64,000 bases of DNA from Chryseobacterium indologenes. Its GTDB lineage: Bacteria; Bacteroidota; Bacteroidia; Flavobacteriales; Weeksellaceae. How positions within the stretch are numbered: the first letter of the stretch is position 1; each line of letters starts with the position of its first letter. Below the pieces are notes generated by a model. The model saw only the letters and a program-made list of their open reading frames with translations, was not told where the DNA came from and did not search any database. The position numbers and the translations under genes are program-made. Below are positions 1-64,000 of this stretch, one piece after another. Location of the stretch: the NCBI RefSeq assembly GCF_018362995.1, contig NZ_CP074372.1, positions 2,852,001-2,916,000 of the forward strand, given 5' to 3'.

Positions 1-588
1 AAGCCCTACAACCCCTATTTTATTGGGATATTTTCCTAATTCCTCTATGATCTTCTGATTTCCCGGAATAATGGAAAATTGAAGGTCTTTCGGCTGTTTT
101 TTAAATTTTTCAGCAACAAAATTCAGATTACTTGAATTTGTTCCATCGAAAATGAATTCTTTTTTATCAGACATCAATCCGCTGTTGATTTCCTCCATTG
201 AAATACTTTCTTTTGGAGAATCTTTAGGAACAACAAAGACTACTGCATCAGCAGCAAATTTAGCAGGAAGAAACTTTAAATCTGTTCTTTCTTCGTATGT
301 TTTTATTTCTTCAGGGGTAAGATTTCTGGACATTACCACCACTTTAGCACTTCCTTTAAGAAGATCCAGAAGTCCTAAATCTTCTTTTTTAGTTTCTACT
401 TTGATGTGGGTTTCAGGGTAATTGATCATATACCCGTCAGCTAATGCTTCTGTGACACTTTGAAAGGACTCGTCAGTAAAAATTGTAAGATCACCTTTGT
501 GATAGGAAGGAGCATTTTTCTCCTTTTTGCAGCCTGCAAGCATCATGCTTAAAACAAAAATTACTGCAAGCTTAAAACTATTCTTCAT
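1..588 (-). CDS. PstS-like phosphate-binding lipoprotein, C-terminus cut by window edge
   Basis: The frame runs open from the ATG at 588 off the left edge, giving 196 residues. It begins with a lipoprotein signal peptide whose lipobox LAGC puts the acylated cysteine at residue 20, so the protein should be anchored in an envelope membrane. The rest reads as a periplasmic-binding-protein fold of the PstS family: an early 'TIFTDESFQSV' strand, 'VVVMSRNLTPEE', 'PAKFAADAVVFVVPKDSP' and 'IFDGTNSSNLNF'. PstS proteins bind phosphate for ABC uptake. Here no pst transporter genes are visible and the gene sits last in an exbB-exbD-exbD-tonB operon, so a role tied to TonB-dependent uptake is an inference. 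It overlaps the upstream small membrane gene by 11 bases. Confidence 0.85.
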   Translation of the reverse strand, partial: MKNSFKLAVIFVLSMMLAGCKKEKNAPSYHKGDLTIFTDESFQSVTEALADGYMINYPETHIKVETKKEDLGLLDLLKGSAKVVVMSRNLTPEEIKTYEERTDLKFLPAKFAADAVVFVVPKDSPKESISMEEINSGLMSDKKEFIFDGTNSSNLNFVAEKFKKQPKDLQFSIIPGNQKIIEELGKYPNKIGVVGL

Positions 589-775
589 TTCTCGATTTTT
601 TAATTCTTGAGATCGCCCTGTAAATTCTGAAAATACCATAGATAACCAGCACTACACCTAATGCATAGGCAACAGCAGGTTCTAAAATAGTAAAGAAGAA
701 TTTGTAGACAATCACTACAATTCCTAAAACGATATAAAACAATCCCGTAACCAGGGATAACCAATTGAACATCAT
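578..775 (-). CDS. Small two-helix membrane protein
   Basis: 65 residues. Two hydrophobic segments are visible, about residues 5-25 (LSLVTGLFYIVLGIVVIVY) and 32-50 (PAVAYALGVVLVIYGIFRI), followed by a basic tail (RAISRIKKSRNEE). This predicts an inner-membrane hairpin with a cytoplasmic basic C-terminus. Its 3' end overlaps the start of the PstS-like gene by 11 bases, which suggests translational coupling. I do not recognise a characterised family. A competing longer frame at 600-812 is a shadow with no family features. The gene lies downstream of tonB, separated by a hairpin. Confidence 0.75.
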   Translation of the reverse strand: MMFNWLSLVTGLFYIVLGIVVIVYKFFFTILEPAVAYALGVVLVIYGIFRIYRAISRIKKSRNEE

Positions 776-798
776 GTAACAAAAATACCAAAAAAAAT

Positions 799-826
799 AA
801 AAAGAGAAGCATATGCTTCTCTTTTT
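799..826 (-). terminator. Hairpin terminator after tonB
   Basis: The arms AAAAAGAGAAGC (799-810) and GCTTCTCTTTTT (815-826) pair perfectly around ATAT. On the minus strand the hairpin is followed by a T-rich run. It lies between tonB and the small membrane gene, so the last two genes of the cluster may be partly uncoupled from the first four. Confidence 0.75.
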
Positions 827-850
827 ATTTATATTTTGAATAAATAAGTC

Positions 851-1690
851 TTATTCAAAGTTCATAGTAAATGGTACACTATAGTAAGATCTAACGCTCT
901 CCCCGTTTCTTTTCGCAGGAGTCCATTTTTTAAGTTTCTTAACTACACGTACAGCTTCACTGTTGAAGTCGCTATTTGGAGATTTCTCTTCAATAGTAAC
1001 TGCAGAAACAGTTCCGTCTTTTTCTACAACGAACTTAAGCTTAGCTTTAAGCGTTCCTTCACCTCCTTCCATTAAAGAAGTATCGAAATTATCTCCCAAG
1101 AACTTTCTTAATGCTCCCATACCTCCAGGATATTCTGCAGATTGGTCAACATCTTTATAGATCTCGTTAGGATTATTTGCTTTTACTTCTACAGTACTGG
1201 CTTTAGTACCTGTAGATGGTGGTGGTGGCGGTGGCGTATAAGCAGGAGCCTTTACCCCCTCCTGATTCTGTAAACCAGTTGTTGTTTCCAACTGCTTAGA
1301 GATTGGCGGCGGTGGCGTTTCAATTTTCGGAGCTTTTACAGGCTCAGGAACTACGTTTTGAATCACCTCAATTTTCTCTTCTTCTTTTGGAGGAGGAGGT
1401 GGCGGTGGTTCTTCTTCTTTAGGCTGCTCGATAATCGGTTCTTCCTCGATAATATCTACAAGATCTGCCTTTACTTCTTGTTTAGGCGGAGCTGTAAGAT
1501 TTTTAATCGTAAGATAGATGAACGGAGACAAAGCTGCCAAAAGGAATAATGCTGTTCCGATAATAAAAGACTTTGTTAAAAGTCTCGGATACTGATGTCT
1601 AAGATCATAGGCACCATATTCCTTGTTTCTATTTTCAAATACGATCTCGTCTAAAGTAAGATTCTGACCGTATACATTTTCATCTGCCAT
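851..1690 (-). CDS. tonB: TonB energy transducer
   Basis: 279 residues. TonB carries proton-motive energy from the ExbB/ExbD motor to outer-membrane receptors. The layout is typical of Bacteroidota: a short cytoplasmic N-terminus with 'ENRNKEYGAYDLR' (residues 19-31), one membrane anchor at about 41-62, a long Pro/Glu/Lys-rich periplasmic spacer with runs such as EEEPPPPPPPKEEE, and a C-terminal TonB domain from about residue 185 (EYPGGMGALRKFL) through 'GTVSAVTIEEKSPNSDFN' to 'SYYSVPFTMNFE'. It is fourth in the operon exbB-exbD-exbD-tonB. Length and motifs are complete. Confidence 0.95.
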   Translation of the reverse strand: MADENVYGQNLTLDEIVFENRNKEYGAYDLRHQYPRLLTKSFIIGTALFLLAALSPFIYLTIKNLTAPPKQEVKADLVDIIEEEPIIEQPKEEEPPPPPPPKEEEKIEVIQNVVPEPVKAPKIETPPPPISKQLETTTGLQNQEGVKAPAYTPPPPPPSTGTKASTVEVKANNPNEIYKDVDQSAEYPGGMGALRKFLGDNFDTSLMEGGEGTLKAKLKFVVEKDGTVSAVTIEEKSPNSDFNSEAVRVVKKLKKWTPAKRNGESVRSYYSVPFTMNFE

Positions 1691-1719
1691 AGATTAGATA
1701 TAACAATTTTATGGTTAAA

Positions 1720-2289
1720 TTACTTTGTAGCAGCAGCTGGTGCAGCAGCACCTCCTACTTTTTTCTCGTAAACAGCTTTTTCCCAAGGCTTAATGTCAGT
1801 AACACCGTACTGCTCACTTTTGGTAATTGCCATTTCATCAAGAATATCAACAAAGTTCTTATATACAGCATCGTCAGTTGGCTTAATGATCACGGTAAAT
1901 TTCGTTTGATCTGCAGCTCTAGATTTTGCCTGCTGAATTACTTTTCTAATTCCTTCTCTATCAAGAGTAGTTTCCATAAGAGTTTGGTCATTCAAGGATG
2001 TAGCATCCTGCTGGTGCCAGAAAACTCTATTATTTTTTCCTAATAAGATAGAAATTGAGTTAGAAAGTTTAATTTCTGTTGGAGGTGGTTTTTTTGTTTC
2101 ATCTTTCGGTTTAGCCGGAAGACCCAAATCCATCACGTTCGGTTTACTGAACGTAGTTGTGAACATAAAGAAGGTAATCAATAGAAAACCCAAGTCCACC
2201 ATCGGAGTCATATCGACTCTGGTACTCTGCTTCTTGGAACGGACCTTGCCGCCCTTGCCGCCTTTTTCTTGTACTTGTACTTCTGCCAT
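1720..2289 (-). CDS. exbD: ExbD-type biopolymer transporter, second copy in operon
   Basis: 189 residues. ExbD is the periplasmic-domain partner of the ExbB proton channel. A basic N-terminus (GGKGGKVRSKKQ) is followed by 'VDMTPMVDLGFLLITFFMF', the single membrane helix with the conserved aspartate used in proton transfer, then a periplasmic domain ending in 'FTVIIKPTDDAVYKNFVDI' and 'YGVTDIKPWE'. A Gly/Ala-rich tail follows (GGAAAPAAATK). It differs clearly from the neighbouring ExbD and is closer to the orphan copy at 23426-23950. Two unlike ExbD genes side by side are usual in Bacteroidota Ton systems. Confidence 0.93.
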   Translation of the reverse strand: MAEVQVQEKGGKGGKVRSKKQSTRVDMTPMVDLGFLLITFFMFTTTFSKPNVMDLGLPAKPKDETKKPPPTEIKLSNSISILLGKNNRVFWHQQDATSLNDQTLMETTLDREGIRKVIQQAKSRAADQTKFTVIIKPTDDAVYKNFVDILDEMAITKSEQYGVTDIKPWEKAVYEKKVGGAAAPAAATK

Positions 2290-2300
2290 TTCTATCGATA

Positions 2301-2909
2301 TTATTCGTTAGGTTTACCTTCTTGTGATGTAATCAACCAAAATTTAAGAAAATCAATATCTCTTAAACCCTCAAATAGACTTTTAACTTTAGGATACTGA
2401 GTTGTAACGTCACCTTTAATCGCTAACTTATAGTCAGGGTTAACGCTCAAACTTTCTTTTACCCAATCAATTAATTGCTTATTTGTACTGTCCATAGGAA
2501 TACCTGTAGGACTCTTATAATTTTTCTGCTCATCTGCAGGCATATCCAAGTACCCTTTAAGTTGGTTCATTGGAACTCCAATTGCCTGAACTTTCTGGAA
2601 AGCTGCTTTCTGGTTGTTGTCAAAAGTAATACCATACTTTTGTCCCATTTTATCCAAAAGAGCAATTCTTTCTGATGCGTTTTCTACTGGCTGGAAATAG
2701 AATTTTCCGTCCGGAGTAGCGTTGATAGTCATTAAACTAGCATCAGGAAGCAATTTTTCCGAAATTGAAGATGGCGGTTTGATCTGCTCCACGTCAGGTT
2801 TTTTAAACTGAGTGGTCAAGATAAAGAACGTAAGGAGTAGGAACGCAACGTCACACATTGCAGTCATGTCCGTAATTACTCCATGTCTTTTTGGTTTGAC
2901 TCTCGCCAT
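2301..2909 (-). CDS. exbD: ExbD-type biopolymer transporter, first copy in operon
   Basis: 202 residues. It has the ExbD pattern: a basic start (MARVKPKRHG), then 'ITDMTAMCDVAFLLLTFFIL' with the membrane aspartate, then a periplasmic domain with 'DYKLAIKGDVTTQYPKVKSL'. It is longer in its middle than the other two ExbD proteins in the window and shares little with them outside the membrane helix, so it is probably the divergent partner of a heteromeric ExbD pair. It lies 11 bases from the next exbD and 61 bases after exbB. Confidence 0.92.
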   Translation of the reverse strand: MARVKPKRHGVITDMTAMCDVAFLLLTFFILTTQFKKPDVEQIKPPSSISEKLLPDASLMTINATPDGKFYFQPVENASERIALLDKMGQKYGITFDNNQKAAFQKVQAIGVPMNQLKGYLDMPADEQKNYKSPTGIPMDSTNKQLIDWVKESLSVNPDYKLAIKGDVTTQYPKVKSLFEGLRDIDFLKFWLITSQEGKPNE

Positions 2910-2970
2910 TATTATAAAATATTTTTAATTAAACTTCTTTTAATTGCTAATGCAAATACCTTGCTAATTC

Positions 2971-3834
2971 TTAGTTGAATTCAGCGAAAGATTGTTGGAT
3001 ACTCATAGAGATCTCATCGATCTTGTAAGTTAATCCGTCAATTTTAGAAGTAAAGAAGTTATAAAGGATAATAGCGATTGCTGAAGTACCAATACCTAAT
3101 GCCGTGTTGATCAAGGCTTCAGAGATACCTGTAGATAGAGCAGCAGCATCCGGAGTACCACCTCCTGAACCTAATGCGAAGAACGCCTTGATCATCCCGA
3201 TTACCGTTCCAAGTAGTGCTACTAACGTTGCAACAGTACCTAAAGTAGAAAGGATCATCATGTTTTTCTCAAGCATTGGCATCTCAAGAGTAGTAGCTTC
3301 TTCGATAGCTTTGTTAAGCGCTACCATTTTCTGCTCCTTATTTAATGTAGTATCGTGAGATAATGCTTTGTAAGTAGTAAGACCTTCTTTTACTACGTTA
3401 CCTACAGAACCTTGTTGTCTGTCACACTCTTCGATAGCTTCGTCAATTTTGTTTTGGTTTAGTAAGCTTCTTACTTGTACAACGAAGTTGTCTAAGTTTC
3501 CTTTTCCGGCAGCTTTACCAAGAACGAAATATCTTTCAAAAGAGAAAACGATTACAGTAATCATGAAAGTAATCAAGATTGGTACGATAACCCCTCCTTT
3601 GTAGATAATACCTAAAAACGATTCTGGGTGAATGTCTTTTCCTTCAACACTTGAAAAAGCTACAGATCCACTTCCTAGTTTATCTGCATCTTTAAAGTTT
3701 CCTGGGCTACCAAGAACGAATAAATAAATACATACTCCTATAATAAATAGAATAGGAATAATAACAGCTGGATTTAAACCTCCTGCCTTTCTAGCAACTA
3801 CTTGCTCATCATTTTTTGAAACATTCATTTCCAT
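2971..3834 (-). CDS. exbB: ExbB/TolQ/MotA-family proton channel
   Basis: 287 residues. The ExbB fold is visible: an N-terminal helix (AVIIPILFIIGVCIYLFVLG, about 24-43), a second helix (VIVPILITFMITVIVFSFERY), a cytoplasmic stretch, and the two C-terminal helices with 'LGTVATLVALLGTVIGMIKAF' and 'STGISEALINTALGIGTSAIA', which line the proton path in this family. It is the first gene of the Ton operon. A -7 box TAATTTTG can be read on the minus strand at 3892-3885, about 50 bases before the ATG. I chose the first ATG; the alternative Met at residue 3 would change little. Confidence 0.95.
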   Translation of the reverse strand: MEMNVSKNDEQVVARKAGGLNPAVIIPILFIIGVCIYLFVLGSPGNFKDADKLGSGSVAFSSVEGKDIHPESFLGIIYKGGVIVPILITFMITVIVFSFERYFVLGKAAGKGNLDNFVVQVRSLLNQNKIDEAIEECDRQQGSVGNVVKEGLTTYKALSHDTTLNKEQKMVALNKAIEEATTLEMPMLEKNMMILSTLGTVATLVALLGTVIGMIKAFFALGSGGGTPDAAALSTGISEALINTALGIGTSAIAIILYNFFTSKIDGLTYKIDEISMSIQQSFAEFN

Positions 3835-4074
3835 ATTTAACTAAATTATATTGTTTTAAAATTTTACAGGGTGTAAATTAAAGGCAAAATTAATTAAAAT
3901 GCAAGAGTCTTAATTAAACATTTTGCTTTTTTTTGATAAAGAAATTTTAATACGATTTCGATATAATAATTATTTTTAATTATTTTATTTATTTTCCCCA
4001 AATTTAACATTTGAGTTAAAAAATCAAAAAAATAAGACACCCATTTTTTTTAATTTCCCAATGTTAAATTTTAT
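3835..4074. other. Intergenic region between leuS 3' end and exbB promoter
   Basis: 240 very AT-rich bases. They hold the minus-strand -7 box for exbB near 3885-3892 and long A/T runs. I see no open frame, RNA fold or clear terminator hairpin in it. Confidence 0.5.
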
Positions 4075-6888
4075 TTAAATTACGATATTCACAATACGGT
4101 GAGGGACTACAATGATTTTTTTAGGGGTTTTACCCTCCAAAATCTGTTGCATTTTCTCACTCGAAATCACCAAATCTTCTACTTCTTTGGCAGATAATTG
4201 AGCTGAAAGTGAAATTTTGAACTTCATTTTACCATTTACACTTACCGGATACTGAATTTCGTCTTCTACAAGATAATCTTCATTTAACACCGGAAACTGT
4301 TCAAATTCAATAGACGTATCGTGTCCTAACAAACTCCATAGTTCTTCACAGATATGAGGAGCATACGGAGAAATGATAACGGCCAGCGGTTCTAAAATAT
4401 TGCGCTTGTTGCATTTTATTTTCTGAAGCTCGTTTACAGCAATCATAAATGATGATACGGATGTATTGAAAGAGAAGTTTTCAATATCATATACTACCTT
4501 CTTTATTAAGGTATGTAAAACTTTATATTCTGCTTTTGTAGGTTCTTCTTCTGAAACTTCAAATGAGTCTTCGTTGAAATACAGATTCCAGAATTTTTTA
4601 AGGAAGCCATATACTCCACTTAATCCCTGAGTATTCCAAGGCTTGGATTGTTCTAATGGCCCCAGGAACATTTCATACAGTCTTAAACCATCAGCTCCAT
4701 ACTCTTCACAGATGTCATCAGGGTTTACCACATTGTATTTTGACTTTGACATTTTCTCTACTTCACGGTCTGTGATGTATTTTCCGTCTTCCAGAATAAA
4801 TTCTGCATTAGCATAATCCGGTCTCCAGGCTTTGAAAGCTTCAGTATCCAATTCATCAGAAGTTCCTTTTAATAAGGATACGTCAACGTGAATCTGCTGA
4901 GTCTGGTAATCTTTAGCTAAATTTTTAGATACATATTGGTTAGTTCCGTCAATTCTATATACAAATGCACTCATTCCTAAGATCATCCCTTGGTTGATCA
5001 ATTTCTGGAATGGCTCATCATGATTGATATATCCTCTGTCCTTTAAGAACATATTCCAGAAACGGGAATATAATAAGTGACCTGTTGCGTGTTCGCTACC
5101 ACCAATATATAAATCAACTTGTCCCCAATAATCTGAAAGGTCTTTTGCACAGAACTCTCCGTCATTCTGAGGATCCATATATCTAAGGAAATACCATGAG
5201 CTTCCTGCCCAGCCCGGCATAGTAGATAATTCTAACGGGAAAATAGTTTTATCATCAACAAGATCTGTAGCAACTACTTTCTGGTTAGCCTCATCCCATG
5301 CAAATTCTTTCGCATTTCCTAATGGCGGATCTCCGTCTTCTGTTGGTAAATATTTTTCAACTTCAGGAAGTTCCAATGGTAAAGCAGAGATCGGCAATGT
5401 GTAAGGCATCCCATCCTTATAATATATAGGAACAGGTTCTCCCCAATAACGCTGTCTTGAGAAAATTGCATCACGCTGTCTGTAGTTTGTTGTTCCATGA
5501 CCGATACCTTTAGTTTCGATCTCAGCAATGATTTTTGATTTCGCGTCATTATAATTCAATCCGTTTAAGAAATCAGAGTTTACGCAAACTGAATCTTTAG
5601 AATCAAAAGATTTCTCCTGAACGTCTTCTTCAGTTTCTACAACTTTTTTAATTTCAAGGTTGAATTTCTTAGCAAATCTGTGATCACGTTCGTCATGTGC
5701 CGGAACAGCCATAACCGCTCCTGTTCCATATCCCATCAATACATAGTCTGAAATATAGATCGGCATTTTCTCATTGCTGAACGGATTGATTGCATAACTT
5801 CCTGTGAAAGCTCCACTCACGTTTTTCACGTCAGACATTCTGTCTCTTTCCGTTTTTTTGGAAGTTTCTTCTATATAAGTATCTACTTCTATTTTCTGAG
5901 CATCGGTAGTAATAGTTTCAACTAAAGGATTCTCCGGAGCCAATACCATAAAGGTTGCTCCAAAAATGGTATCAGGTCTTGTTGTAAATACCTCAACGAT
6001 TTCATCGTGGCCTTCAACTTTAAACTGAACCTGTGCACCCTGAGATTTTCCAATCCAGTATTCCTGGGAGTCTTTCAAAGGTTGTGGCCAGTCCAAAGTA
6101 TTTAATCCTTGTAATAATCTTTCAGAGTAGGCAGAAATTCTCATACTCCACTGCATCATTTTCTTTTGGAAAACAGGGAATCCTCCTCTTTCAGATTTAC
6201 CGTCTTTCACTTCATCATTTGCCAATACAGTTCCTAATGCAGGGCACCAGTTCACCGTAGTTTCAGCTCTGTAAGCAAGACGATAGTTTAACAGAATATC
6301 TTCTTTGTCAAGATCGGAAGCTATCTTCCATTCTTCTGCTGTGAAATTTAATTCATCGTTTTGATTGGCATTTAATCCTTCGGTTCCTTTTTCTTCAAAA
6401 TGTTGGATTAATGAATCAATAGATTCTGCCTTGTCAGTATTTTTATTGTACCAAGAGTGGTACAGCTGGATAAAGATCCACTGTGTCCATTTATAGTATG
6501 AGGCATCTGAAGTTCTCACTTCTCTGCTCCAGTCGAATGAAAATCCTATTTTTCTTAACTGCTCCTCGTATCTGTTGATATTTTGTTCTGTAGTAATAGC
6601 CGGATGCTGTCCTGTCTGGATAGCATACTGTTCAGCAGGAAGTCCAAAGCTGTCATATCCTACCGGGTGAAGAACATTAAACCCCTGATGTCTTTTATAT
6701 CTTGCATAGATATCCGATGCTATATATCCCAGCGGATGACCTACGTGAAGACCTGCTCCGGATGGATACGGAAACATATCGAGTACATAAAATTTGGGTT
6801 TATCCGTATTATTAGAGGTTTTATAGGTTTGATTTTCCTCCCAGTATTTCTGCCACTTTTTTTCTATCTGCTGATGATCGTAAAACAC
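4075..6888 (-). CDS. leuS: Leucyl-tRNA synthetase
   Basis: 937 residues, cytoplasmic. It charges tRNA-Leu with leucine. The class I signature is present as HVGH at residues 48-51 within '[16 protein letters not shown]', and the KMSKS loop is at 712-716. The editing (CP1) domain shows the threonine-rich '[12 protein letters not shown]' and '[19 protein letters not shown]'. The length is longer than the usual ~860 residues because of inserts, which is common in this phylum. A -7 box TATTTTTG is readable on the minus strand at 6960-6953. The gene is transcribed on its own. Confidence 0.97.
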
Positions 6889-7022
6889 TTTATATATATG
6901 TTATATGTTAGACTTTAAAATATTGAATTATTTTTCTTTTTAACAAGATTCACAAAAATAATGATTTTAAAGTAAATGGAAATTTAATTTATGATGAATT
7001 GCAATTCTGTCTTCAACAAAAA

Positions 7023-7042
7023 AATCCCATCCGGAGATGAGA
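7023..7042 (-). terminator. Hairpin terminator after the lipocalin-like gene
   Basis: On the minus strand ATCTCATC pairs with GATGGGAT (one G-U pair) around TCCG and is followed by a run of T. It lies 29 bases past the stop of the lipoprotein gene. Confidence 0.65.
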
Positions 7043-7070
7043 TCTGTTTTATATCCTGAAGTATATACTA

Positions 7071-7544
7071 TTATTGAATAACTCTTTTGAAGGTATATGT
7101 TCTTGTCTGGAATATTTTCGGATCCTGAGTCTCCTCTCTTACAGCAAGATTGAGCGTTGTATCATCCAAAGTAATAACCTTTGCATTCTGAGGCTCTACA
7201 ATCCCCTGAATTTTCATTTGAACGTCTTTTCCTTCTTTATTATAGGTATAATTGAATTTTATATCAGAAAGAATAGCACACTGACCAGGTGTAGCGGTAT
7301 CTCCCCAGTTTGTTTTCCCTCCTTTGGAGTCAGCGCTGAACCACCATCTTGTTTGTTTCTGACAGTCAGTATAAGTAATCGTGTTAGAAACCGGGTCCTC
7401 ACCCACCTCAACAGTAGTAACTACTTCTTTTAATGGTTGCCAAGTCCCAACTAGAGGAGCTTCCAGAACAGTATCATTATTATCACTACACCCTGTAGCT
7501 GCAAACAAAGACAAACCTGCAAATAGTAATGCTAATTTCTTCAT
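7071..7544 (-). CDS. Lipocalin-like lipoprotein
   Basis: 157 residues. The signal peptide ends in the lipobox AATGC, so Cys19 would be lipidated. After a short linker comes 'LVGTWQPLKEV', the opening strand typical of the Bacteroidota lipocalin-like (calycin) domains, followed by alternating strands and a closing 'TRTYTFKRVIQ'. Such proteins are small barrel lipoproteins, usually of unknown ligand. Two internal cysteines (in YTDCQ and GQCAI) could form a disulfide. The gene stands alone with its own terminator and faces away from the acyltransferase gene. Confidence 0.75.
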   Translation of the reverse strand: MKKLALLFAGLSLFAATGCSDNNDTVLEAPLVGTWQPLKEVVTTVEVGEDPVSNTITYTDCQKQTRWWFSADSKGGKTNWGDTATPGQCAILSDIKFNYTYNKEGKDVQMKIQGIVEPQNAKVITLDDTTLNLAVREETQDPKIFQTRTYTFKRVIQ

Positions 7545-7717
7545 AGATCAATTTTTTCAAGCGCTAAAATTATAATTTTTTTGATTTATATTACTATTTT
7601 TTATGAAAAATTATTTCATCGACCTTTATTTATATATATTTTAAAACCCTCAGACCTCATTTTCCCTTTATTTAACAAATAATGAATACAGGCACCCATT
7701 CATTTTATTAAAAAAGT

Positions 7718-7725
7718 TATTTTTG
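7718..7725 (+). promoter_or_regulatory. -7 box of the acyltransferase gene
   Basis: TATTTTTG matches the Bacteroidota -7 consensus TAnnTTTG and lies 17 bases before the ATG. No TTG is seen at the usual -33 distance, so the promoter is only partly supported. Confidence 0.45.
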
Positions 7726-7742
7726 CAAGAAAGAAAATACAA

Positions 7743-8720
7743 ATGCAGGATATTACGAAAAACAATTTTGATTTCATACGTGTTCTCCTTGCCTTTATTG
7801 TCTTTCTTGGACATCTTGGCACCCTCAGCGCTTCTCCCGATCTTAAAATTTTTGAGCACAGCCCTATAGAAATTGCTGTTTTCGGTTTCTTTGCAGTGAG
7901 TGGATTTCTTATCGCAAGGAGCTATGACAGGTCTTCAAGCCTGAAAAGTTATTTAAAAAAGAGAATCAGAAGAATTGTTCCCGCTTATTTATTGGTTATT
8001 TTCTTATGTGCAATTTTATTAAGTTTGGTAAGTACGTATTCTCTCACCGAATATTTCAGCAATACACAAGTTTATAAATATCTTTTTTGGAATTCATTAT
8101 TTTTAAATTTTAAAGCCCCCTGGCTTCCCGGAGTTTTTGGAAATCAAGCAGTGAATGGTGCCTTATGGACGCTGAAAATAGAAATGTGCTATTATTTCTC
8201 TGTACCATTGTTGTTTTTGCTTTTCGGAAAGAATAACAAATACAGGAATATAAGCTTGGTTATTTTATACTTTTTATCACTTATTTATCTTAATTATTTT
8301 GAATCTTTACATAAAATTTCAGTTGCCAAACAGCTTCCAGGAACACTATCCTATTTTATCCCCGGAATGCTGATTTACTTTAATTTTGATAAATTCATCA
8401 AGTATAAAAATATACTCTTCATCATTGCTGTTACCACGGTGTGGATTGATTTATACTTAAATATTCAGCTTTTTTCCCCAATGATGATTGGTGTTATTGT
8501 AATGTACATTGCCTATTCATTCAAATTCTTAAACAATTTCGGAAAATATGGTGATTTCACCTACGGAATCTACATTTTCCATTTTCCTATTATCAGAACT
8601 TTCCAGACTTTAGGGTTGTTTGAAGATTACAATCCATTTGTAATGGCTTTGGTATGTATGTTGGTGGTTATTGCGGTAGGGGTAAGCTCCTGGCATTTTT
8701 ATGAAAAAAGATTTTTATAA
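7743..8720 (+). CDS. Acyltransferase family 3 membrane protein
   Basis: 325 residues, multi-spanning inner-membrane protein. It shows the acyltransferase-3 hallmarks: 'NNFDFIRVLLAFIVFLGH' with the conserved Arg and the catalytic-type His at the end of the first helix, 'FGFFAVSGFLIARSY', 'KKRIRRIVPAY' and 'GALWTLKIEMCYY'. Family members acetylate or otherwise acylate surface sugars such as O-antigen or exopolysaccharide. It is followed by a glycosyltransferase gene 23 bases downstream, which fits glycan decoration. The exact substrate cannot be told from sequence. Confidence 0.88.
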   Translation: MQDITKNNFDFIRVLLAFIVFLGHLGTLSASPDLKIFEHSPIEIAVFGFFAVSGFLIARSYDRSSSLKSYLKKRIRRIVPAYLLVIFLCAILLSLVSTYSLTEYFSNTQVYKYLFWNSLFLNFKAPWLPGVFGNQAVNGALWTLKIEMCYYFSVPLLFLLFGKNNKYRNISLVILYFLSLIYLNYFESLHKISVAKQLPGTLSYFIPGMLIYFNFDKFIKYKNILFIIAVTTVWIDLYLNIQLFSPMMIGVIVMYIAYSFKFLNNFGKYGDFTYGIYIFHFPIIRTFQTLGLFEDYNPFVMALVCMLVVIAVGVSSWHFYEKRFL

Positions 8721-8743
8721 TTTTACATTCTCAAAAAGCATAA

Positions 8744-9499
8744 ATGAAAGATCTTGTCTCCATTATCACTCCCTGTTATAATTCTGCAGAATTTATCGAG
8801 GAAACCATACAATCTGTTCTTGACCAAACCTATGAAAACTGGGAATGGCTGATTACTGATGACCTTTCCAAAGATAATACTGTTGAGATCATCAGAAAAT
8901 ACAATGATCCCAGAATAAAACTGCAGGTACTTGAGAAAAACGGTGGGGCAGGAAATGCAAGGAACAATAGCTTGGAAAGAGCCCAGGGCAGATATATTGC
9001 TTTTCTGGATTCTGACGATTACTGGTATCCTGAATATCTGGAAACGATGACAGGTTATATGCAGGAACATAATGCAGAACTGGTCTACTGTAATTATTCA
9101 AGATGTGATGAGCAGCTTCAGCCCATTCTGAAAGATTTCCTGGCTGATAAAGTCGTTACTTTTTCTAATCTGCTGAAGACATGCCGTCTTGCACCGGTTT
9201 CTACAATGTATGATACCAAAAGAGTTGGAAAATTTTTGTTTCCTGTAAAAAGCAAACGTGAAGATCATGTGATGTGGCTTAATCTTTTAAAAGTAATTCC
9301 TGAGGGGATTCCTGTAAAAAAGACACTCGCAAAATACAGAATGCGTGAAAACAGTGTTTCCAGAAAGAAGAAAAATATCATCAAAGATCAATATCTTGTT
9401 TATAAAGATTTCATGGGCTTTTCAACATTAAAATCATTGTACTATACGGCGAACTGGGCACTGAACGGATTCATGAAGTATTCGAAAATTTTCAATTAA
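8744..9499 (+). CDS. Family 2 glycosyltransferase
   Basis: 251 residues. It opens with 'VSIITPCYNSAEFIEETIQS' and has 'NGGAGNARNNSLERAQGRYI' and the metal/nucleotide-sugar DxD-type motif in 'AFLDSDDYWYP', all typical of GT-A inverting transferases. The C-terminal third carries 'KREDHVMWLNLLK', the usual acceptor-side acidic motif. It probably adds one sugar to a surface glycan. It overlaps the next gene by one base (TAATG), indicating coupled translation. Confidence 0.9.
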   Translation: MKDLVSIITPCYNSAEFIEETIQSVLDQTYENWEWLITDDLSKDNTVEIIRKYNDPRIKLQVLEKNGGAGNARNNSLERAQGRYIAFLDSDDYWYPEYLETMTGYMQEHNAELVYCNYSRCDEQLQPILKDFLADKVVTFSNLLKTCRLAPVSTMYDTKRVGKFLFPVKSKREDHVMWLNLLKVIPEGIPVKKTLAKYRMRENSVSRKKKNIIKDQYLVYKDFMGFSTLKSLYYTANWALNGFMKYSKIFN

Positions 9500-10125
9500 T
9501 GGAGTATTCAAAAGAGTTCAAAGCCGCTCTGAGCGCTTTTTCCGGTACCGAGAAAGACAAACTTATTTTCAGACTTCTGAGAAAGGATAAATTATTGTCT
9601 AAAAAATTATATTTCGAGCTTATTGATCCTGAAACCACAGATGATAAGAGAAATACAATGGAGGAAATTGTAACGGAAAAGGTTCTTTTAGCCTCAAAAT
9701 ATACCGGAAATGCTCCCTATTTTCTGACTATTATCCGAAAGATAAGTGCAGAAATCACTGAACACATCAAAATTACCACCGATAAATTCGGGGAAGTTTC
9801 ATTGAATCTTCTTCTTGTCAATAAAATCCTGGAAAACAACAGCGACCTCAGCAGACAGAGGTTTGACAATGTGTACAAGCTTTATATTTATATCATCAAC
9901 AAAGTATTCAAGTCTTTGACTCTTATTAAAAAACTGGATGAGGATTACTGGATGGAAATTGATGAATATCTGCGTGACACCCAAAAGAAGATCTCAGAAA
10001 ATCATTATCTTCAGAAACTGTGTTTAAACAATGGTCTTGACCTCAACTGGCTGGAATGCGACAGGATTCCTGAAAACATAGATCAGATCATGAAGGAAAT
10101 GAAAAGCCAGGGATATTTAAGATAA
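9499..10125 (+). CDS. Unknown helical protein coupled to a glycosyltransferase
   Basis: 208 residues, soluble and mostly helical by composition, with no signal peptide and no motif I recognise. Notable are many Lys/Glu/Leu residues and a closing 'DQIMKEMKSQGYLR'. Its ATG overlaps the stop of the upstream glycosyltransferase by one base, so the two are likely co-translated. Its 3' end overlaps the 3' end of the convergent waaA by nine bases. No function is assigned. Confidence 0.75.
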   Translation: MEYSKEFKAALSAFSGTEKDKLIFRLLRKDKLLSKKLYFELIDPETTDDKRNTMEEIVTEKVLLASKYTGNAPYFLTIIRKISAEITEHIKITTDKFGEVSLNLLLVNKILENNSDLSRQRFDNVYKLYIYIINKVFKSLTLIKKLDEDYWMEIDEYLRDTQKKISENHYLQKLCLNNGLDLNWLECDRIPENIDQIMKEMKSQGYLR

Positions 10126-11355
10126 AATTTTCTGCAGAATCATTTGAGTAGAATCTGGTTTTCCGTCTACGAATTTCCCTGCATTCTGAGACATTTCTGT
10201 AAGCTCTTCCTGATTATCTTCATTCATAAGAAATAAAACAAATTCTGCGGCTGTATATTCGTCTGGAAATGATTTTCCACCATTCGCAGCGATCAGATCA
10301 TCGGCTTCCGGATTCTTTTTATAATGATTTCCAAAAACCACAGGAACACCAAAAGTTGCTGCTTCCAGAATGTTATGAAGTCCGGCATCATGAAATCCGC
10401 CTCCTACAACAGCTGCATCTGCATAAGAATAGAGTTTTGACAATAAACCGATGCTGTCTATAATCAGAAGTTGAGCATTGTTCGTTAATAGCTGGCCGTT
10501 TTGTATTTGACTGTATAATAAAGCATCCGGGAATATACTTTTCAAATGCTCTACTCTTTTCAGATCATGTGGTGCAATAATGAGTTTCACTGTATTATTT
10601 TTACGGGAAACTATTTCTGCTATTTTTTCTTCAGCCTGCCATGAACTCCCAAAGACCACAGCTTTATTTTCTCCTATAAAATCCGCAATAAAATCAACAT
10701 GGTTGTTCCGTTCACGAAGTTGCTTTACTCTGTCAAACCTTGTATCTCCCGTTACAGAAGACTTCATCAAACCTACACTTTTAGCCAGAGCTAAGGAAAA
10801 CTGAGTCTGATGAAAAAACCAATCCACATTTTTCTGAAGCTGCTTTACAAACCATTTGCCATAGGAAGTAAAGAAGGATTGTCTTTCATAGAACAGAGCT
10901 GAAATAACGTAGATCTTTGTCCCTTTACTTTTCAGTTCAGCAAGCAGATTATACCAGTAATCATATTTAACCGTAAAAAATAGTTCAGCATTAAACTGTG
11001 ATACAAATTCCTTCACAGTGTTTTTTTTATCAAATGGCAAGTAACAAATAACGTCTGCGATATGTTTCTTCTTAGCAACATTTTCATATCCTGAAGGAGA
11101 AAAAAAAGTCACCAGAACTTTATGTTGGGGAAAATTCTCTTTAAGCTTTTCCAGGACAGGCAGTCCTTGTTCATATTCTCCCAGACTTGCAGCATGCATC
11201 CAGATTACTTTATCTGTTTTTGCAAATGCAGATTTTACTTTATCTAACGATTGCTTTCTTCCTTCAACGCCTTTTTTAGTTTTATCATTAATCAATGCAA
11301 AAACCTTCATTCCGAAGATAAGGAGACTGATAAATATATTGTATAGAAAAGCCAT
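10117..11355 (-). CDS. waaA: 3-deoxy-D-manno-octulosonic acid (Kdo) transferase
   Basis: 412 residues. WaaA adds Kdo to lipid A precursor at the inner membrane, the first step of LPS core assembly. An N-terminal hydrophobic stretch (LYNIFISLLIFGMKVFALI) would attach it to the membrane. Family motifs seen are 'IWMHAASLGEYEQGLPVLE', 'VTFFSPSGYE', 'DKKNTVKEFVSQFNAELFF' and the nucleotide-sugar site 'VVGGGFHDAGLHNILEA' with 'ATFGVPVVFGNHYKKNPEA'. Length is typical. The gene is followed on the minus strand by nothing in the same direction, and its end overlaps the convergent unknown gene. Confidence 0.95.
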   Translation of the reverse strand: MAFLYNIFISLLIFGMKVFALINDKTKKGVEGRKQSLDKVKSAFAKTDKVIWMHAASLGEYEQGLPVLEKLKENFPQHKVLVTFFSPSGYENVAKKKHIADVICYLPFDKKNTVKEFVSQFNAELFFTVKYDYWYNLLAELKSKGTKIYVISALFYERQSFFTSYGKWFVKQLQKNVDWFFHQTQFSLALAKSVGLMKSSVTGDTRFDRVKQLRERNNHVDFIADFIGENKAVVFGSSWQAEEKIAEIVSRKNNTVKLIIAPHDLKRVEHLKSIFPDALLYSQIQNGQLLTNNAQLLIIDSIGLLSKLYSYADAAVVGGGFHDAGLHNILEAATFGVPVVFGNHYKKNPEADDLIAANGGKSFPDEYTAAEFVLFLMNEDNQEELTEMSQNAGKFVDGKPDSTQMILQKILS

Positions 11356-11360
11356 GTTTA

Positions 11361-11705
11361 TTATTCTTTTATTTCAATTCTATCATGATCCGCAGGTGGA
11401 TTGGATATGACTAAAAATTCAATTTCTTCGGTGGATTCATTAGAGATAAAATGTTTTGATTCCGGTGCAACAGAAATAGATTCGCCCTGTTTAACCCGAT
11501 ATTTCTCTTCATTGATATAGAATACAGCTTCTCCTTTGAGAATATAAAAAAACTGTTCTGCCACTTTGTGAAAGTGTAGTTTTTCTGAAGTTCCTGCGGG
11601 CATTTTTTCCTGCTTCACAGATAATTCTTGTGTACTTTTCAGAATCCAGCTGTCACAATGGTTTCCCCAGATATAATGTTCTGAATTTTCTTTAGAGTGT
11701 ATCAT
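11361..11705 (-). CDS. Small cupin-fold protein
   Basis: 114 residues, a single beta-barrel cupin. Motif 1 is 'SEKLHFHKVAEQFFYILKG' with the histidines and glutamate-type positions of metal-binding cupins, and motif 2 is 'GESISVAPESKHFISN'. Small stand-alone cupins bind a metal and often act as isomerases or sensors; the substrate is unknown here. Its ATG overlaps the stop of the upstream DUF1648 gene (ATGA), so translation is coupled, and waaA starts five bases downstream. Confidence 0.85.
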   Translation of the reverse strand: MIHSKENSEHYIWGNHCDSWILKSTQELSVKQEKMPAGTSEKLHFHKVAEQFFYILKGEAVFYINEEKYRVKQGESISVAPESKHFISNESTEEIEFLVISNPPADHDRIEIKE

Positions 11706-12169
11706 TTAAAAAGATGAGCTATAAAAAGTAATGCAGGAGTAAATAACACGACCGATAAAAATATGGCAGCAAATGAAATCCGGGGTTTAGCTTTATCATC
11801 AACAGCATATCTGAACATATAATCCTGAATATTCATAAAAATGACTGCCAGTACAACAAAAAGAATTCTCAATCCGATTTTCATAATTAAAAACTGAGCA
11901 TTCATATTCTGATCTGTAATTTCTACAGGGAAATTAGTATCTTCTGGATGTCTTAATCCATAAACAAACAGAGCATATAGACCAAGAGCTAATACAGGCA
12001 TCAGAAATGCATATATTTTTCCACCAAATCCATCAGCCTGTCCCTGCATATCAAAATGTACAGGAATTCTCTCTGGCAATGCGCTATAGTTTTTCAGGGT
12101 AAATCCCCATAAAAAAATGACCCATCCAAAATTAAAAATATCAAAAATTGTAAAAAGAATATTTTCCAT
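11702..12169 (-). CDS. DUF1648-type membrane protein
   Basis: 155 residues with four hydrophobic segments (about 5-25, 54-72, 92-112 and 133-152). The region after the first helix, 'LPERIPVHFDMQGQADGFG', is the signature of DUF1648 and SdpI-like proteins, whose known members include immunity or signalling proteins of the Bacillus SdpI type. There is no SdpC-like toxin nearby. The gene overlaps the cupin gene by four bases and follows the NlpC/P60 gene by 22. Confidence 0.8.
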   Translation of the reverse strand: MENILFTIFDIFNFGWVIFLWGFTLKNYSALPERIPVHFDMQGQADGFGGKIYAFLMPVLALGLYALFVYGLRHPEDTNFPVEITDQNMNAQFLIMKIGLRILFVVLAVIFMNIQDYMFRYAVDDKAKPRISFAAIFLSVVLFTPALLFIAHLFK

Positions 12170-12191
12170 TTCAGATGAGATTTAATGAGAA

Positions 12192-12908
12192 TTAAATTAC
12201 ACTTTTCAGCACTCTCAATTTGTGAGTATGTTTGTTCATTTCTTTATTGAAAATCCCTGTGGAATCCAATGTATCAATTCTTACTTTTCCGGAAGCATGA
12301 ATAATTTTTTGATTATCCAGCATAATACCTACGTGAATAATTTTTCCTTCTGCATTTTCAAAGAAAGCAAGATCTCCTGGCTGTGTTTCTTCTATAAAGG
12401 TAAGTGGTTCTCCAACCTCAGCCTGCTGTGAAGCATCTCTTGGAATTTTAATATTGTGAATTTTATAGACCAACTGGGTAAATCCGGAGCAGTCTACCGC
12501 AAAAAAACTTTTGCCTCCCCACAAATAAGGCACATTAAGGAATTCTTTTGCCGTAAGTGCGATACTTTCACGTACATCATGACTTCTCCTTGAAGCAACT
12601 ACGGGAAACTCCACTTCCGATCCCATAGACAACAGTGTCTTCCCGTCATTCATCAATACAGAAGAAAAATCTTCTGTAACAACAGTCACTTTTCTTGCTG
12701 CCAGTTCTTCATCCGTTACCGGTTTCAGCTGTTTGGTATCCATCCATCCTTCATAGCCGTCGTAGTGCATTTTTATTTTGGTCCAGTTTTTATCTACTTC
12801 CAAAATATCGGCGCTTTCTCCAAACAATATTTCCGTAACAATTTCAGCTCTGTCAGAATTCTCTGCACGAACCGGCGCTACTGTAACAATACAAATTCCT
12901 TTATTCAT
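12192..12908 (-). CDS. NlpC/P60 (C40) cell-wall peptidase with N-terminal SH3 domain
   Basis: 238 residues. An N-terminal SH3-like region (about 1-65, with 'KIKMHYDGYEGWMD') precedes a C40 peptidase domain: 'PYLWGGKSFFAVDCSGFTQ' gives the catalytic Cys140, 'IIHVGIMLDN' gives His192, and His204 follows. Such enzymes cut gamma-D-glutamyl-diaminopimelate bonds in peptidoglycan. No signal peptide is visible at the chosen ATG (MNKGICIVTVAPVRAE), so it may act on recycled muropeptides in the cytoplasm or leave by another path; this is inference. Confidence 0.9.
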   Translation of the reverse strand: MNKGICIVTVAPVRAENSDRAEIVTEILFGESADILEVDKNWTKIKMHYDGYEGWMDTKQLKPVTDEELAARKVTVVTEDFSSVLMNDGKTLLSMGSEVEFPVVASRRSHDVRESIALTAKEFLNVPYLWGGKSFFAVDCSGFTQLVYKIHNIKIPRDASQQAEVGEPLTFIEETQPGDLAFFENAEGKIIHVGIMLDNQKIIHASGKVRIDTLDSTGIFNKEMNKHTHKLRVLKSVI

Positions 12909-12993
12909 TAACTCTCAGTTTAAAGATTGAATAATTTAAAGATTAAAAATACGATATGTACCTCTTTAAATGTTTAATCCTTGAATGTTTTAA

Positions 12994-13641
12994 TTACTTT
13001 CTGCGAAGAAAGTTGACTCCATCACGCAAAGGTAAAATAAGATTTTCAAAATCTTCGTCTTTTGCCGCCAAATCATTCAATTCCTGGATAGACTGGGTAG
13101 ACTTCAGCTTTGGATTTTCTTCAAGCACTTTTCCATACCACAAAACATTATCAAACAGGATTACCGTTCCGGACTTGGTGTGAGGTTTTATCAGTTTAAA
13201 ATATTCCGCATAATTTTCCTTATCAGCATCCACAAAAATCAGATCAAAAAACTCGTCTGTTTCTTTTAAAAATTCTTTGGCATCCTGAAGTTTAAAATCA
13301 ATCTGACTGGCATATTCACTGGACTCAAAATATTTTTTCGGCAGATAAGCAAGATCTTCGTTTACATCCAGTGTAGTAATTTTCCCGTCTTTCGCTAATC
13401 CTGATGCAAGGCATAGTGTAGCATATCCTGTGAAGGTTCCTATTTCCAAAATACTTTTCGGTTGCAGCATCTGGGAAATAATAGTCAATAACCTTCCCTG
13501 CTGATACCCGGAAATCATATGAGGCTGTGTCGTCTTCTGGTAAGTCTCTCTTCTCAGTTTTTTCAGCATTTCGGATTCTGAAGAAGCGTGTGCTTCCAAA
13601 TATCTGTCCATTTCAGGATTTTTCTCTTCAAAAAAACTCAT
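12994..13641 (-). CDS. O-methyltransferase, caffeoyl-CoA type
   Basis: 215 residues. This is a class I S-adenosylmethionine enzyme of the YrrM/COMT-like family: 'SILEIGTFTGYATLCLASG' is motif I (66-72 at its core), 'KITTLDVNED' follows, 'FDLIFVDADKENYAEYF' carries the metal-binding acidic residues, and 'GTVILFDNVLWYGKV' holds the second metal site. Members of the family methylate catechol-like hydroxyls or tRNA wobble uridines. A -7 box TAAATTTG is readable on the minus strand at 13666-13659, just before the ATG. Confidence 0.9.
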   Translation of the reverse strand: MSFFEEKNPEMDRYLEAHASSESEMLKKLRRETYQKTTQPHMISGYQQGRLLTIISQMLQPKSILEIGTFTGYATLCLASGLAKDGKITTLDVNEDLAYLPKKYFESSEYASQIDFKLQDAKEFLKETDEFFDLIFVDADKENYAEYFKLIKPHTKSGTVILFDNVLWYGKVLEENPKLKSTQSIQELNDLAAKDEDFENLILPLRDGVNFLRRK

Positions 13642-13706
13642 ACCATTTTAATTTAAAACAAATTTAAGGATTTTAAAGCTAGTTTTTAAATTCAACAATA
13701 AGATAC

Positions 13707-13738
13707 AAAAAAAGAGAGAAATTAATCCCTCTCTTTTT
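13707..13738 (-). terminator. Hairpin terminator after the cysteine-rich peptide gene
   Basis: A-rich arm with GAGAG (13707-13718) pairs with CTCTCTTTTT (13729-13738). Read on the minus strand it ends in seven T. It lies about 33 bases after the peptide stop codon and could also serve the plus strand. Confidence 0.65.
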
Positions 13739-13770
13739 CTTAGCCAGATCTAAATTCTATGTAAAAATCA

Positions 13771-13926
13771 TTATACGGCTATACAATATTGTCTTATACC
13801 AGCACAAACCCACCCCGGGCAGCACTCTGTTTGTGGGCTACTACAAAATATCTGTGGATTACACCCTTTAATAGCACCTTGTACAGTTTTCATTTCTACT
13901 CTTGAAAGCTTTTTTGAATTTTTCAT
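13771..13926 (-). CDS. Cysteine-rich 'bacteriocin-like' peptide with knottin cysteine pattern
   Basis: 51 residues when started at the ATG at 13926; the longer frame to 14031 adds an unlikely N-terminus. The first 16 residues (MKNSKKLSRVEMKTVQ) match the leader of chryseobacterial bacteriocin-like peptides, which carry 'LKKLSRxxxKxVxGG'. Here the processing site would be near QGA (16-18) rather than a clean double glycine. The core has six cysteines at 22, 28, 35, 36, 41 and 48, spaced C-X5-C-X6-CC-X4-C-X6-C, the order found in inhibitor-cystine-knot toxins. No maturation or export gene lies beside it. Leader family membership is from memory; the cystine-knot fold is inference. Confidence 0.75.
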   Translation of the reverse strand: MKNSKKLSRVEMKTVQGAIKGCNPQIFCSSPQTECCPGWVCAGIRQYCIAV

Positions 13927-14082
13927 AATTATTTTGTTTAGTATTAATTTCCTACTCTTTAGATTTTCGGATACCTCTTTAATTATTTCCTTTAACGGAG
14001 ATTTAAATATACATATTCTTTTATTAATCAACCAATTAAATGAATAAAAATCTATATTTCAGTGAAAACCCCATATAAAATA

Positions 14083-14128
14083 CCGTGAAAACACGGATGG
14101 TATTTTTGTGGTATCCGTTGTAAGTTTG
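14083..14128 (+). promoter_or_regulatory. Nested inverted repeats and -7 box upstream of a small unit
   Basis: CCGTGAAAACACGG (14083-14096) is a 5-bp inverted repeat around AAAA. ATACC at 14080-14084 pairs with GGTAT at 14099-14103. ACGGAT (14093-14098) pairs with ATCCGT (14113-14118). The half-site GTGAAAAC also occurs at 14062-14069, 23 bases upstream of its second copy. The block ends in TAAGTTTG (14121-14128), a match to TAnnTTTG. It looks like an operator overlapping a promoter that fires to the right. Confidence 0.5.
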
Positions 14129-14166
14129 CAATGAGAATAAGGGGTAAAAACACTAAGAGAAACAAG

Positions 14167-14322
14167 ATGATTGCAGGAGAGACACAAACTAACCATGAGA
14201 ATCACAAAAAAGTTATGCTGAAAGGCAGAACTGATTCTTCTGCAGCAAAAACTAAGAAAGAAATATCCACTTCATTTTTGCTACGAATTATTTCACTCCT
14301 GAAAAAGGAAGAATTAATTTGA
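14167..14322 (+). CDS. Possible small basic protein or small RNA
   Basis: A 51-codon frame starts at 14167; an upstream in-frame ATG at 14131 would lie only two bases past the -7 box and so is less likely to be transcribed. The product is basic and polar with a leucine-rich end (SFLLRIISLLKKEELI). It has no signal peptide and no recognisable domain. A strong terminator follows nine bases later. The promoter, frame and terminator together form a unit of about 225 bases, which might equally be a non-coding RNA. Confidence 0.35.
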   Translation: MIAGETQTNHENHKKVMLKGRTDSSAAKTKKEISTSFLLRIISLLKKEELI

Positions 14323-14330
14323 TTAAAAAT

Positions 14331-14363
14331 AAATCCCGGCCACCTTCGGGATTTGTTTTTTTT
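14331..14363 (+). terminator. Hairpin terminator of the small unit
   Basis: AAATCCCG (14331-14338) pairs with CGGGATTT (14347-14354), followed by a G and nine T. It closes the small transcription unit that starts near 14130. Confidence 0.8.
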
Positions 14364-14719
14364 TAAGCCATCCTATTTTTGTTCAAGCCACTTCAGTTAT
14401 TCTATCTGATCAAAATCTAATCCTATTCCGGGATCAACATTTTTCCCACCTTCAATTCAAAATAACTTTTCTGAGTTCATCCGATTTTTTTTATTCCAAG
14501 CACCAACAAAACAGCCTGTTATTTCGGGATTTTCATCTTTACTTTCTTTACATTCCCATCTTAATAGGGTAAAGTCCTTGTAAAAAAACAGGATAAACAC
14601 TTATTCTTAAGCACTTACATAATCCTACATTTGATCTAAGTTTCTCGACCATGAAACACTCACACCAAGGAGGCATCCGAAAATCCTAAAACAGAGTAGG
14701 GATATTTTAAAACAACCAC
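14364..14719. other. Intergenic region before the exported protein gene
   Basis: About 356 bases without a credible gene. A TACATTTG box at 14626-14633 could be the -7 element for the gene at 14720, though no TTG sits at the -33 distance. The rest is AT-rich and I see nothing else in it. Confidence 0.4.
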
Positions 14720-15313
14720 ATGAAAACAAAGACTTTATTTTTAATTGGAGCAATAGTGGGAATTGTTATGATATTTTCCCAGCTAAAACCTCAGGAAATG
14801 TCTTTTTATAAAGAAAAAGGCAATTACATTGTAGACAACAATTACATCCTTAAAGATGTCAAAAAAATTTCTGATGAAGACATAAAGAGTTTATTAAGAC
14901 TACAAAAACTCCATCAGAACAGTTTGGGTACCAATTTTATTATTTACAAAATCAACAGACAGTATATCATCCGCGGATGTTTAATGAAAGCGAACATCGA
15001 CTGGAACAAATACGGAGATCTGAGAGCTAAAGTAGACGGCATCCTGAAAAAATACGGAGCCAAAGAACTTGGAACAGATTATTATGCTATTCAAAATAAT
15101 CAGGTGGCAACTAATGCGGCATTGCTGACCCAGAAAGACATTGCTTCTTTAGGCAAACTTACCATAAGAGGAGCTGAAGAATACACGATCTGTCCGCCAA
15201 CTATGGGAAGAAAGAATCTTACCAATGTGATCATAAGATCTTACAAAGTCAATACAGCTATTGATCCAAGAATCAATGTAAAGCTTAATAATGTATTGGT
15301 TAACTACAAATAA
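14720..15313 (+). CDS. Unknown membrane-anchored or exported protein
   Basis: 197 residues. An N-terminal hydrophobic segment (LFLIGAIVGIVMIFSQL, about 5-21) is a signal or anchor without a lipobox, so the body should be periplasmic. The rest mixes helical and strand-forming stretches and has two cysteines (in IRGCLM and TICPP). I recognise no family. It has its own terminator 6 bases after the stop and stands ahead of a second unknown exported protein. Confidence 0.7.
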   Translation: MKTKTLFLIGAIVGIVMIFSQLKPQEMSFYKEKGNYIVDNNYILKDVKKISDEDIKSLLRLQKLHQNSLGTNFIIYKINRQYIIRGCLMKANIDWNKYGDLRAKVDGILKKYGAKELGTDYYAIQNNQVATNAALLTQKDIASLGKLTIRGAEEYTICPPTMGRKNLTNVIIRSYKVNTAIDPRINVKLNNVLVNYK

Positions 15314-15318
15314 CCGTT

Positions 15319-15352
15319 AAAGGCTGTTTTTGTTCTGAAGACAGCCTTTTTT
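15319..15352 (+). terminator. Hairpin terminator after the unknown exported protein
   Basis: AAAGGCTGT (15319-15327) pairs with ACAGCCTTT (15341-15349) and runs into more T. It is only 13 bases before the next start codon. Confidence 0.8.
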
Positions 15353-15364
15353 AAATCTTTTGTC

Positions 15365-15937
15365 ATGAAAAAAAAGCTTCAGTTATCAGGAATCTTTATT
15401 GTTCTTTTGATCGTATTCACCATAGGCATGAAGGGAACATTTGATGGCTACTACGGTTTTTATTATGAAAACAAGAGCTATGATAAGCCTCTGGCGTATG
15501 TGATATCAGAGAATTTTGCCCAATCAAAGCCTATCAATATGCTTACTTCTTATACAGGTTTTGATACAGGATATGGTTTTTATGCACCGAATGTTGCCAG
15601 TGACTTTGTGATGAGCTTTGAACTGAAAGATAAGAACGGAAATATCCTGGAACAAAAGACGATGCCTTATTTCAAAAGTAAGGAGAGCAAAGTAAGATAT
15701 ACAACTGTTTTTAATATGTTTCTGGATAAAATTTCCGACAAAAACACTTATGACCGCAAATATTATCAATACCTGGACATTATCATCAGACAGATTGCAG
15801 AACACGTGATGAAAGAAAATCCAAAAGCATCAAGTGTTACTACAAAACTTTATCTGTACGACTACCCTACTATTGCAGATTTTAAACAGGGAAGAACGAA
15901 TGAAAATCTTATTCTTATTGATGAATTCAAACATTAA
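15365..15937 (+). CDS. Unknown exported protein paired with an HTTM protein
   Basis: 190 residues. The N-terminal helix (LSGIFIVLLIVFTIGM, about 7-22) should anchor it, leaving a periplasmic body rich in Tyr and Phe ('FDGYYGFYYENKSYD', 'GFDTGYGFYAPN'). No cofactor or catalytic motif is visible. Its stop codon lies four bases before the ATG of the HTTM gene, so the two are probably one operon and may work as a pair. The pairing is seen; its meaning is inference. Confidence 0.72.
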   Translation: MKKKLQLSGIFIVLLIVFTIGMKGTFDGYYGFYYENKSYDKPLAYVISENFAQSKPINMLTSYTGFDTGYGFYAPNVASDFVMSFELKDKNGNILEQKTMPYFKSKESKVRYTTVFNMFLDKISDKNTYDRKYYQYLDIIIRQIAEHVMKENPKASSVTTKLYLYDYPTIADFKQGRTNENLILIDEFKH

Positions 15938-15941
15938 AGTG

Positions 15942-16904
15942 ATGAAAAAACTAAATGTACTTTATACCAAAATTGAAAACTTTTTTTTCAAACAGGATAA
16001 TCAAACAGAATTCTTAAGCTTCTTCCGTGTTGCTATAGGAAGTGTTATCCTTTTACAATTTATCGCAGTGATACCGGATTTTGACAAATTATTTTCAAGC
16101 AGCAGTATCATTCCACAAGATATTATGAGTGTTTTCACGCCTGACTGGCTGATTACTTTCTCAAAAATTGTTACTTTTTTACAGGGCTTCGGTATTGAAG
16201 AGAGTACAACAGTTGTGATGACCAAAATATCATTTATTACGTTGTGTATTTTGATTATTAGCGGATTTTACTCTAGAATTTCTGCGCTTCTTTTGCTTAT
16301 ACTGCAGATTGCATTACTCAAGGGAAGTTCTTTCTTTGCATATGGTGCAGATTTTTTCACAAGCATGTCTTTATTTTATCTGATCCTTTTCCCTTCTGAT
16401 CAATATTTTTCACTCAGAAATTTTATTTTCAACAGAAAACAGCGGGAAATAAATATCACTCCGGTCAAAAGGTTATTTCAGATTCATATTTCTATTGCTT
16501 ATTTCTTTTCCGGACTGGATAAAGCTTTAGGTTTCAACTGGTGGAACGGCGAATCTATCTGGAAAGCCATTCATCTGCCCTATTCCAACAGAGATCTGAA
16601 TTTTGATTTCAGCTGGCTTATAGAACATTCTTATGTCTTAAGTTTTATAGGATGGAGTACGATTATCATCGAAATGTGCTACCCGTTTTTCATCTGGTAC
16701 AAACCAACTCAGAAGACATGGCTTTTCCTAACTGTTTCTATGCATCTGGGAATTGCACTCGTTCTTAATTTATATTACTTCTCAGCCATTATGATCGTAT
16801 GGAACATTACTAATTTTTATTTTGAGCAAACCGCTAAAAAAGCAGTTCCTTCATCAAAGAAAAAACTAACAGCTCAGTATATTCCGAAACAGATTAACTC
16901 ATAA
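15942..16904 (+). CDS. HTTM-domain integral membrane protein
   Basis: 320 residues when started at the ATG at 15942, which follows the upstream stop by four bases; the longer frame from 15834 overlaps the upstream gene and is unlikely. Several membrane helices are visible. 'FFRVAIGSVILLQF', 'YLILFPSDQYFSLR', 'RLFQIHISIAYFFSGLDKA' and 'WWNGESIWKAIHLPYSNR' are the pattern of HTTM proteins, the bacterial relatives of vitamin K-dependent gamma-carboxylase. Most bacterial members have no proven activity. Confidence 0.85.
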   Translation: MKKLNVLYTKIENFFFKQDNQTEFLSFFRVAIGSVILLQFIAVIPDFDKLFSSSSIIPQDIMSVFTPDWLITFSKIVTFLQGFGIEESTTVVMTKISFITLCILIISGFYSRISALLLLILQIALLKGSSFFAYGADFFTSMSLFYLILFPSDQYFSLRNFIFNRKQREINITPVKRLFQIHISIAYFFSGLDKALGFNWWNGESIWKAIHLPYSNRDLNFDFSWLIEHSYVLSFIGWSTIIIEMCYPFFIWYKPTQKTWLFLTVSMHLGIALVLNLYYFSAIMIVWNITNFYFEQTAKKAVPSSKKKLTAQYIPKQINS

Positions 16905-16910
16905 ACAAAC

Positions 16911-16934
16911 AAATCCCGAATTGCTTCGGGATTT
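16911..16934. terminator. Bidirectional hairpin between HTTM gene and ompA-like gene
   Basis: AAATCCCGAA (16911-16920) pairs perfectly with TTCGGGATTT (16925-16934) around TTGC. It sits between two convergent genes and can stop transcription from both sides. Confidence 0.8.
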
Positions 16935-16956
16935 ATTATTATGTATGGTTGAGTGA

Positions 16957-17790
16957 TTATTTTTTAGGAGCGATATCCATCAGTTTCATAAACTCATCCA
17001 GCTTAGGCATAATGATGATTTCCGTTCTTCTGTTTTCACTTCTACCTGAAACGCTCATGTTTGTCGCTTTAGGGTTGTATTCAGAACGACCTCCTGCTGT
17101 AATTCTTGCAGGATCTACTCCAAACTGAGTCTGAAGAACTTTAGCTACAGAAGTACCTCTTAATGCAGAAAGATCCCAGTTGTCTCTTGGAAGATTTGGA
17201 GAGTTCAACGGAGCGTTATCCGTATTACCTTCAATCAATACTGAATATTTATCATAATCATTGATTACTTTAGCAACTTTTCCTAACACTTCCTGAGCTG
17301 CAGGCAAGATGTTGTAATCTCCTGTTTTGTACAACATATTATCTGAAAGAGAGATCATTACAACTCCTTTCAATACTTTCACCTGTACATCCTGATCTGA
17401 TACATTATCCAAGGATCTTTTCAGCTTGTTAGACAATGCCAGATTCAAGCTGTCATTCTTAGCATTATTAGAAATCAATTGCTTGATATAAGAGTTAGAA
17501 GCATTGATTTCCCCTACCAGTTTATCAATGTTAGCAGAGCTTTTCCCAGTGTTGGAAAGACATGCATCAAGTGATGATTTTAAAGCATCATGCTGGCTTT
17601 TCAGCAAGTTATTTTCACCGGTCAGTGCAGAGTTCTGAGACTTCAAATCCTGAATTTCTCTCTGTCTTTCTCCGATATTTTCAATACACTGCTTATAGTT
17701 TGTGCTCAAGGCATCATACTGCTTTTTGCTGACACAAGATGTCATCCCCAGCACCATTGCAGAAACTGCTACAATTTTTAAAATCTTCAT
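16957..17790 (-). CDS. OmpA-family peptidoglycan-binding lipoprotein
   Basis: 277 residues. The lipobox MTSC places the lipidated cysteine at residue 19. A long heptad-like region (about 20-130, 'ERQREIQDLKSQNSALTGEN') should form a coiled coil. The C-terminal OmpA domain follows, with 'YSVLIEGNTDNAPLNS', 'NWDLSALRGTSVAKVLQ' and 'GRSEYNPKATNMSVSGRSEN', which binds diaminopimelate in peptidoglycan. The protein would tether an envelope membrane to the wall through a stalk. A TAACTTTG box can be read on the minus strand at 17820-17813. Confidence 0.92.
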   Translation of the reverse strand: MKILKIVAVSAMVLGMTSCVSKKQYDALSTNYKQCIENIGERQREIQDLKSQNSALTGENNLLKSQHDALKSSLDACLSNTGKSSANIDKLVGEINASNSYIKQLISNNAKNDSLNLALSNKLKRSLDNVSDQDVQVKVLKGVVMISLSDNMLYKTGDYNILPAAQEVLGKVAKVINDYDKYSVLIEGNTDNAPLNSPNLPRDNWDLSALRGTSVAKVLQTQFGVDPARITAGGRSEYNPKATNMSVSGRSENRRTEIIIMPKLDEFMKLMDIAPKK

Positions 17791-17877
17791 AAATAATCAT
17801 TTTTAGACTACTCAAAGTTAGGGAAATTCAATTGAATTATATCGGTTATCTTTGCATAAAAGAAATTCTCAACATCT

Positions 17878-19230
17878 ATGTTGGAAAAATCAAGCTTCAT
17901 CAGCCAATTAAAAAATCTCGTTCATGAACCGGAAAATCACACGTATCTTCTGGCGGTAAGCGGAGGGGCAGACTCTATGGTTCTTGCTTCATTGTTCAGG
18001 GATTTAGGGCACGAAATCAAGGATTCAAAATTTCAGTTTCACGTTGCCCATATCAATTATAAACTCCGTGGTCAGGATTCAGATCTGGATCAGAAAACGG
18101 TACAGGATTTTTGTGAGAAAAATCATATAAAATTTCATTTCTATGAAGTTTCCGAAAAGGATCAAAAACCTGAGAATTCTATTCAGCTTTGGGCGAGGGA
18201 ACTCCGGTATACTTTTTTTAAAGAAATTCAGGAAAAGGAAAAACTGGAATTTCTGGTTACCGCTCATCATTTAAATGACCAGCTGGAAACTTTTATTATC
18301 AATCTTTCCAAGGCTGCCGGCATCAACGGACTAAGTGGAATTCCATCCAATGACAATTATATTCTCAGACCGCTTTTAAATTTTTCAAAAAAAGATATTT
18401 ATCAGTTTGCGAAGGAGAACACGATTGAGTTCAGGGAGGATCTGTCGAATAAAAAAAATGATTATCTAAGGAATAAGATTAGAAATGAGATTGTTCCGAC
18501 GCTGATGAACACCAACGATCATTTTCTGGAAAACTTCAGAAAAAGTTCTTTGTATCTGAACCAAACTAAAGATTTTGTACAAAAACAGATTCAGGAGATA
18601 GAAAATCGTCTGACAGTATTTAACCAAGACTATAAAATCTTATCAAAGGAAAAGCTGGATCAGGAAAGTGATTTCGTAAAATTTGAAATTTTAAAAAAAT
18701 ACGGATTCAACCAGGAGGAAGAAATCCCTAAAATTTTTACGGCCGAAAACAACAGTTCTTTTTTTTCAAAGGAATATCAGTTGATTGTCAACCGCGATGA
18801 GCTGATTTTTATTGACAAAAGCAAAGAAAAGGAAACCGGAGAGGAAATTGTACTGATCGATCATTTTGATTTTTCCGAAAACCAAATCAACATCAATCTC
18901 GTAGATTACATTGAAAGCATTGATGGAATCAATAAAGAGTTTGAATGGGATTTTGATGCAGACAAACTTCATTTTCCACTGCGTTTAAGAAAACAAAAAG
19001 AGGGTGACGAGTTGTATCCAACCGGTTTTTCCGGGAAAAAGAAAGTTTCTAAGTTTTTTAGAGACGAAAAATTATCTGCTCTGATCAGGGAAAAGACCTG
19101 GTTACTCTGTGATTCCAGAAACCATATTTTAGGGGTTATCCCTTTTAGACAGGACCGCAGATATCAGGCAGACAGAACTACTCAAAAAAAGATAACTGTA
19201 AAGTGGACAGAAAAACAACTAACTCGTTAG
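17878..19230 (+). CDS. tilS: tRNA(Ile)-lysidine synthase
   Basis: 450 residues. TilS attaches lysine to C34 of tRNA-Ile(CAU), changing it to read AUA. The PP-loop ATP pyrophosphatase motif SGGADS lies at 28-33, followed by 'HVAHINYKLRGQDSDLD' and 'VTAHHLNDQLETFIINLSK'. The C-terminal TilS domain holds 'LRLRKQKEGDELYPTGFSG' and 'KKVSKFFRDEKLS'. The gene overlaps the next start codon by 28 bases. A 42-base piece of its 3' region (19036-19077) recurs at 20941-20982 in a decayed copy of the tail, suggesting that the present tail was acquired. Confidence 0.95.
   Translation: MLEKSSFISQLKNLVHEPENHTYLLAVSGGADSMVLASLFRDLGHEIKDSKFQFHVAHINYKLRGQDSDLDQKTVQDFCEKNHIKFHFYEVSEKDQKPENSIQLWARELRYTFFKEIQEKEKLEFLVTAHHLNDQLETFIINLSKAAGINGLSGIPSNDNYILRPLLNFSKKDIYQFAKENTIEFREDLSNKKNDYLRNKIRNEIVPTLMNTNDHFLENFRKSSLYLNQTKDFVQKQIQEIENRLTVFNQDYKILSKEKLDQESDFVKFEILKKYGFNQEEEIPKIFTAENNSSFFSKEYQLIVNRDELIFIDKSKEKETGEEIVLIDHFDFSENQININLVDYIESIDGINKEFEWDFDADKLHFPLRLRKQKEGDELYPTGFSGKKKVSKFFRDEKLSALIREKTWLLCDSRNHILGVIPFRQDRRYQADRTTQKKITVKWTEKQLTR
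19036..19077 (+). repeat. Direct repeat, copy inside tilS
   Basis: This 42-base segment encodes 'KKKVSKFFRDEKLS' of TilS and matches 20941-20982 at 41 of 42 positions (A at 19062 against G at 20967). The copies are 1,905 bases apart and bracket the sigma-factor and thioredoxin genes. Confidence 0.9.
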
Positions 19231-19763
19231 CTGTTGATGATTTTAAGAAAGACAGCAATATAGCTTTTGGAATTTTATACCAACAGTATTTCGGTTATAC
19301 TCAAAAATTCATTCTCAAGAATAAAGGCAATCTGGAAGATGCAGAAGATGTTTTTCAGGATGCATTACTCATTCTTTATCAAAAGCTGAATGCTGATGAA
19401 TTTAAAGTTCAGACCTGTCTCGGAAATTATATTATTGGAATTGTTAAAAACCTGTGGTTTAAAAAATTAAAGCATAGGCATTTTTATATAGAATCTCCTG
19501 AAGACTATTTCATAGAACATCAGCAGGAAATAGCTGCTGCCATAGAAAATGAAAGATATTACTGGGAAAAGCTGCTGGGTTATATTAAATCTATTTCTTC
19601 ACATTGCCAGAATCTGATCCATGATATTTTTATTGAAAATAAAAGTATAGAAGAAATTCAGGATAAATATCAGTATTCCAGCAGGCATAATGCACAGAAC
19701 CAAAAGTACAAGTGTGTCGAACAAATCAAAAAAATTAAAAATAACAGCATTTTTTCTACCTGA
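19203..19763 (+). CDS. ECF-type RNA polymerase sigma factor
   Basis: 186 residues from a GTG start at 19203 that overlaps tilS by 28 bases. Region 2 is visible ('LYQQYFGYTQKFILKNKGN', 'DAEDVFQDALLILYQKL', 'GIVKNLWFKKLKH') and region 4 is recognisable but weaker ('KSIEEIQDKYQYSSRHNAQN' as the helix-turn-helix). Such factors direct polymerase to a small set of promoters. No anti-sigma gene follows; the next gene is a thioredoxin-type protein, a possible target. It lies inside the segment bracketed by the tilS repeat. The tail is short and lysine-rich. Confidence 0.85.
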   Translation: MDRKTTNSLAVDDFKKDSNIAFGILYQQYFGYTQKFILKNKGNLEDAEDVFQDALLILYQKLNADEFKVQTCLGNYIIGIVKNLWFKKLKHRHFYIESPEDYFIEHQQEIAAAIENERYYWEKLLGYIKSISSHCQNLIHDIFIENKSIEEIQDKYQYSSRHNAQNQKYKCVEQIKKIKNNSIFST

Positions 19764-19843
19764 AAATCAACACACTGCATAAAATAATCAACAGCATGGG
19801 TGATTTTTTTCTTACTAAAGGAACATTATAAGAAAAGAAATAT

Positions 19844-20803
19844 ATGTTTAAAAAAATGATATTGAGTTTTCTTATAGGAATAGGAATTTCAATGAATGCG
19901 CAAAGCAAGGGTATCAATTTTCAAAAAATTGATCTGGAAGCCGCGAAAAAAATCGCAGCAAAAGAAAACAAACTGATCTTCATTGATCTGTACACCACCT
20001 GGTGCGGACCTTGTAAGCTCATGGCAAAAAATACTTTTACCGATCCCGGGATTGGAGACATGTTCAACAAAAATTTTGTGAATATTGCAATTGATGCAGA
20101 AAAAGAAGGACTGAGCCTGACCAAAGAATTTAAAGTGGTGAACTACCCGTCCTTCTTATTCCTGGATCCAAAAGGAAAACTTGTTCAGTATGATTTCGGA
20201 TATTATAATCCTGAACAGTTTTTAGGAGTAGGAGCATCTGTTCTGAAAAAAAAGGCACCTCAATCCGGCAAAACTTTAGATCAGGTAAAAGGTAGGATGA
20301 TAGGAGATAAGATTGATAATTTCACAGCGAAAGATCACTTGGGCAACACATTTTCTTCATCAAAAGAAAATAAAAAGATGGTTATAGTTTTTATTCGCGG
20401 GCAATGGTGTCCTTACTGTAACAAATACATTGAAACCTTACAGAATCTTTCACCTGAACTGAAATCAAAAAATGCACAGCTCGTTATTATTTCTCCTGAA
20501 AAACCGGAATTTATAGAAAAGACGATTAGCAAAACAAAGACAGATTATACCGTTTTATATGATGAAGGCTATAAAATTGCTGAGGCATTCGATGTCCTTT
20601 ATACGCCTGACAGTGAAACTCTTAATTTTTACAACTCAAAATTAAAGGAGGATTTCGCAGACAGCAGGTCAGATCATTCGGGAAGGCTCCCTGTATCAGC
20701 CACTTTCATCCTTAATGAGGATAAAGAGATTATATGGAGACATTTTGATACCGATTATAAAAAGAGAGCATCTGTAGAAGATATTATAAAAACCCTGAAC
20801 TGA
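19844..20803 (+). CDS. Exported double-thioredoxin protein
   Basis: 319 residues. A signal peptide (MILSFLIGIGISMNAQ) sends it to the periplasm. The first domain has CGPC at 54-57 in 'DLYTTWCGPCKLMAKN', a thioredoxin site. The second, an AhpC/TSA-like peroxiredoxin-type domain, has CPYC at 189-192 in 'RGQWCPYCNKYI' and 'LYDEGYKIAEAFDVLYTP'. Both keep intact CXXC pairs, so the protein could move electrons between two redox centres or reduce exported thiols. It follows the sigma-factor gene by 80 bases and is followed by the decayed tilS tail and dsbD. Confidence 0.88.
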   Translation: MFKKMILSFLIGIGISMNAQSKGINFQKIDLEAAKKIAAKENKLIFIDLYTTWCGPCKLMAKNTFTDPGIGDMFNKNFVNIAIDAEKEGLSLTKEFKVVNYPSFLFLDPKGKLVQYDFGYYNPEQFLGVGASVLKKKAPQSGKTLDQVKGRMIGDKIDNFTAKDHLGNTFSSSKENKKMVIVFIRGQWCPYCNKYIETLQNLSPELKSKNAQLVIISPEKPEFIEKTISKTKTDYTVLYDEGYKIAEAFDVLYTPDSETLNFYNSKLKEDFADSRSDHSGRLPVSATFILNEDKEIIWRHFDTDYKKRASVEDIIKTLN

Positions 20804-20940
20804 TTGGATGAGAAATTCGTGTCTCGCTAAGACTGTAGTCACGAAAATTGACAAAATCAATAATAATTTTTAATGATAGAATAGCTTACACTTATGTTGC
20901 TATGAAGGCAAAAGTGGAATATTTTAAATATAAGGCTTGA
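20804..20940. other. Junction between the thioredoxin gene and the tilS remnant
   Basis: 137 AT-rich bases with no hairpin terminator. A short open stretch ending in TGA at 20938-20940 (MKAKVEYFKYKA) abuts the repeat. Nothing recognisable. Confidence 0.4.
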
Positions 20941-20982
20941 AAAAAGAAAGTTTCTAAGTTTTTTAGGGACGAAAAATTATCT
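20941..20982 (+). repeat. Direct repeat, downstream copy of the tilS segment
   Basis: 41 of 42 bases are identical to 19036-19077. It is the best-preserved part of a displaced tilS 3' end. Confidence 0.9.
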
Positions 20983-21030
20983 ATTTTAGCGAGGCAAAAA
21001 TCTGGATTCTGTCTGACAGCAATGATTCTT
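20941..21030 (+). pseudogene. Decayed tilS C-terminal fragment
   Basis: After the repeat the frame reads 'KVSKFFRDEKLSILARQK'. One base is then missing, and the shifted frame continues 'WILSDSNDSSG', which aligns with 'WLLCDSRNHILG' of the intact TilS. Similarity then fades before dsbD. It is a fragment of the last fifth of tilS with a frameshift, without the N-terminus. It is closer to a divergent tilS allele than to the present one after the first 42 bases, so it may be the original tail displaced by the inserted genes (inference). Confidence 0.75.
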
Positions 21031-21099
21031 CAGGCAGAAAAGAAGATACACAAAGAATGAGAATACGAAATGGAGTCTCAAAATTTAATGAAATGAACA

Positions 21100-23169
21100 A
21101 TGAAATTTAGAAATTGGTTTTTATTAATTCTGTTATTTTTAGCAACAGGGATTAATGCACAGATAAAAAATCCTGTAAAGTTTAAATTCACCATCAATGA
21201 TCTGGGAAACAATCAGTACGAAGCGGTATTGAATGCTACTATGGAAAGCGGATGGCACATTTACTCAAAAGATTTACCGGAAGATACCGGAATTCCTACT
21301 GAGTATAAGGTTACGGGAAAGAATATTGAGCTGATCGGGAAGTTTACCGAAGTAGGTAAAAAACATGAAGAGTTTTCTGAAGCTTTTGGTGGAACAATTG
21401 TTTTTTACTCCAATTCAGCAGGATTTAAGCAGAAATTTAAATTAAAAGATCCGACAAAACCTGCGGATGTCACTTCTGAAATTACGTATCAAACTTGTGA
21501 TGACAGAGTTTGTCTGGCTCCTAATACATTAGAATTCAACCAAAAAGTTACTCCAAAAGGGGCGACGGAAGAGGTTGCAACTGAAGAAACCGCTGGCCCT
21601 GTAAAAGATTCAGTAAAAATAACAGAAACTGTTACCGAAAACCATGCAAAAACAGAAGCTACGGTTACAGAAACTTCAAAACTGGATCCTAAGCAGCTGA
21701 AAATTGCAACAATAGATTTCAAAAAACCATTGACAGATTGTGGTACAGCATCTACTAAAGTGGATGAAAACTACTGGACCTATTTATTCTTAGGATTTAT
21801 CGGAGGATTAATCGCATTGCTTACTCCTTGCGTTTTCCCGATGATTCCACTTACTGTTTCATTCTTTACGAAAGGCAGCAAAAATAAGGCTAAAGGAAAA
21901 AGAGATGCTCTTATTTATGGTTTTTTCATTCTTCTTATTTTTGTTTTATTAAGTATTCCTTTCCATATTATTGACGGAATTGCAGGGAATATCTTCAATG
22001 AAATTTCTACCAGCGTATGGCTGAATATCGCATTCTTTATCATATTCATCTTCTTTGCTGGAAGTTTCTTCGGGTATTATGATATCACGTTACCAAGTTC
22101 AATTGCCAACAAATCTTCTAAAGCGGAAGAAGCTGGAGGCATTATCGGAATTTTCTTCATGGCATTGACATTGGTTATTGTTTCTTTCTCCTGTACAGGA
22201 CCTATATTAGGAAGTTTACTGGGAAGTGCAGTAACCGGTTCTACCAACGTTCCGATGTTATTGACATTTGCATTGGCAGGATTTGGTCTTGCTTGGGCAA
22301 TCGTTTTCGGATTATTGGCTTTATTCCCGCAAGCATTACAAAGTCTTCCGAAATCCGGAGGATGGATGAATACGGTAAAAGTAGTTTTAGGTTTCGTAGA
22401 ATTGGCTTTAGCTTTGAAATTCTTATCTAAGGCAGATCTTGTTTCTAAGACATTCTTCTTAAAAAGAGAACTTTTCATTGCGATCTGGATTATCGTTGCA
22501 TTAGGATTAGCATTATATTTATTAGGATTCATCAGATTCCCGCATGATGATAAAAAACCTAAAATATCCATTACAAGAAAGATATTAGGGGTATTGGGAA
22601 TTGGTTTTGTAATCTACTTAATCCAGGGATTGATACCATCTGACCGTCCAAAACTTCAGCTGTTAAGCGGAATTTTACCTCCATTAAATGTAAGCTACTT
22701 CCATGATGAGAAAGACGGGATTTTAGGAATGCATCCTGAACACGACTTCTTCCAAGCAATAGAGCTTGCCAAAAAAGAAGATAAACCAATCCTTATTGAC
22801 TTCACAGGATATGGTTGTGAAAACTGTAGAAAAATGGAAGAGTTTGTATGGAGCGAACCGGACATTTTACCTATCCTACAGAATGATGTAGTATTAGCAT
22901 CTCTGTATGTAGATGACAAAGAAGAGCTTCCAGAGGATCAAAAAACTAAAATTGACCTTGGTGAAGGACAAATTAAAAAGGTAAAAACAATCGGTGACAG
23001 ATGGAGCTTATTCCAGCAGGTTAACTTCAACAATAACTCACAGCCTCACTATGTTTTGATCACTCCGGACGGAAAAGTAATCAACACACCTGTTTCAGGA
23101 TATATGCCAAAAGAGGATTTCAAGAAATTCTTAGAATGCGGGGTTAATTACTATAAAAAGAGTAAATAA
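21100..23169 (+). CDS. dsbD: DsbD-type thiol:disulfide interchange / cytochrome c biogenesis protein
   Basis: 689 residues. DsbD carries reducing power across the inner membrane. There is a signal peptide, then a DsbD alpha-like immunoglobulin domain with 'YQTCDDRVCLAPNTLEF', a spacer, eight or so membrane helices with the redox cysteines Cys244 in 'LTPCVFPMIPLTVSFF' and Cys365 in 'SFSCTGPILGSLLG', and a C-terminal thioredoxin domain with CENC at 573-576 in 'DFTGYGCENCRKMEE'. All three redox pairs are present. It supplies electrons that the exported double-thioredoxin upstream could use (inference). Confidence 0.95.
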   Translation: MKFRNWFLLILLFLATGINAQIKNPVKFKFTINDLGNNQYEAVLNATMESGWHIYSKDLPEDTGIPTEYKVTGKNIELIGKFTEVGKKHEEFSEAFGGTIVFYSNSAGFKQKFKLKDPTKPADVTSEITYQTCDDRVCLAPNTLEFNQKVTPKGATEEVATEETAGPVKDSVKITETVTENHAKTEATVTETSKLDPKQLKIATIDFKKPLTDCGTASTKVDENYWTYLFLGFIGGLIALLTPCVFPMIPLTVSFFTKGSKNKAKGKRDALIYGFFILLIFVLLSIPFHIIDGIAGNIFNEISTSVWLNIAFFIIFIFFAGSFFGYYDITLPSSIANKSSKAEEAGGIIGIFFMALTLVIVSFSCTGPILGSLLGSAVTGSTNVPMLLTFALAGFGLAWAIVFGLLALFPQALQSLPKSGGWMNTVKVVLGFVELALALKFLSKADLVSKTFFLKRELFIAIWIIVALGLALYLLGFIRFPHDDKKPKISITRKILGVLGIGFVIYLIQGLIPSDRPKLQLLSGILPPLNVSYFHDEKDGILGMHPEHDFFQAIELAKKEDKPILIDFTGYGCENCRKMEEFVWSEPDILPILQNDVVLASLYVDDKEELPEDQKTKIDLGEGQIKKVKTIGDRWSLFQQVNFNNNSQPHYVLITPDGKVINTPVSGYMPKEDFKKFLECGVNYYKKSK

Positions 23170-23187
23170 ACCATTTACATAATATTT

Positions 23188-23217
23188 AAAAACTCACACC
23201 TTACCGTGTGAGTTTTT
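23188..23217 (+). terminator. Hairpin terminator after dsbD
   Basis: AAAAACTCACAC (23188-23199) pairs with GTGTGAGTTTTT (23206-23217), followed by more T. Confidence 0.85.
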
Positions 23218-23425
23218 TATTTATCATGATAATTTTAATAATCAGTAAAGCAAAAATATCATAAATATTCCCTTTCTTCAGGAAACTTATGAAAAGAAAC
23301 AGAAATATTTAAAATCCATCTAAAAACCATCAATAGATTCATTTATAAAGTTATTAATAATCAAGGCATGTGTTTTGTATGAATTCTTCAAAAAAAATAC
23401 CGTTTAACATTTAAAAACTTTAATC

Positions 23426-23950
23426 ATGGCAGAAGTAATTGCACAAGAAAAACAGGGCAGCAAGCAAAAGAAAAAAATGATCAGAGTAGATATGACTCCT
23501 ATGGTAGATCTGGGATTCCTATTGATCACTTTCTTTATGTTCACCACCAATTTTACAAAACCTAATGTAATGGATTTAGGATTACCCGCAAAAGATCCAA
23601 ATCCTCATCCAGTAGATACACCTGTGATTGGAGATAAAAACCAGATTACATTTATCCTCGGAAAGGACAACCGCGTGTTTTATCATCAAAGCAATGCTAA
23701 AGATCTGAATTCCGCTAATCTTAAAGAAACCGATTTCAGTGGAATAAAAATTTCAAAAATCATTGCAGAAGCTTATAAAAACGCTCCGGCACCTAACAAA
23801 TTTACAGTGATTGTAAAACCAACGGATGACGCGAATTATAAGAATTTTGTGGACATGCTGGACAACCTTGCGATTTCCAAAAAGGAACGATATGGCGTAA
23901 CAGACATCAAGCCCTGGGAAACAAAGATTTACAAGGAATTAACTCAATAA
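23426..23950 (+). CDS. exbD: Orphan ExbD-type transporter component
   Basis: 174 residues. The membrane segment 'VDMTPMVDLGFLLITFFMFT' and periplasmic motifs 'FTVIVKPTDDANYKNFVDM' and 'YGVTDIKPWE' are nearly those of the ExbD at 1720-2289, but the Gly/Ala tail is missing. No exbB, second exbD or tonB is adjacent, and it has its own terminator. It is probably a recent paralog that plugs into the Ton motor encoded at the left end, perhaps under other conditions (inference). Confidence 0.92.
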   Translation: MAEVIAQEKQGSKQKKKMIRVDMTPMVDLGFLLITFFMFTTNFTKPNVMDLGLPAKDPNPHPVDTPVIGDKNQITFILGKDNRVFYHQSNAKDLNSANLKETDFSGIKISKIIAEAYKNAPAPNKFTVIVKPTDDANYKNFVDMLDNLAISKKERYGVTDIKPWETKIYKELTQ

Positions 23951-23953
23951 AAC

Positions 23954-23985
23954 ACAAAGGGCATTTTTAAAATGCTCTTTTTTGT
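23954..23985 (+). terminator. Hairpin terminator after the orphan exbD
   Basis: AAAGGGCATT pairs with AATGCTCTTT (one G-U pair) around a TTTAA-type loop and ends in a T run. Confidence 0.7.
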
Positions 23986-24060
23986 TTACTTTTGAAAGAA
24001 GAAATGGATCTGCAGTGTGTAACCGGCTGTATTATTTTTAACCTTCTATAATTTGGAATT

Positions 24061-24843
24061 ATGCTGAACTTTGAAAAAACAGGAAACGGAAAAGAAACAT
24101 TGGTACTTCTTCACGGATTTATGGAAAACATATCTATCTGGAGCGATATGGAGCACCATCTTTCCAAAGATTTTTCATTGCTTAAAATTGACCTTCCCGG
24201 GCATGGACAGTCAGAAATTTTAGCAGAAGTTCACACCATGGAACTGATGGCTGAGGAAGTAAAAAAAGTTTTAGATCAGCAAAATTTAGAAAAAGTACAT
24301 CTTCTGGGACATTCCATGGGAGGATATACTGCACTTGCCTTTGCCGAAAAGTATCCCAATTCATTAAAAAGTCTCACCTTATTTTTCTCTACTTATTTTC
24401 CTGACGATGAAGAGAAAAAACAGCAGCGCATCAAAAGCTATAGAATTATAAAAGATGCATTCGCCCATTATGCAAGAGCCGGAGTTCCTAATTTATTCAA
24501 TCCGAATGAAAGAGATATCCTGGAAGGAAAAATAGAAACTGCTCTTGAAACCGCATTATCTACCAACAATCTGGGAGCACTTGCCTGTGTGAAAGGTATG
24601 GTAGAAAGAACAGACAAAAAACACGTTATCGACACTCTGGAAGCTAAAATATTAGTATTGGCAGGAAAACATGATAACGCTGTAAAAACCGATGTGATGA
24701 TCAAACATCTTCCGGACAGAACCAATATCAAATCTTATATTCTGGACTGCGGACATAACGGTCACTGGGAAAAACCCGGTATCTGTGCCGAAATCATCAA
24801 TACGGAACTTCTTCACAACCTTCCTAAAAAACTGGTTTTATAA
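24061..24843 (+). CDS. Alpha/beta hydrolase
   Basis: 260 residues, cytoplasmic. 'LVLLHGFMENISIW' forms the oxyanion-hole loop, 'LLGHSMGGYTALAFAEKYP' the nucleophile elbow with Ser85, 'ILVLAGKHDNAV' the acid strand, and 'LDCGHNGHWEKPG' the catalytic histidine region. The pattern matches MenH/esterase-like hydrolases, but no menaquinone genes are near, so the substrate is open. It is followed by a patatin gene in the same direction. Confidence 0.9.
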   Translation: MLNFEKTGNGKETLVLLHGFMENISIWSDMEHHLSKDFSLLKIDLPGHGQSEILAEVHTMELMAEEVKKVLDQQNLEKVHLLGHSMGGYTALAFAEKYPNSLKSLTLFFSTYFPDDEEKKQQRIKSYRIIKDAFAHYARAGVPNLFNPNERDILEGKIETALETALSTNNLGALACVKGMVERTDKKHVIDTLEAKILVLAGKHDNAVKTDVMIKHLPDRTNIKSYILDCGHNGHWEKPGICAEIINTELLHNLPKKLVL

Positions 24844-24915
24844 AATAGATTACCTCACAAATTAAAACCGCCCTTAATGAAAAATCCTGTATATTAGTAG
24901 AGGATAATTTTGGTA

Positions 24916-25722
24916 ATGGCTTTATTTTCATTCAAAAAAAAGAAACCACCGGCACCACCGGTTATCGGGCTTACACTTTCAGGCGGAGGAATGCGTGGAA
25001 TTGCGCATATTGCTGTATTGAAAGCGCTGGAAGAATATAATCTGAAACCGCACATTATCTCCGGGACCAGTGCTGGTTCTATCATTGGTGCTTTTTATTC
25101 TTTTGGAAAAACGCCGGATGAAATGATGGAAATTGTAAGACAGACTTCTTTTTTTTCCCGATCCGCTTTAAAATTATCAAAAAACGGAATTTTCAGCTCC
25201 AATTTCATTTTAAAACTGCTTAAAGACTATTTACCGGAAGACAATTTCAATATTTTGGAAATCCCTGTATATGTTGCTGCAACAGAGATGACTCATGGTA
25301 TTGTGGACTTCTTTTCTGAAGGAGAACTTTTCGGACCATTGCTGGCCTCTTCCAGTGTTCCTTTTATTCTTCCACCAGTAAGGATGGGTGAGAAAATTTA
25401 TGTAGACGGCGGTGTCCTGGATAATCTTCCCATTGAACCTATCATGGATAAATGCAATTTTCTTATTGCCTCCCATGTGAACTCCATCAGCTACGATCAA
25501 TTAAACAAAATGAGCCTGATGAAAGAATTTGACAGAATTCTTCACTTAGCCATTGCAAAATCCGTGTATTCAAAAGCCAAATACTGTAATATTTTTTTAG
25601 ATCCGCCTAAGATGACGAAATACAGCCTTTTCAACAAACGATATATGGATGAAATGTTTCAGCAGGTGTATGAATATACCTGTCAGGAACTTGAAGAAAA
25701 AGGATTTCGTAAAAGTGTTTAG
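24916..25722 (+). CDS. Patatin-like phospholipase
   Basis: 268 residues from the ATG at 24916; a TTG two codons earlier is possible but unneeded. The family parts are all present: the oxyanion loop 'LSGGGMRGIAHIAVL' (21-35), the nucleophile motif GTSAGS with Ser52, and the second half of the Ser-Asp dyad in 'YVDGGVLDNLPIEP' with Asp164. Bacterial patatins hydrolyse acyl chains of lipids at the membrane. A basic proline-containing N-terminus (KKKKPPAPP) lacks a signal peptide, so it should be cytoplasmic. Confidence 0.93.
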   Translation: MALFSFKKKKPPAPPVIGLTLSGGGMRGIAHIAVLKALEEYNLKPHIISGTSAGSIIGAFYSFGKTPDEMMEIVRQTSFFSRSALKLSKNGIFSSNFILKLLKDYLPEDNFNILEIPVYVAATEMTHGIVDFFSEGELFGPLLASSSVPFILPPVRMGEKIYVDGGVLDNLPIEPIMDKCNFLIASHVNSISYDQLNKMSLMKEFDRILHLAIAKSVYSKAKYCNIFLDPPKMTKYSLFNKRYMDEMFQQVYEYTCQELEEKGFRKSV

Positions 25723-25759
25723 AATTTGAGATATAGAGAGTTTACAGATCTCCCCTCTC

Positions 25760-26764
25760 CTACAAGCCTTCCTCTTTTACTTTATCTTTAAAGTTGGCTA
25801 TAGTTCCTGATAAAGAGTCTAAAGATTTTCCTCCGGCTGCATTGATATGTCCCCCACCGTTAAAGTACTTTCTTGAGAATTGGTTTACATCAACATCATC
25901 TTTACTTCTGAACGAAATTTTAACAAAATCCTCATACAAATCTTCCATGAAGAAGGCAGACATTTTTACGCCTCCGATACTTAAACCATAGTTTACAAAA
26001 CCTTCTGTATCCCCTTTCTGGAACCCAAATTCTTTCAATTCGTTTCTTGTAAGGCTTAAGATTGCTACCGTTCCGTCATTCACTACTTCTATTCTTCCAA
26101 GAACCAAAGCAAGTAAATGCAGACGGGAAACCGTATTGGTATCCCAGGTATTGGATGTGATCATTGCCGGATCTGCACCATTTTCGATCAGATTAGCAAT
26201 AATTCTGTGGGTAGTGGCACTGGTAGAACGAAAACGGAAACCTCCTGTATCAGTCATAATTCCGGTATAAAGACATTCTGCCATATCCTGATTCACCAGT
26301 TTTTCATCATCCATTGCTTCAATGAAATGATAGATCATCTGTGAAGTTGCCGGAATTACGGTATCGGAATAAACAAAATCAAATTTTTCCGGCTGCTGGT
26401 GGTGGTCAATAAGAATTTTCTTCCCCTGAGCTTTCACCAGCCAATCTCCTAATAATCCAATTCGTGACGGAGAATTAAAATCCAGGCAGAAAATAACATC
26501 TGCTCCTGCAATCATATCAGATGCCAGCTTTCTTTTATATTCTGCAATGATCACTTTCTTAGACTCCGGCATCCATTTCAGAAATTTAGGAAAATCATTA
26601 GGCACGATAACTTCTGCATGAATTCCTTTTGCTTTCAGATAATGTTTCAATCCCAGACTTGAACCAATAGCATCTCCATCCGGATTGTAGTGGGTAAGAA
26701 TAACTATTTTGCTTTCTTGAGTAAGTAATGTATTGATATCTAAAAGTTCTGCTGGTGTAAACAT
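25760..26764 (-). CDS. nrnA: DHH-family phosphoesterase, NrnA-like
   Basis: 334 residues. It has the DHH/DHHA1 layout of bifunctional oligoribonuclease and pAp phosphatase (NrnA). Metal ligands are visible: 'LTHYNPDGDAIGSSLG' (His25, Asp29, Asp31), 'FCLDFNSP' (Asp94) and 'LIDHHQQPE' (Asp120, His121, His122). The DHHA1 domain ends with 'YFNGGGHINAAGGKS'. It finishes RNA decay by degrading nano-RNA or clears pAp or cyclic dinucleotide products. A TATCTTTG box is readable on the minus strand at 26804-26797. Confidence 0.9.
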   Translation of the reverse strand: MFTPAELLDINTLLTQESKIVILTHYNPDGDAIGSSLGLKHYLKAKGIHAEVIVPNDFPKFLKWMPESKKVIIAEYKRKLASDMIAGADVIFCLDFNSPSRIGLLGDWLVKAQGKKILIDHHQQPEKFDFVYSDTVIPATSQMIYHFIEAMDDEKLVNQDMAECLYTGIMTDTGGFRFRSTSATTHRIIANLIENGADPAMITSNTWDTNTVSRLHLLALVLGRIEVVNDGTVAILSLTRNELKEFGFQKGDTEGFVNYGLSIGGVKMSAFFMEDLYEDFVKISFRSKDDVDVNQFSRKYFNGGGHINAAGGKSLDSLSGTIANFKDKVKEEGL

Positions 26765-26848
26765 CTGGTGTTTATTTTCGTTAAAATTAAAGTTTTCAAA
26801 GATAGAGCTTTTATATAAATCATTTAAATATTATTTTTGCACAGAGAA

Positions 26849-26885
26849 ATGGTATTCTTATCGGGGGTTTGCCATTGTCCGATAA
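26849..26885 (+). other. Hairpin with possible 17-codon leader upstream of rpmH
   Basis: TTATCGG (26858-26864) pairs with CCGATAA (26879-26885) and is followed by A, not T. A TATTTTTG box lies at 26832-26839 and a 17-codon frame (MVFLSGVCHCPIKKHCI) starts at 26849. It may be chance or a small regulatory transcript. Confidence 0.25.
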
Positions 26886-26925
26886 AAAAACATTGCATTT
26901 AATTTCAAAAAAAAATAATTAAAGT

Positions 26926-26955
26926 TTGTAACTTATAAAAATTTATATATCTTTG
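26926..26955 (+). promoter_or_regulatory. Promoter of rpmH
   Basis: TTG at 26926-26928, 19 bases, then TATCTTTG at 26948-26955: an exact fit to the Bacteroidota vegetative promoter (TTG, 19-20, TAnnTTTG). It lies 44 bases before the rpmH start. Confidence 0.8.
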
Positions 26956-26999
26956 CAACCTGAAAATTAATAGATTAATTACGATTTAAACATATAGTA

Positions 27000-27158
27000 A
27001 TGAGTAAAAGAACATTCCAGCCATCAGAAAGAAAAAGAAGAAACAAACACGGTTTCAGAGAAAGAATGTCTACGCCAAATGGAAGAAGAGTTTTGGCTGC
27101 GAGAAGAGCTAAAGGCAGAAAGAGTTTAACTGTAAGTGCTGCACGCGCTAAGAGATAA
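27000..27158 (+). CDS. rpmH: 50S ribosomal protein L34
   Basis: 52 residues, basic: '[19 protein letters not shown]' then '[19 protein letters not shown]'. This is the near-invariant L34 sequence, here with a short bacteroidotal C-terminal extension ([12 protein letters not shown]). L34 binds 23S rRNA in the large subunit. The typical rpmH neighbours rnpA and dnaA are not next to it. It has its own promoter. Confidence 0.97.
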
Positions 27159-27311
27159 TCTTTTTATTATCATATACAAAACATGCTTGAGAAGTTCCTT
27201 TTCAGGCATTTTTTGTTGTTAAAATTTACTAAAATTTAGGCTGAATCAACATCTTTTTCTATTTTTAAAAGTTGAAATATTTTTGTTAGAAACAGTCTTT
27301 AAAATTAAATT

Positions 27312-28022
27312 ATGCCACATACAAATATCTCCGGAGACAATATTATAAGTTTACAAAACGCAAAGATTGCGCAAAAAAACTTCACTGTACTTTCTGATGT
27401 AAATCTTAACATTAAAAAAGGTAGATTCTGCTATCTTATCGGAAAAACAGGTTCCGGAAAAAGTTCCCTTCTGAAAACGCTTTACGGACATATTCCATTG
27501 GCATCAGGACACGGAGCTGTTGTAGGATTTGATCTGGCAAAGCTAAAACCTTCTGATATTCCTAACTTAAGAAGAAAATTAGGAATCGTATTCCAGGATT
27601 TCCAGTTACTTTCTGACAGAACGGTTGAAAAAAACCTGAAATTTGTTCTTGAAGCAACAGGCTGGAATGATAAAGTAAAAATAGAAGACCGTATCAATGA
27701 GGTTTTGGGAAGCGTAAACATGAAAAGCAAAAAGCACAAAATGCCACACGAACTTTCCGGAGGTGAGCAGCAGCGTATTGCCATCGCAAGAGCCCTTCTT
27801 AACCACCCGGATCTTATCTTAGCAGATGAGCCGACAGGAAACCTGGACCCCGAAACTTCCAACGAAATCATGACGCTTTTGAAGCAGGTTGCCCTTGAAA
27901 ATGGTGCTGCAGTAGTAATGGCAACACACGATTACCACATGATTCAAAACTTCCCTGGTGAAGCTATCAGATGCGAAGATGGAAAAGTATCTGTACTGGA
28001 TACGGCAGAATTATTTGAATAA
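27312..28022 (+). CDS. ftsE: FtsE-like cell-division ABC ATPase
   Basis: 236 residues. Walker A is GKTGSGKS at 44-51, the ABC signature LSGGEQQ at 148-154 and Walker B LILADEP at 168-174, followed by '[13 protein letters not shown]' and the switch histidine in 'MATHDYHM'. The close fit to FtsE (short, soluble, '[20 protein letters not shown]') suggests it powers FtsX to regulate peptidoglycan hydrolysis at division. No ftsX is adjacent, which is common in this phylum. A TATTTTTG box lies at 27278-27285. Confidence 0.88.
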
Positions 28023-28074
28023 CAATTAAGCAAGTCGGGAATTACTGTTTTCTAAAATCTAATTTCTAACTTCT

Positions 28075-28767
28075 CTACTTAAAAACATGAAACTCTTTAG
28101 TGAGTTCAAGATATTGGTCCGAGTATTGTCTCGGACTTTTTTCTATAATAAAGTCAGATTCACGGATTTCTTTTTCCTGTGATGAGAATTCCAGAATCAG
28201 CCTTTTAGCTTTTGAATTTTCAATTCCTTTGATATTAATCCTTCTGTTTAAAAACAGATGATTCTCTTTACCTATTGAAATAAAAACTTCTCCCGCTTCA
28301 ACAGGAATAATTACGGAAAGAATCCCGTTTTCCGATAAAAATCGCGACGCATTGGTAATTAACTGCCTGAAATTTAATTCTACAGTCTGGCGTGCAATCT
28401 TGTCTTTTTCAGATCCTGATTCTTCAAAATAGGGAGGATTGGAAACAATAAGATCAAACCGTTCCTCTGTTTCGAAAGTTTTAAAATCCTGATGTTTGTT
28501 TTTTAGTCTTGCATGAAAAGGCGCGTTTTCAAAATTAAGCTTAGTAAGCGTTGCGGCATCTTCATTAATATCCAGTCCTAAAAAATAGGCCTGCCGATTT
28601 CTTTGGGCAAGCATTAAAGAGATCAAACCCGTTCCAGTTCCCACTTCCAAAACACTGGAAGCATCGTCAACATCTGCCAAAGCACCAAGCAGAACACCGT
28701 CTGTTCCTACACGGAAGACGTCTTTGGACTGTTCTATTTTAAATTGTTTAAATGTAAAGGGTTTCAC
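28075..28767 (-). CDS. trmN6: tRNA1(Val) adenine-37 N6-methyltransferase-like
   Basis: 230 residues from a GTG start that overlaps the stop of the upstream kinase gene (TAGTG). The S-adenosylmethionine site is EVGTGTG (41-47), and NPPY at 110-113 in 'FDLIVSNPPYFEESGS' is the motif of adenine/glutamine N-methyltransferases. The opening 'FTFKQFKIEQSKDVFRVGTD' and overall length match the YfiC/TrmN6 family, which methylates A37 of tRNA-Val. It is third in the operon with ribE and the sensor kinase. Confidence 0.88.
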   Translation of the reverse strand: MKPFTFKQFKIEQSKDVFRVGTDGVLLGALADVDDASSVLEVGTGTGLISLMLAQRNRQAYFLGLDINEDAATLTKLNFENAPFHARLKNKHQDFKTFETEERFDLIVSNPPYFEESGSEKDKIARQTVELNFRQLITNASRFLSENGILSVIIPVEAGEVFISIGKENHLFLNRRINIKGIENSKAKRLILEFSSQEKEIRESDFIIEKSPRQYSDQYLELTKEFHVFK

Positions 28768-30221
28768 TATAAATTGGTAGGCAGTGTAATGATGAATGTA
28801 GATCCTTTTCCTATTTCAGATTTTACAGAGATCTCTCCTTTATAATCTTCAATCATCTTTCTTACCATAGATAAGCCCAGCCCCATTCCACTGCTTTTAG
28901 ACGTAAAATTCGGTTCAAAGATTCTTTCGTACATACTTTCAGGAATTCCTATTCCATTATCCTGAACAGAAATAATCACTCTCCTCTGATGCTGCTCCAC
29001 ATCTACATTGATGATCAGTTTTCTCTCATCACTTTCGGCCTGCTTTGCATTGGTAACCAAATTCGTTATAATTCTGGAAAGATAAATTCTATCCATATTG
29101 ATCATAATATTGCTCTTATTGGCATGCATAAAGATACTGTCATCATTGAAAACACGGAGAATATCCTCAACCTCTGTATTCAGATTGATCACCTCGTTAT
29201 TTTTTTCAGGAAGTTTCGCAAATTCTGAGAAAGCTGAGGCTACCGTTGCAATAAGATCTATCTGATCTACAATTGTTTTACTCATCTGCTTTACCCTTTC
29301 TCTGATATTTGGATCTTCCGGATCAAATTTTCTTTCAAAATTCTGAATGGTCAGTTTCATCGGAGTCAGAGGATTTTTCACCTCATGAGCTACCTGTTTG
29401 GCCATTTCTCTCCATGCTTCTTCAGACGCTTTGAACCTAAGTCTTTCTTTCTGGTCCTGGATCTGCAGAATCATTCTGTTATAAGCTCTTGCCAAGGCAT
29501 TAAGCTCATCATTTTTATAATATCTGATAGGCCGCATTTCATTTTCAAATAATGTAATACGGGTAATCATATCAGAAAACTTCGTAATTGTTTTTGCCAG
29601 ACTGTTGGAAGTCACCCAACTGATCCAGATACTGAACAGAATAAGAAATATATCAACTAAAAGAATATATTTTACATATTGATGAAGAACCTCCAGATAA
29701 GCAGATTCATTATGATATAAAGGAATATAGACAATTCCGATGGGTTCCAGTTCATTATTTTTCAACAAAAGATAGGAAGAAGTAAGTTTTGCATCTTTTG
29801 AAGCATCATAATTGACCATGTCTACTCTTGCATCGGTAGACAGAATCTTGTTGATGATTTCGATAGGAATCGTTTTCTGCTCAACCAAAGCCTCATCTTT
29901 ATTTGAAAGCAAGTAGTTCCCTTTCAAATCGTAAATAAAAATGTCATGCTGATTGATATCCGCTATTTCGAAGATTTTATTCCCCAAAACCTCCGGAAGA
30001 TCTTTTGTTTCAATAAGCTTCTGGCTTACCGCATAGTCCAGATATCGCATTACAGCATTGGTTTTATCCTGCATATCGATATTACTTTGCTGCAGAGAGT
30101 GATTTCTCAGCACAAAATAAGGTACAAGCGACGTAGCGACAACACTTAAAAAACATACCAGCAGGAAACCGAAAAACACACGGTTCCTTAAGCTATATCC
30201 TTTATACTTATTAATTGACAT
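28767..30221 (-). CDS. Membrane sensor histidine kinase, NtrY-like
   Basis: 484 residues. Two membrane helices (about 13-32 and 183-203) flank a periplasmic sensing domain of about 150 residues. A HAMP-type linker follows, then the dimerisation/phosphoacceptor helix 'AKQVAHEVKNPLTPMKL' with His279, and an ATPase domain with 'RIITNLVTNAKQA', 'VQDNGIGIPESMYERIFEP' and 'SSGMGLGLSMVRKMIEDY'. The HEVKNPLTP box is typical of NtrY/phosphate-regulation-type kinases. No response regulator is adjacent, so its partner is elsewhere. It lies one base after ribE. Confidence 0.93.
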   Translation of the reverse strand: MSINKYKGYSLRNRVFFGFLLVCFLSVVATSLVPYFVLRNHSLQQSNIDMQDKTNAVMRYLDYAVSQKLIETKDLPEVLGNKIFEIADINQHDIFIYDLKGNYLLSNKDEALVEQKTIPIEIINKILSTDARVDMVNYDASKDAKLTSSYLLLKNNELEPIGIVYIPLYHNESAYLEVLHQYVKYILLVDIFLILFSIWISWVTSNSLAKTITKFSDMITRITLFENEMRPIRYYKNDELNALARAYNRMILQIQDQKERLRFKASEEAWREMAKQVAHEVKNPLTPMKLTIQNFERKFDPEDPNIRERVKQMSKTIVDQIDLIATVASAFSEFAKLPEKNNEVINLNTEVEDILRVFNDDSIFMHANKSNIMINMDRIYLSRIITNLVTNAKQAESDERKLIINVDVEQHQRRVIISVQDNGIGIPESMYERIFEPNFTSKSSGMGLGLSMVRKMIEDYKGEISVKSEIGKGSTFIITLPTNL

Positions 30222-30222
30222 T

Positions 30223-30807
30223 CTACTTTTTAATTAACCTAGCAATATACTTACCAATGATGTCAAATTCCAGGTTTACTTTATCACCGACTTTTAAATG
30301 TTTCATATTGGTAAATTCCCAGGTATAAGGAATAATAGCTACAGAAAACTGAGCATCTTCACTTTTTGCAACGGTAAGACTGATTCCGTTTACTGTGATT
30401 GATCCCTGAGGTACTGTCACAAAACTTCCGTCATTATTATATTTCATAGTAATAAAATAGCTTCCGTCTTTGTTTTCAATCCCCACAACTTCACCGGTTT
30501 TATCAACGTGTCCCTGAACGATATGCCCATCCAGTCTTCCGTCCATCTTCATGCAGCGTTCCAGATTCACAACGGTCCCCAATTCCCATTTTCCAAGGTT
30601 AGTTTTTTCTAAGGTTTCGTTGATGGCTGTTACTACATATTGATTGTCTTTTATTTCAACAACTGTAAGGCAGCAGCCGTTGTGCGCAAGACTCTGGTCT
30701 ATTTTTAATTCGTTTGTAAAGGGGCATGTCAAGGTAAAATCTATATTGCTTCCTTTTTCTTCAATCTTCTCAATAACGCCAACTGCTTCAATAATTCCTG
30801 TGAACAT
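30223..30807 (-). CDS. ribE: Riboflavin synthase, alpha chain
   Basis: 194 residues. It converts two molecules of 6,7-dimethyl-8-ribityllumazine into riboflavin and a pyrimidine. The start MFTGIIEAVG is the family signature, and the two tandem lumazine-binding halves are visible: the first with 'SLAHNGCCLTVVEI', the second with 'GRLDGHIVQGHVDKTGEV' and 'SITVNGISLTVAK'. There is no FMN riboswitch in the 48-base divergent gap to pdxA. Confidence 0.96.
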   Translation of the reverse strand: MFTGIIEAVGVIEKIEEKGSNIDFTLTCPFTNELKIDQSLAHNGCCLTVVEIKDNQYVVTAINETLEKTNLGKWELGTVVNLERCMKMDGRLDGHIVQGHVDKTGEVVGIENKDGSYFITMKYNNDGSFVTVPQGSITVNGISLTVAKSEDAQFSVAIIPYTWEFTNMKHLKVGDKVNLEFDIIGKYIARLIKK

Positions 30808-30819
30808 ATTATTTTTTGC

Positions 30820-30827
30820 TAAATTTG
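30820..30827 (+). promoter_or_regulatory. -7 box of pdxA
   Basis: TAAATTTG in the 48-base divergent gap between ribE and pdxA, 28 bases before the pdxA ATG. No clear -33 TTG is present. Confidence 0.4.
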
Positions 30828-30855
30828 TAAATTATAATCTTCAAAGATAATCAAA

Positions 30856-31947
30856 ATGAGCCCAAAAAACCATAAAGTACGAGTAGGAATTTCAATCGGT
30901 GATTTCAACGGCATCGGCCCGGAGATCATTATGAAGTCTCTAAAAGACAAAACTATTACGGATTTTTTCACTCCTGTAATTTTTGGTTCGGGAAAATTAT
31001 TCACTTATCAGAAAAACATTTTTAAGCTGAATCTTAATTTCAACTATATTAATGAAGCTTCACAAGCTCAGGCAGGGAAACTTAATATGCTTAACCTGAC
31101 AAAGGAAAACGTGAATGTAGAATTGGGAGTTCCTACGGAAGAATCTACCAAAATGGCTATTGATTCTTTGGAAGCAGCAACTGAAGCTCTAATCAAAGGA
31201 GAGATTGATGTTTTGGTAACCGCCCCTATCAACAAAGATGAAATGGTGAAAATGGGCTTTAAACATGCCGGACATACAGGATACTTCGAAGAGAAATTCA
31301 ATAAAAAGGGATTGATGTTCCTGGTAACTGAAGATCTTAAAGTAGCTGTATCTACGCATCATATTCCAATTTCGCAGGTAGCTGAAAATATTTCCAAAGA
31401 AAAAATAAAAAAACAGATCAGAGTTCTGAACCAAACCCTTATAGAAGATTTCTGTATCCAGAAGCCTAAAATTGCCGTATTAGGATTAAATCCTCATGCC
31501 GGAGATGGTGGTGTTATCGGAAATGAAGAAATTGAAATCATCAGCCCGGCCATCAAGGAACTTTCTGACAACGGAACATTGGCATTTGGTCCTTTCCCGG
31601 CAGACAGCTTTTTCCAGCCAAATAAATACAAAAATTTCGATGCGGTTTTAGCAATGTATCATGATCAAGGGCTAGCGCCTTTCAAAACATTAGCCTATGA
31701 AGAGGGCGTGAACTATACAGCAGGACTTCCTTTTATCAGAACTTCTCCGGATCACGGTGTAGCGTATGATATTGCAGGAAAAAATATTGCTGATGAGCAG
31801 AGTTTTACAGAAGCAATATTCACAGCTATTAAAATTTTCAAGAACAGAAGTGAATACAGCGAACTTATGAATGACCGCATGCAGCCTAGAAAAATGGTTG
31901 TAGACAACGGAATAGATGAGGATCTACCGGAGGAAACTGAAGGATAA
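30856..31947 (+). CDS. pdxA: 4-hydroxythreonine-4-phosphate dehydrogenase
   Basis: 363 residues. PdxA oxidises 4-phosphohydroxy-L-threonine in the pyridoxal phosphate pathway. The start 'VRVGISIGDFNGIGPEII' and the metal-binding histidines in 'GFKHAGHTGYFEEKF', 'GLNPHAGDGGVIGNEE' and 'AMYHDQGLAPFKTLAYEEG' are all present. The signature 'GLPFIRTSPDHGVAYDIAG' follows. A short acidic C-terminal tail (DEDLPEETEG) is extra. It precedes the DUF177-rpmF block, a frequent order in Bacteroidota. Confidence 0.96.
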   Translation: MSPKNHKVRVGISIGDFNGIGPEIIMKSLKDKTITDFFTPVIFGSGKLFTYQKNIFKLNLNFNYINEASQAQAGKLNMLNLTKENVNVELGVPTEESTKMAIDSLEAATEALIKGEIDVLVTAPINKDEMVKMGFKHAGHTGYFEEKFNKKGLMFLVTEDLKVAVSTHHIPISQVAENISKEKIKKQIRVLNQTLIEDFCIQKPKIAVLGLNPHAGDGGVIGNEEIEIISPAIKELSDNGTLAFGPFPADSFFQPNKYKNFDAVLAMYHDQGLAPFKTLAYEEGVNYTAGLPFIRTSPDHGVAYDIAGKNIADEQSFTEAIFTAIKIFKNRSEYSELMNDRMQPRKMVVDNGIDEDLPEETEG

Positions 31948-31989
31948 ATCTTTAAAACAAATTTTAAATTAATTTGTTTCAGATTTTAT

Positions 31990-32019
31990 TTGTTATTATA
32001 AAAAAAATGCATATTTTTG
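31990..32019 (+). promoter_or_regulatory. Promoter of the DUF177-rpmF operon
   Basis: TTG at 31990-31992, 19 bases, then TATTTTTG at 32012-32019. This is an exact fit to the Bacteroidota consensus. It rules out the longer TTG start at 32017 for the next gene. Confidence 0.75.
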
Positions 32020-32031
32020 CACACTCATTTT

Positions 32032-32562
32032 ATGGACAAGTTAAGAAACTATGACGTAAGCTTTTCCGGACTTAAAAACGGAAAACACGAGTTCAAGTTT
32101 GAGATAGATAAAACGTTCTTTCAATTATTTGATACTGAGCAGGAATTTACAAATCCTAGAATAGAAGTGAATGTATCGCTTGATAAACACACTACTTTTC
32201 TGGAATTTGAGATTAAAATTAATGGATTGGTTGAGTTGGTTTGTGATATTACAAACGAAGATTTTGACTATCCTATTGAGAATGAAATCAAGATTTTGGT
32301 GAATTTCGGGGAAGAATATGATGACAGCAATGAAGATGTTATTACCATTCCTACTGCAGAGCATGCTTTCAATGTAGCACATTTGATTTATGAAAATGTA
32401 ATGCTTTCTATCCCTATGAAAAAGATTTCACCCAATGCAAATGATGAAGATCTTAAAATTCTTGACCAGTTCAGTCCAAAAGATATTGAGGAAACAGAAG
32501 AAGAAGAACATGAAAGTGATCCCAGATGGGATGCTTTAAGAAAGTTAAGAGACAATAATTAA
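32032..32562 (+). CDS. DUF177 (YceD-like) protein
   Basis: 176 residues from the ATG at 32032, set by the -7 box just upstream. The protein has the DUF177 character: acidic, with 'VSLDKHTTFLEFEIKINGLVE'-type strands and, near the middle, 'LVCDITNEDFDYPIENE'. YceD-family proteins are usually encoded ahead of rpmF and are linked to 23S rRNA metabolism. The C-terminal 'DPRWDALRKLRDNN' is the closing motif of this family. It is followed by rpmF 67 bases later. Confidence 0.88.
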   Translation: MDKLRNYDVSFSGLKNGKHEFKFEIDKTFFQLFDTEQEFTNPRIEVNVSLDKHTTFLEFEIKINGLVELVCDITNEDFDYPIENEIKILVNFGEEYDDSNEDVITIPTAEHAFNVAHLIYENVMLSIPMKKISPNANDEDLKILDQFSPKDIEETEEEEHESDPRWDALRKLRDNN

Positions 32563-32629
32563 ATAGAATAATTTAAATATGATGAGATGATGAATCTCAT
32601 CGCTCATCAATTAAAAAAGTTATTAGAAA

Positions 32630-32833
32630 ATGGCACATCCAAAGAGAAGACAGTCGTCGACAAGAAGAGATAAGAGAAGAACTCACTACAAAGCTGTAGT
32701 TCCTCAATTAGCTAAAGATGCAACAACAGGAGAGCTTCACCTATACCACAGAGCTCACTGGCATGAAGGAAAACTTTACTACAGAGGTAAAGTAGTATTG
32801 GAAAAAGAAGTAGCTGCTACTGAAGAAAACTAA
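32630..32833 (+). CDS. rpmF: 50S ribosomal protein L32
   Basis: 67 residues, starting '[19 protein letters not shown]', the L32 signature, then '[18 protein letters not shown]'. The four zinc cysteines of some L32 proteins are absent, so this is the zinc-free form. L32 is part of the large subunit near the peptidyl-transferase region. It is co-transcribed with DUF177 and closed by its own terminator. Confidence 0.96.
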
Positions 32834-32870
32834 GAGTCGCTTTTCATTGAAAAAGCCTCATTTTAATACA

Positions 32871-32907
32871 AAAACCGCTCAATTTTGATAAAATTTGGCG
32901 GTTTTTT
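32871..32907 (+). terminator. Terminator after rpmF
   Basis: AAACCGC (32872-32878) pairs with GCGGTTT (32898-32904) with an A/T inner stem, then a T run. The -33 element of the accB promoter begins inside the T run. Confidence 0.8.
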
Positions 32908-32937
32908 GTTGTTTTTTACGTTTTTTTGGTATCTTTG
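32906..32937 (+). promoter_or_regulatory. Promoter of accB
   Basis: TTG at 32906-32908 or 32909-32911 and TATCTTTG at 32930-32937, spaced by 21 or 18 bases. It lies inside the longer frame that begins at 32895, so translation must begin at the ATG at 32961. Confidence 0.7.
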
Positions 32938-32960
32938 ACCCAAAATCAAATATCAAATTT

Positions 32961-33443
32961 ATGGACATTAAAGACATACAAAATCTTATTAAGTTTGTAT
33001 CTAAAGCTGAAGTTTCAGAAGTAAAATATAAGACTAAAGATTTCGAAATCACTATTAAAACTCCATTAGCTGGGAGCGATGCTGTTTATGCACAGCCAGC
33101 AGTATACCACACTGCACCACAAGCTGTAGCTGCTCCGGCACCTGTTGCAACTCCTGCTGTTCCTGCTGCTGAGAAAGCTGAAGCTGCATCTGATGACAGC
33201 AAGTATGTAACAATCAAGTCTCCTATGATTGGTACTTTCTATAGAAAACCATCTCCTGATAAAGATGTATTTGTAAATGTAGGTGACGAAGTTTCTGTTG
33301 GGAAAGTAGTTTGCGTTATTGAAGCAATGAAACTATTCAACCAGATTGAATCTGAAATCAGCGGAAAAATCGTTAAAATCCTAGTTGACGATGCTACTCC
33401 AGTAGAATATGACCAACCTTTATTCTTAGTAGATCCATCTTAA
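32961..33443 (+). CDS. accB: Biotin carboxyl carrier protein of acetyl-CoA carboxylase
   Basis: 160 residues from the ATG at 32961, chosen because the promoter lies upstream of it. The C-terminal biotinyl domain has 'VCVIEAMKLFNQIESE' with the biotin-accepting Lys124, and the mobile Pro/Ala-rich linker ('AVAAPAPVATPAVPAAEKA') precedes it. AccB carries CO2 between the biotin carboxylase and carboxyltransferase, the first step in fatty acid synthesis. accC follows 93 bases later. Confidence 0.96.
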   Translation: MDIKDIQNLIKFVSKAEVSEVKYKTKDFEITIKTPLAGSDAVYAQPAVYHTAPQAVAAPAPVATPAVPAAEKAEAASDDSKYVTIKSPMIGTFYRKPSPDKDVFVNVGDEVSVGKVVCVIEAMKLFNQIESEISGKIVKILVDDATPVEYDQPLFLVDPS

Positions 33444-33536
33444 GGAATTTTAGATTAAAGATTATAAATTTTAGATGAATCTTTTTCATTTAAAATAATT
33501 TAAAATTCAAAATTTATAATTTAAAATTTCGGAGAG

Positions 33537-34892
33537 ATGTTCAAAAAAATATTAATAGCCAATCGTGGCGAAATTGCAATGCGTATTTTACGTACTTGTA
33601 AAGAAATGGGGATCAAAACCGTTGCAGTATACTCTACTGCTGATAAAGACAGTCTTCACGTAAGATTTGCTGATGAAGCGGTATGTATTGGTCCTGCAAT
33701 GAGTAAAGACTCCTATCTTAAAATCCCTAACATTATTGCGGCTGCGGAAATTACCAACGCTGACGCCATTCACCCAGGTTATGGATTTTTATCTGAAAAT
33801 GCTAACTTCTCAAGAATCTGTCAAAAGAACGGTATCAAATTTATTGGTGCTTCTCCAGAGCAGATTGAAAAAATGGGAGATAAAGCTAACGCTAAGGCTA
33901 CCATGAAAGCTGCAGGTGTACCATGTGTACCAGGTTCTGACGGATTGATCGAATCTTACGAGCACGCTGTAAAAGTGGCTGAAGAAACAGGATATCCGGT
34001 AATGATCAAAGCAACTGCAGGTGGTGGTGGAAAAGGAATGAGAGCTGTATGGAAAGCTGAAGACCTTAAAGACCACTGGGAATCTGCAATTCAGGAAGCT
34101 GTAGCTGCCTTTGGAAACGGAGGTATGTATATGGAAAAACTGATTGAAGAGCCTAGACACATTGAAATTCAGGTTGCTGGTGACCAATTCGGTAAAGCCT
34201 GCCACCTTTCTGAAAGAGACTGTTCTGTACAGAGAAGAAATCAGAAATTAACTGAAGAAACACCTTCTCCTTTCATGACAGATGAACTTCGTGAAAAAAT
34301 GGGTGAAGCTGCTGTAAAAGCTGCTGAATTTATTGGATATGAAGGAGTAGGAACTATCGAATTCCTTGTAGACAAGCACAGAAATTTCTATTTCATGGAA
34401 ATGAACACAAGAATCCAGGTAGAACACCCTATTACCGAACAGGTAATTGATTATGACCTGATCAGAGAACAAATTCTTCTTGCGGCCGGAACTCCTATTT
34501 CAGGAATCAACTATTATCCTAAATTACACTCCATAGAGTGTAGAATCAACGCAGAAGATCCTTACGCAGACTTCAGACCGTCTCCGGGAAAAATCACAGG
34601 ATTAAACATCCCTGGCGGACACGGAATCAGAGTAGATACTCACGTATATTCCGGATACAGTATTCCTTCTAACTATGATTCAATGATTGCTAAGCTTATC
34701 ACTACGGCTCAAACCCGTGAGGAAGCTATTGCTAAAATGAAACGTGCTCTTGAGGAGTTCTATATTGAAGGAGTAAAAACAACAATTCCTTTCCACAGAC
34801 AGCTGATGGATAATGAAGATTATCTTGCAGGAAACTATACTACAAAATTCATGGAAGATTTTGTAATGGATAGAAAATATGATAATCACTAA
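33537..34892 (+). CDS. accC: Biotin carboxylase subunit of acetyl-CoA carboxylase
   Basis: 451 residues. It uses ATP and bicarbonate to carboxylate biotin on AccB. The start '[19 protein letters not shown]' is the biotin-carboxylase N-domain signature. The ATP-grasp glycine loop GGGGKG is at 162-167. '[19 protein letters not shown]', '[15 protein letters not shown]' and '[16 protein letters not shown]' hold the catalytic residues. Length is that of a stand-alone subunit. The transferase alpha gene accA is 15 kb away at 50313. Confidence 0.97.
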
Positions 34893-34913
34893 GATTATTT
34901 AAATATAAAAACG

Positions 34914-34938
34914 AAACTGCCTCTTTTTGAGGCAGTTT
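34914..34938 (+). terminator. Hairpin terminator after accC
   Basis: AAACTGCCTC (34914-34923) pairs perfectly with GAGGCAGTTT (34929-34938) around five T and runs on into T. Confidence 0.85.
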
Positions 34939-35218
34939 TTTTTCGTCCATTAATATCCAATATTTCAGACTACATATCATAAAAATTATTGGCAGCATTC
35001 CATCGTTAATGATTAACAAAAAGTTAATAAAGAAGAAGAAAATAAAATTCTGTTATTAGAAAGATATAAAACCTAAAACAAACCGTCAACAAAGAAAATA
35101 TTTTCTGATACAGCATTATTCCGCCTTAAAATCTACTTCAATTACACCTCCATACGACACTGGATATTTGTTCAGGCATATCATTAATATTATGTAAATT
35201 TGTTGAAAACCAAAATAT
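34939..35218. other. Intergenic region upstream of rocD
   Basis: The 326-base gap between accC and rocD opens with the accC terminator (34914-34938). The rest is AT-rich, with a TTG at 35168-35170 and TAAATTTG at 35195-35202 near the end (24-base spacing, longer than usual) as a likely rocD promoter. Nothing else is seen. Confidence 0.45.
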
Positions 35219-36466
35219 ATGTCAACAGCAGAACAAACAAAAAACTCACAGTATTTTATTGACCTTGAAGACAAACATGGAGCGCATAATTATCACCCGC
35301 TTCCAGTAGTTCTGGACCGCGGAGAAGGTGTTTTCGTTTGGGATGTAGAAGGCAAAAGGTATTATGATTTTCTTTCAGCATATTCTGCTGTAAACCAGGG
35401 ACACTCTCACCCTAAAATTGTAGAAGCATTGGTAGAGCAGGCAAAAAAATTGGCTTTAACATCAAGAGCGTTCTACAACTCTAAATTGGGAGAATACGAA
35501 CAAAAAATCACGACTCTTTTCGGGTTTGATAAAGTTTTACCAATGAACTCCGGAGCTGAAGCTGTGGAAACCGCAGTAAAACTAGCGAGAAAATGGAGTT
35601 ATGAAGTAAAAGGAATTTCGGAAAACGCAGCAAAAATTATTGTTTGTGAAAATAATTTCCACGGAAGAACAACAACTATCGTTTCTTTCTCTAATGATCC
35701 GGATGCCAACCAGAACTACGGACCTTTTACCCCAGGATTTATTAAAATTCCTTACAATGATATTACAGCCTTAGAAGAAGTTCTGAGCAGAGAAGCAGAT
35801 ACTATTGCTGCATTCCTTGTAGAACCTATTCAGGGAGAAGCCGGAGTATATGTTCCGGATGAAAACTTCCTTAAAAATGCTTCTGAACTATGTAAAAAAC
35901 ATAACGTTCTTTTTATTGCTGATGAAGTTCAGACTGGTATTGCAAGAACAGGAAGACTGATTGCATGCCACCACGAAGATGTACAACCGGATATTTTAAT
36001 TTTAGGGAAAGCCCTTTCCGGAGGAATGTACCCCGTATCAGCCGTTTTAGCTAACGACAGCATTATGAATGTTATCAAGCCGGGGCAGCACGGTTCTACA
36101 TTCGGAGGAAATCCTATTGCCTGTGCAGTAGCAGTAGCAGCATTGGACGTTGTAGCTGAAGAAAAATTATCCGAAAGAGCTGAAGAGCTTGGACAACTCT
36201 TCAGAGCTGAAATCAATAAGCTGATCGGAAAGACAGATCTTATTACCAAAGTAAGAGGAAAAGGACTTTTAAATGCTATCCTGATCAATGACACTCCTGA
36301 AAGCTCCACCGCATGGAACCTTTGCTTACAGTTGAAAGAAAACGGATTACTGGCAAAACCTACTCATGGTAACATCATCAGACTGGCGCCGCCATTGGTA
36401 ATTACTGAAGAGCAATTACTGGATTGTGTGAAGATTATTGAAAAGACGATTCTTGAGTATAAATAA
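35219..36466 (+). CDS. rocD: Ornithine aminotransferase
   Basis: 415 residues. It transfers the delta-amino group of ornithine to 2-oxoglutarate, linking arginine breakdown with proline and glutamate. It is a class III PLP enzyme: '[19 protein letters not shown]' binds the phosphate, '[16 protein letters not shown]' carries the PLP-contact aspartate, and the Schiff-base lysine is Lys264 in '[14 protein letters not shown]'. '[20 protein letters not shown]' at the start is typical of RocD. Its stop codon directly abuts the ATG of a glycosyltransferase gene. Confidence 0.95.
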
Positions 36467-37255
36467 ATGGCTCTTTCCCTTGCAATCATTACTTATAATG
36501 AAGAAGAGAACATCGTAAGACTTTTAGATTCGTTAACAGATACTGTTGATGAAATCATTATTGTTGACAGCTTTTCGACAGACAGAACCAAAGAGATTTG
36601 CACTCAAAAATATCCTCAGGTAAAATTCTCTGAGAAAAAATTTAACGGGTATGGTGAACAAAAAAGCCATGCCCTTACTTTATGTTCTCATGAGTGGGTT
36701 TTGTTTCTGGATGCTGACGAAGTTCCCGATGAAGACATGAAAAGATCCATAACGGAAATTGTGTCTTCAGAAAGAACAGAGTTCAATGTGTATAAAGCAA
36801 GATTCAACAATCATCTTGGAGTTCACCTGATCAGATTTGGAGGATGGGGAAATGTATGCCGTGAAAGATTGTTCAGAAAAAAATACGCCAGGTATTCTGA
36901 TGATAAAGTTCATGAATTTTTGATTACCGATCAGAAAGCCGGTCTTCTGGAAGGAAAACTGAATCATTATACCTACAAAAGCATTCATCATCATGTCTCG
37001 AAAATCAATAAATATTCTGATATGATGGCTGAGAAAATGTATGAGAGAGGGAAAAAAATCAATAGATTTAAAATTATTGTAAGTCCTATCTTTGAATTTA
37101 CCAAAGTATTTATTTTCAAAAGAGGCTTTTTGGATGGATTTCCCGGTTTTTACATTGCCAAAACGATGTCTTATTACACTTTTTTAAAATATATTAAATT
37201 GCGTGAAAAAATAAGACTAGTGGAAATAGAAAAGGAAAAAAACAGAATAAAATAG
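36467..37255 (+). CDS. Family 2 glycosyltransferase, LPS-core type
   Basis: 262 residues. 'LSLAIITYNEEENIVRLLDSL' and 'IIIVDSFSTDRTKEIC' lead to 'EWVLFLDADEVPDEDM', the DxD motif, in the GT-A pattern of WaaE/KdtX-like enzymes that add a sugar to the LPS inner core. 'WGNVCRERLFRKKYARYSD' and 'VHEFL' match that subgroup. It begins at the base after the rocD stop, so the two are probably on one transcript, and it leads into a polysaccharide deacetylase. Confidence 0.9.
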   Translation: MALSLAIITYNEEENIVRLLDSLTDTVDEIIIVDSFSTDRTKEICTQKYPQVKFSEKKFNGYGEQKSHALTLCSHEWVLFLDADEVPDEDMKRSITEIVSSERTEFNVYKARFNNHLGVHLIRFGGWGNVCRERLFRKKYARYSDDKVHEFLITDQKAGLLEGKLNHYTYKSIHHHVSKINKYSDMMAEKMYERGKKINRFKIIVSPIFEFTKVFIFKRGFLDGFPGFYIAKTMSYYTFLKYIKLREKIRLVEIEKEKNRIK

Positions 37256-37256
37256 T

Positions 37257-38021
37257 ATGATTCTTTATCTTATTCCTGTTGTATTGGCTGTATTTATCGT
37301 TATATATTTCCGTCTCTATCTATTTGCTTTCCCACACAACAGACTGGTTATTCTTATGTACCATCAGATTGAAAAGGAAAGCCATGAAGATCTTACGGTA
37401 AGTTTAAAAAATCTTGAACAGCAGTTTTCTTACCTGAGCCGTAAAAGATATAATTCGCAGTTTTTTTCAGAACTTACTGCTTCCACGAAAAAAAACATCA
37501 TCATCACCTTTGATGACGGCTACAGAAATAACCTTGAATATCTGCCGTCTTTACTGGAAAAATATAATCTGAAAGCGACTATTTTTATTCCAACCGGATT
37601 TATTGAAAAGGGATATAACAATTATCCTATGATGACCTTTGATGAAATCAGAAATCTGGATAAAAAATATTTTGAAATTGCCCTTCACAGTCATGCCCAT
37701 GAAAATCTAAAAAATGCTTCTCTTGATTTTATAGAAAAAGATCTAAAAAAAAATATGAAAATTCTTGATGCCCAAAACATCAGGTATTCAAGAGTTTTAG
37801 CATATCCGTATGGAAAATATCCACAAAAAAAAGATGATAAATTAGCATTTTTTTCTATTTTAAAAAAAATAGGAATCGATTTTGCAGTAAGAATTGGAAA
37901 TAAGGTGAATTATTACCCTACCCGGCATCCATACGAGCTATGTAGAATTGATATAAAAGGCAAAGATTCGATCATAAAATTCAAATTAAAACTTATCTTT
38001 GGCAGATTAAAACTATTTTAA
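37257..38021 (+). CDS. Polysaccharide deacetylase (NodB-like)
   Basis: 254 residues. An N-terminal helix (ILYLIPVVLAVFIVIYF) anchors it at the inner membrane. The NodB homology motifs are present: 'LVILMYHQIEKE', 'NIIITFDDGYRNNLEYLP' (the Asp-Asp metal/catalytic pair), 'EIALHSHAHENLKN' (metal histidines) and 'LAYPYGKYPQK'. It should remove acetyl groups from amino sugars in a surface glycan. It begins one base after the upstream glycosyltransferase. Confidence 0.92.
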   Translation: MILYLIPVVLAVFIVIYFRLYLFAFPHNRLVILMYHQIEKESHEDLTVSLKNLEQQFSYLSRKRYNSQFFSELTASTKKNIIITFDDGYRNNLEYLPSLLEKYNLKATIFIPTGFIEKGYNNYPMMTFDEIRNLDKKYFEIALHSHAHENLKNASLDFIEKDLKKNMKILDAQNIRYSRVLAYPYGKYPQKKDDKLAFFSILKKIGIDFAVRIGNKVNYYPTRHPYELCRIDIKGKDSIIKFKLKLIFGRLKLF

Positions 38022-38073
38022 AAACAATATTAAAGGAGTATTCACGTACTTCTCTATCAAACAAATCGTTGTG

Positions 38074-38820
38074 ATGAATATAAGTGGTTTGATCATAACA
38101 TATAATGAAGAAAAAAATATACAGGATATCCTTGAGTCTTTTGATTTCTGTGACGAAATAGTAGTGATAGACTCATTTAGTACGGATAAAACTGTAGAAA
38201 TTGCAAAGAAATTCCCTAATGTAAAGGTGGTTCAAAATAAATTTGAAGACTTTACAAAGCAAAGAAATTTGGCTCTGGATTCTGCAAAAAATGACTGGGT
38301 GCTGTTTTTAGATGGTGACGAAAGACTTACAACGGCCCTGAAGCAGGAAATTAAAGATGAGCTGAATAAACCCGGGCAAAAAGATGCCTACTATTTTTAC
38401 AGGAAATTCTTTTTTGCTCAGAAACCGATTCATTTTTCAGGAACACAGTCTGATAAAAATTTCAGACTTTTCAGAAAATCGAAGGCCAGATATATGGCAG
38501 GAAAAAAGGTACACGAAACTCTGGAAGTCAACGGAACCATTGGGATTTTAAAAAATAAATTACTACATTACTCCGTTTCAGATTATGAATCTTATAGAAA
38601 AAAAATGATTCATTACGGAGTTTTAAAGGGGAAAGAACTGGCTGCAAAAGGGAAAAAGTACAATGTTTTAGTGCAATATCTTAAAACAGCTTTTAAATTC
38701 TTTAAGGCCTATATAATGAGACTGGGTATTTTAGACGGAAAAGAAGGGTATCAGTTATCTTACCTCCAATCTTTAAGCGTTTTTGAAACCTATGAATCAT
38801 TAAAAAAAGAGCAAAATTAG
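38074..38820 (+). CDS. Family 2 glycosyltransferase
   Basis: 248 residues from the ATG at 38074; a GTG one codon earlier is possible. 'ISGLIITYNEEKNIQDILES', 'IVVIDSFSTDKTVEIAKK' and 'DWVLFLDGDERLTT' mark a GT-A fold of the same subgroup as the protein at 36467-37255 (both keep DSFSTD and the DxDE). 'MAGKKVHETLEVNG' sits in the acceptor half. It is the first of four closely spaced glycosyltransferase genes on the plus strand. Confidence 0.9.
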   Translation: MNISGLIITYNEEKNIQDILESFDFCDEIVVIDSFSTDKTVEIAKKFPNVKVVQNKFEDFTKQRNLALDSAKNDWVLFLDGDERLTTALKQEIKDELNKPGQKDAYYFYRKFFFAQKPIHFSGTQSDKNFRLFRKSKARYMAGKKVHETLEVNGTIGILKNKLLHYSVSDYESYRKKMIHYGVLKGKELAAKGKKYNVLVQYLKTAFKFFKAYIMRLGILDGKEGYQLSYLQSLSVFETYESLKKEQN

Positions 38821-38824
38821 TTGA

Positions 38825-39811
38825 ATGAAGATTTGTATCATTAGTTATGATTTTTGGGATTATGATAAGTATATTGTTGAAGCATTATGCAAACGAGGTA
38901 TTGATGCCCATCATATAAAGATCAGCTCAGTTACTCATTCCAATTTCAATGAAAGAGCTGTAAATGCTTTAAGCAAAACCTTTTTAAATAAAAATCTTAA
39001 GACTGAAAAAAGACAGAAATACGTTCTGGATGCCCTTGAAAAATTAGGACATCAGGATCAGATACTGGTGATGAATCCTGATACATTTGATCTTTCAACG
39101 CTTGAAAAAATCCGAAAATATACAGACCGTCTGGTTACTTATCTTTATGACAACCTTGAAAGAGTACCTGTAGAAGATAAACTATACCTTTTTGACAAAG
39201 TATTTTCCTTTGACTATATAGATGTTAAAAAGCATGGTTTTGAAAAGCTGACGAATTATATTTATCTGCCGCACTGTGCAAAAGAAATTCAGCAGCCTGA
39301 AATGGATCTTTTCTATATCACTTCTTATGATAACAGAAGAGTTTCACTGATAAAATTACTGGCTAAAAAGCTGATTGAACAGGGACTGAAGTTTCAGATT
39401 ATGATCATCGGAAAAAAATCATGGAAACATCAGCTGACGAATATTTTCATGACGGTACCTAAAAACCTCTTCCTGATTTTCAGCATCAAAAAGATCCCTC
39501 ATAACGACCTTCCTAAATATTATAAAAATTCGAAAGTGTTGCTTGACCTGATGCGTGAAGGTCAATATGGGCTTAGTTTCAGAGTTTTTGAAGCAATGTC
39601 TCTGGAGAAGAAAATCATTACTGATAATGAAGCCATTAAAACCTATGATTTTTACAACCCCAATAATATTTTGATTTTAAACAAAAATATTAGTAATCTT
39701 GACAAATCTTTTTTTGAAACACCTTACGAAAAAATTCCTGAGGAAATCTACTACAGATATACTTTGGATAGTTGGGTAAACAAAGTTTTTGAACTTGATA
39801 CTAAAAACTAG
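38825..39811 (+). CDS. GT-B type glycosyltransferase, CgeB-like
   Basis: 328 residues, no signal peptide. The N-terminus 'MKICIISYDFWDYDKYIVEA' and C-terminal 'YYKNSKVLLDLMREGQYGLS' with 'FRVFEAMSLEKKIITDNEA' resemble the nucleotide-sugar half of CgeB/GT4-like enzymes, though the match is looser than for its neighbours. It starts four bases after the preceding stop. The sugar and acceptor are unknown. Confidence 0.7.
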   Translation: MKICIISYDFWDYDKYIVEALCKRGIDAHHIKISSVTHSNFNERAVNALSKTFLNKNLKTEKRQKYVLDALEKLGHQDQILVMNPDTFDLSTLEKIRKYTDRLVTYLYDNLERVPVEDKLYLFDKVFSFDYIDVKKHGFEKLTNYIYLPHCAKEIQQPEMDLFYITSYDNRRVSLIKLLAKKLIEQGLKFQIMIIGKKSWKHQLTNIFMTVPKNLFLIFSIKKIPHNDLPKYYKNSKVLLDLMREGQYGLSFRVFEAMSLEKKIITDNEAIKTYDFYNPNNILILNKNISNLDKSFFETPYEKIPEEIYYRYTLDSWVNKVFELDTKN

Positions 39812-39814
39812 CAA

Positions 39815-41002
39815 ATGGGAATCTTAAAAAAAATAAAAAAACACTTCGAAAGGAAAGAAAAGCTCAAATATCTTCAGTCAAAGGATATAGTCAACATCAA
39901 TCTGTATGACGATTCCCAAAAAACAATCCTGTTTGCTTCAAGAGATTTCCCCGCTCATGATAAAGAATCCGGGGCTAACAGACTGAAAGAACTTATATTA
40001 ATCTACAAAGAATTAGGATACAACTGTATTTTATTTGCCCCTCATATTTTTGAAGACGACTCTTATGTAAAGTTTTATCAGCAGCATCATGTTATGGTGT
40101 ATGTAGAGAACAATAAATACAAGAATATCTATGATTTCCTGTCTGCTTTTAAAAAGGTAGATTACGTTTGGTTTAATGGGCCGCTTGCCCTGAATCTATT
40201 TTACAAAAAGATGAAAGCTGTCCTGCCTTCTACCCGATTCATTTATGATATGGTAGATATTCATTTTTTAAGGTTTAAAAGAGCAATCGAACTGGAACCT
40301 ACCCGTATTTCTTTAAAGAAAAATTATAAACATTTCTTCCGTTTGGAAACGGTTGTTGCCCCACAGCTGGACTACATTATTGCCATCTCCGATAAAGAGA
40401 AAGAAATCATGAGCCAGTACGCAGATAAAAATAAGATCATTACCATATCGAACATTCACTATCCTAAGATTGATATTTCAGAAAGGAAGAACTTTAGTGA
40501 CAGTAAAGGAATTACGTTCATCGGATCTATCCATGAACCGAATATTGATGCGGTAAAGTTCCTGTATGAAAAAATAATGCCCATTGTCTGGAAAACCAAT
40601 CCTGAGCTGGAAGTAAGCATCATTGGGAATGTTTCTGAAAAACTGGATCTTAAACTATATTCTAAGTTTAAATTTTTAGGATTTGTAGAAAATATTGAAG
40701 AGCATTTCATGAATTCTAAAATCATGGTAGCTCCTTTACGGTTTGGAGCTGGAGTAAAAGGAAAAATCGGGCAGGCCTTTGAATATTTTTTCCCGGTGGT
40801 CACTACAGATATCGGCGCTGAAGGGATGAAGCTTACAGATAAAAAAAATGTATTGATTGCCAATGATGAAAATAGTTTTGCAGAGGCCATCATTCAGCTG
40901 AATACTAATGAAGAGCTTTGGAATACATTAAGCCAAAATTCTGTAGATAGCCTGAGAGCATTTTCACCTGAAGAAGTAAAAGAAAAACTTAAAACACTAT
41001 AA
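39815..41002 (+). CDS. Family 4 glycosyltransferase
   Basis: 395 residues, GT-B fold. Motifs in the C-terminal domain are 'GITFIGSIHEPNIDAVKFLY', 'EVSIIGNVSEKLDLKLYSK', 'FLGFVENIEEHFMNSKIMV' and 'PLRFGAGVKGKIGQAFEYFF', with the donor-binding glutamate in the last of these. The first residues are a basic helix (KKIKKHFERKEKLKYLQ), possibly for peripheral membrane contact. It follows its neighbour by three bases. Confidence 0.9.
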   Translation: MGILKKIKKHFERKEKLKYLQSKDIVNINLYDDSQKTILFASRDFPAHDKESGANRLKELILIYKELGYNCILFAPHIFEDDSYVKFYQQHHVMVYVENNKYKNIYDFLSAFKKVDYVWFNGPLALNLFYKKMKAVLPSTRFIYDMVDIHFLRFKRAIELEPTRISLKKNYKHFFRLETVVAPQLDYIIAISDKEKEIMSQYADKNKIITISNIHYPKIDISERKNFSDSKGITFIGSIHEPNIDAVKFLYEKIMPIVWKTNPELEVSIIGNVSEKLDLKLYSKFKFLGFVENIEEHFMNSKIMVAPLRFGAGVKGKIGQAFEYFFPVVTTDIGAEGMKLTDKKNVLIANDENSFAEAIIQLNTNEELWNTLSQNSVDSLRAFSPEEVKEKLKTL

Positions 41003-41005
41003 TAT

Positions 41006-42247
41006 ATGTCATTAAGCGTAAACTATCACGGTTTTTTTGAGGGAAATTTTGGGATAGCAGAGGCAACAAGGCTTAATGCTGCAGCTATGGAAAGCCAGGG
41101 CATTACAGTAAACCGCATCAGCTACTCAAGTGACACTCTTGAAAAGTCTAAAAGTGACGCACAGCCCAATGCATTAATTAATATTTTTCACATTAACAGT
41201 AATGTGACCCACGAATTTTTTTCAAAAAACCAGGATATCAATCTTGCAGGTCATTACAATATTGTCTATTGGGCCTGGGAATTTCCCGAAGTTTCAGATA
41301 AAACAGTTGAGTTTCTGAATATTTTCGATGAATTATGGGTTCCTAGTGATTTCTGTGTCAATATTTTTACAAAATATACAGGAATTCCTGTGATGAGATT
41401 CTCCCATCCGATTCAGAAGCTACCTCCTTCTGATGAATTTGATTTTGAAGAATACAATATTAAACCCGGCTCAAATGTATATATTACAATTTTTGATTCG
41501 TTAAGTACTACCATCAGAAAAAACCCTGAAGCTACAATTGAAGCCTTTATTAATGTTTTCAAAAATGATCCGGAGAGTGTTCTCATTGTAAAAACGCATA
41601 ATCTTGACAGGAGTAAAGATGCACAGACAGTATTGGAAAAATACGCCGGCATTTCAAATATTATCATTATTAATGAGCATTTCTCAAAAGAAAAACTTCA
41701 TTCATTGATTCAGAAATCTGATGTTCTTATTTCTTTACATGGTTCTGAAGGTTTCGGACTGACTATGGCAGAGGCTATGGCTTACGGAAAAATTGTTGTA
41801 GGAACCGGATATTCCGGAAATCTGGACTTTATGAATGTAAACAACAGCTTTCTTATTCAATATGATTTTATTAAAACCTCTAATACCAAAGGATTAATTG
41901 CTGAAGGACTTACTTTAGCAAGACCAAATTTGGAGGATGCCACCCAAAAGCTTCAGTATATAAAAAATAATTTCAAGTCCTTAACCTCTATTCAACAAAG
42001 TGCAGAAGCTCAGATCAGAGATCATTTTTCTCTTGAAGCTATAGGAAAACTGCTTAAGCTGAGACTTTCTTTTATTGACCAGATGGACAAAAAGGAAAAT
42101 ACTTCAGAAAATAGTGTCGGAAACGTTTTTTATCTTGCCGAAATAGACAGATTGAGTGGCAGAGTGAATTACCTTGAAAAGACATTATACAATAAAATAC
42201 GAAAAAAAGTAAATATCTTTTTAAAGAAAATAAAAGGTAAAAAATAA
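41006..42247 (+). CDS. Family 4 glycosyltransferase, paralog of the facing gene
   Basis: 413 residues. The start 'GFFEGNFGIAEATRLNAAAM' and the donor site 'SLHGSEGFGLTMAEAMAYGK' followed by 'GTGYSGNLDFMN' are the family 4 pattern. The same blocks appear in the convergent protein at 42296-43582, so the two are paralogs. The C-terminus is a lysine-rich tail (KVNIFLKKIKGKK), as in the paralog. It ends the plus-strand run. Confidence 0.92.
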   Translation: MSLSVNYHGFFEGNFGIAEATRLNAAAMESQGITVNRISYSSDTLEKSKSDAQPNALINIFHINSNVTHEFFSKNQDINLAGHYNIVYWAWEFPEVSDKTVEFLNIFDELWVPSDFCVNIFTKYTGIPVMRFSHPIQKLPPSDEFDFEEYNIKPGSNVYITIFDSLSTTIRKNPEATIEAFINVFKNDPESVLIVKTHNLDRSKDAQTVLEKYAGISNIIIINEHFSKEKLHSLIQKSDVLISLHGSEGFGLTMAEAMAYGKIVVGTGYSGNLDFMNVNNSFLIQYDFIKTSNTKGLIAEGLTLARPNLEDATQKLQYIKNNFKSLTSIQQSAEAQIRDHFSLEAIGKLLKLRLSFIDQMDKKENTSENSVGNVFYLAEIDRLSGRVNYLEKTLYNKIRKKVNIFLKKIKGKK

Positions 42248-42251
42248 AAAA

Positions 42252-42278
42252 AGCGGTGGTTTCATTGAATCTACCGCT
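42252..42278. terminator. Hairpin between the convergent glycosyltransferase genes
   Basis: AGCGGT (42252-42257) pairs with ACCGCT (42273-42278), flanked by an A run on the left and a T-rich stretch on the right. It can serve both strands. Confidence 0.65.
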
Positions 42279-42295
42279 CTTTAATTTTACTGAAA

Positions 42296-43582
42296 TTATT
42301 TTTTTCCTTTCCTATTTCTAAAATACATTTTGATATCATATATCCACTGTATAGGCTTGCTCTTTTTGTAAATCCTCAGATCTTTTTTCAAAAATAGACT
42401 GTCCGCATATAATTTTATTAATGCCGATCTGCTTTGCTGAATCTTACCCTCAGAAATCAGCTCTATGGACCTTTCTCTGATCAGTTTCCCTACTCCTTCG
42501 AGTGAAAAGTCATTGGTAATTGTTTTACGTGCATTATCTGATGCAGCTTTTACATCATCTCCACCCTGGTATATTTTTTTTAGATATTGAGAAGCTTCTT
42601 CCAGTGAAGGTTCAGACCAGATGGTATTGGAATCATAATTAAGATCATCTGAACCGTAAGATACTTTCTCAGCATTCACTAAGAAACTGTTTTCAGCATT
42701 CATAAACTGCAGATTTCCGGAATATCCTGTAGCAATAACAGGCTTTCCAAAATACATAGCCTCTGCCATAGTCAGTCCGAAACCTTCAGATCTGTGAAGA
42801 GAAATATAGCTGTCACAGGTACTGATTACATAGTTCAAAGCATTTTTGTCAAAAATCTTTTCTACCACTTTGATCTTCACAGATTCTCCGATAGCCTCTT
42901 TTATCTGCTCCTTTTCCAAAGAAAACTTATCAGATTTAGAGGTTTTAATGGTTAAAAAAGCATTATTCTCTTTTCCTTCAAAAGTCTCTCTGAATACCTT
43001 GATCAGATTGAGTACATTTTTTCTTTGGATAGAACTATTATAATCGAATATGAATAAAAAATTAAAGAAGTCGGTATTATAAAAATTCAATGCTTCAGAA
43101 TCTTCTGTCGGCTTCAGGTTAATATCAATGGGATGCGGAATCACTTTTACCGGAGAAGCGATATACTTTTCAATACATTTTTTGCAATATTCCGAAGGAG
43201 TCCATACCTCATCGAAAAGGTTAATATTCAAAAGATAATCTTCCGGAATAGTTTCTGATTCCCAGGCCATATACAGAATATTGTATTTTCTTTCAAAAAA
43301 AGAATAATCGAAATATTCAAAGAAGTTCGACATTTCCGAAACAGATGCTGAAACCTGAACCAAATTGATAGGATGATCTGCTTTATCAGAAAAACTGGTA
43401 AAGGTCTGATCATTAGTATCATGATTGGTTCTCACATCATAATTCATCAAATTAATGGGAATACCTGCACTCTGCATCGCTTTACAATTAAGCCTTGTTG
43501 CCTCCGCAATGCCAAACTCTCCATTAATAAATCCAAAAACGTTAATTCCTAAATCTGCCATTTTAGTTGTGTAATAATTCAA
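42296..43582 (-). CDS. Family 4 glycosyltransferase, paralog of the facing gene
   Basis: 428 residues. 'GFINGEFGIAEATRLNCKAM', 'SLHRSEGFGLTMAEAMYFGK' and 'ATGYSGNLQFMNAENSFLV' match the plus-strand paralog, as does the basic end (YFRNRKGKK). It is the last gene of a three-gene minus-strand operon and starts five bases after the preceding stop. The pair may add similar sugars to different acceptors (inference). Confidence 0.92.
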   Translation of the reverse strand: MNYYTTKMADLGINVFGFINGEFGIAEATRLNCKAMQSAGIPINLMNYDVRTNHDTNDQTFTSFSDKADHPINLVQVSASVSEMSNFFEYFDYSFFERKYNILYMAWESETIPEDYLLNINLFDEVWTPSEYCKKCIEKYIASPVKVIPHPIDINLKPTEDSEALNFYNTDFFNFLFIFDYNSSIQRKNVLNLIKVFRETFEGKENNAFLTIKTSKSDKFSLEKEQIKEAIGESVKIKVVEKIFDKNALNYVISTCDSYISLHRSEGFGLTMAEAMYFGKPVIATGYSGNLQFMNAENSFLVNAEKVSYGSDDLNYDSNTIWSEPSLEEASQYLKKIYQGGDDVKAASDNARKTITNDFSLEGVGKLIRERSIELISEGKIQQSRSALIKLYADSLFLKKDLRIYKKSKPIQWIYDIKMYFRNRKGKK

Positions 43583-43587
43583 CCTGA

Positions 43588-44241
43588 TTAATCTTCCAAA
43601 GTTTCATAAAAATTATTCTGCTTTTGCTGCTTTTCAAAATTCTTTTTATGAATTAATGATAGTTCATATTTCTTTGGAATTTCTGTAAAATTTTTATTTC
43701 CATAGAGTACTTCATGTACTTTATTTTTCCAGAAGATTTTTTTATTGTTCTTAATAATCCTCGCCTGATAATCAGGAAAATTAATATAACCTTCGTTATT
43801 CATGTTCCAGCCCATCTGCTGTACATATTCTTCTGTAATTCCTTCTACAATATTGATTCTGGGAACGTAAAATATTTCGACACTTTTTTCTTTTTTAAGA
43901 TAAGGTTTCAATGTTTTGATGAAATGCTCAGTAGGATATTCATCTGCATCAATCTGAAACAGGTATTGGCAAGTCGCCTTTTCTATTAATCTGTTTTTAA
44001 AAGTGGCAAAGTCACCTTCCAGTTTTGCTTCAATTTTTATAATATTATCATATTTACCCAGCAGTTCTGTCACCTCTTTATTTTTATTGGTAATATCCTG
44101 AAGTACAATAACCTCATCATTCTTGTCAATCAAAGGAAGAAGGACATCCAATAATTTTTTCAGTTCATTAGCTTCATCATTGACCGTAATACCATAAGAA
44201 ACTGTTATAAATTTGCTGGAAATTCGTGAAAGTAGGCTCAT
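43588..44241 (-). CDS. Family 2-like glycosyltransferase
   Basis: 217 residues. 'FITVSYGITVNDEANELKKL' opens a GT-A fold, and 'YLFQIDADEYPTEHFI' supplies the DxD motif. 'GYINFPDYQARIIKNNKKI' and 'FWKNKVHEVLYGNKNF' fill the acceptor half, as in the LPS-core family 2 enzymes. It is shorter than usual (~250) but complete in motifs. It lies three bases after the upstream gene of the operon. Confidence 0.82.
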   Translation of the reverse strand: MSLLSRISSKFITVSYGITVNDEANELKKLLDVLLPLIDKNDEVIVLQDITNKNKEVTELLGKYDNIIKIEAKLEGDFATFKNRLIEKATCQYLFQIDADEYPTEHFIKTLKPYLKKEKSVEIFYVPRINIVEGITEEYVQQMGWNMNNEGYINFPDYQARIIKNNKKIFWKNKVHEVLYGNKNFTEIPKKYELSLIHKKNFEKQQKQNNFYETLED

Positions 44242-44244
44242 AAT

Positions 44245-45042
44245 TTAATTATAGATTATAGGATAATTGCCGGAAAAATGAGTAAAGTAATTTTCAGCAA
44301 TGACTTGTTGTACGTAATTCTTATACTTCTTTGTGGGATAAAAACAGTATCCTGATTTTTTGTAGTAATATTTTCTAAAAAACTGCGGAAGTTTTTTCTC
44401 ATCATGTTCTACCTCTTTTCCTTTTTCCGTTCCTTTTATTTTGTATAAAATCTGAACATTGAAAGCAGGAGGTAAAGCTTCAAACCAATTGTTGATCTGG
44501 GAAAAATAAGCGAAAGGTGTTTCTTCAAAACTATTCAGTTCACCCTGATTGTGTTCTGAAAAATAATATTCTTTGAAAATATCAGCTACCTTTTCCGGTC
44601 TGAAAATAAACACACCGCCATTGATACTTCCCTGCAGTAAAGGATTCGCCTCAAAATGACGGTCAGTAAAATACATCTCGCTGGTCTCTTCCAGTATTCT
44701 CGGAATATGTCCCCAGGTTTTATTAAATTCTTCAGTACCTCTCGGATCAAGAATAGCCCCGAAATATTTGTCTTCCGGAAGATAATCAAAGACAGAAGGT
44801 GCTTTATCTGAAATAATAATATCAAGGTCTAAGAAAAGAACCATATCATACTCCTTTGTTTCTGAAGGAATCAAAAGCTTTTGAGAAAGAAGCGGACGAT
44901 GAAAAGTATCATCCATTGGTCTATCAATGATCTTTAAATCTGCACCACACTTTTTAGCATAGCTTTCAAACCCAGATCTGTTTTTATTATACATTTTCCA
45001 GTACTTCTCTCCTACGATAAAAAGGCAGATTGCTTTTTTCAT
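44245..45042 (-). CDS. Nucleotide-sugar transferase, GT8-like
   Basis: 265 residues. 'KAICLFIVGEKYWKMYNKNR' starts the nucleotide-binding half, 'YDMVLFLDLDIIISDKAPSV' holds a DxD metal motif, and 'LLQGSINGGVFIFRP' matches the sugar-binding loop of GT8-type galactosyl/glucosyltransferases. First gene of the minus-strand operon, with a TATTTTTG box on the minus strand at 45072-45065, about 23 bases before the ATG. Confidence 0.72.
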   Translation of the reverse strand: MKKAICLFIVGEKYWKMYNKNRSGFESYAKKCGADLKIIDRPMDDTFHRPLLSQKLLIPSETKEYDMVLFLDLDIIISDKAPSVFDYLPEDKYFGAILDPRGTEEFNKTWGHIPRILEETSEMYFTDRHFEANPLLQGSINGGVFIFRPEKVADIFKEYYFSEHNQGELNSFEETPFAYFSQINNWFEALPPAFNVQILYKIKGTEKGKEVEHDEKKLPQFFRKYYYKKSGYCFYPTKKYKNYVQQVIAENYFTHFSGNYPIIYN

Positions 45043-45166
45043 TGATCATCTAAATTTTAAGGTACAAAAATACATTTTTAATGGTAAGACTGCCGGAAAT
45101 ATCCTTCCAGTGTTTCAATATCAACGAAAATAATGTCCGAATATTTATCTTATCCTTCATTCTATT

Positions 45167-45194
45167 AAAAAACCGCCTCAAAACTGAGACGGTT
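45167..45194 (-). terminator. Terminator after the first MACPF gene
   Basis: On the minus strand AACCGTCTC (45194-45186) pairs with GAGGCGGTT (45179-45171), one mismatch or wobble, and then reaches a T run at 45172-45167. Confidence 0.7.
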
Positions 45195-45222
45195 CTTTGG
45201 TTGTAAAATTTTAATATTTCAA

Positions 45223-46611
45223 TTAATAGGCATAGAATTCAATTCCTTCAGAAACATAACCAGCCGGTCTTGCACTGGATCTTGAATAGTAATGATCTTT
45301 ACCATTCCAATATCTGTAAATAGGAACTGTATTAGGCTGCTGAGTAGCAAAAGCATTGAACTCAATTCCTTCGTCTACATACCCTTGGTAATATCCCGGA
45401 GTTTTTGTATAATAGTGATCTTTACCATTGTAATATCTGTAAATAGGAACTGTGTTTGGAGCTTTGTATAAAAATGCATTGAACTCTGTTCCTTCATAAG
45501 AATATCCGCTGTAGCTTCCCGGAGTTTTTGTATAGTAATGATCTACTCCGTTGTAATATCTATAAACCGGGATAGTATTGAATTCCATATACACTTTATT
45601 ATCTATAAGATATTGATCTACATAAGCTTTAAGCTGAGCTTTTTTAGTTGCATCTTTCACTAAGTCATAGATAATAACCAATCCGTTGTTTCCAAAATCC
45701 ACCAAAACTGAATTCGTTGCATTAGAACTGTTCTGCCAGTTGGAAATATTGATTTTAGGATTTGTCTGATCTAGATTCAGATCTCCCATAAGTCCTTTTG
45801 AAGGATCCCCTCCTCTTGTTTTATAGGCTAATTTTTTAGAGTAGTTCATAGAAGATTCGGAAGTATTCACATCATTGGTTACATCTACATCAAAGATATC
45901 TTTCATTCCTACTTTCACCCCAATTCTCGCTGCACGGTCACGGCTCTGGCTTCTTGTTTCTGCCTGGAATAAAACATCCAGTTTTGCTCCTGTATAGATA
46001 TCAAGTGTTACGTGAGTTCCATAATCCTCTACAATTTGTTGTGGAGTTTTGGTTTGTAGATCCTGAACGAATTCCGGAGTAAGATAGTCTCCCAGCATAT
46101 CTGTAGTGGCATTGAATCTTACTCTTTTTTGTTTAATGGTAAGGTTATAGCTCCCGTAGATATATTTCCCTTCAAACTTATTGTTGGTAGTTACCGCAGA
46201 ATTGAATCCTACAGAAAGTGTTTTCTTGAATAATGGAATACCGGCAGTAACATTCACTTTGGTTGAAACCATTTTAGAATAAGATTCTGCATTTTCACCA
46301 TATTCTTCAGTGTATTCCTGTGAAAATGTGTTTTCACTGATTAACCTGTTTGCCTGCTCCACTTTAAAACGATCAATATCAATCACCTTAAAACCAGCTG
46401 CTGTTGCATTGGCATATTCACCGGCAACATTATAACCATGTCCTAAGACATCGTAAATTCCGTCTCCTGCAAATTTGGCTGCTGATAATCGACTATTAGC
46501 CTTTGCTGCCGGGCTTTCTGGGGTTACCTCATTATTCAGTTCTTCCGTTGAACATGAACTCATGAAAAGCATCAGTAAACTACTGAAGCAAAATAAAATT
46601 TGTTTTTTCAT
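45223..46611 (-). CDS. MACPF-domain lipoprotein with three YRYYNG repeats
   Basis: 462 residues. The lipobox SSC gives a lipidated Cys20. The middle of the protein is a MACPF (membrane attack complex/perforin) domain with the signature 'DYGTHVTLDIYTGAKLD' (YGTH at 197-200). Three C-terminal repeats of about 41 residues start near 345, 386 and 427 ('NTVPIYRYYNGKDHYYT', then '..GYYQGYVDEGIEFNAF'), like DUF5648 repeats. Bacteroidota MACPF lipoproteins include antibacterial toxins (BSAP type); whether this one kills is unknown. Its paralog lies 277 bases upstream. Confidence 0.9.
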   Translation of the reverse strand: MKKQILFCFSSLLMLFMSSCSTEELNNEVTPESPAAKANSRLSAAKFAGDGIYDVLGHGYNVAGEYANATAAGFKVIDIDRFKVEQANRLISENTFSQEYTEEYGENAESYSKMVSTKVNVTAGIPLFKKTLSVGFNSAVTTNNKFEGKYIYGSYNLTIKQKRVRFNATTDMLGDYLTPEFVQDLQTKTPQQIVEDYGTHVTLDIYTGAKLDVLFQAETRSQSRDRAARIGVKVGMKDIFDVDVTNDVNTSESSMNYSKKLAYKTRGGDPSKGLMGDLNLDQTNPKINISNWQNSSNATNSVLVDFGNNGLVIIYDLVKDATKKAQLKAYVDQYLIDNKVYMEFNTIPVYRYYNGVDHYYTKTPGSYSGYSYEGTEFNAFLYKAPNTVPIYRYYNGKDHYYTKTPGYYQGYVDEGIEFNAFATQQPNTVPIYRYWNGKDHYYSRSSARPAGYVSEGIEFYAY

Positions 46612-46633
46612 AGTATTAATTAAAAGTTTCCGG

Positions 46634-46641
46634 CAAATATA
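46634..46641 (-). promoter_or_regulatory. -7 box of the first MACPF gene
   Basis: TATATTTG on the minus strand, 23 bases before the ATG. The paralog has the same box at the same distance (48339-48346). Confidence 0.55.
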
Positions 46642-46667
46642 ATATTCATCAGTGAGTGAAAAAAGAA

Positions 46668-46697
46668 ACTAAATGATGATATATATCATCATTTAGT
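46668..46697. promoter_or_regulatory. Perfect 30-bp palindrome upstream of the first MACPF gene
   Basis: The centre is TGATATATATCA at 46677-46688, extended to ACTAAATGATGAT on one side and its complement on the other. The centre is about 72 bases upstream of the ATG. The second MACPF gene has TGATATAAATCA at about the same distance, so this is probably a shared operator. Confidence 0.6.
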
Positions 46698-46825
46698 GAA
46701 TTTAATATTACCTTAAACATCTGTTAATAAACACATTCACGGCTCAGGAAAGAAAATAAACAATCATAAACAAAAACCATTACTATATTTTCAACGTATT
46801 TGAAAACATACTGCATTCAAAACAA

Positions 46826-46855
46826 AAAGTGAAGCCAGAAAACTGACTCCACTTT
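46826..46855 (-). terminator. Terminator after the second MACPF gene
   Basis: AAAGTGAAGCCAG (46826-46838) pairs with CTGACTCCACTTT (46843-46855) apart from wobble pairs. Read on the minus strand it ends in a T run. Confidence 0.65.
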
Positions 46856-46888
46856 ATTATGACCACAATTGATTTATATTTCTGAAAA

Positions 46889-48316
46889 TTAGTTTGCCGG
46901 AATATAGAAAGCGATTCCTTCTTTTACCCAGTAGCTAGTTGGACCAAGATTAGGATTCACAGTCAGATAATGATCTGATTGATTTCTTGCTTTATAATTG
47001 TAAACCGGAACTCTGTCTGCCGCCGGATCTTTATAGGCATAAAATGCTATTCCCATATATACATCCCAATAAGAAGACGGCTGTAGTGTACTTGACTGTG
47101 TATAATAATGATGAGCTCCTGAATTGCTTTTGAAACAGTAAATAGGAACTGTATTAGGTGCTTTGTATTCAAAAACTTTGAATGTCGGCCCTTCATTGGT
47201 CCAATAACTTGACGGTCCAAGATTAGTATTAAAACTAAAATAATGGTTACTGTCCGGCTGATTCTGATAGCCATATAACATTTTGGTATTATATTCCAAT
47301 GAAATCTGATTATCAATTAGGTACTGATCTACATATGCTTTAAGCTGAGCTTTTTTCACAGGATCTTTTACCAGATTGTAAATAATAACCAGTCCGTTAT
47401 TACCAAATTCCACCAATACTGAATTATTGACTGTGGAACTGTTTTGCCAGTTTGCAATATTAATTTTTGAGGTAGTTTCATCCAAGTTTAGTTCACCAAC
47501 TAAACTTTTTGAAGGGTCTCCTCCTCTTGTTCTATAAGATAATTTATTATTAATATTTTTACTATACTCTGATGTATTTACGTCATTGGTTCCTTCTACA
47601 TTGAATATTTTTGACATACCAACTTTGATTCCAATTCTTGCAGCACGGTCGCGGCTTTCGTTGGTGGTCTCAGACTGGAACATAATGTCCATTTTAGCTC
47701 CGGTATAAATATCAACCATTACGTGGGTACCATAGTCCTGTACAATCTGTTGAGGCGACTTTGTCTGCAGGTCCTGTGTAAACTCCGGAGTCACATAGTC
47801 TGCCAGCATATCTGTCGTAGCATTAAATCTTAGTCTTTTTTGTTTAATTAAAAGATTATAACTCCCGTAGATATATTTTGCATCAAATTTATGATTGGTA
47901 GTAACCGCAGAATTGAAGCCTACTGATAATGTTTTTTTGAATAAAGGAATTCCTGCTGTCACATCTACTTTCGTAGAAACCATTTTGGAATAACCTTCTG
48001 CATTTTCCCCATATTCTTCCACATACTGCTGTGTATTGGCATTTTCCGAAACCAGCCTTGCTCCCTGCTCAGTTTTGAATCGGTCAATATCAATTACTTT
48101 AAAGCCTGCGGAATTTGCATTAGCATATTCACCAGCCGCATCAAAACCATGCCCTAAGACATCATAAACTCCATCTCCAGCAAATTTGGCTGCTGACAAA
48201 CGATTAGCTTTTGCCGGGCTATCCGGGGTCGCTTCATGGTTCAGATCTTCTGAAGAACATGATCCCATTAAAAGCATCAGCGCAGCACTAAAGCTAAATA
48301 AAATTTGTTTTTTCAT
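46889..48316 (-). CDS. MACPF-domain lipoprotein with diverged C-terminal repeats
   Basis: 475 residues. The lipobox GSC puts the lipid on Cys20, and the MACPF signature 'DYGTHVMVDIYTGAKMD' has YGTH at 195-198. Its first 340 residues are close to those of the paralog, but the last 134 are not: three repeats from about 343, 388 and 435 carry 'SNHYFSFNTNLGPSSYW', 'HHYYTQSSTLQPSSYW' and 'DHYLTVNPNLGPTSYW' in place of the YRYYNG type. The C-terminal repeats probably determine what the protein binds (inference). Confidence 0.9.
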   Translation of the reverse strand: MKKQILFSFSAALMLLMGSCSSEDLNHEATPDSPAKANRLSAAKFAGDGVYDVLGHGFDAAGEYANANSAGFKVIDIDRFKTEQGARLVSENANTQQYVEEYGENAEGYSKMVSTKVDVTAGIPLFKKTLSVGFNSAVTTNHKFDAKYIYGSYNLLIKQKRLRFNATTDMLADYVTPEFTQDLQTKSPQQIVQDYGTHVMVDIYTGAKMDIMFQSETTNESRDRAARIGIKVGMSKIFNVEGTNDVNTSEYSKNINNKLSYRTRGGDPSKSLVGELNLDETTSKINIANWQNSSTVNNSVLVEFGNNGLVIIYNLVKDPVKKAQLKAYVDQYLIDNQISLEYNTKMLYGYQNQPDSNHYFSFNTNLGPSSYWTNEGPTFKVFEYKAPNTVPIYCFKSNSGAHHYYTQSSTLQPSSYWDVYMGIAFYAYKDPAADRVPVYNYKARNQSDHYLTVNPNLGPTSYWVKEGIAFYIPAN

Positions 48317-48338
48317 AGTATTATTTTAAAATTCTCAA

Positions 48339-48346
48339 CAAATATA
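48339..48346 (-). promoter_or_regulatory. -7 box of the second MACPF gene
   Basis: TATATTTG on the minus strand, about 23 bases before the ATG, matching the box of the paralog. Confidence 0.55.
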
Positions 48347-48378
48347 AAATTCATTATTCGGTAGAATATAAAAAAACA

Positions 48379-48401
48379 ACTGATATAAATCATTTATCAG
48401 T
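48379..48401. promoter_or_regulatory. Inverted repeat upstream of the second MACPF gene
   Basis: ACTGATA (48379-48385) pairs with TATCAGT (48395-48401), and TGATATAAATCA (48381-48392) is a near-palindrome that matches the core of the operator of the paralog at 46677-46688. The centre is about 70 bases upstream of the ATG, almost the same as in the other gene. Confidence 0.55.
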
Positions 48402-48754
48402 GAATTTAATTATCACTTAAAAGTCTATTAACAAAGGATTAAATTATCACATTATTGTGATTTAACAACAAAACAAATTTATGAAAATCAACTTTATTAT
48501 ATTCATCAAAAACACACAAACATTAATTCAATAATTTTTCTTTATGAGCCTAATTTCCACAACACAATTATTCATAACTATCATCCATGAATTAAAATTA
48601 TGATCCGAAATAGAAGATTGAGAGCTTTAAAACAGTATTTCACAAAAATCTGCAGAAATAAATACAAAAATTGGAATCAAAAAAAAGAATACCAGGTCAT
48701 AAATCACCTCTTAAACGCATAATTTTAAGTAAATTTGCAAAAATTAAAATTGAA
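48402..48754. other. Intergenic region between the second MACPF gene and gltX
   Basis: About 350 AT-rich bases. They hold the -7 box of gltX at 48730-48737 and nothing else that I can support. The open frame from 48671 lies mostly here but starts upstream of the gltX promoter. Confidence 0.45.
48730..48737 (+). promoter_or_regulatory. -7 box of gltX, deciding its start
   Basis: TAAATTTG lies 17 bases before the ATG at 48755 and inside the longer frame that begins at 48671. Transcription would begin after the upstream start, so 48755 is the true start. Confidence 0.55.
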
Positions 48755-50263
48755 ATGGAGAAAGTAAGAGTACGTTTTGCTCCAAGTCCTACAGGGCCAT
48801 TACATTTGGGAGGCGTAAGAACTGCATTATATGATTATCTTTTTGCTAAAAATCAAGGAGGGGAGTTTGTATTGAGAATAGAAGATACAGATACTGCCAG
48901 ATATGTAGAAGGTGCTGAAGAATATATTGAAGAAGCTTTGGAATGGTGCGGAATCATCCCGGATGAAAGTCCTAAGAAAGGAGGAAAATTTGCTCCTTAC
49001 AGACAGTCTGAAAGAAGAGATATCTATGACCGATATACAGAGCAGATCTTAAAAACAGATTATGCTTATATTGCTTTTGATACGGCTGAAGAATTGGACG
49101 TTATTCGTGCACAGTACGAAGCTAAAGGCGATGTTTTCTCATATGACAACAAAACCAGAAACGGGCTTAGAAACAGCTTGACGCTTTCTGAAGAAGAAGT
49201 TCAGAGATTGTTAGACGAAAAAACTCCGTATGTAGTAAGATTCAAAATGCCTGTTGACAGAGTATTGAATCTGGAAGATATCATCCGTGGAAAATTCTCT
49301 GTAAATACCAATACTTTAGATGATAAAGTGCTGGTAAAGAATGACGGAATGCCAACCTATCATTTCGCCAACATCATTGATGACCACGAAATGGAAATCT
49401 CCCACGTAATCCGTGGAGAAGAATGGCTGCCATCTTTAGGACTTCACACTTTATTATATGAAGCAATGCAGTGGGAAGCACCACAGTTTGCACACCTTTC
49501 TTTAATTTTAAAACCTGAAGGAAAAGGAAAACTAAGTAAAAGAGATGGGGATAAATTCGGATTTCCGGTATTCCCGCTTGATTTCAAAGATCCGGCAACA
49601 GGTATAGTTTCCAAAGGATACAGAGAAAACGGTTATCTTCCTGATGCTTTCATCAACATGGTTGCATTATTAGGCTGGTCTCCTGCTGATGATAAAGAGA
49701 TTCTTCTATTAGAAGAAATGATCAAGGAATTTGATCTTCACAAAGTACACAAAGCTGGGGCGAGATTCAGTAAAGAAAAATCAGAGTGGTTCAACCATCA
49801 GTATATCCAGATGAAGTCTGACGAAGAGCTTCTTCAGATATTGAAAAACACAGCTATTGATTTCGCAGGTGCTTCTGATGAAAAGCTGTTGAAAGTAATT
49901 CACCTGATGAAAGAAAGAGCAACTTTCCCGAAAGATATTTATGAAAACGGAAAATTCTTCTTTGAAGCTCCAACTTCTTATGATGAAAAAGCTTCGAAAA
50001 AAGCATGGAACGATGAAACATCTGCAATTTTAGCAGAATTGGCGGCAGCTTTTGGTTCTACAGACTTTACTGCAGAGACATTGAAGCAGACCATGCATGA
50101 TTTCGCGGAAAGCAAAGGACTGGGTATGGGTAAAGTAATGATGCCGTTACGTTTGTCTTTAGTAGGAGAATTGAAAGGACCGGACGTTCCGGACATCCTG
50201 GAAACCCTTGGTAAAGAGGAAAGTACCTCCAGAATAAACAATGCTATAAATAATTTTAAATAG
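48755..50263 (+). CDS. gltX: Glutamyl-tRNA synthetase
   Basis: 502 residues from 48755. It attaches glutamate to tRNA-Glu. The HIGH-type site is '[20 protein letters not shown]' near the N-terminus and the KMSKS-type loop is '[17 protein letters not shown]'. '[19 protein letters not shown]' is another conserved piece. The frame continues upstream for 28 codons, but those lie above the promoter and lack family similarity. accA follows 49 bases downstream. Confidence 0.96.
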
Positions 50264-50312
50264 AATAACCATAATTTTTCATACATTTGAAAGATTTAAT
50301 TTACTTCAAGAA

Positions 50313-51269
50313 ATGGAATATTTAAGTTTCGAACTTCCTATCAAAGAATTGATGGATCAATACCAGACGTGTTCTTTAGTAGGAGAAGAAAGTGGTGTTG
50401 ATGTAAAATTAGCATGCAGCCAGATTGAGGATAAGATTTTAGAAAAGAAAAAAGAAATCTATGGAAATCTTACACCTTGGCAAAGAGTACAACTGTCCCG
50501 TCACCCAGATCGTCCTTATACATTGGATTATATTAATGGGATGGCAGACAAAGGCAGTTTCTTAGAACTTCATGGAGACAGAAATTTCGCTGATGATCCG
50601 GCAATGATTGGAGGATTGATTACCCTTGATGGTCAAAGAGTAATGATCATAGGGACTCAAAAAGGAAGAACAACTAAAGAGAGACAGTACAGAAGATTTG
50701 GAATGCCAAATCCTGAGGGATACAGAAAAGCTTTAAGACTAATGAAGCTTGCTGAAAAATTCAATATTCCTGTGGTAACTTTAGTGGATACACCGGGAGC
50801 TTATCCGGGATTGGAAGCTGAAGAAAGAGGACAGGGAGAAGCTATTGCAAGAAATATTTTTGAAATGGTTCAGCTGAAAACTCCTATCTTCACTTACATC
50901 ATCGGAGAAGGTGCCAGTGGTGGTGCATTAGGAATAGGTGTTGGAAATAAAGTATATATGTTGGAAAACACATGGTATACTGTAATTGCACCGGAAAGCT
51001 GTTCTTCTATCTTATGGAGAAACTGGGATCACAAGGAAGATGCAGCCAATGCATTGAACCTTACTCCAGCAGATGCTTTAAGAGAAAAGTTCATCGACGG
51101 AATAATCGAAGAGCCACTTGGTGGAGCTCAGTATGATCAGGAGACGACATATTTAAACCTGAAAAATTCAATTTTACAGAATATCAAAGCTTTCTCCAAA
51201 TTTACAGGACAGGAGCTTGAAACCCAGAGACAGGATAAATTCATTGCGATGGGTCAGTTTAAAGGATAA
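50313..51269 (+). CDS. accA: Acetyl-CoA carboxylase carboxyltransferase subunit alpha
   Basis: 318 residues. It moves carboxyl from biotin to acetyl-CoA with the beta subunit AccD (not in the window). The N-terminal '[20 protein letters not shown]' and '[19 protein letters not shown]', and the crotonase-like oxyanion region '[15 protein letters not shown]' are family signatures. Length is typical. It is co-directional with gltX and closed by its own terminator. Confidence 0.96.
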
Positions 51270-51274
51270 AAAAT

Positions 51275-51306
51275 AAAAAGGTTAAGAATCTCTTCTTAAC
51301 CTTTTT
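51275..51306. terminator. Bidirectional hairpin between accA and the DUF6759-like gene
   Basis: AAAAAGGTTAAGAA (51275-51288) pairs perfectly with TTCTTAACCTTTTT (51293-51306) around TCTC. Convergent genes lie on both sides. Confidence 0.85.
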
Positions 51307-51329
51307 TCTTTAGCTTTCTTCTATCTTTT

Positions 51330-52094
51330 TTATTCTGCAACATTCAGTGCAATTTCAATATCCTGGGTAATCTTCTTCGGAGCAGAATATTTTGCATCAC
51401 ATACCATTGTTGTCATTATATACTCTCCTTTATCTACCAGAATGAAGTTTTCTCCTTTTGCAGGAACACTCAGGTTATAATATTTTTTACCACTTATCTT
51501 TACAATAAGGTTGCAGGCAGATCTGTTTTTAATATTGATATATGCTTCGTTTTTGTTAATATCATTATTAAAAAGATGTGTAAGCATTGCTGCTGTTCTT
51601 TTATTTTCTTCACTTGGCCCTGCTTTAGAAGTCCCGGCACTTTTTGCAGAACCTACTGATGCAAAGGTGGTTGTTCTTCTTTCTTCTTTTAAGGCTTCAA
51701 TAGCCGCTGCAGTGTTATTGGAAACAGGCTTTCCGTTTGCCGTATACGTTTTATTTGCAGCAATAGTTTTACCGCTGTTTAGCTCATTATTCTTAACGAT
51801 GTTTTCAATTTTATCTTTGCTGATCGGTCTAATCGTAGGTTTAGCTTCAGGAGAATTACCTGCCATGATTATATCAATCAGTTTTCTTTTAAAATAATCT
51901 GTTTTAGCATGTCCCGGATTCTGTTTCAAAAAGCCGGCAATCACTCTGGCTTCTTTTGAAATCTCAGCTTCCTGCTCTGTATAGATAATTACAGTTTCTT
52001 TTTCAACAACAGCTTTTGATTTTGTTTTTTTCTTTTTTTGGGAAAAACCAAGTGAGAAAATGCATATAAATAGAAGGAATAAGATTTTTTTCAT
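51330..52094 (-). CDS. Exported DUF6759-like protein
   Basis: 254 residues. A signal peptide ending in 'IFSLGFSQ' is followed by a basic region and a low-complexity Ala/Ser/Gly stretch. The last 80 residues hold a domain shared with three proteins at the right end of the window: 'NRSACNLIVKISGKKYYNLS', then 'VPAKGENFILVDKGEYI', and 'VCDAKYSAPKKI'. Two cysteines in these motifs are conserved and could form a disulfide. The family name is from memory and no function is known. It sits between accA and tsf on the opposite strand. Confidence 0.75.
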   Translation of the reverse strand: MKKILFLLFICIFSLGFSQKKKKTKSKAVVEKETVIIYTEQEAEISKEARVIAGFLKQNPGHAKTDYFKRKLIDIIMAGNSPEAKPTIRPISKDKIENIVKNNELNSGKTIAANKTYTANGKPVSNNTAAAIEALKEERRTTTFASVGSAKSAGTSKAGPSEENKRTAAMLTHLFNNDINKNEAYINIKNRSACNLIVKISGKKYYNLSVPAKGENFILVDKGEYIMTTMVCDAKYSAPKKITQDIEIALNVAE

Positions 52095-52169
52095 TAATCA
52101 AATCTTTAAAATAGTATTAAATATATTAATAACGTGAAAAGTCATTTTTTAGTTTATCATTAAAATCAT

Positions 52170-52177
52170 TATCTTTG
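52170..52177 (+). promoter_or_regulatory. -7 box of tsf
   Basis: TATCTTTG, a good match to TAnnTTTG, lies 62 bases before the tsf ATG. No TTG is seen at -33. Confidence 0.5.
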
Positions 52178-52239
52178 CACTGCTCTAAATTTAAGCTAAA
52201 AATTAATACTAATCTTAAATAAAAAAAATAATAGATATT

Positions 52240-53064
52240 ATGTCTTATACACCAGCTGCTGCAGACGTAGCAAAATTGAGAAACCAAACAGGTGCAGGTA
52301 TGATGGACTGCAAAAAAGCTCTAGTTGAAGCTGAAGGAGACTTCGAAAAAGCGGTAGATATCCTTAGAAAAAAAGGACAAAAAGTTGCTGCTAACAGAGC
52401 TGACAGAGAATCTGCTGAAGGTGCAGTAATCGCAAGAGTAAACGAAGACAACACTTTAGGTGTAGTAATCTCTCTAAACTGCGAAACTGACTTCGTTGCT
52501 AAAAATGAAGCTTTCATCGAGCTAGCTTACGAATTAGCTGAGATGGCTATCTTCGCTGCTACTAAAGAAGAACTTTTAGCTACTGACTTCCACGGGATGA
52601 CTGTTGCTGAGAAATTAGTAGAGCAAACAGGAGTTATCGGTGAGAAAATCGAAATCGGATCTTTCGAAAGAATCCAGGGAGATTTCTTAGGAGCTTACAT
52701 CCACGCTGGAAACAAGATCGCTGCAATCTCTTCTCTTTCTGCTAAAGTAGACGGAGCTGATGAAGCTGCTAAAGCTGTTTCTATGCAGGTTGCTGCTATG
52801 AACCCAATCGCTTTGGACGAAACAAGAGTTTCTCAAGAGACTATCGATAAAGAATTAGAAATCGAAAGACACAAACTTACTGAAGAAGGTAAGCCTGCAA
52901 ACATTATCGATAATATCCTTAAAGGTAAAATGCAGAGATTCTACAAAGACAACACTTTGGTACACCAGGACTTCATTAAAGACGGAAGTATCTCAGTTGC
53001 TGACTATGTAAAATCTGTAAATGCAGATCTAAAAGTAACAGGATTTGTAAGAGTAAGCCTATAA
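52240..53064 (+). CDS. tsf: Translation elongation factor Ts
   Basis: 274 residues. EF-Ts exchanges GDP for GTP on EF-Tu. The N-terminal UBA-like domain has 'KLRNQTGAGMMDCKKALVEA', the core has 'NCETDFVAKNEAFIELAYEL' and 'VAAMNPIALDE', and the length is typical. In most bacteria tsf follows rpsB, but here a minus-strand exported-protein gene lies upstream, with a 145-base gap holding a -7 box. Codon use is strongly biased, as expected for a highly expressed gene. Confidence 0.97.
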   Translation: MSYTPAAADVAKLRNQTGAGMMDCKKALVEAEGDFEKAVDILRKKGQKVAANRADRESAEGAVIARVNEDNTLGVVISLNCETDFVAKNEAFIELAYELAEMAIFAATKEELLATDFHGMTVAEKLVEQTGVIGEKIEIGSFERIQGDFLGAYIHAGNKIAAISSLSAKVDGADEAAKAVSMQVAAMNPIALDETRVSQETIDKELEIERHKLTEEGKPANIIDNILKGKMQRFYKDNTLVHQDFIKDGSISVADYVKSVNADLKVTGFVRVSL

Positions 53065-53087
53065 GCTCATCTTCAAAAAAAATATTG

Positions 53088-53163
53088 AATCCCGGTGAAT
53101 TTGGACTGCCCCTAAAAAGTGTCTAACTTTTTGGGTGCAGTCCAAATTCACCGGGATTTTTTT
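53088..53163 (+). terminator. Long hairpin terminator after tsf, carrying a mini-element
   Basis: Perfect 22-bp arms lie at 53088-53109 and 53137-53158, followed by seven T. The outer part, AATCCCGGTG and CACCGGGATT, looks like a simple terminator with AATT as loop. A 43-base palindromic unit (53102-53144) is inserted, flanked by AATT on both sides. Confidence 0.85.
53102..53144. mobile_element. 43-nt palindromic IS-end-like insert
   Basis: Both ends read TGGACTGC inward (the right one on the minus strand), continuing as CCCTAAAAAGT on the left and ACCCAAAAAGT on the right. These resemble the terminal inverted repeats of IS3-family (IS150-type) elements as I remember them. AATT is duplicated on both sides, as a 4-bp target duplication would be. 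There is no transposase, so it would be an end-to-end remnant or MITE. Confidence 0.5.
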
Positions 53164-53244
53164 ATTTACAAAATCTTTTAATTACAAAATAATACACAAG
53201 CAGACATTCGTACCAAACCAACCAGTTGTCACCATTAAAATTGA

Positions 53245-53424
53245 TGGCTCATAAGAGCATTATGTCATAGATTTTCTGATAGGAATTATTTCTGTCCCGG
53301 AAAATCAGATAAGATAAGTCTTGTAAAAGGGATATATTGTGATTTTCAGATAAACTGCCTGAAACCCAATTACCAGTTTGATACTCAGGATGGCTTTTAT
53401 TTAAAAATCGGTAATATTTTTTAA
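53245..53424 (+). other. Open frame without a start codon, possible gene remnant
   Basis: 59 codons from 53245 to a TAA at 53422-53424, ending 'QFDTQDGFYLKIGNIF'. It has no ATG in frame and follows a TGA. It could be the decayed end of a gene or chance. The rest of the 53164-53495 gap shows only a -7 box at 53466-53473 for the next gene. Confidence 0.25.
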
Positions 53425-53495
53425 CATTTATTTATATTTTATTAAAGGTATTTCATTTTTTATTTTAATTTTGTAGAAATCCTAATTCCATACAC

Positions 53496-56324
53496 ATGAA
53501 AAGATTTCTACTCAGTCTGGTATTAATTTTTTTGACAATTAATACACTCTTTGCACAAAGGGATACAGAGCATTGGATTGCTCCTTACTATGATAGTTAT
53601 GGTGGTAATACTTATACCAACATGATCTATTTGTCTACTGACTCACCCACCCCCTTTGATGTAACCATATACAATAACAATGCTCCGGTAACTACCGTTA
53701 CCATTAGTAAGGGTAACCCACAAACCTACAAGGTTACCAATAGCCTTATCAGTGCAACTACAACTACAGAAGCATTCACTGTTGGTAATAAAGGGCTGTA
53801 TTTAAAAGCAGCAAAGCCTTTTTACTGTAGTTTAAGACTTGCCCAAAGTGTTCACGGGGAAGTAATTACCAGTAAAGGAAAAGCAGGAATTGGAAAAACA
53901 TTTTTCGTTGCTGCTGCTCCCAATACCTACACCAGCAGTATTCAGAACTTTACAGCAGGAGTGCTTGCTACTGAAGATAATACCAATGTAACAGTATCAT
54001 GGAACCCTACTGCCGGAGTCGTTTTCATTAATGGAAGTCCTACAGGAAACACCCAAACCTTTACATTGCAGAAAGGCCAGTCTTTTATTCTTGCAGGATC
54101 TGGAACTCAATCTGGAAACCTAACGGGTTTTATTGGGGCAAAAATAGTTTCTGATAAGCCAATAACCCTTACCAACGGAAGCTGTAATGCCAACTTCTCT
54201 GCCAGTACATCAGGAAGTGATCCGGTTCTGGATCAATCTGTACCGGTGGACAGACTTGGAAATACTTTTGCAATGGTGAAAACAAGATCTACTGCTCCCA
54301 ATTTAAATATGGAGGGAGGTCTTATTGTTGCTACTGAAGATAACACTCAAGTGTTTTTAAATGGCGGAGGAACTTCCGTTGCGACACTTGCTGCCGGAGA
54401 ATGGTATAGAATTAATGAAACCAGCTATGTGGCTCAAGGGACTTCAGGACATTCAAACATGTTTATTTCGACGACTAAAAATGTATACTTATACCAATTT
54501 ATTGGAATTCTGGGAAGTGATGCTACAAACGGATTTAACTATATACCACCATTGAACTGTTTCCTTCCGAGAAAAATTGATGAAATCGGAAAGATCAATG
54601 AGATGCCTATTGGCTCAGGAGGAGCCAGTGCAGTTCAGGATATTATTGTAAAATTAAATATCTTGACAGAGACAGGAGCAACTGTAATGGTAAATGACGC
54701 CCCAGTTGCAGCTACAGACGGACCATATCCTGTAACAGGAAATACTAACTGGGTAACATATGGAATCACCGGAGTAAGCGGAAATATTAAAATCACTTCT
54801 ACAAAGGCTGTAACAGCTGGTATCAACGGAGGATTCAGTTCAGCAGGATACGGAGGCTACTTTGCGGGGTTCTCATCAATTCCTGTAATTGCGAAAAAAG
54901 CAGGAGAATGTGTACCGGGAATTATTCTTGAGCTGGATGACGGATATGAAACATATCAGTGGTACCGTGACGGAGTAGTCATTGCGGGTGCTACTTCTTA
55001 CACTTACACTCCTACACAATCAGGAAACTATACTGTAAAAGTAACAATGGGAACATGTCCACCTGTGACAACTCCTATCTATAAAGTACAAACTTGTTTA
55101 AAAGAAACAACTCAAACGCTTAATGCTTGTTCTACTAAAATCATTACTCCTGCGTTTACATCGTCTACACAGACCGTGGTACCAAGTACAGTAGTAATTA
55201 TAACTCCTCCTACAAAAGGAACAGCCGTGGTTAATCCAAACGGAACAATCACTTACAACCCAAATCCTGGATATTTAGGACCGGATAAAATAGTTTATAA
55301 ATTCTGTGGAAACTCTGTTGAGTTTACAGATTGTGAGCAGGTAACACTCAACCTTACTGTAGTACCATTCATTGTAACGGACACCTCTATTAAGGCATGT
55401 TGGTATGATGTAGCTCCTTATGCTTATTTTGATCTTACGAAAGCGAAAGTGACAGATTATAATGCCGTTACTAAGAAATACTATCGTACATTAAATGACC
55501 TTACAGCTGGTATCAATGAAATCACAACACCGGATAACTTCCCTTCAACAGGAGGATTTGTATATGTAAAAGTAACCACAGCTGAAGGATGTACGGCCAA
55601 TGCAAAAATCGAGTTGATTGTACTTCCAATCAAAAAATCTCCGATATTGGTAGATCAGTATATCTGTATGGATGCTAAAACCAATCTGGACGCAGGTTCC
55701 GGATATGACTCTTACCAATGGAGCACAGGCGCTACTACTTCAGGTATCAGAGATATTGGTGTTGGAGAATATACTGTAATACTTGGTAAAAACGGATGTT
55801 TCCTTACTCAGACAGTAAAAGTTAAAAAAGTTGAAGATCCGGTAATCCAGACGATTGAGATCAACAACAATACAGCAACAGTAATTGTAAGCGGAGGTAA
55901 AGCACCTCTAAAATATGCGGTTGACGGAACTGCTAACTGGCAGGATTCAAATGTCTTCACAGGTTTAAGCAGAGGACAGCATACATTCTATGTAAAAGAT
56001 TTCTACAACTGTACCCCTACTTCCGTAGAAATTACAGTTCCTAATCTATTGAATGCCATTACCCCTAATGGAGATAACGTAAATGATTATATAGATTACA
56101 GCGAACTAGCTTACAAAGAAAACCTAAGTTTTGTAGTATATGACAGATATGGAAATATGGTATTTACCGGAAATAAATTCAACAACTACAGATGGGACGG
56201 AAAACACTTTGATAAGAAAATTGGAACAGGAACATACTGGTACCATATCAACTGGAATGAATCCAACAAAGAAAAGACTCCAGTAAAATATACAGGCTGG
56301 ATTCTTGTTAAAAACAGAGAGTAA
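53496..56324 (+). CDS. T9SS type B sorted surface protein with IgGFc-binding-like domain
   Basis: 942 residues. A signal peptide (LSLVLIFLTINTLFAQ) is followed by a large domain resembling the IgGFc-binding N-terminal family ('EHWIAPYYDSYGG', 'SVPVDRLGNTFAMVKTR', 'VATEDNTQVFLNGG'). Next come an Ig-like stretch ('TYQWYRDGVVIAGATSYTY'), a cadherin-like piece ('KGTAVVNPNGTITYNPNPG') and the gliding-motility-associated C-terminal domain from about 853 ('AITPNGDNVNDYIDYSEL' to 'YTGWILVKNRE'), which directs export and attachment by type IX secretion. It is probably an adhesin. A tandem paralog follows. Confidence 0.9.
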   Translation: MKRFLLSLVLIFLTINTLFAQRDTEHWIAPYYDSYGGNTYTNMIYLSTDSPTPFDVTIYNNNAPVTTVTISKGNPQTYKVTNSLISATTTTEAFTVGNKGLYLKAAKPFYCSLRLAQSVHGEVITSKGKAGIGKTFFVAAAPNTYTSSIQNFTAGVLATEDNTNVTVSWNPTAGVVFINGSPTGNTQTFTLQKGQSFILAGSGTQSGNLTGFIGAKIVSDKPITLTNGSCNANFSASTSGSDPVLDQSVPVDRLGNTFAMVKTRSTAPNLNMEGGLIVATEDNTQVFLNGGGTSVATLAAGEWYRINETSYVAQGTSGHSNMFISTTKNVYLYQFIGILGSDATNGFNYIPPLNCFLPRKIDEIGKINEMPIGSGGASAVQDIIVKLNILTETGATVMVNDAPVAATDGPYPVTGNTNWVTYGITGVSGNIKITSTKAVTAGINGGFSSAGYGGYFAGFSSIPVIAKKAGECVPGIILELDDGYETYQWYRDGVVIAGATSYTYTPTQSGNYTVKVTMGTCPPVTTPIYKVQTCLKETTQTLNACSTKIITPAFTSSTQTVVPSTVVIITPPTKGTAVVNPNGTITYNPNPGYLGPDKIVYKFCGNSVEFTDCEQVTLNLTVVPFIVTDTSIKACWYDVAPYAYFDLTKAKVTDYNAVTKKYYRTLNDLTAGINEITTPDNFPSTGGFVYVKVTTAEGCTANAKIELIVLPIKKSPILVDQYICMDAKTNLDAGSGYDSYQWSTGATTSGIRDIGVGEYTVILGKNGCFLTQTVKVKKVEDPVIQTIEINNNTATVIVSGGKAPLKYAVDGTANWQDSNVFTGLSRGQHTFYVKDFYNCTPTSVEITVPNLLNAITPNGDNVNDYIDYSELAYKENLSFVVYDRYGNMVFTGNKFNNYRWDGKHFDKKIGTGTYWYHINWNESNKEKTPVKYTGWILVKNRE

Positions 56325-56347
56325 TAATTAGTTAAAACCATAATGAT

Positions 56348-56373
56348 AAGCCACGATTTCATAATCGTGGCTT
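56348..56373 (+). terminator. Hairpin terminator between the tandem surface-protein genes
   Basis: AAGCCACGATT (56348-56358) pairs perfectly with AATCGTGGCTT (56363-56373), followed by T. Confidence 0.85.
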
Positions 56374-56438
56374 TTTTATTACATTTTCAAGCATTTAATA
56401 CTTTTTATTGTTAAATTTGTGATAAATACTACTACTGA

Positions 56439-59400
56439 ATGAAGAAAATTCTATCTTTTTTATTTATATTTTATATTTTCACCTCTGCTTTTGCCCAATT
56501 GGACCGGGAGCATTGGTTTGCTCCGATGGTAGACAGGACTGGCGCACCCAATCCTTATCAGAAACTGTATTTATCCACCAGCAGAACAACTCCTTTTCCG
56601 GTAAATATTTATAATAATAATGTTCTGATCGGAACGGTGAATATCAGTAAAAATAATCCGCAGAAATTCGATGTATTAAGGAATTATATTATTACCACGC
56701 AACAGACGGATTTATTCACCCCTACAACCAAAGGATTATACCTTAAAGCAGAATTTCCTTTTTATGCCAATTTAAGGTTCTCGGTATTCAACCACGCTGA
56801 AATTATTACTTCCAAAGGGATTCCTTCCACAGGAAAATCGTTTTACGCAGCCTCCGCTCCCATCACAGTGAGCAATAATATTCTGAACTTTATGACCAGT
56901 GTACTGGCAACTGAAGATAACACAACTGTTACCATCTCCGGATACACCCCTACGGTTCAATTTTCTAACGGAACTACCGGAGCAACCAATCCGACAATGA
57001 CTTTCACTTTAAATAAAGGACAGTCTTATATCATTGACGGAATCGGGGATATAGCAGGAAACTCTGATGGTTTCATCGGCTCCAAAATTATTTCAGACAA
57101 GCCCATCAATGTCACTAATGGAAATTTTAACGGACAGTATGCAGGAAATTTCCCTTCCAGTTCTGATATTTTAATGGACCAGGCAGTTCCTGTCAATAGA
57201 CTTGGAAATGAATTTGCTCTGGTAAAAGGTAACGGACCGATAGGTGCCAATATGGAAGGTGCTGTTGTTATTGCCACTGAAGACAATACTCAGATCTTTG
57301 TTAATAATGAAATACCTCCTGTAGCGACCATTAATGCCGGGAAATATTTCGTTATTCCTGATTCAAAATATATCCTTCAGGGAAACGGACATTATAATTT
57401 ATATTTAAAAACATCAAAAAATGCTTATGTCTACCAGATTTTAGCCGGAGATTCAAATTCGGGAAATGAAACGGCGACCGGGGGATTCAATTTCATTCCG
57501 GCTTTGAACTGTTACTTACCGAAACAGATTAATGAACTAGGACTTATCAATGAAAATTTTGTTCATTCTAATGGTAATCCCGGAGGTATTCTGAACATCC
57601 CGACAAAACTGAATCTTATAACAGAAAGAGGAGCTATTATTACAGTAAACGGAGCCAATCCACCTGCAATAACAGGCCCTTACAATATGACAGGCACCAC
57701 CAACTGGGTTACTTATGGAATTCCCAATGTGACAGGGACCATTACAGTAGTTTCAAATAAGGCTATTATGGCAGGAATCACTGCCGGAAGTGACGCCGTA
57801 GGATACGGAGGTTTTTTCGCTGGTTTTCCTACGCAGCCCGTTATTTTACAATCAGGTGTTGGCTGTATTCCCGGTATTGTTCTTACTGTGGATCCTCTGA
57901 TCTATGACTCTTATCAATGGTATAGAAACGGCACCCTTGTTCCTGGAGCTACGGCATCTTCAATTACCCCTACATTACCCGGATATTATACATGTTCTGT
58001 AACAATGGGAAGCTGTGCACCTTTGGTTACTGAAAAATTTAAGGTTCTGAATTGTACAAAACTTACGAATGCATCTTACAACGTTTGTACTTCGCAGACT
58101 ATAACACCTGCTTTCAGCAGCTCATCACAAACTCCTGTTCCAGGTACGGTAGCGATTACAACAGCTCCTGCTTTGGGTACTGCAATGATAAACCCTATTA
58201 CAGGAGTCATTACTTATACTGTAAATACTCCTGGCACCTCCGGAACAGACACATTCACTTATACATTCTGCGGAAATGATCCGGACTTCCCGGATTGCGA
58301 AACGATAACAGTTACCATCAACATTCAGGCTCTTACGGTAATGAACACCACGTTATCTGCCTGTGATATAAACGGACAGGGAACGTTCAATTTGACTACA
58401 GCCAACGTCACCAACAATTCTCCTGTTACCATCACTTATTATCCTACTCTGGCAGATGCTCAGAATGAAAACACCACAGCATTAATCACCAATACAACAT
58501 CATATACAGCACCGAATGCGACTATCATATACGCTGTTGTCAAAAACAATATTGGATGTAAAAGTATTGCACAAATTACATTATCTCTTTTCAATAAAGC
58601 AATTGTTCTGGATAACTATAATGGTGTTTTCTGTGATGATAATCTGGATGGAACGGTTACTCTCATACTTTCCAACATCACCCCTATTGTCCTCAATAAT
58701 CCTAACTATTTTACCAATGTAAGATATTATGCAAACCTGGCAGATGCTAACGCAGGAAACAATAATACACTTTCTAACAGCTGGAGTTATACGGCAACAA
58801 CTACAATTTACATCAGAGTAGATTCTCCTGACGGCTGTGCTTCTGTGATCAAGCCTTTACAGTTCAGTATTGGAGCTAAAGTAACATTGATTACCAAAAC
58901 CGTTACGGAAAGTGTTTGTGATGATGATCTGGATGGAGTTAAAAGTGTGAACTTAGCGCAGTTTATTCCTCAGTTTACATTAGATCCCAACGTTACTTTC
59001 ACTTTTCACACAACATTGACAGATGCTCAGAATAATGTAAATATTGTTTCATCCCCAGTTAATATTACAACTTCCCAGACTTATTATATCCGTTTCGAAA
59101 AAAATGGAGTCTGCCCGGAAGTAGGCACTCTTAAAATCAATATTAAAGTTCCTAAAAAATCGGATGTATTACAAGATAAGGCGATATGCCCTAAAACTAC
59201 TACCACGCTGGATGCAGGACCCGGTTTTGAAAGGTATTTGTGGAGCACCGGAGCTACGACTCCTTCCATCACCAATGTAGCACCGGGAAGTTATTGGGTA
59301 GAACTCACTTTCAATGGTTGTGTTTACAAACAGTATGTAAATGTTACTGAACTCCCTCTTCCTATGATTACGTCTATAGAAATTGATGGGACAACGGTAA

Positions 59401-59837
59401 AAGTCGGAGTAAGTGGCGGCACACCTCCTTATGAATACTCTTTGGACGGTGTGGTGTGGCAGAGTTCCAATATTTTCTACAATGTACCAAGAGGAGCACA
59501 CAATGTATTTGTAAGGGACTCTAAAATGTGTGAAGAAGTCAAGAAACCATTTGCCATTATCAACCTTATCAACACCATTACTCCGAATGGAGACGGTTAT
59601 AACGAAGGAATAGACTATTCTGCTTTAATGGCCAATGATAATCTTGTATTCAGGATCTTTGACCGGTATGGTGCGGAAGTCTTCAGAGGAACTCCGGAAA
59701 ACAGATATACCTGGGACGGAAGAATAGGTGGAAGATACGTGCCTACAGCAACCTACTGGTATTTCATCACCTGGACAGAATACGGTTCATCCCTCACTGT
59801 AAAATACTCGAGCTGGCTGCTTGTAAAACATAGATAA
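56439..59837 (+). CDS. T9SS type B sorted surface protein, tandem paralog
   Basis: 1132 residues. It has a signal peptide (SFLFIFYIFTSAFAQ) and then the same architecture as the preceding gene: the IgGFc-binding-like domain ('REHWFAPMVDRTGAP', 'QAVPVNRLGNEFALVK', 'IATEDNTQIFVNNE'), an Ig-like stretch ('SYQWYRNGTLVPGATAS'), a cadherin-like part, and a C-terminal gliding-motility domain from about 1045 ('TITPNGDGYNEGIDYS'). Two extra repeats of about 100 residues each in the middle ('CDDNLDGTVTLILSNI', 'CDDDLDGVKSVNLAQF') account for the greater length. Confidence 0.9.
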   Translation: MKKILSFLFIFYIFTSAFAQLDREHWFAPMVDRTGAPNPYQKLYLSTSRTTPFPVNIYNNNVLIGTVNISKNNPQKFDVLRNYIITTQQTDLFTPTTKGLYLKAEFPFYANLRFSVFNHAEIITSKGIPSTGKSFYAASAPITVSNNILNFMTSVLATEDNTTVTISGYTPTVQFSNGTTGATNPTMTFTLNKGQSYIIDGIGDIAGNSDGFIGSKIISDKPINVTNGNFNGQYAGNFPSSSDILMDQAVPVNRLGNEFALVKGNGPIGANMEGAVVIATEDNTQIFVNNEIPPVATINAGKYFVIPDSKYILQGNGHYNLYLKTSKNAYVYQILAGDSNSGNETATGGFNFIPALNCYLPKQINELGLINENFVHSNGNPGGILNIPTKLNLITERGAIITVNGANPPAITGPYNMTGTTNWVTYGIPNVTGTITVVSNKAIMAGITAGSDAVGYGGFFAGFPTQPVILQSGVGCIPGIVLTVDPLIYDSYQWYRNGTLVPGATASSITPTLPGYYTCSVTMGSCAPLVTEKFKVLNCTKLTNASYNVCTSQTITPAFSSSSQTPVPGTVAITTAPALGTAMINPITGVITYTVNTPGTSGTDTFTYTFCGNDPDFPDCETITVTINIQALTVMNTTLSACDINGQGTFNLTTANVTNNSPVTITYYPTLADAQNENTTALITNTTSYTAPNATIIYAVVKNNIGCKSIAQITLSLFNKAIVLDNYNGVFCDDNLDGTVTLILSNITPIVLNNPNYFTNVRYYANLADANAGNNNTLSNSWSYTATTTIYIRVDSPDGCASVIKPLQFSIGAKVTLITKTVTESVCDDDLDGVKSVNLAQFIPQFTLDPNVTFTFHTTLTDAQNNVNIVSSPVNITTSQTYYIRFEKNGVCPEVGTLKINIKVPKKSDVLQDKAICPKTTTTLDAGPGFERYLWSTGATTPSITNVAPGSYWVELTFNGCVYKQYVNVTELPLPMITSIEIDGTTVKVGVSGGTPPYEYSLDGVVWQSSNIFYNVPRGAHNVFVRDSKMCEEVKKPFAIINLINTITPNGDGYNEGIDYSALMANDNLVFRIFDRYGAEVFRGTPENRYTWDGRIGGRYVPTATYWYFITWTEYGSSLTVKYSSWLLVKHR

Positions 59838-59841
59838 AAAG

Positions 59842-59892
59842 GAAGCCGGAAGAAAGCACTGCTGAAAATTCAGTATTCTTTCTTCCGGCTTC
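59842..59892 (+). terminator. Long hairpin terminator after the second surface protein
   Basis: GAAGCCGGAAGAAAG (59842-59856) pairs perfectly with its complement at 59878-59892, with a smaller ACTG/CAGT stem inside the loop, and is followed by a few T. Confidence 0.85.
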
Positions 59893-60038
59893 TTTATGTA
59901 TATACACTCTTTTTTAAGGGAATTATAAATTTCTAACAGTCCTTAACAGTTTAATGTTAAAGTTTAATATAACTTTAACCACTATTCTTTATCTAACTAG
60001 GGAAAATTGCTTTATTTCTATGTAATTTTGCGCATTAT

Positions 60039-60833
60039 ATGAAGAAACTGTTTACTCTACTGCTATTGGTTTTTCTGGCAAAAATTAATGCTCAAATATA
60101 TTCCGGGGAGGTATTTCTGAGAGACAACTCTATTTTATATCTCAATCAGGTATATGTCACAAACCTGAACACCCAGAAAACCGTTCTTACGGACTATAAT
60201 GGTAATTTTAATATCCCTGCCAATACCGGAGATGTAATCCGGTTTACTTCTATTGTTACTGAAAGAAAAGATATTAAGCTAACGCCTCAATCCATGGTAC
60301 AAAAAAATCTGGTTGAGCTTAAGATTGCTTACTATGAGATTCAGGAAATTGTACTCAGCAGATTCAAACCTACTGGAAACCTTCGGTATGATGTCAATTC
60401 ATTAAGAAAAGAGGATAAGGCCTATGCTCTTAAGAAAGTAATCGGGCTTCCTGAACCGAAAGGAGACGGAACTCCTCCTGAACTTCCTGTTGCCGGATTA
60501 CGAGATGGCGGGCTTACCTTCAGTCTTGAAAGCATCTATGATATTCTTTCAGGTGAGAGAAAGAAAAAACAGCGCTATCAGGCCTATGAAAGAATGAACA
60601 GCTCCGTTGCACAGATCAAAAACTATCTGGGGAAAGACTACTTTACAAAGTTTAAAATTCCTGAAAATTTAATTGATAACTTCCTTCAATTTGTTTATAC
60701 CTCTGAAAACATTCAGGCATATGTATTAGCCGGAAACTTTGAAGCGGTGAAGATTCCTATTGAAAAATATCTGCCAATTTATCAGAAGAGACTTAGAAGT
60801 TCACATCTTCAGGAGGTTGTAAGCAATAATTAG
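60039..60833 (+). CDS. Exported protein with carboxypeptidase-regulatory-like domain
   Basis: 264 residues. A signal peptide (LFTLLLLVFLAKINAQ) is followed by a short beta-sandwich of the CarboxypepD-regulatory type ('LNQVYVTNLNTQKTVLTDYN' then 'GNFNIPANTGDVIRFTSI'), found on many Bacteroidota exported proteins. The remainder is a helical segment rich in Lys and Glu with no motif that I know. A TAATTTTG box lies at 60023-60030. It follows the surface-protein pair, which suggests a related envelope role (inference). Confidence 0.8.
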   Translation: MKKLFTLLLLVFLAKINAQIYSGEVFLRDNSILYLNQVYVTNLNTQKTVLTDYNGNFNIPANTGDVIRFTSIVTERKDIKLTPQSMVQKNLVELKIAYYEIQEIVLSRFKPTGNLRYDVNSLRKEDKAYALKKVIGLPEPKGDGTPPELPVAGLRDGGLTFSLESIYDILSGERKKKQRYQAYERMNSSVAQIKNYLGKDYFTKFKIPENLIDNFLQFVYTSENIQAYVLAGNFEAVKIPIEKYLPIYQKRLRSSHLQEVVSNN

Positions 60834-60855
60834 AAAAATAATTCCAACATATATA

Positions 60856-60883
60856 AATAATCCATGTCTTCACATGGATTATT
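60856..60883 (+). terminator. Hairpin terminator after the regulatory-domain protein
   Basis: AATAATCCATGT (60856-60867) pairs perfectly with ACATGGATTATT (60872-60883) around CTTC, followed by T. Confidence 0.85.
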
Positions 60884-61116
60884 TTTTTTTGAAATAAAAG
60901 GAAATCCCGTCGTGCTCCCCTTCCACACTGCATCCGATACAGATTATTCAACTTTTATTGCATATCATTCTTCAATATTCAAAAATATGTTTAATTTTAT
61001 CTCACAAACAAGTGTTTAAAATAAAATTACTTGTATTTCGTTATCCAAATAAAAACTAACCAACCCAAAACGCAAATTAAGAGAGAAGCACCTATTTTTA
61101 AACTTAATATTAATTA

Positions 61117-61881
61117 ATGAAACAAGTACTTTTACTTCTTTGCTGTATGTTTTTCTTTACTGTGTCTGCTCAAAAAAAAGGGAAAGACTATAGTAATATT
61201 CTGAAAAGTAATAATATCTATGAGATCAACGCTTTCTTAAGAGATGCCCATCCTGATGATCCCCGAAGGTCTGTACTGAAACCAAGGGTAATGGAAATGA
61301 TGAAGGAATACATCAAAAATGCACATCCTGCCGATCAGAAAGTAAAAGATATGCAGGAAATGCTTGCCATGCTGAAGAGAAGGCCTTCCACAAAGATCAC
61401 TTTTGATGAAATGAATGCTATCATCAAACAAAAGCAGATAGCAAAATACAAAGCAGAACTGGCAGCAAAACAACCTACTACCGTTTATACTCCAAGTACT
61501 GCCCAGAATACTTTTGTTGTAAATGCAGCAGCCAATACAGCAATTCCCAATGCAGAAGCTGAAGAATTTAATATGCTTATGGCGGTTTCTCCCGTAGAAC
61601 ATAAAAATAAAACTGTAAAAATCCTCAACTCTTTATTTGATAACGATCCCAATGCCAAAGAATGCATTGTTTTGATTCAAAATAAATCAGACTGTAATAT
61701 TATTGTACGAATGGAAGGTGTAGGGACTACCAAATACAGACTTGCTGTTCCCGCCCAGGGCGAAGGCTCAATTGTTATAGAAAAGGGCCAATATCTTTTC
61801 ACCAGTTTGGTTTGCGGGGCACAATATGCATCACAAAAGACAATACAAAGACCTATCATGGTGGCTTTAGGAAGTCAATAG
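61117..61881 (+). CDS. Exported DUF6759-like protein
   Basis: 254 residues. The signal peptide ends at 'FFTVSAQKKG'. The N-terminal region has a helical 'DYSNILKSNNIYEINAFLRD' and 'HPDDPRRSVLKPRVMEMM', which recurs as 'HPDDPKKSVLKPKLIAL' in the protein at 62675-63367. The C-terminal shared domain has 'LIQNKSDCNIIVRMEG', 'LAVPAQGEGSIVIEKGQY' and 'VCGAQYASQKTI'. This places it in the same family as three other genes of the window. No function is known. Confidence 0.75.
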   Translation: MKQVLLLLCCMFFFTVSAQKKGKDYSNILKSNNIYEINAFLRDAHPDDPRRSVLKPRVMEMMKEYIKNAHPADQKVKDMQEMLAMLKRRPSTKITFDEMNAIIKQKQIAKYKAELAAKQPTTVYTPSTAQNTFVVNAAANTAIPNAEAEEFNMLMAVSPVEHKNKTVKILNSLFDNDPNAKECIVLIQNKSDCNIIVRMEGVGTTKYRLAVPAQGEGSIVIEKGQYLFTSLVCGAQYASQKTIQRPIMVALGSQ

Positions 61882-61950
61882 TCTAATCATAAACGGATTA
61901 CCTCTCTGTCTTTTACCTTCAAAAGGCAGAGATTCTCCATAAATTTTCAC

Positions 61951-61958
61951 TATTTTTG
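61951..61958 (+). promoter_or_regulatory. -7 box of trmB, deciding its start
   Basis: TATTTTTG lies 18 bases before the ATG at 61977. The longer frame from 61956 would start inside it, so 61977 is the real start. Confidence 0.5.
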
Positions 61959-61976
61959 CACTCATTTTATAACTCA

Positions 61977-62654
61977 ATGGGCAAGAATAAATTAGCAAGA
62001 TTTGCAGAAAACAAAATATTACCGAATGTAATCCAACCTACAAGGGAAGACGCTTTACAAGGTTTTGAACTGAAGGGAAAATGGAGAGAAAATTTCTTTA
62101 AAAATGACAATCCGATTGTATTGGAATTAGGGTGTGGAAAAGGAGAATATTCTGTAGGACTCGCAAAAACATTTCCTGAAAAAAACTTTATCGGAATTGA
62201 TATTAAAGGAGCAAGATTTTGGTTTGGTGCTAAAGAAGCGGTAGATAACAATATGACTAATGTCGCTTTTCTAAGATCACAGATCGAGCTTGTTGATCAT
62301 TTTTTTGCTGAAAATGAAGTAGATGAAATCTGGATTACGTTCCCGGATCCACAGATTAAGTACAGAAGAACAAAGCACAGATTGACTCACCCTGATTTCT
62401 TAAACCGATACAAAAAGTTTCTGAAACCGGGCGGGATTATTCATTTAAAAACCGATTCAGAGTTTTTACATGGATATACACTGGGATATTTGCAGGGAGC
62501 TGGCTATGAAATCATCAGCGCCCATCATGACATCTATGGAGCACCGGAATATGATCCTGATACGAAGCACCTTAGAGATATCAAAACTTATTATGAAGAA
62601 CTATTCTCAGCAAAAGGAAAAACAATTACTTACATTAAATTCCGGATAAGCTGA
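61977..62654 (+). CDS. trmB: tRNA (guanine-N7-)-methyltransferase
   Basis: 225 residues. TrmB methylates G46 in the tRNA variable loop. The SAM site is 'VLELGCGKGEYSVGLAKTF' with 'NFIGIDIKGARFWFGAKEA', and the catalytic motif is 'ITFPDPQIKYRRTKHRLTHP'. It lies between two DUF6759-like genes, downstream of a short intergenic gap with its own -7 box, so the neighbours are probably not functionally tied to it. Confidence 0.94.
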   Translation: MGKNKLARFAENKILPNVIQPTREDALQGFELKGKWRENFFKNDNPIVLELGCGKGEYSVGLAKTFPEKNFIGIDIKGARFWFGAKEAVDNNMTNVAFLRSQIELVDHFFAENEVDEIWITFPDPQIKYRRTKHRLTHPDFLNRYKKFLKPGGIIHLKTDSEFLHGYTLGYLQGAGYEIISAHHDIYGAPEYDPDTKHLRDIKTYYEELFSAKGKTITYIKFRIS

Positions 62655-62674
62655 TGAAGTAAAAATAACAATTG

Positions 62675-63367
62675 ATGAAAAAACTTTTAACCTTTTTATT
62701 TTTCATATTTCTGTTCCCCAACTTAATATCTGCTCAGAAGAAAGTAAATAAAGACATCCTGAAAAGCGTTGATATTAAAGAAATTGAAGAGTATATTAAG
62801 AACACCCATCCGGATGACCCGAAGAAAAGCGTACTGAAGCCTAAGCTTATCGCTTTAAAAAACGCAGAGTGGACCAAAGGAGCTCGTACCGCCAAACCTA
62901 TGGAAGCTAGGCCTATTATCTCCGATATTCCTAAAAGCATCATGAGAAATCCTTATTCAGAGGATGCTGAGGAATTTAAAAAGCTCATTGCTGAAACTTC
63001 TGCTGAGCACAAAGAAAAAACAGTAAAGCTTCTGAATGCAATGTTCAATGAAGATATTACGCGCAAGGAAGCGATACTCTTATTCAAAAATAATTCAGAC
63101 TGCAATATCGTACTGAGGATTGAAGGAAAAGATTATTACAACCTTGCTGTCCCTGCTCGCGGAGAAAATTTCGTTGTAATTAATAAGGGTTCATATACGC
63201 TCAGCAGTAATATCTGCGATATGAAATACATCTCCCGGAAAGACATTAAAAAAAGTATATTTGTAACGATTGATAATCCAAGACTTCCTGAAACTGAGGT
63301 AAAGCCTGCTAAAAAGGAAACTTCCAAAGCAAAGGAGTCTTCGAAAAAAAGAAAAACCAAAAAGTAA
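62675..63367 (+). CDS. Exported DUF6759-like protein
   Basis: 230 residues from the ATG at 62675; a TTG one codon earlier is in frame but not preferred. The signal peptide ends in 'FPNLISAQKK'. The N-terminal helical piece has 'HPDDPKKSVLKP', and the C-terminal domain has 'FKNNSDCNIVLRIEGKDYYN', 'LAVPARGENFVVINKGSY' and 'NICDMKYISRKDI'. It ends in a strongly basic Lys-rich tail (KKETSKAKESSKKRKTKK). It follows trmB by 20 bases and precedes a smaller family member by 6. Confidence 0.75.
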   Translation: MKKLLTFLFFIFLFPNLISAQKKVNKDILKSVDIKEIEEYIKNTHPDDPKKSVLKPKLIALKNAEWTKGARTAKPMEARPIISDIPKSIMRNPYSEDAEEFKKLIAETSAEHKEKTVKLLNAMFNEDITRKEAILLFKNNSDCNIVLRIEGKDYYNLAVPARGENFVVINKGSYTLSSNICDMKYISRKDIKKSIFVTIDNPRLPETEVKPAKKETSKAKESSKKRKTKK

Positions 63368-63373
63368 ACTAGT

Positions 63374-63814
63374 ATGAAAAAACTATTAGTTTTTGCCGGG
63401 ATCTCAGTGATCCTTGCAAGCTGTAATGTAAATTATGGCAACTATCCGGGAAGAAGCCCCTACCCTTCCTCTACCAGCAATTCAGGTAACAGAGCCAATA
63501 CAGAAAGAGAATATAATGAACTGATAAAGACCTTTAAGCCGGAAACAGCAGACGTTCTTAATGATCTTCTTAACAGTGATGATCCGAAAAACCCGAAGAC
63601 TTCTATTTCAGTAGAAAATAAATCTCCATGCAATATGGTCCTTACGGTAAGCGGGAATAATTTCTTCAAGAAAATCCCTATTGGCGCGGGGAAAATAGGA
63701 TACACAATGGTTCCTAAAAATCAGAATTACAGGTTATCCGGAGTTTTATGCAATTCCACCTATCAGTCTACAAAGTTTATTACAACCTCATATTCTATAA
63801 AGCTTTCAAACTAA
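63374..63814 (+). CDS. Lipoprotein related to the DUF6759-like family
   Basis: 146 residues. The lipobox LASC places the lipidated Cys17, unlike the other members, which have ordinary signal peptides. The conserved domain is shorter and more diverged: 'VENKSPCNMVLTVSGNNFF', 'MVPKNQNYRLSGVLCNSTYQ' and 'STKFITTSYSIKLSN' keep the two cysteines. A Ser/Asn/Pro-rich spacer separates the anchor from the domain. It is six bases after its neighbour, probably in the same operon. Confidence 0.72.
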   Translation: MKKLLVFAGISVILASCNVNYGNYPGRSPYPSSTSNSGNRANTEREYNELIKTFKPETADVLNDLLNSDDPKNPKTSISVENKSPCNMVLTVSGNNFFKKIPIGAGKIGYTMVPKNQNYRLSGVLCNSTYQSTKFITTSYSIKLSN

Positions 63815-63821
63815 CATACGA

Positions 63822-63845
63822 CCCGCAGGATTCTGTGGGTTTTTA
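63822..63845 (+). terminator. Hairpin terminator at the right end
   Basis: ACCCGCAG (63822-63829) pairs with CTGTGGGT (63834-63841, one wobble) and is followed by T. Confidence 0.75.
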
Positions 63846-64000
63846 TTTTTAATAAATGCATTTAAAATATAATATATAGTTAGCATTTATTTGAAATCCA
63901 AAACAAGCCATTTCTGAAGTTTTTTTAAGTAAAGCCAACCCTACTTCTAAACTTTCTAAAAACGTCATCTGAACATCCAGGAGAGGTTATCAAGGTTCAT

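Follow-up and report, generated by a model that had tools for sequence, protein, structure and literature searches.

The CCPGW precursor gene and its conservation

The window analyzed here, a 64,000-nucleotide stretch of Chryseobacterium indologenes DNA, lies in a 5.0-Mb genome contained in one contig and belonging to a group of soil bacteria. On its minus strand, an ORF with its ATG at 13926 and its stop codon at 13771 to 13773 encodes a 51-amino-acid peptide with the cysteine pattern C-X5-C-X6-CC-X4-C-X6-C, in agreement with the initial annotation of this DNA. The gene (13771..13926) scored 96.8 bits against the curated model NF047792, "CCPGW family putative bacteriocin," which has a cut-off of 80 bits. 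By this match, the family is already named and catalogued, and the peptide is not an unrecorded one. Residues 1 to 18 (13873..13926, minus strand), which end in Gly-Ala, matched the model NF047798 (leader_Chryseo) with 35.5 bits against a cut-off of 23.5, bearing out the chryseobacterial bacteriocin-like leader proposed earlier. The remaining residues, 19 to 51 (13774..13872, minus strand), make up the core, with six cysteines in the spacing of inhibitor cystine knot (ICK) peptides.

Upstream of the gene, on the same strand, an RNA element of the Rfam family DUF805b (RF02914) is located 22 nt before the ATG at 13949..13980, in the presumed 5' UTR (43.7 bits; gathering score, 35.6). It is preceded by TATATTTA at 14004..14011 (minus strand), which we take to be a Bacteroidota-type -7 box. 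The reading frame stays open as far as a TTG at 14031, which would extend the peptide to 86 amino acids. This start was rejected, because the family starts at the ATG and the longer form would overrun the conserved 5'-UTR RNA; ATG 13926 is therefore the likely start. A terminator-like stem just 3' of the stop codon (13707..13740, minus strand; 15 pairs, of which only 3 are G-C, with a T tail) makes the gene look monocistronic. It is flanked on one side by genes for an O-methyltransferase and an NlpC/P60 protein and on the other by a divergent gene for a 197-amino-acid protein. As the initial annotation had pointed out, no exporter or protease gene was found among the flanking genes. No immunity gene was evident among them either, and immunity of an unrecognized type may exist. 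The divergent gene (14720-15313, plus strand) adjoins one for a 190-amino-acid protein (15365-15937, plus strand), and neither product has a Pfam match.

Within the taxonomic family, 68 of 320 genomes contained a protein over the NF047792 cut-off, and all 68 belonged to Chryseobacterium. A scan of named genomes yielded at least 41 loci, at least 27 of them of the CCPGW type (L063-L089), and the named relatives of the gene were all from Chryseobacterium among the matches listed. We compared 57 sequences, namely, that of the window, 30 loci from the 68 genomes, and 26 of the 27 named loci, the latter two sets overlapping in genomes. They comprise 44 distinct sequences at the DNA level and 42 at the protein level. 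The locus left out, L088, is a CCPGW copy with its leader and core in different reading frames; in a 75%-complete genome (G142), a partial 71.8-bit match may correspond to it, and a sequencing error is possible. Exactly six cysteines are present in all 42 distinct proteins, which settles a check that had been proposed for the homologs. The loop lengths are 5-5-0-4-6 in 31 of these proteins and 5-6-0-4-6, as in the window, in the other 11. The leader ends in Gly-Ala in 43 and in Gly-Ser in 1 of the 44 distinct sequences. Pooled pairwise dN/dS values were approximately 0.31 for the leader, 0.23 for the core, and 0.32 for the core minus its cysteines. With a core value this low, a spurious or decaying ORF was rejected.

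The same O-methyltransferase adjoins the CCPGW gene at all 30 fetched and all 27 named loci, and it is still there in 28 of 28 genus genomes searched that lack CCPGW. Among the short cysteine-rich ORFs listed (up to three per locus) for the 1.5-kb region upstream of this gene in these 28 genomes, no MKN-type leader peptide was found. The constant neighbors, together with the retention of the O-methyltransferase where CCPGW is missing, led us to reject a mobile cassette. They point to stable inheritance of a gene, either present or absent, at one fixed Chryseobacterium locus.

Fold prediction for the core

The knottin-profile search suggested by the initial annotation returned PF07740 (Toxin_12), the Pfam family of spider ICK toxins, over its gathering threshold (22.3 versus 21 bits; E = 2.1e-4). 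At an E value of 0.1 or less, the same profile matched all 24 CCPGW members scanned. Of the 31 leader peptides of this genome, only 1 matched it. The order and spacing of the cysteines conform to what we take to be the ICK consensus, and shuffling of the core produced CC-type ICK spacing in 0.7% of 5,000 trials. The AlphaFold2 model of the core (pLDDT of 80.4) has a C-terminal hairpin as in ICK folds. All 14 Foldseek matches of this model are ICK-type toxins or inhibitors by name, with weak E values (1.4 or more). A PDB sequence search with the peptide gave no significant match. The core is knottin-patterned and probably adopts the predicted knottin fold, and we regard the label "knottin" as a good prediction. 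Thus, the observation made in the initial annotation was confirmed, and its interpretation was partly supported: the ICK pattern, the Toxin_12 match, and the Foldseek names speak for it, whereas the fold is a prediction with Foldseek E values of at least 1.4.

The same exported peptide with three disulfides might instead be unknotted, with its cysteines connected differently or its hairpin folded more loosely. Cysteine spacing alone leaves the pairing unfixed, and the structure scores from AlphaFold2 and Foldseek are weak. However, loop lengths that hardly vary across the 42 distinct proteins, as well as the uniform Toxin_12 and Foldseek results, argue for a knot, and we treat an unknotted fold as a tentative alternative. 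A second group with ICK-type spacing was seen elsewhere in the genome, where three adjoining leader peptides (L007, L015, and L023; G000:C1:4689241-4689774) have cores of the form C-X5-C-X4-CC-X3-C-X4/5-C. Cystine knots occur across all kingdoms of life according to section 14 of PMC13352647, a section in which no bacterial example is given.

The closeness to spider ICK peptides, the best matches of the core, also raises the question of target. Animal and plant knottins bind glycans or channels. Trp39 and Tyr47 are invariant in all 44 distinct CCPGW sequences, reminiscent of hevein-type chitin binders, which carry aromatic residues. The peptide could therefore be directed at eukaryotes such as fungi, protists, nematodes, or insects, for example, through glycan or channel binding. 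Yet a common scaffold does not show a common target, and the Pfam matches of the peptide at an E value of 10 or less include no chitin-binding family. We consider a eukaryotic target improbable.

Sister leader peptides, the exporter locus, and the DUF805b RNA

The leader model gave 53 matches in this genome at an E value of 10 or less, and 30 of these exceeded the cut-off. Cysteine counts are even, from 2 to 8, in 28 of these 30 peptides (P = 8.7e-7 against even chance, a naive null), the exceptions being L019 with five and L030 with three. Even counts are what disulfide pairing would leave. Another leader peptide with six cysteines, led by a DUF805b element, is located 181 bases beyond the end of the window (L001; G000:C1:2916181).

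The initial annotation had advised looking for a C39-type exporter elsewhere in the genome, and one is encoded at C1:4,093,063-4,095,252, approximately 1.2 Mb from the CCPGW gene. On one strand, a gene for a VKOR-Thioredoxin_4 fusion is followed by that for this C39-ABC exporter and then by two leader peptide genes with an HlyD gene between them. The VKOR domain is the single match of the genome in a search for VKOR. The genome has two C39 matches; the second is a C39 peptidase domain that stands alone, lacking an ABC part and having a lipoprotein-like N terminus (L105:5813-6373). In a survey of 36 genus genomes, partly picked as leader-poor, an exporter ortholog with at least 86% identity was detected in 22 of 23 genomes that had a leader match (E ≤ 5e-4) versus 4 of 13 that had none (Fisher P = 6.6e-5, with kinship ignored). 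One of the 22, in G120, aligns over residues 96 to 730 only. Each of the 10 CCPGW-bearing genomes examined contains an ortholog with at least 92% identity. The combination expected of class II bacteriocins with a double-glycine leader, a GG/GA-type leader and a C39-ABC exporter, is thus found here, with the exporter elsewhere in the genome. From the leader, we infer that this exporter processes the CCPGW peptide, presumably with cleavage after Gly-Ala by the C39 domain.

With even cysteine counts in 28 of the 30 peptides and a VKOR-thioredoxin gene at the exporter locus, the existence in Bacteroidota of an export route that forms disulfides can be tested directly. A different chemistry was also considered, in which the cysteines would undergo enzymatic modification or metal binding and form no disulfides. 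The genome does encode one MNIO-type enzyme (PF05114), but its gene is separated by at least approximately 51 kb from every leader match over the cut-off, and the exporter locus instead has a disulfide-forming enzyme. We regard such chemistry as highly improbable.

To our knowledge, DUF805b is an Rfam cis-regulatory element without a known function; DUF805 RNAs have reportedly been described in an earlier paper. Using a strict pattern, we found it before CCPGW at 28 of the 30 loci that were fetched and at 26 of the 27 named ones, and the three misses (L053, L057, and L087) show a DUF805b-like form that is one or two bases off. TATATTT is invariant in all 27 aligned rows. The whole promoter pattern, TTG-N17-23-TAnnTTT[GA], is present in 14 of these rows versus 4.6% of shuffles, and in the rows in which this pattern was measured, the TATATTT box is located 32 to 35 nt upstream. 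Given this invariant upstream box, the element before CCPGW is probably transcribed.

For its structure, we aligned 43 elements, 16 from this genome (four of them below the gathering score) and 27 from the 30 genus loci; ten weaker genome matches, the duplicate L135, and the unreadable loci L148 and L151 were left out. Pairing was found in 93.3% of cells for the hairpin P1 and in 99.2% for a second helix, P2, which is formed by loop bases 10 to 12 with the 3' GGN. One of its positions occurs as U-A, G-C, C-G, A-U, and U-G, and another occurs as C-G and U-A. The P2 covariation score was 0.508 compared with 0.138 in shuffles, none of 500 of which reached it. When the partners were slid, pairing fell to 61% or less. 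In the number of pairs with changes on both sides, 70 of 500 shuffles reached the observed value. Taken together, P1 and the covarying P2 describe an H-type pseudoknot of approximately 34 nt, which is the form that this alignment assigns to DUF805b. The structure line of the RF02914 model, over whose gathering score the CCPGW-upstream element lies, contains P1 alone, whereas the covariation found here supports P2. Covariance models cannot hold pseudoknots, so the Rfam seed may already record P2.

Across the genome, 12 DUF805b elements exceeded the gathering score, and 8 of them precede leader peptides. Seven of these peptides belong to the 30 that exceed the leader cut-off (P = 2e-13, assuming 4,500 genes); the eighth, with 21.6 bits, comes first of the two leader peptides at the exporter locus. 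Sharing the element with that peptide ties the CCPGW gene to the exporter locus. The other four elements precede proteins judged by eye to be trypsin-like, caspase-like, and tail-collar-like and, at 14667..14702 on the plus strand of the window (48.4 bits), the divergent gene at 14720. The latter element is also present in the relatives L136, L142, L144, and L155. Two elements approximately 0.9 kb apart (L106 and L109; G000:C1:3479593-3480543) precede the trypsin-like and caspase-like proteins.

DUF805b was detected in 58 of 59 genus genomes, and 17 of the 28 loci read (of 30 fetched) precede an MKN-type leader peptide by eye. At an E value of 1e-7 or less, it was present in 41 of 198 genomes across the phylum, where 28 of 29 loci were read. 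None of the 26 loci outside the genus precedes a leader of the Chryseobacterium type. Two precede other short Gly-Gly peptides, and the genes that follow are diverse and often secreted-looking (L190-L218). In a genome of another family, the element lies before a 249-amino-acid protein that, judged by eye, looks like a microbial rhodopsin (L194). Such a spread without these leaders outside the genus marks DUF805b, on sequence grounds, as an old and general 5'-UTR element that was recruited by leader peptides in Chryseobacterium.

Proposed pathway and comparison with known systems

Our best reading is a coregulated set of exported, disulfide-oxidized mini-proteins, at least one of them knottin-like, that are probably antagonistic. 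Transcription of the CCPGW gene would start from the TATATTT box, and the DUF805b pseudoknot in the mRNA leader would control expression of CCPGW and its sister peptides. The double-glycine-type (Gly-Ala) leader would take the precursor to the distant C39-ABC exporter, which would trim the leader and export the core. The VKOR-thioredoxin fusion could then oxidize the six cysteines to three disulfides. The product, an ICK-like mini-protein of approximately 33 residues, would be released from the cell and act outside it, most likely against competitors. The analysis shows the precursor gene and its conservation, the family of its leader, the RNA element shared with sister genes, and the locus encoding the exporter; the steps as far as leader cleavage are proposed from sequence evidence, whereas use of this particular exporter, oxidation, knotting, release, and antagonism are inferred. 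To this whole scheme, from DUF805b control to antagonism, we assign a probability of roughly 0.5. A bolder version is tentative: dozens of scattered orphan precursors would yield true ICK mini-proteins through C39-ABC and VKOR-thioredoxin, and many of them would be switched by DUF805b, which might be a tiny riboswitch or translation switch.

The peptide may alternatively serve as a cell-cell signal or kin regulator, not as a weapon. An adjoining immunity gene is missing, the fixed locus is under purifying selection and is no mobile cassette, and 4 of the 31 leader peptides of the genome resemble the EntF-type induction factor model. However, a receptor gene was not found beside CCPGW, and six cysteines with many different sister cores suggest varied targets. 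We consider a signal unlikely and retain antagonism as the more plausible function. According to PMC10352776, bacteroidetocins can inhibit their own producer, and known immunity proteins were not found in related clusters; the missing CCPGW immunity gene is, to that extent, compatible with antagonism.

In the titles and abstracts of the literature searched, no paper dealing with the CCPGW family, the DUF805b RNA, or a proven knottin from Chryseobacterium was found, and the link of CCPGW to a shared pseudoknot RNA and an export-oxidation locus is undescribed there. If a knottin made via a bacterial double-glycine route were proven, bacteria would be seen to give rise to scaffolds like those of animal venoms and to have a natural pathway for their production. 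The DUF805b switch, once found, would be a handle on many silent-looking orphan peptides at once.

Among known systems, the closest is NF047792 itself, of which the peptide is a member over the cut-off; the family name comes without fold, exporter, or regulation, which the present analysis adds. Spider ICK toxins (PF07740; huwentoxin-I and hainantoxins) are alike in cysteine order and loop lengths, and every CCPGW member scanned matches their profile. They differ in having a secretory signal peptide, whereas CCPGW is bacterial, has a C39-type leader, and is not known to act on ion channels. According to PMC10352776, the bacteroidetocins of Bacteroidales, which are class II bacteriocins, are unmodified, have a GG leader, and depend on a C39-ABC exporter, a type that CCPGW shares. 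Their clusters, as presented there, have their own exporter, in contrast to the CCPGW gene, which is an orphan and encodes six cysteines. Actinomycesin, a bacterial defensin, is likewise an animal-type peptide with six cysteines and three disulfides that occurs in bacteria (PMC8819291), but it belongs to the defensin family, is reported from actinobacteria and myxobacteria, and has another leader.
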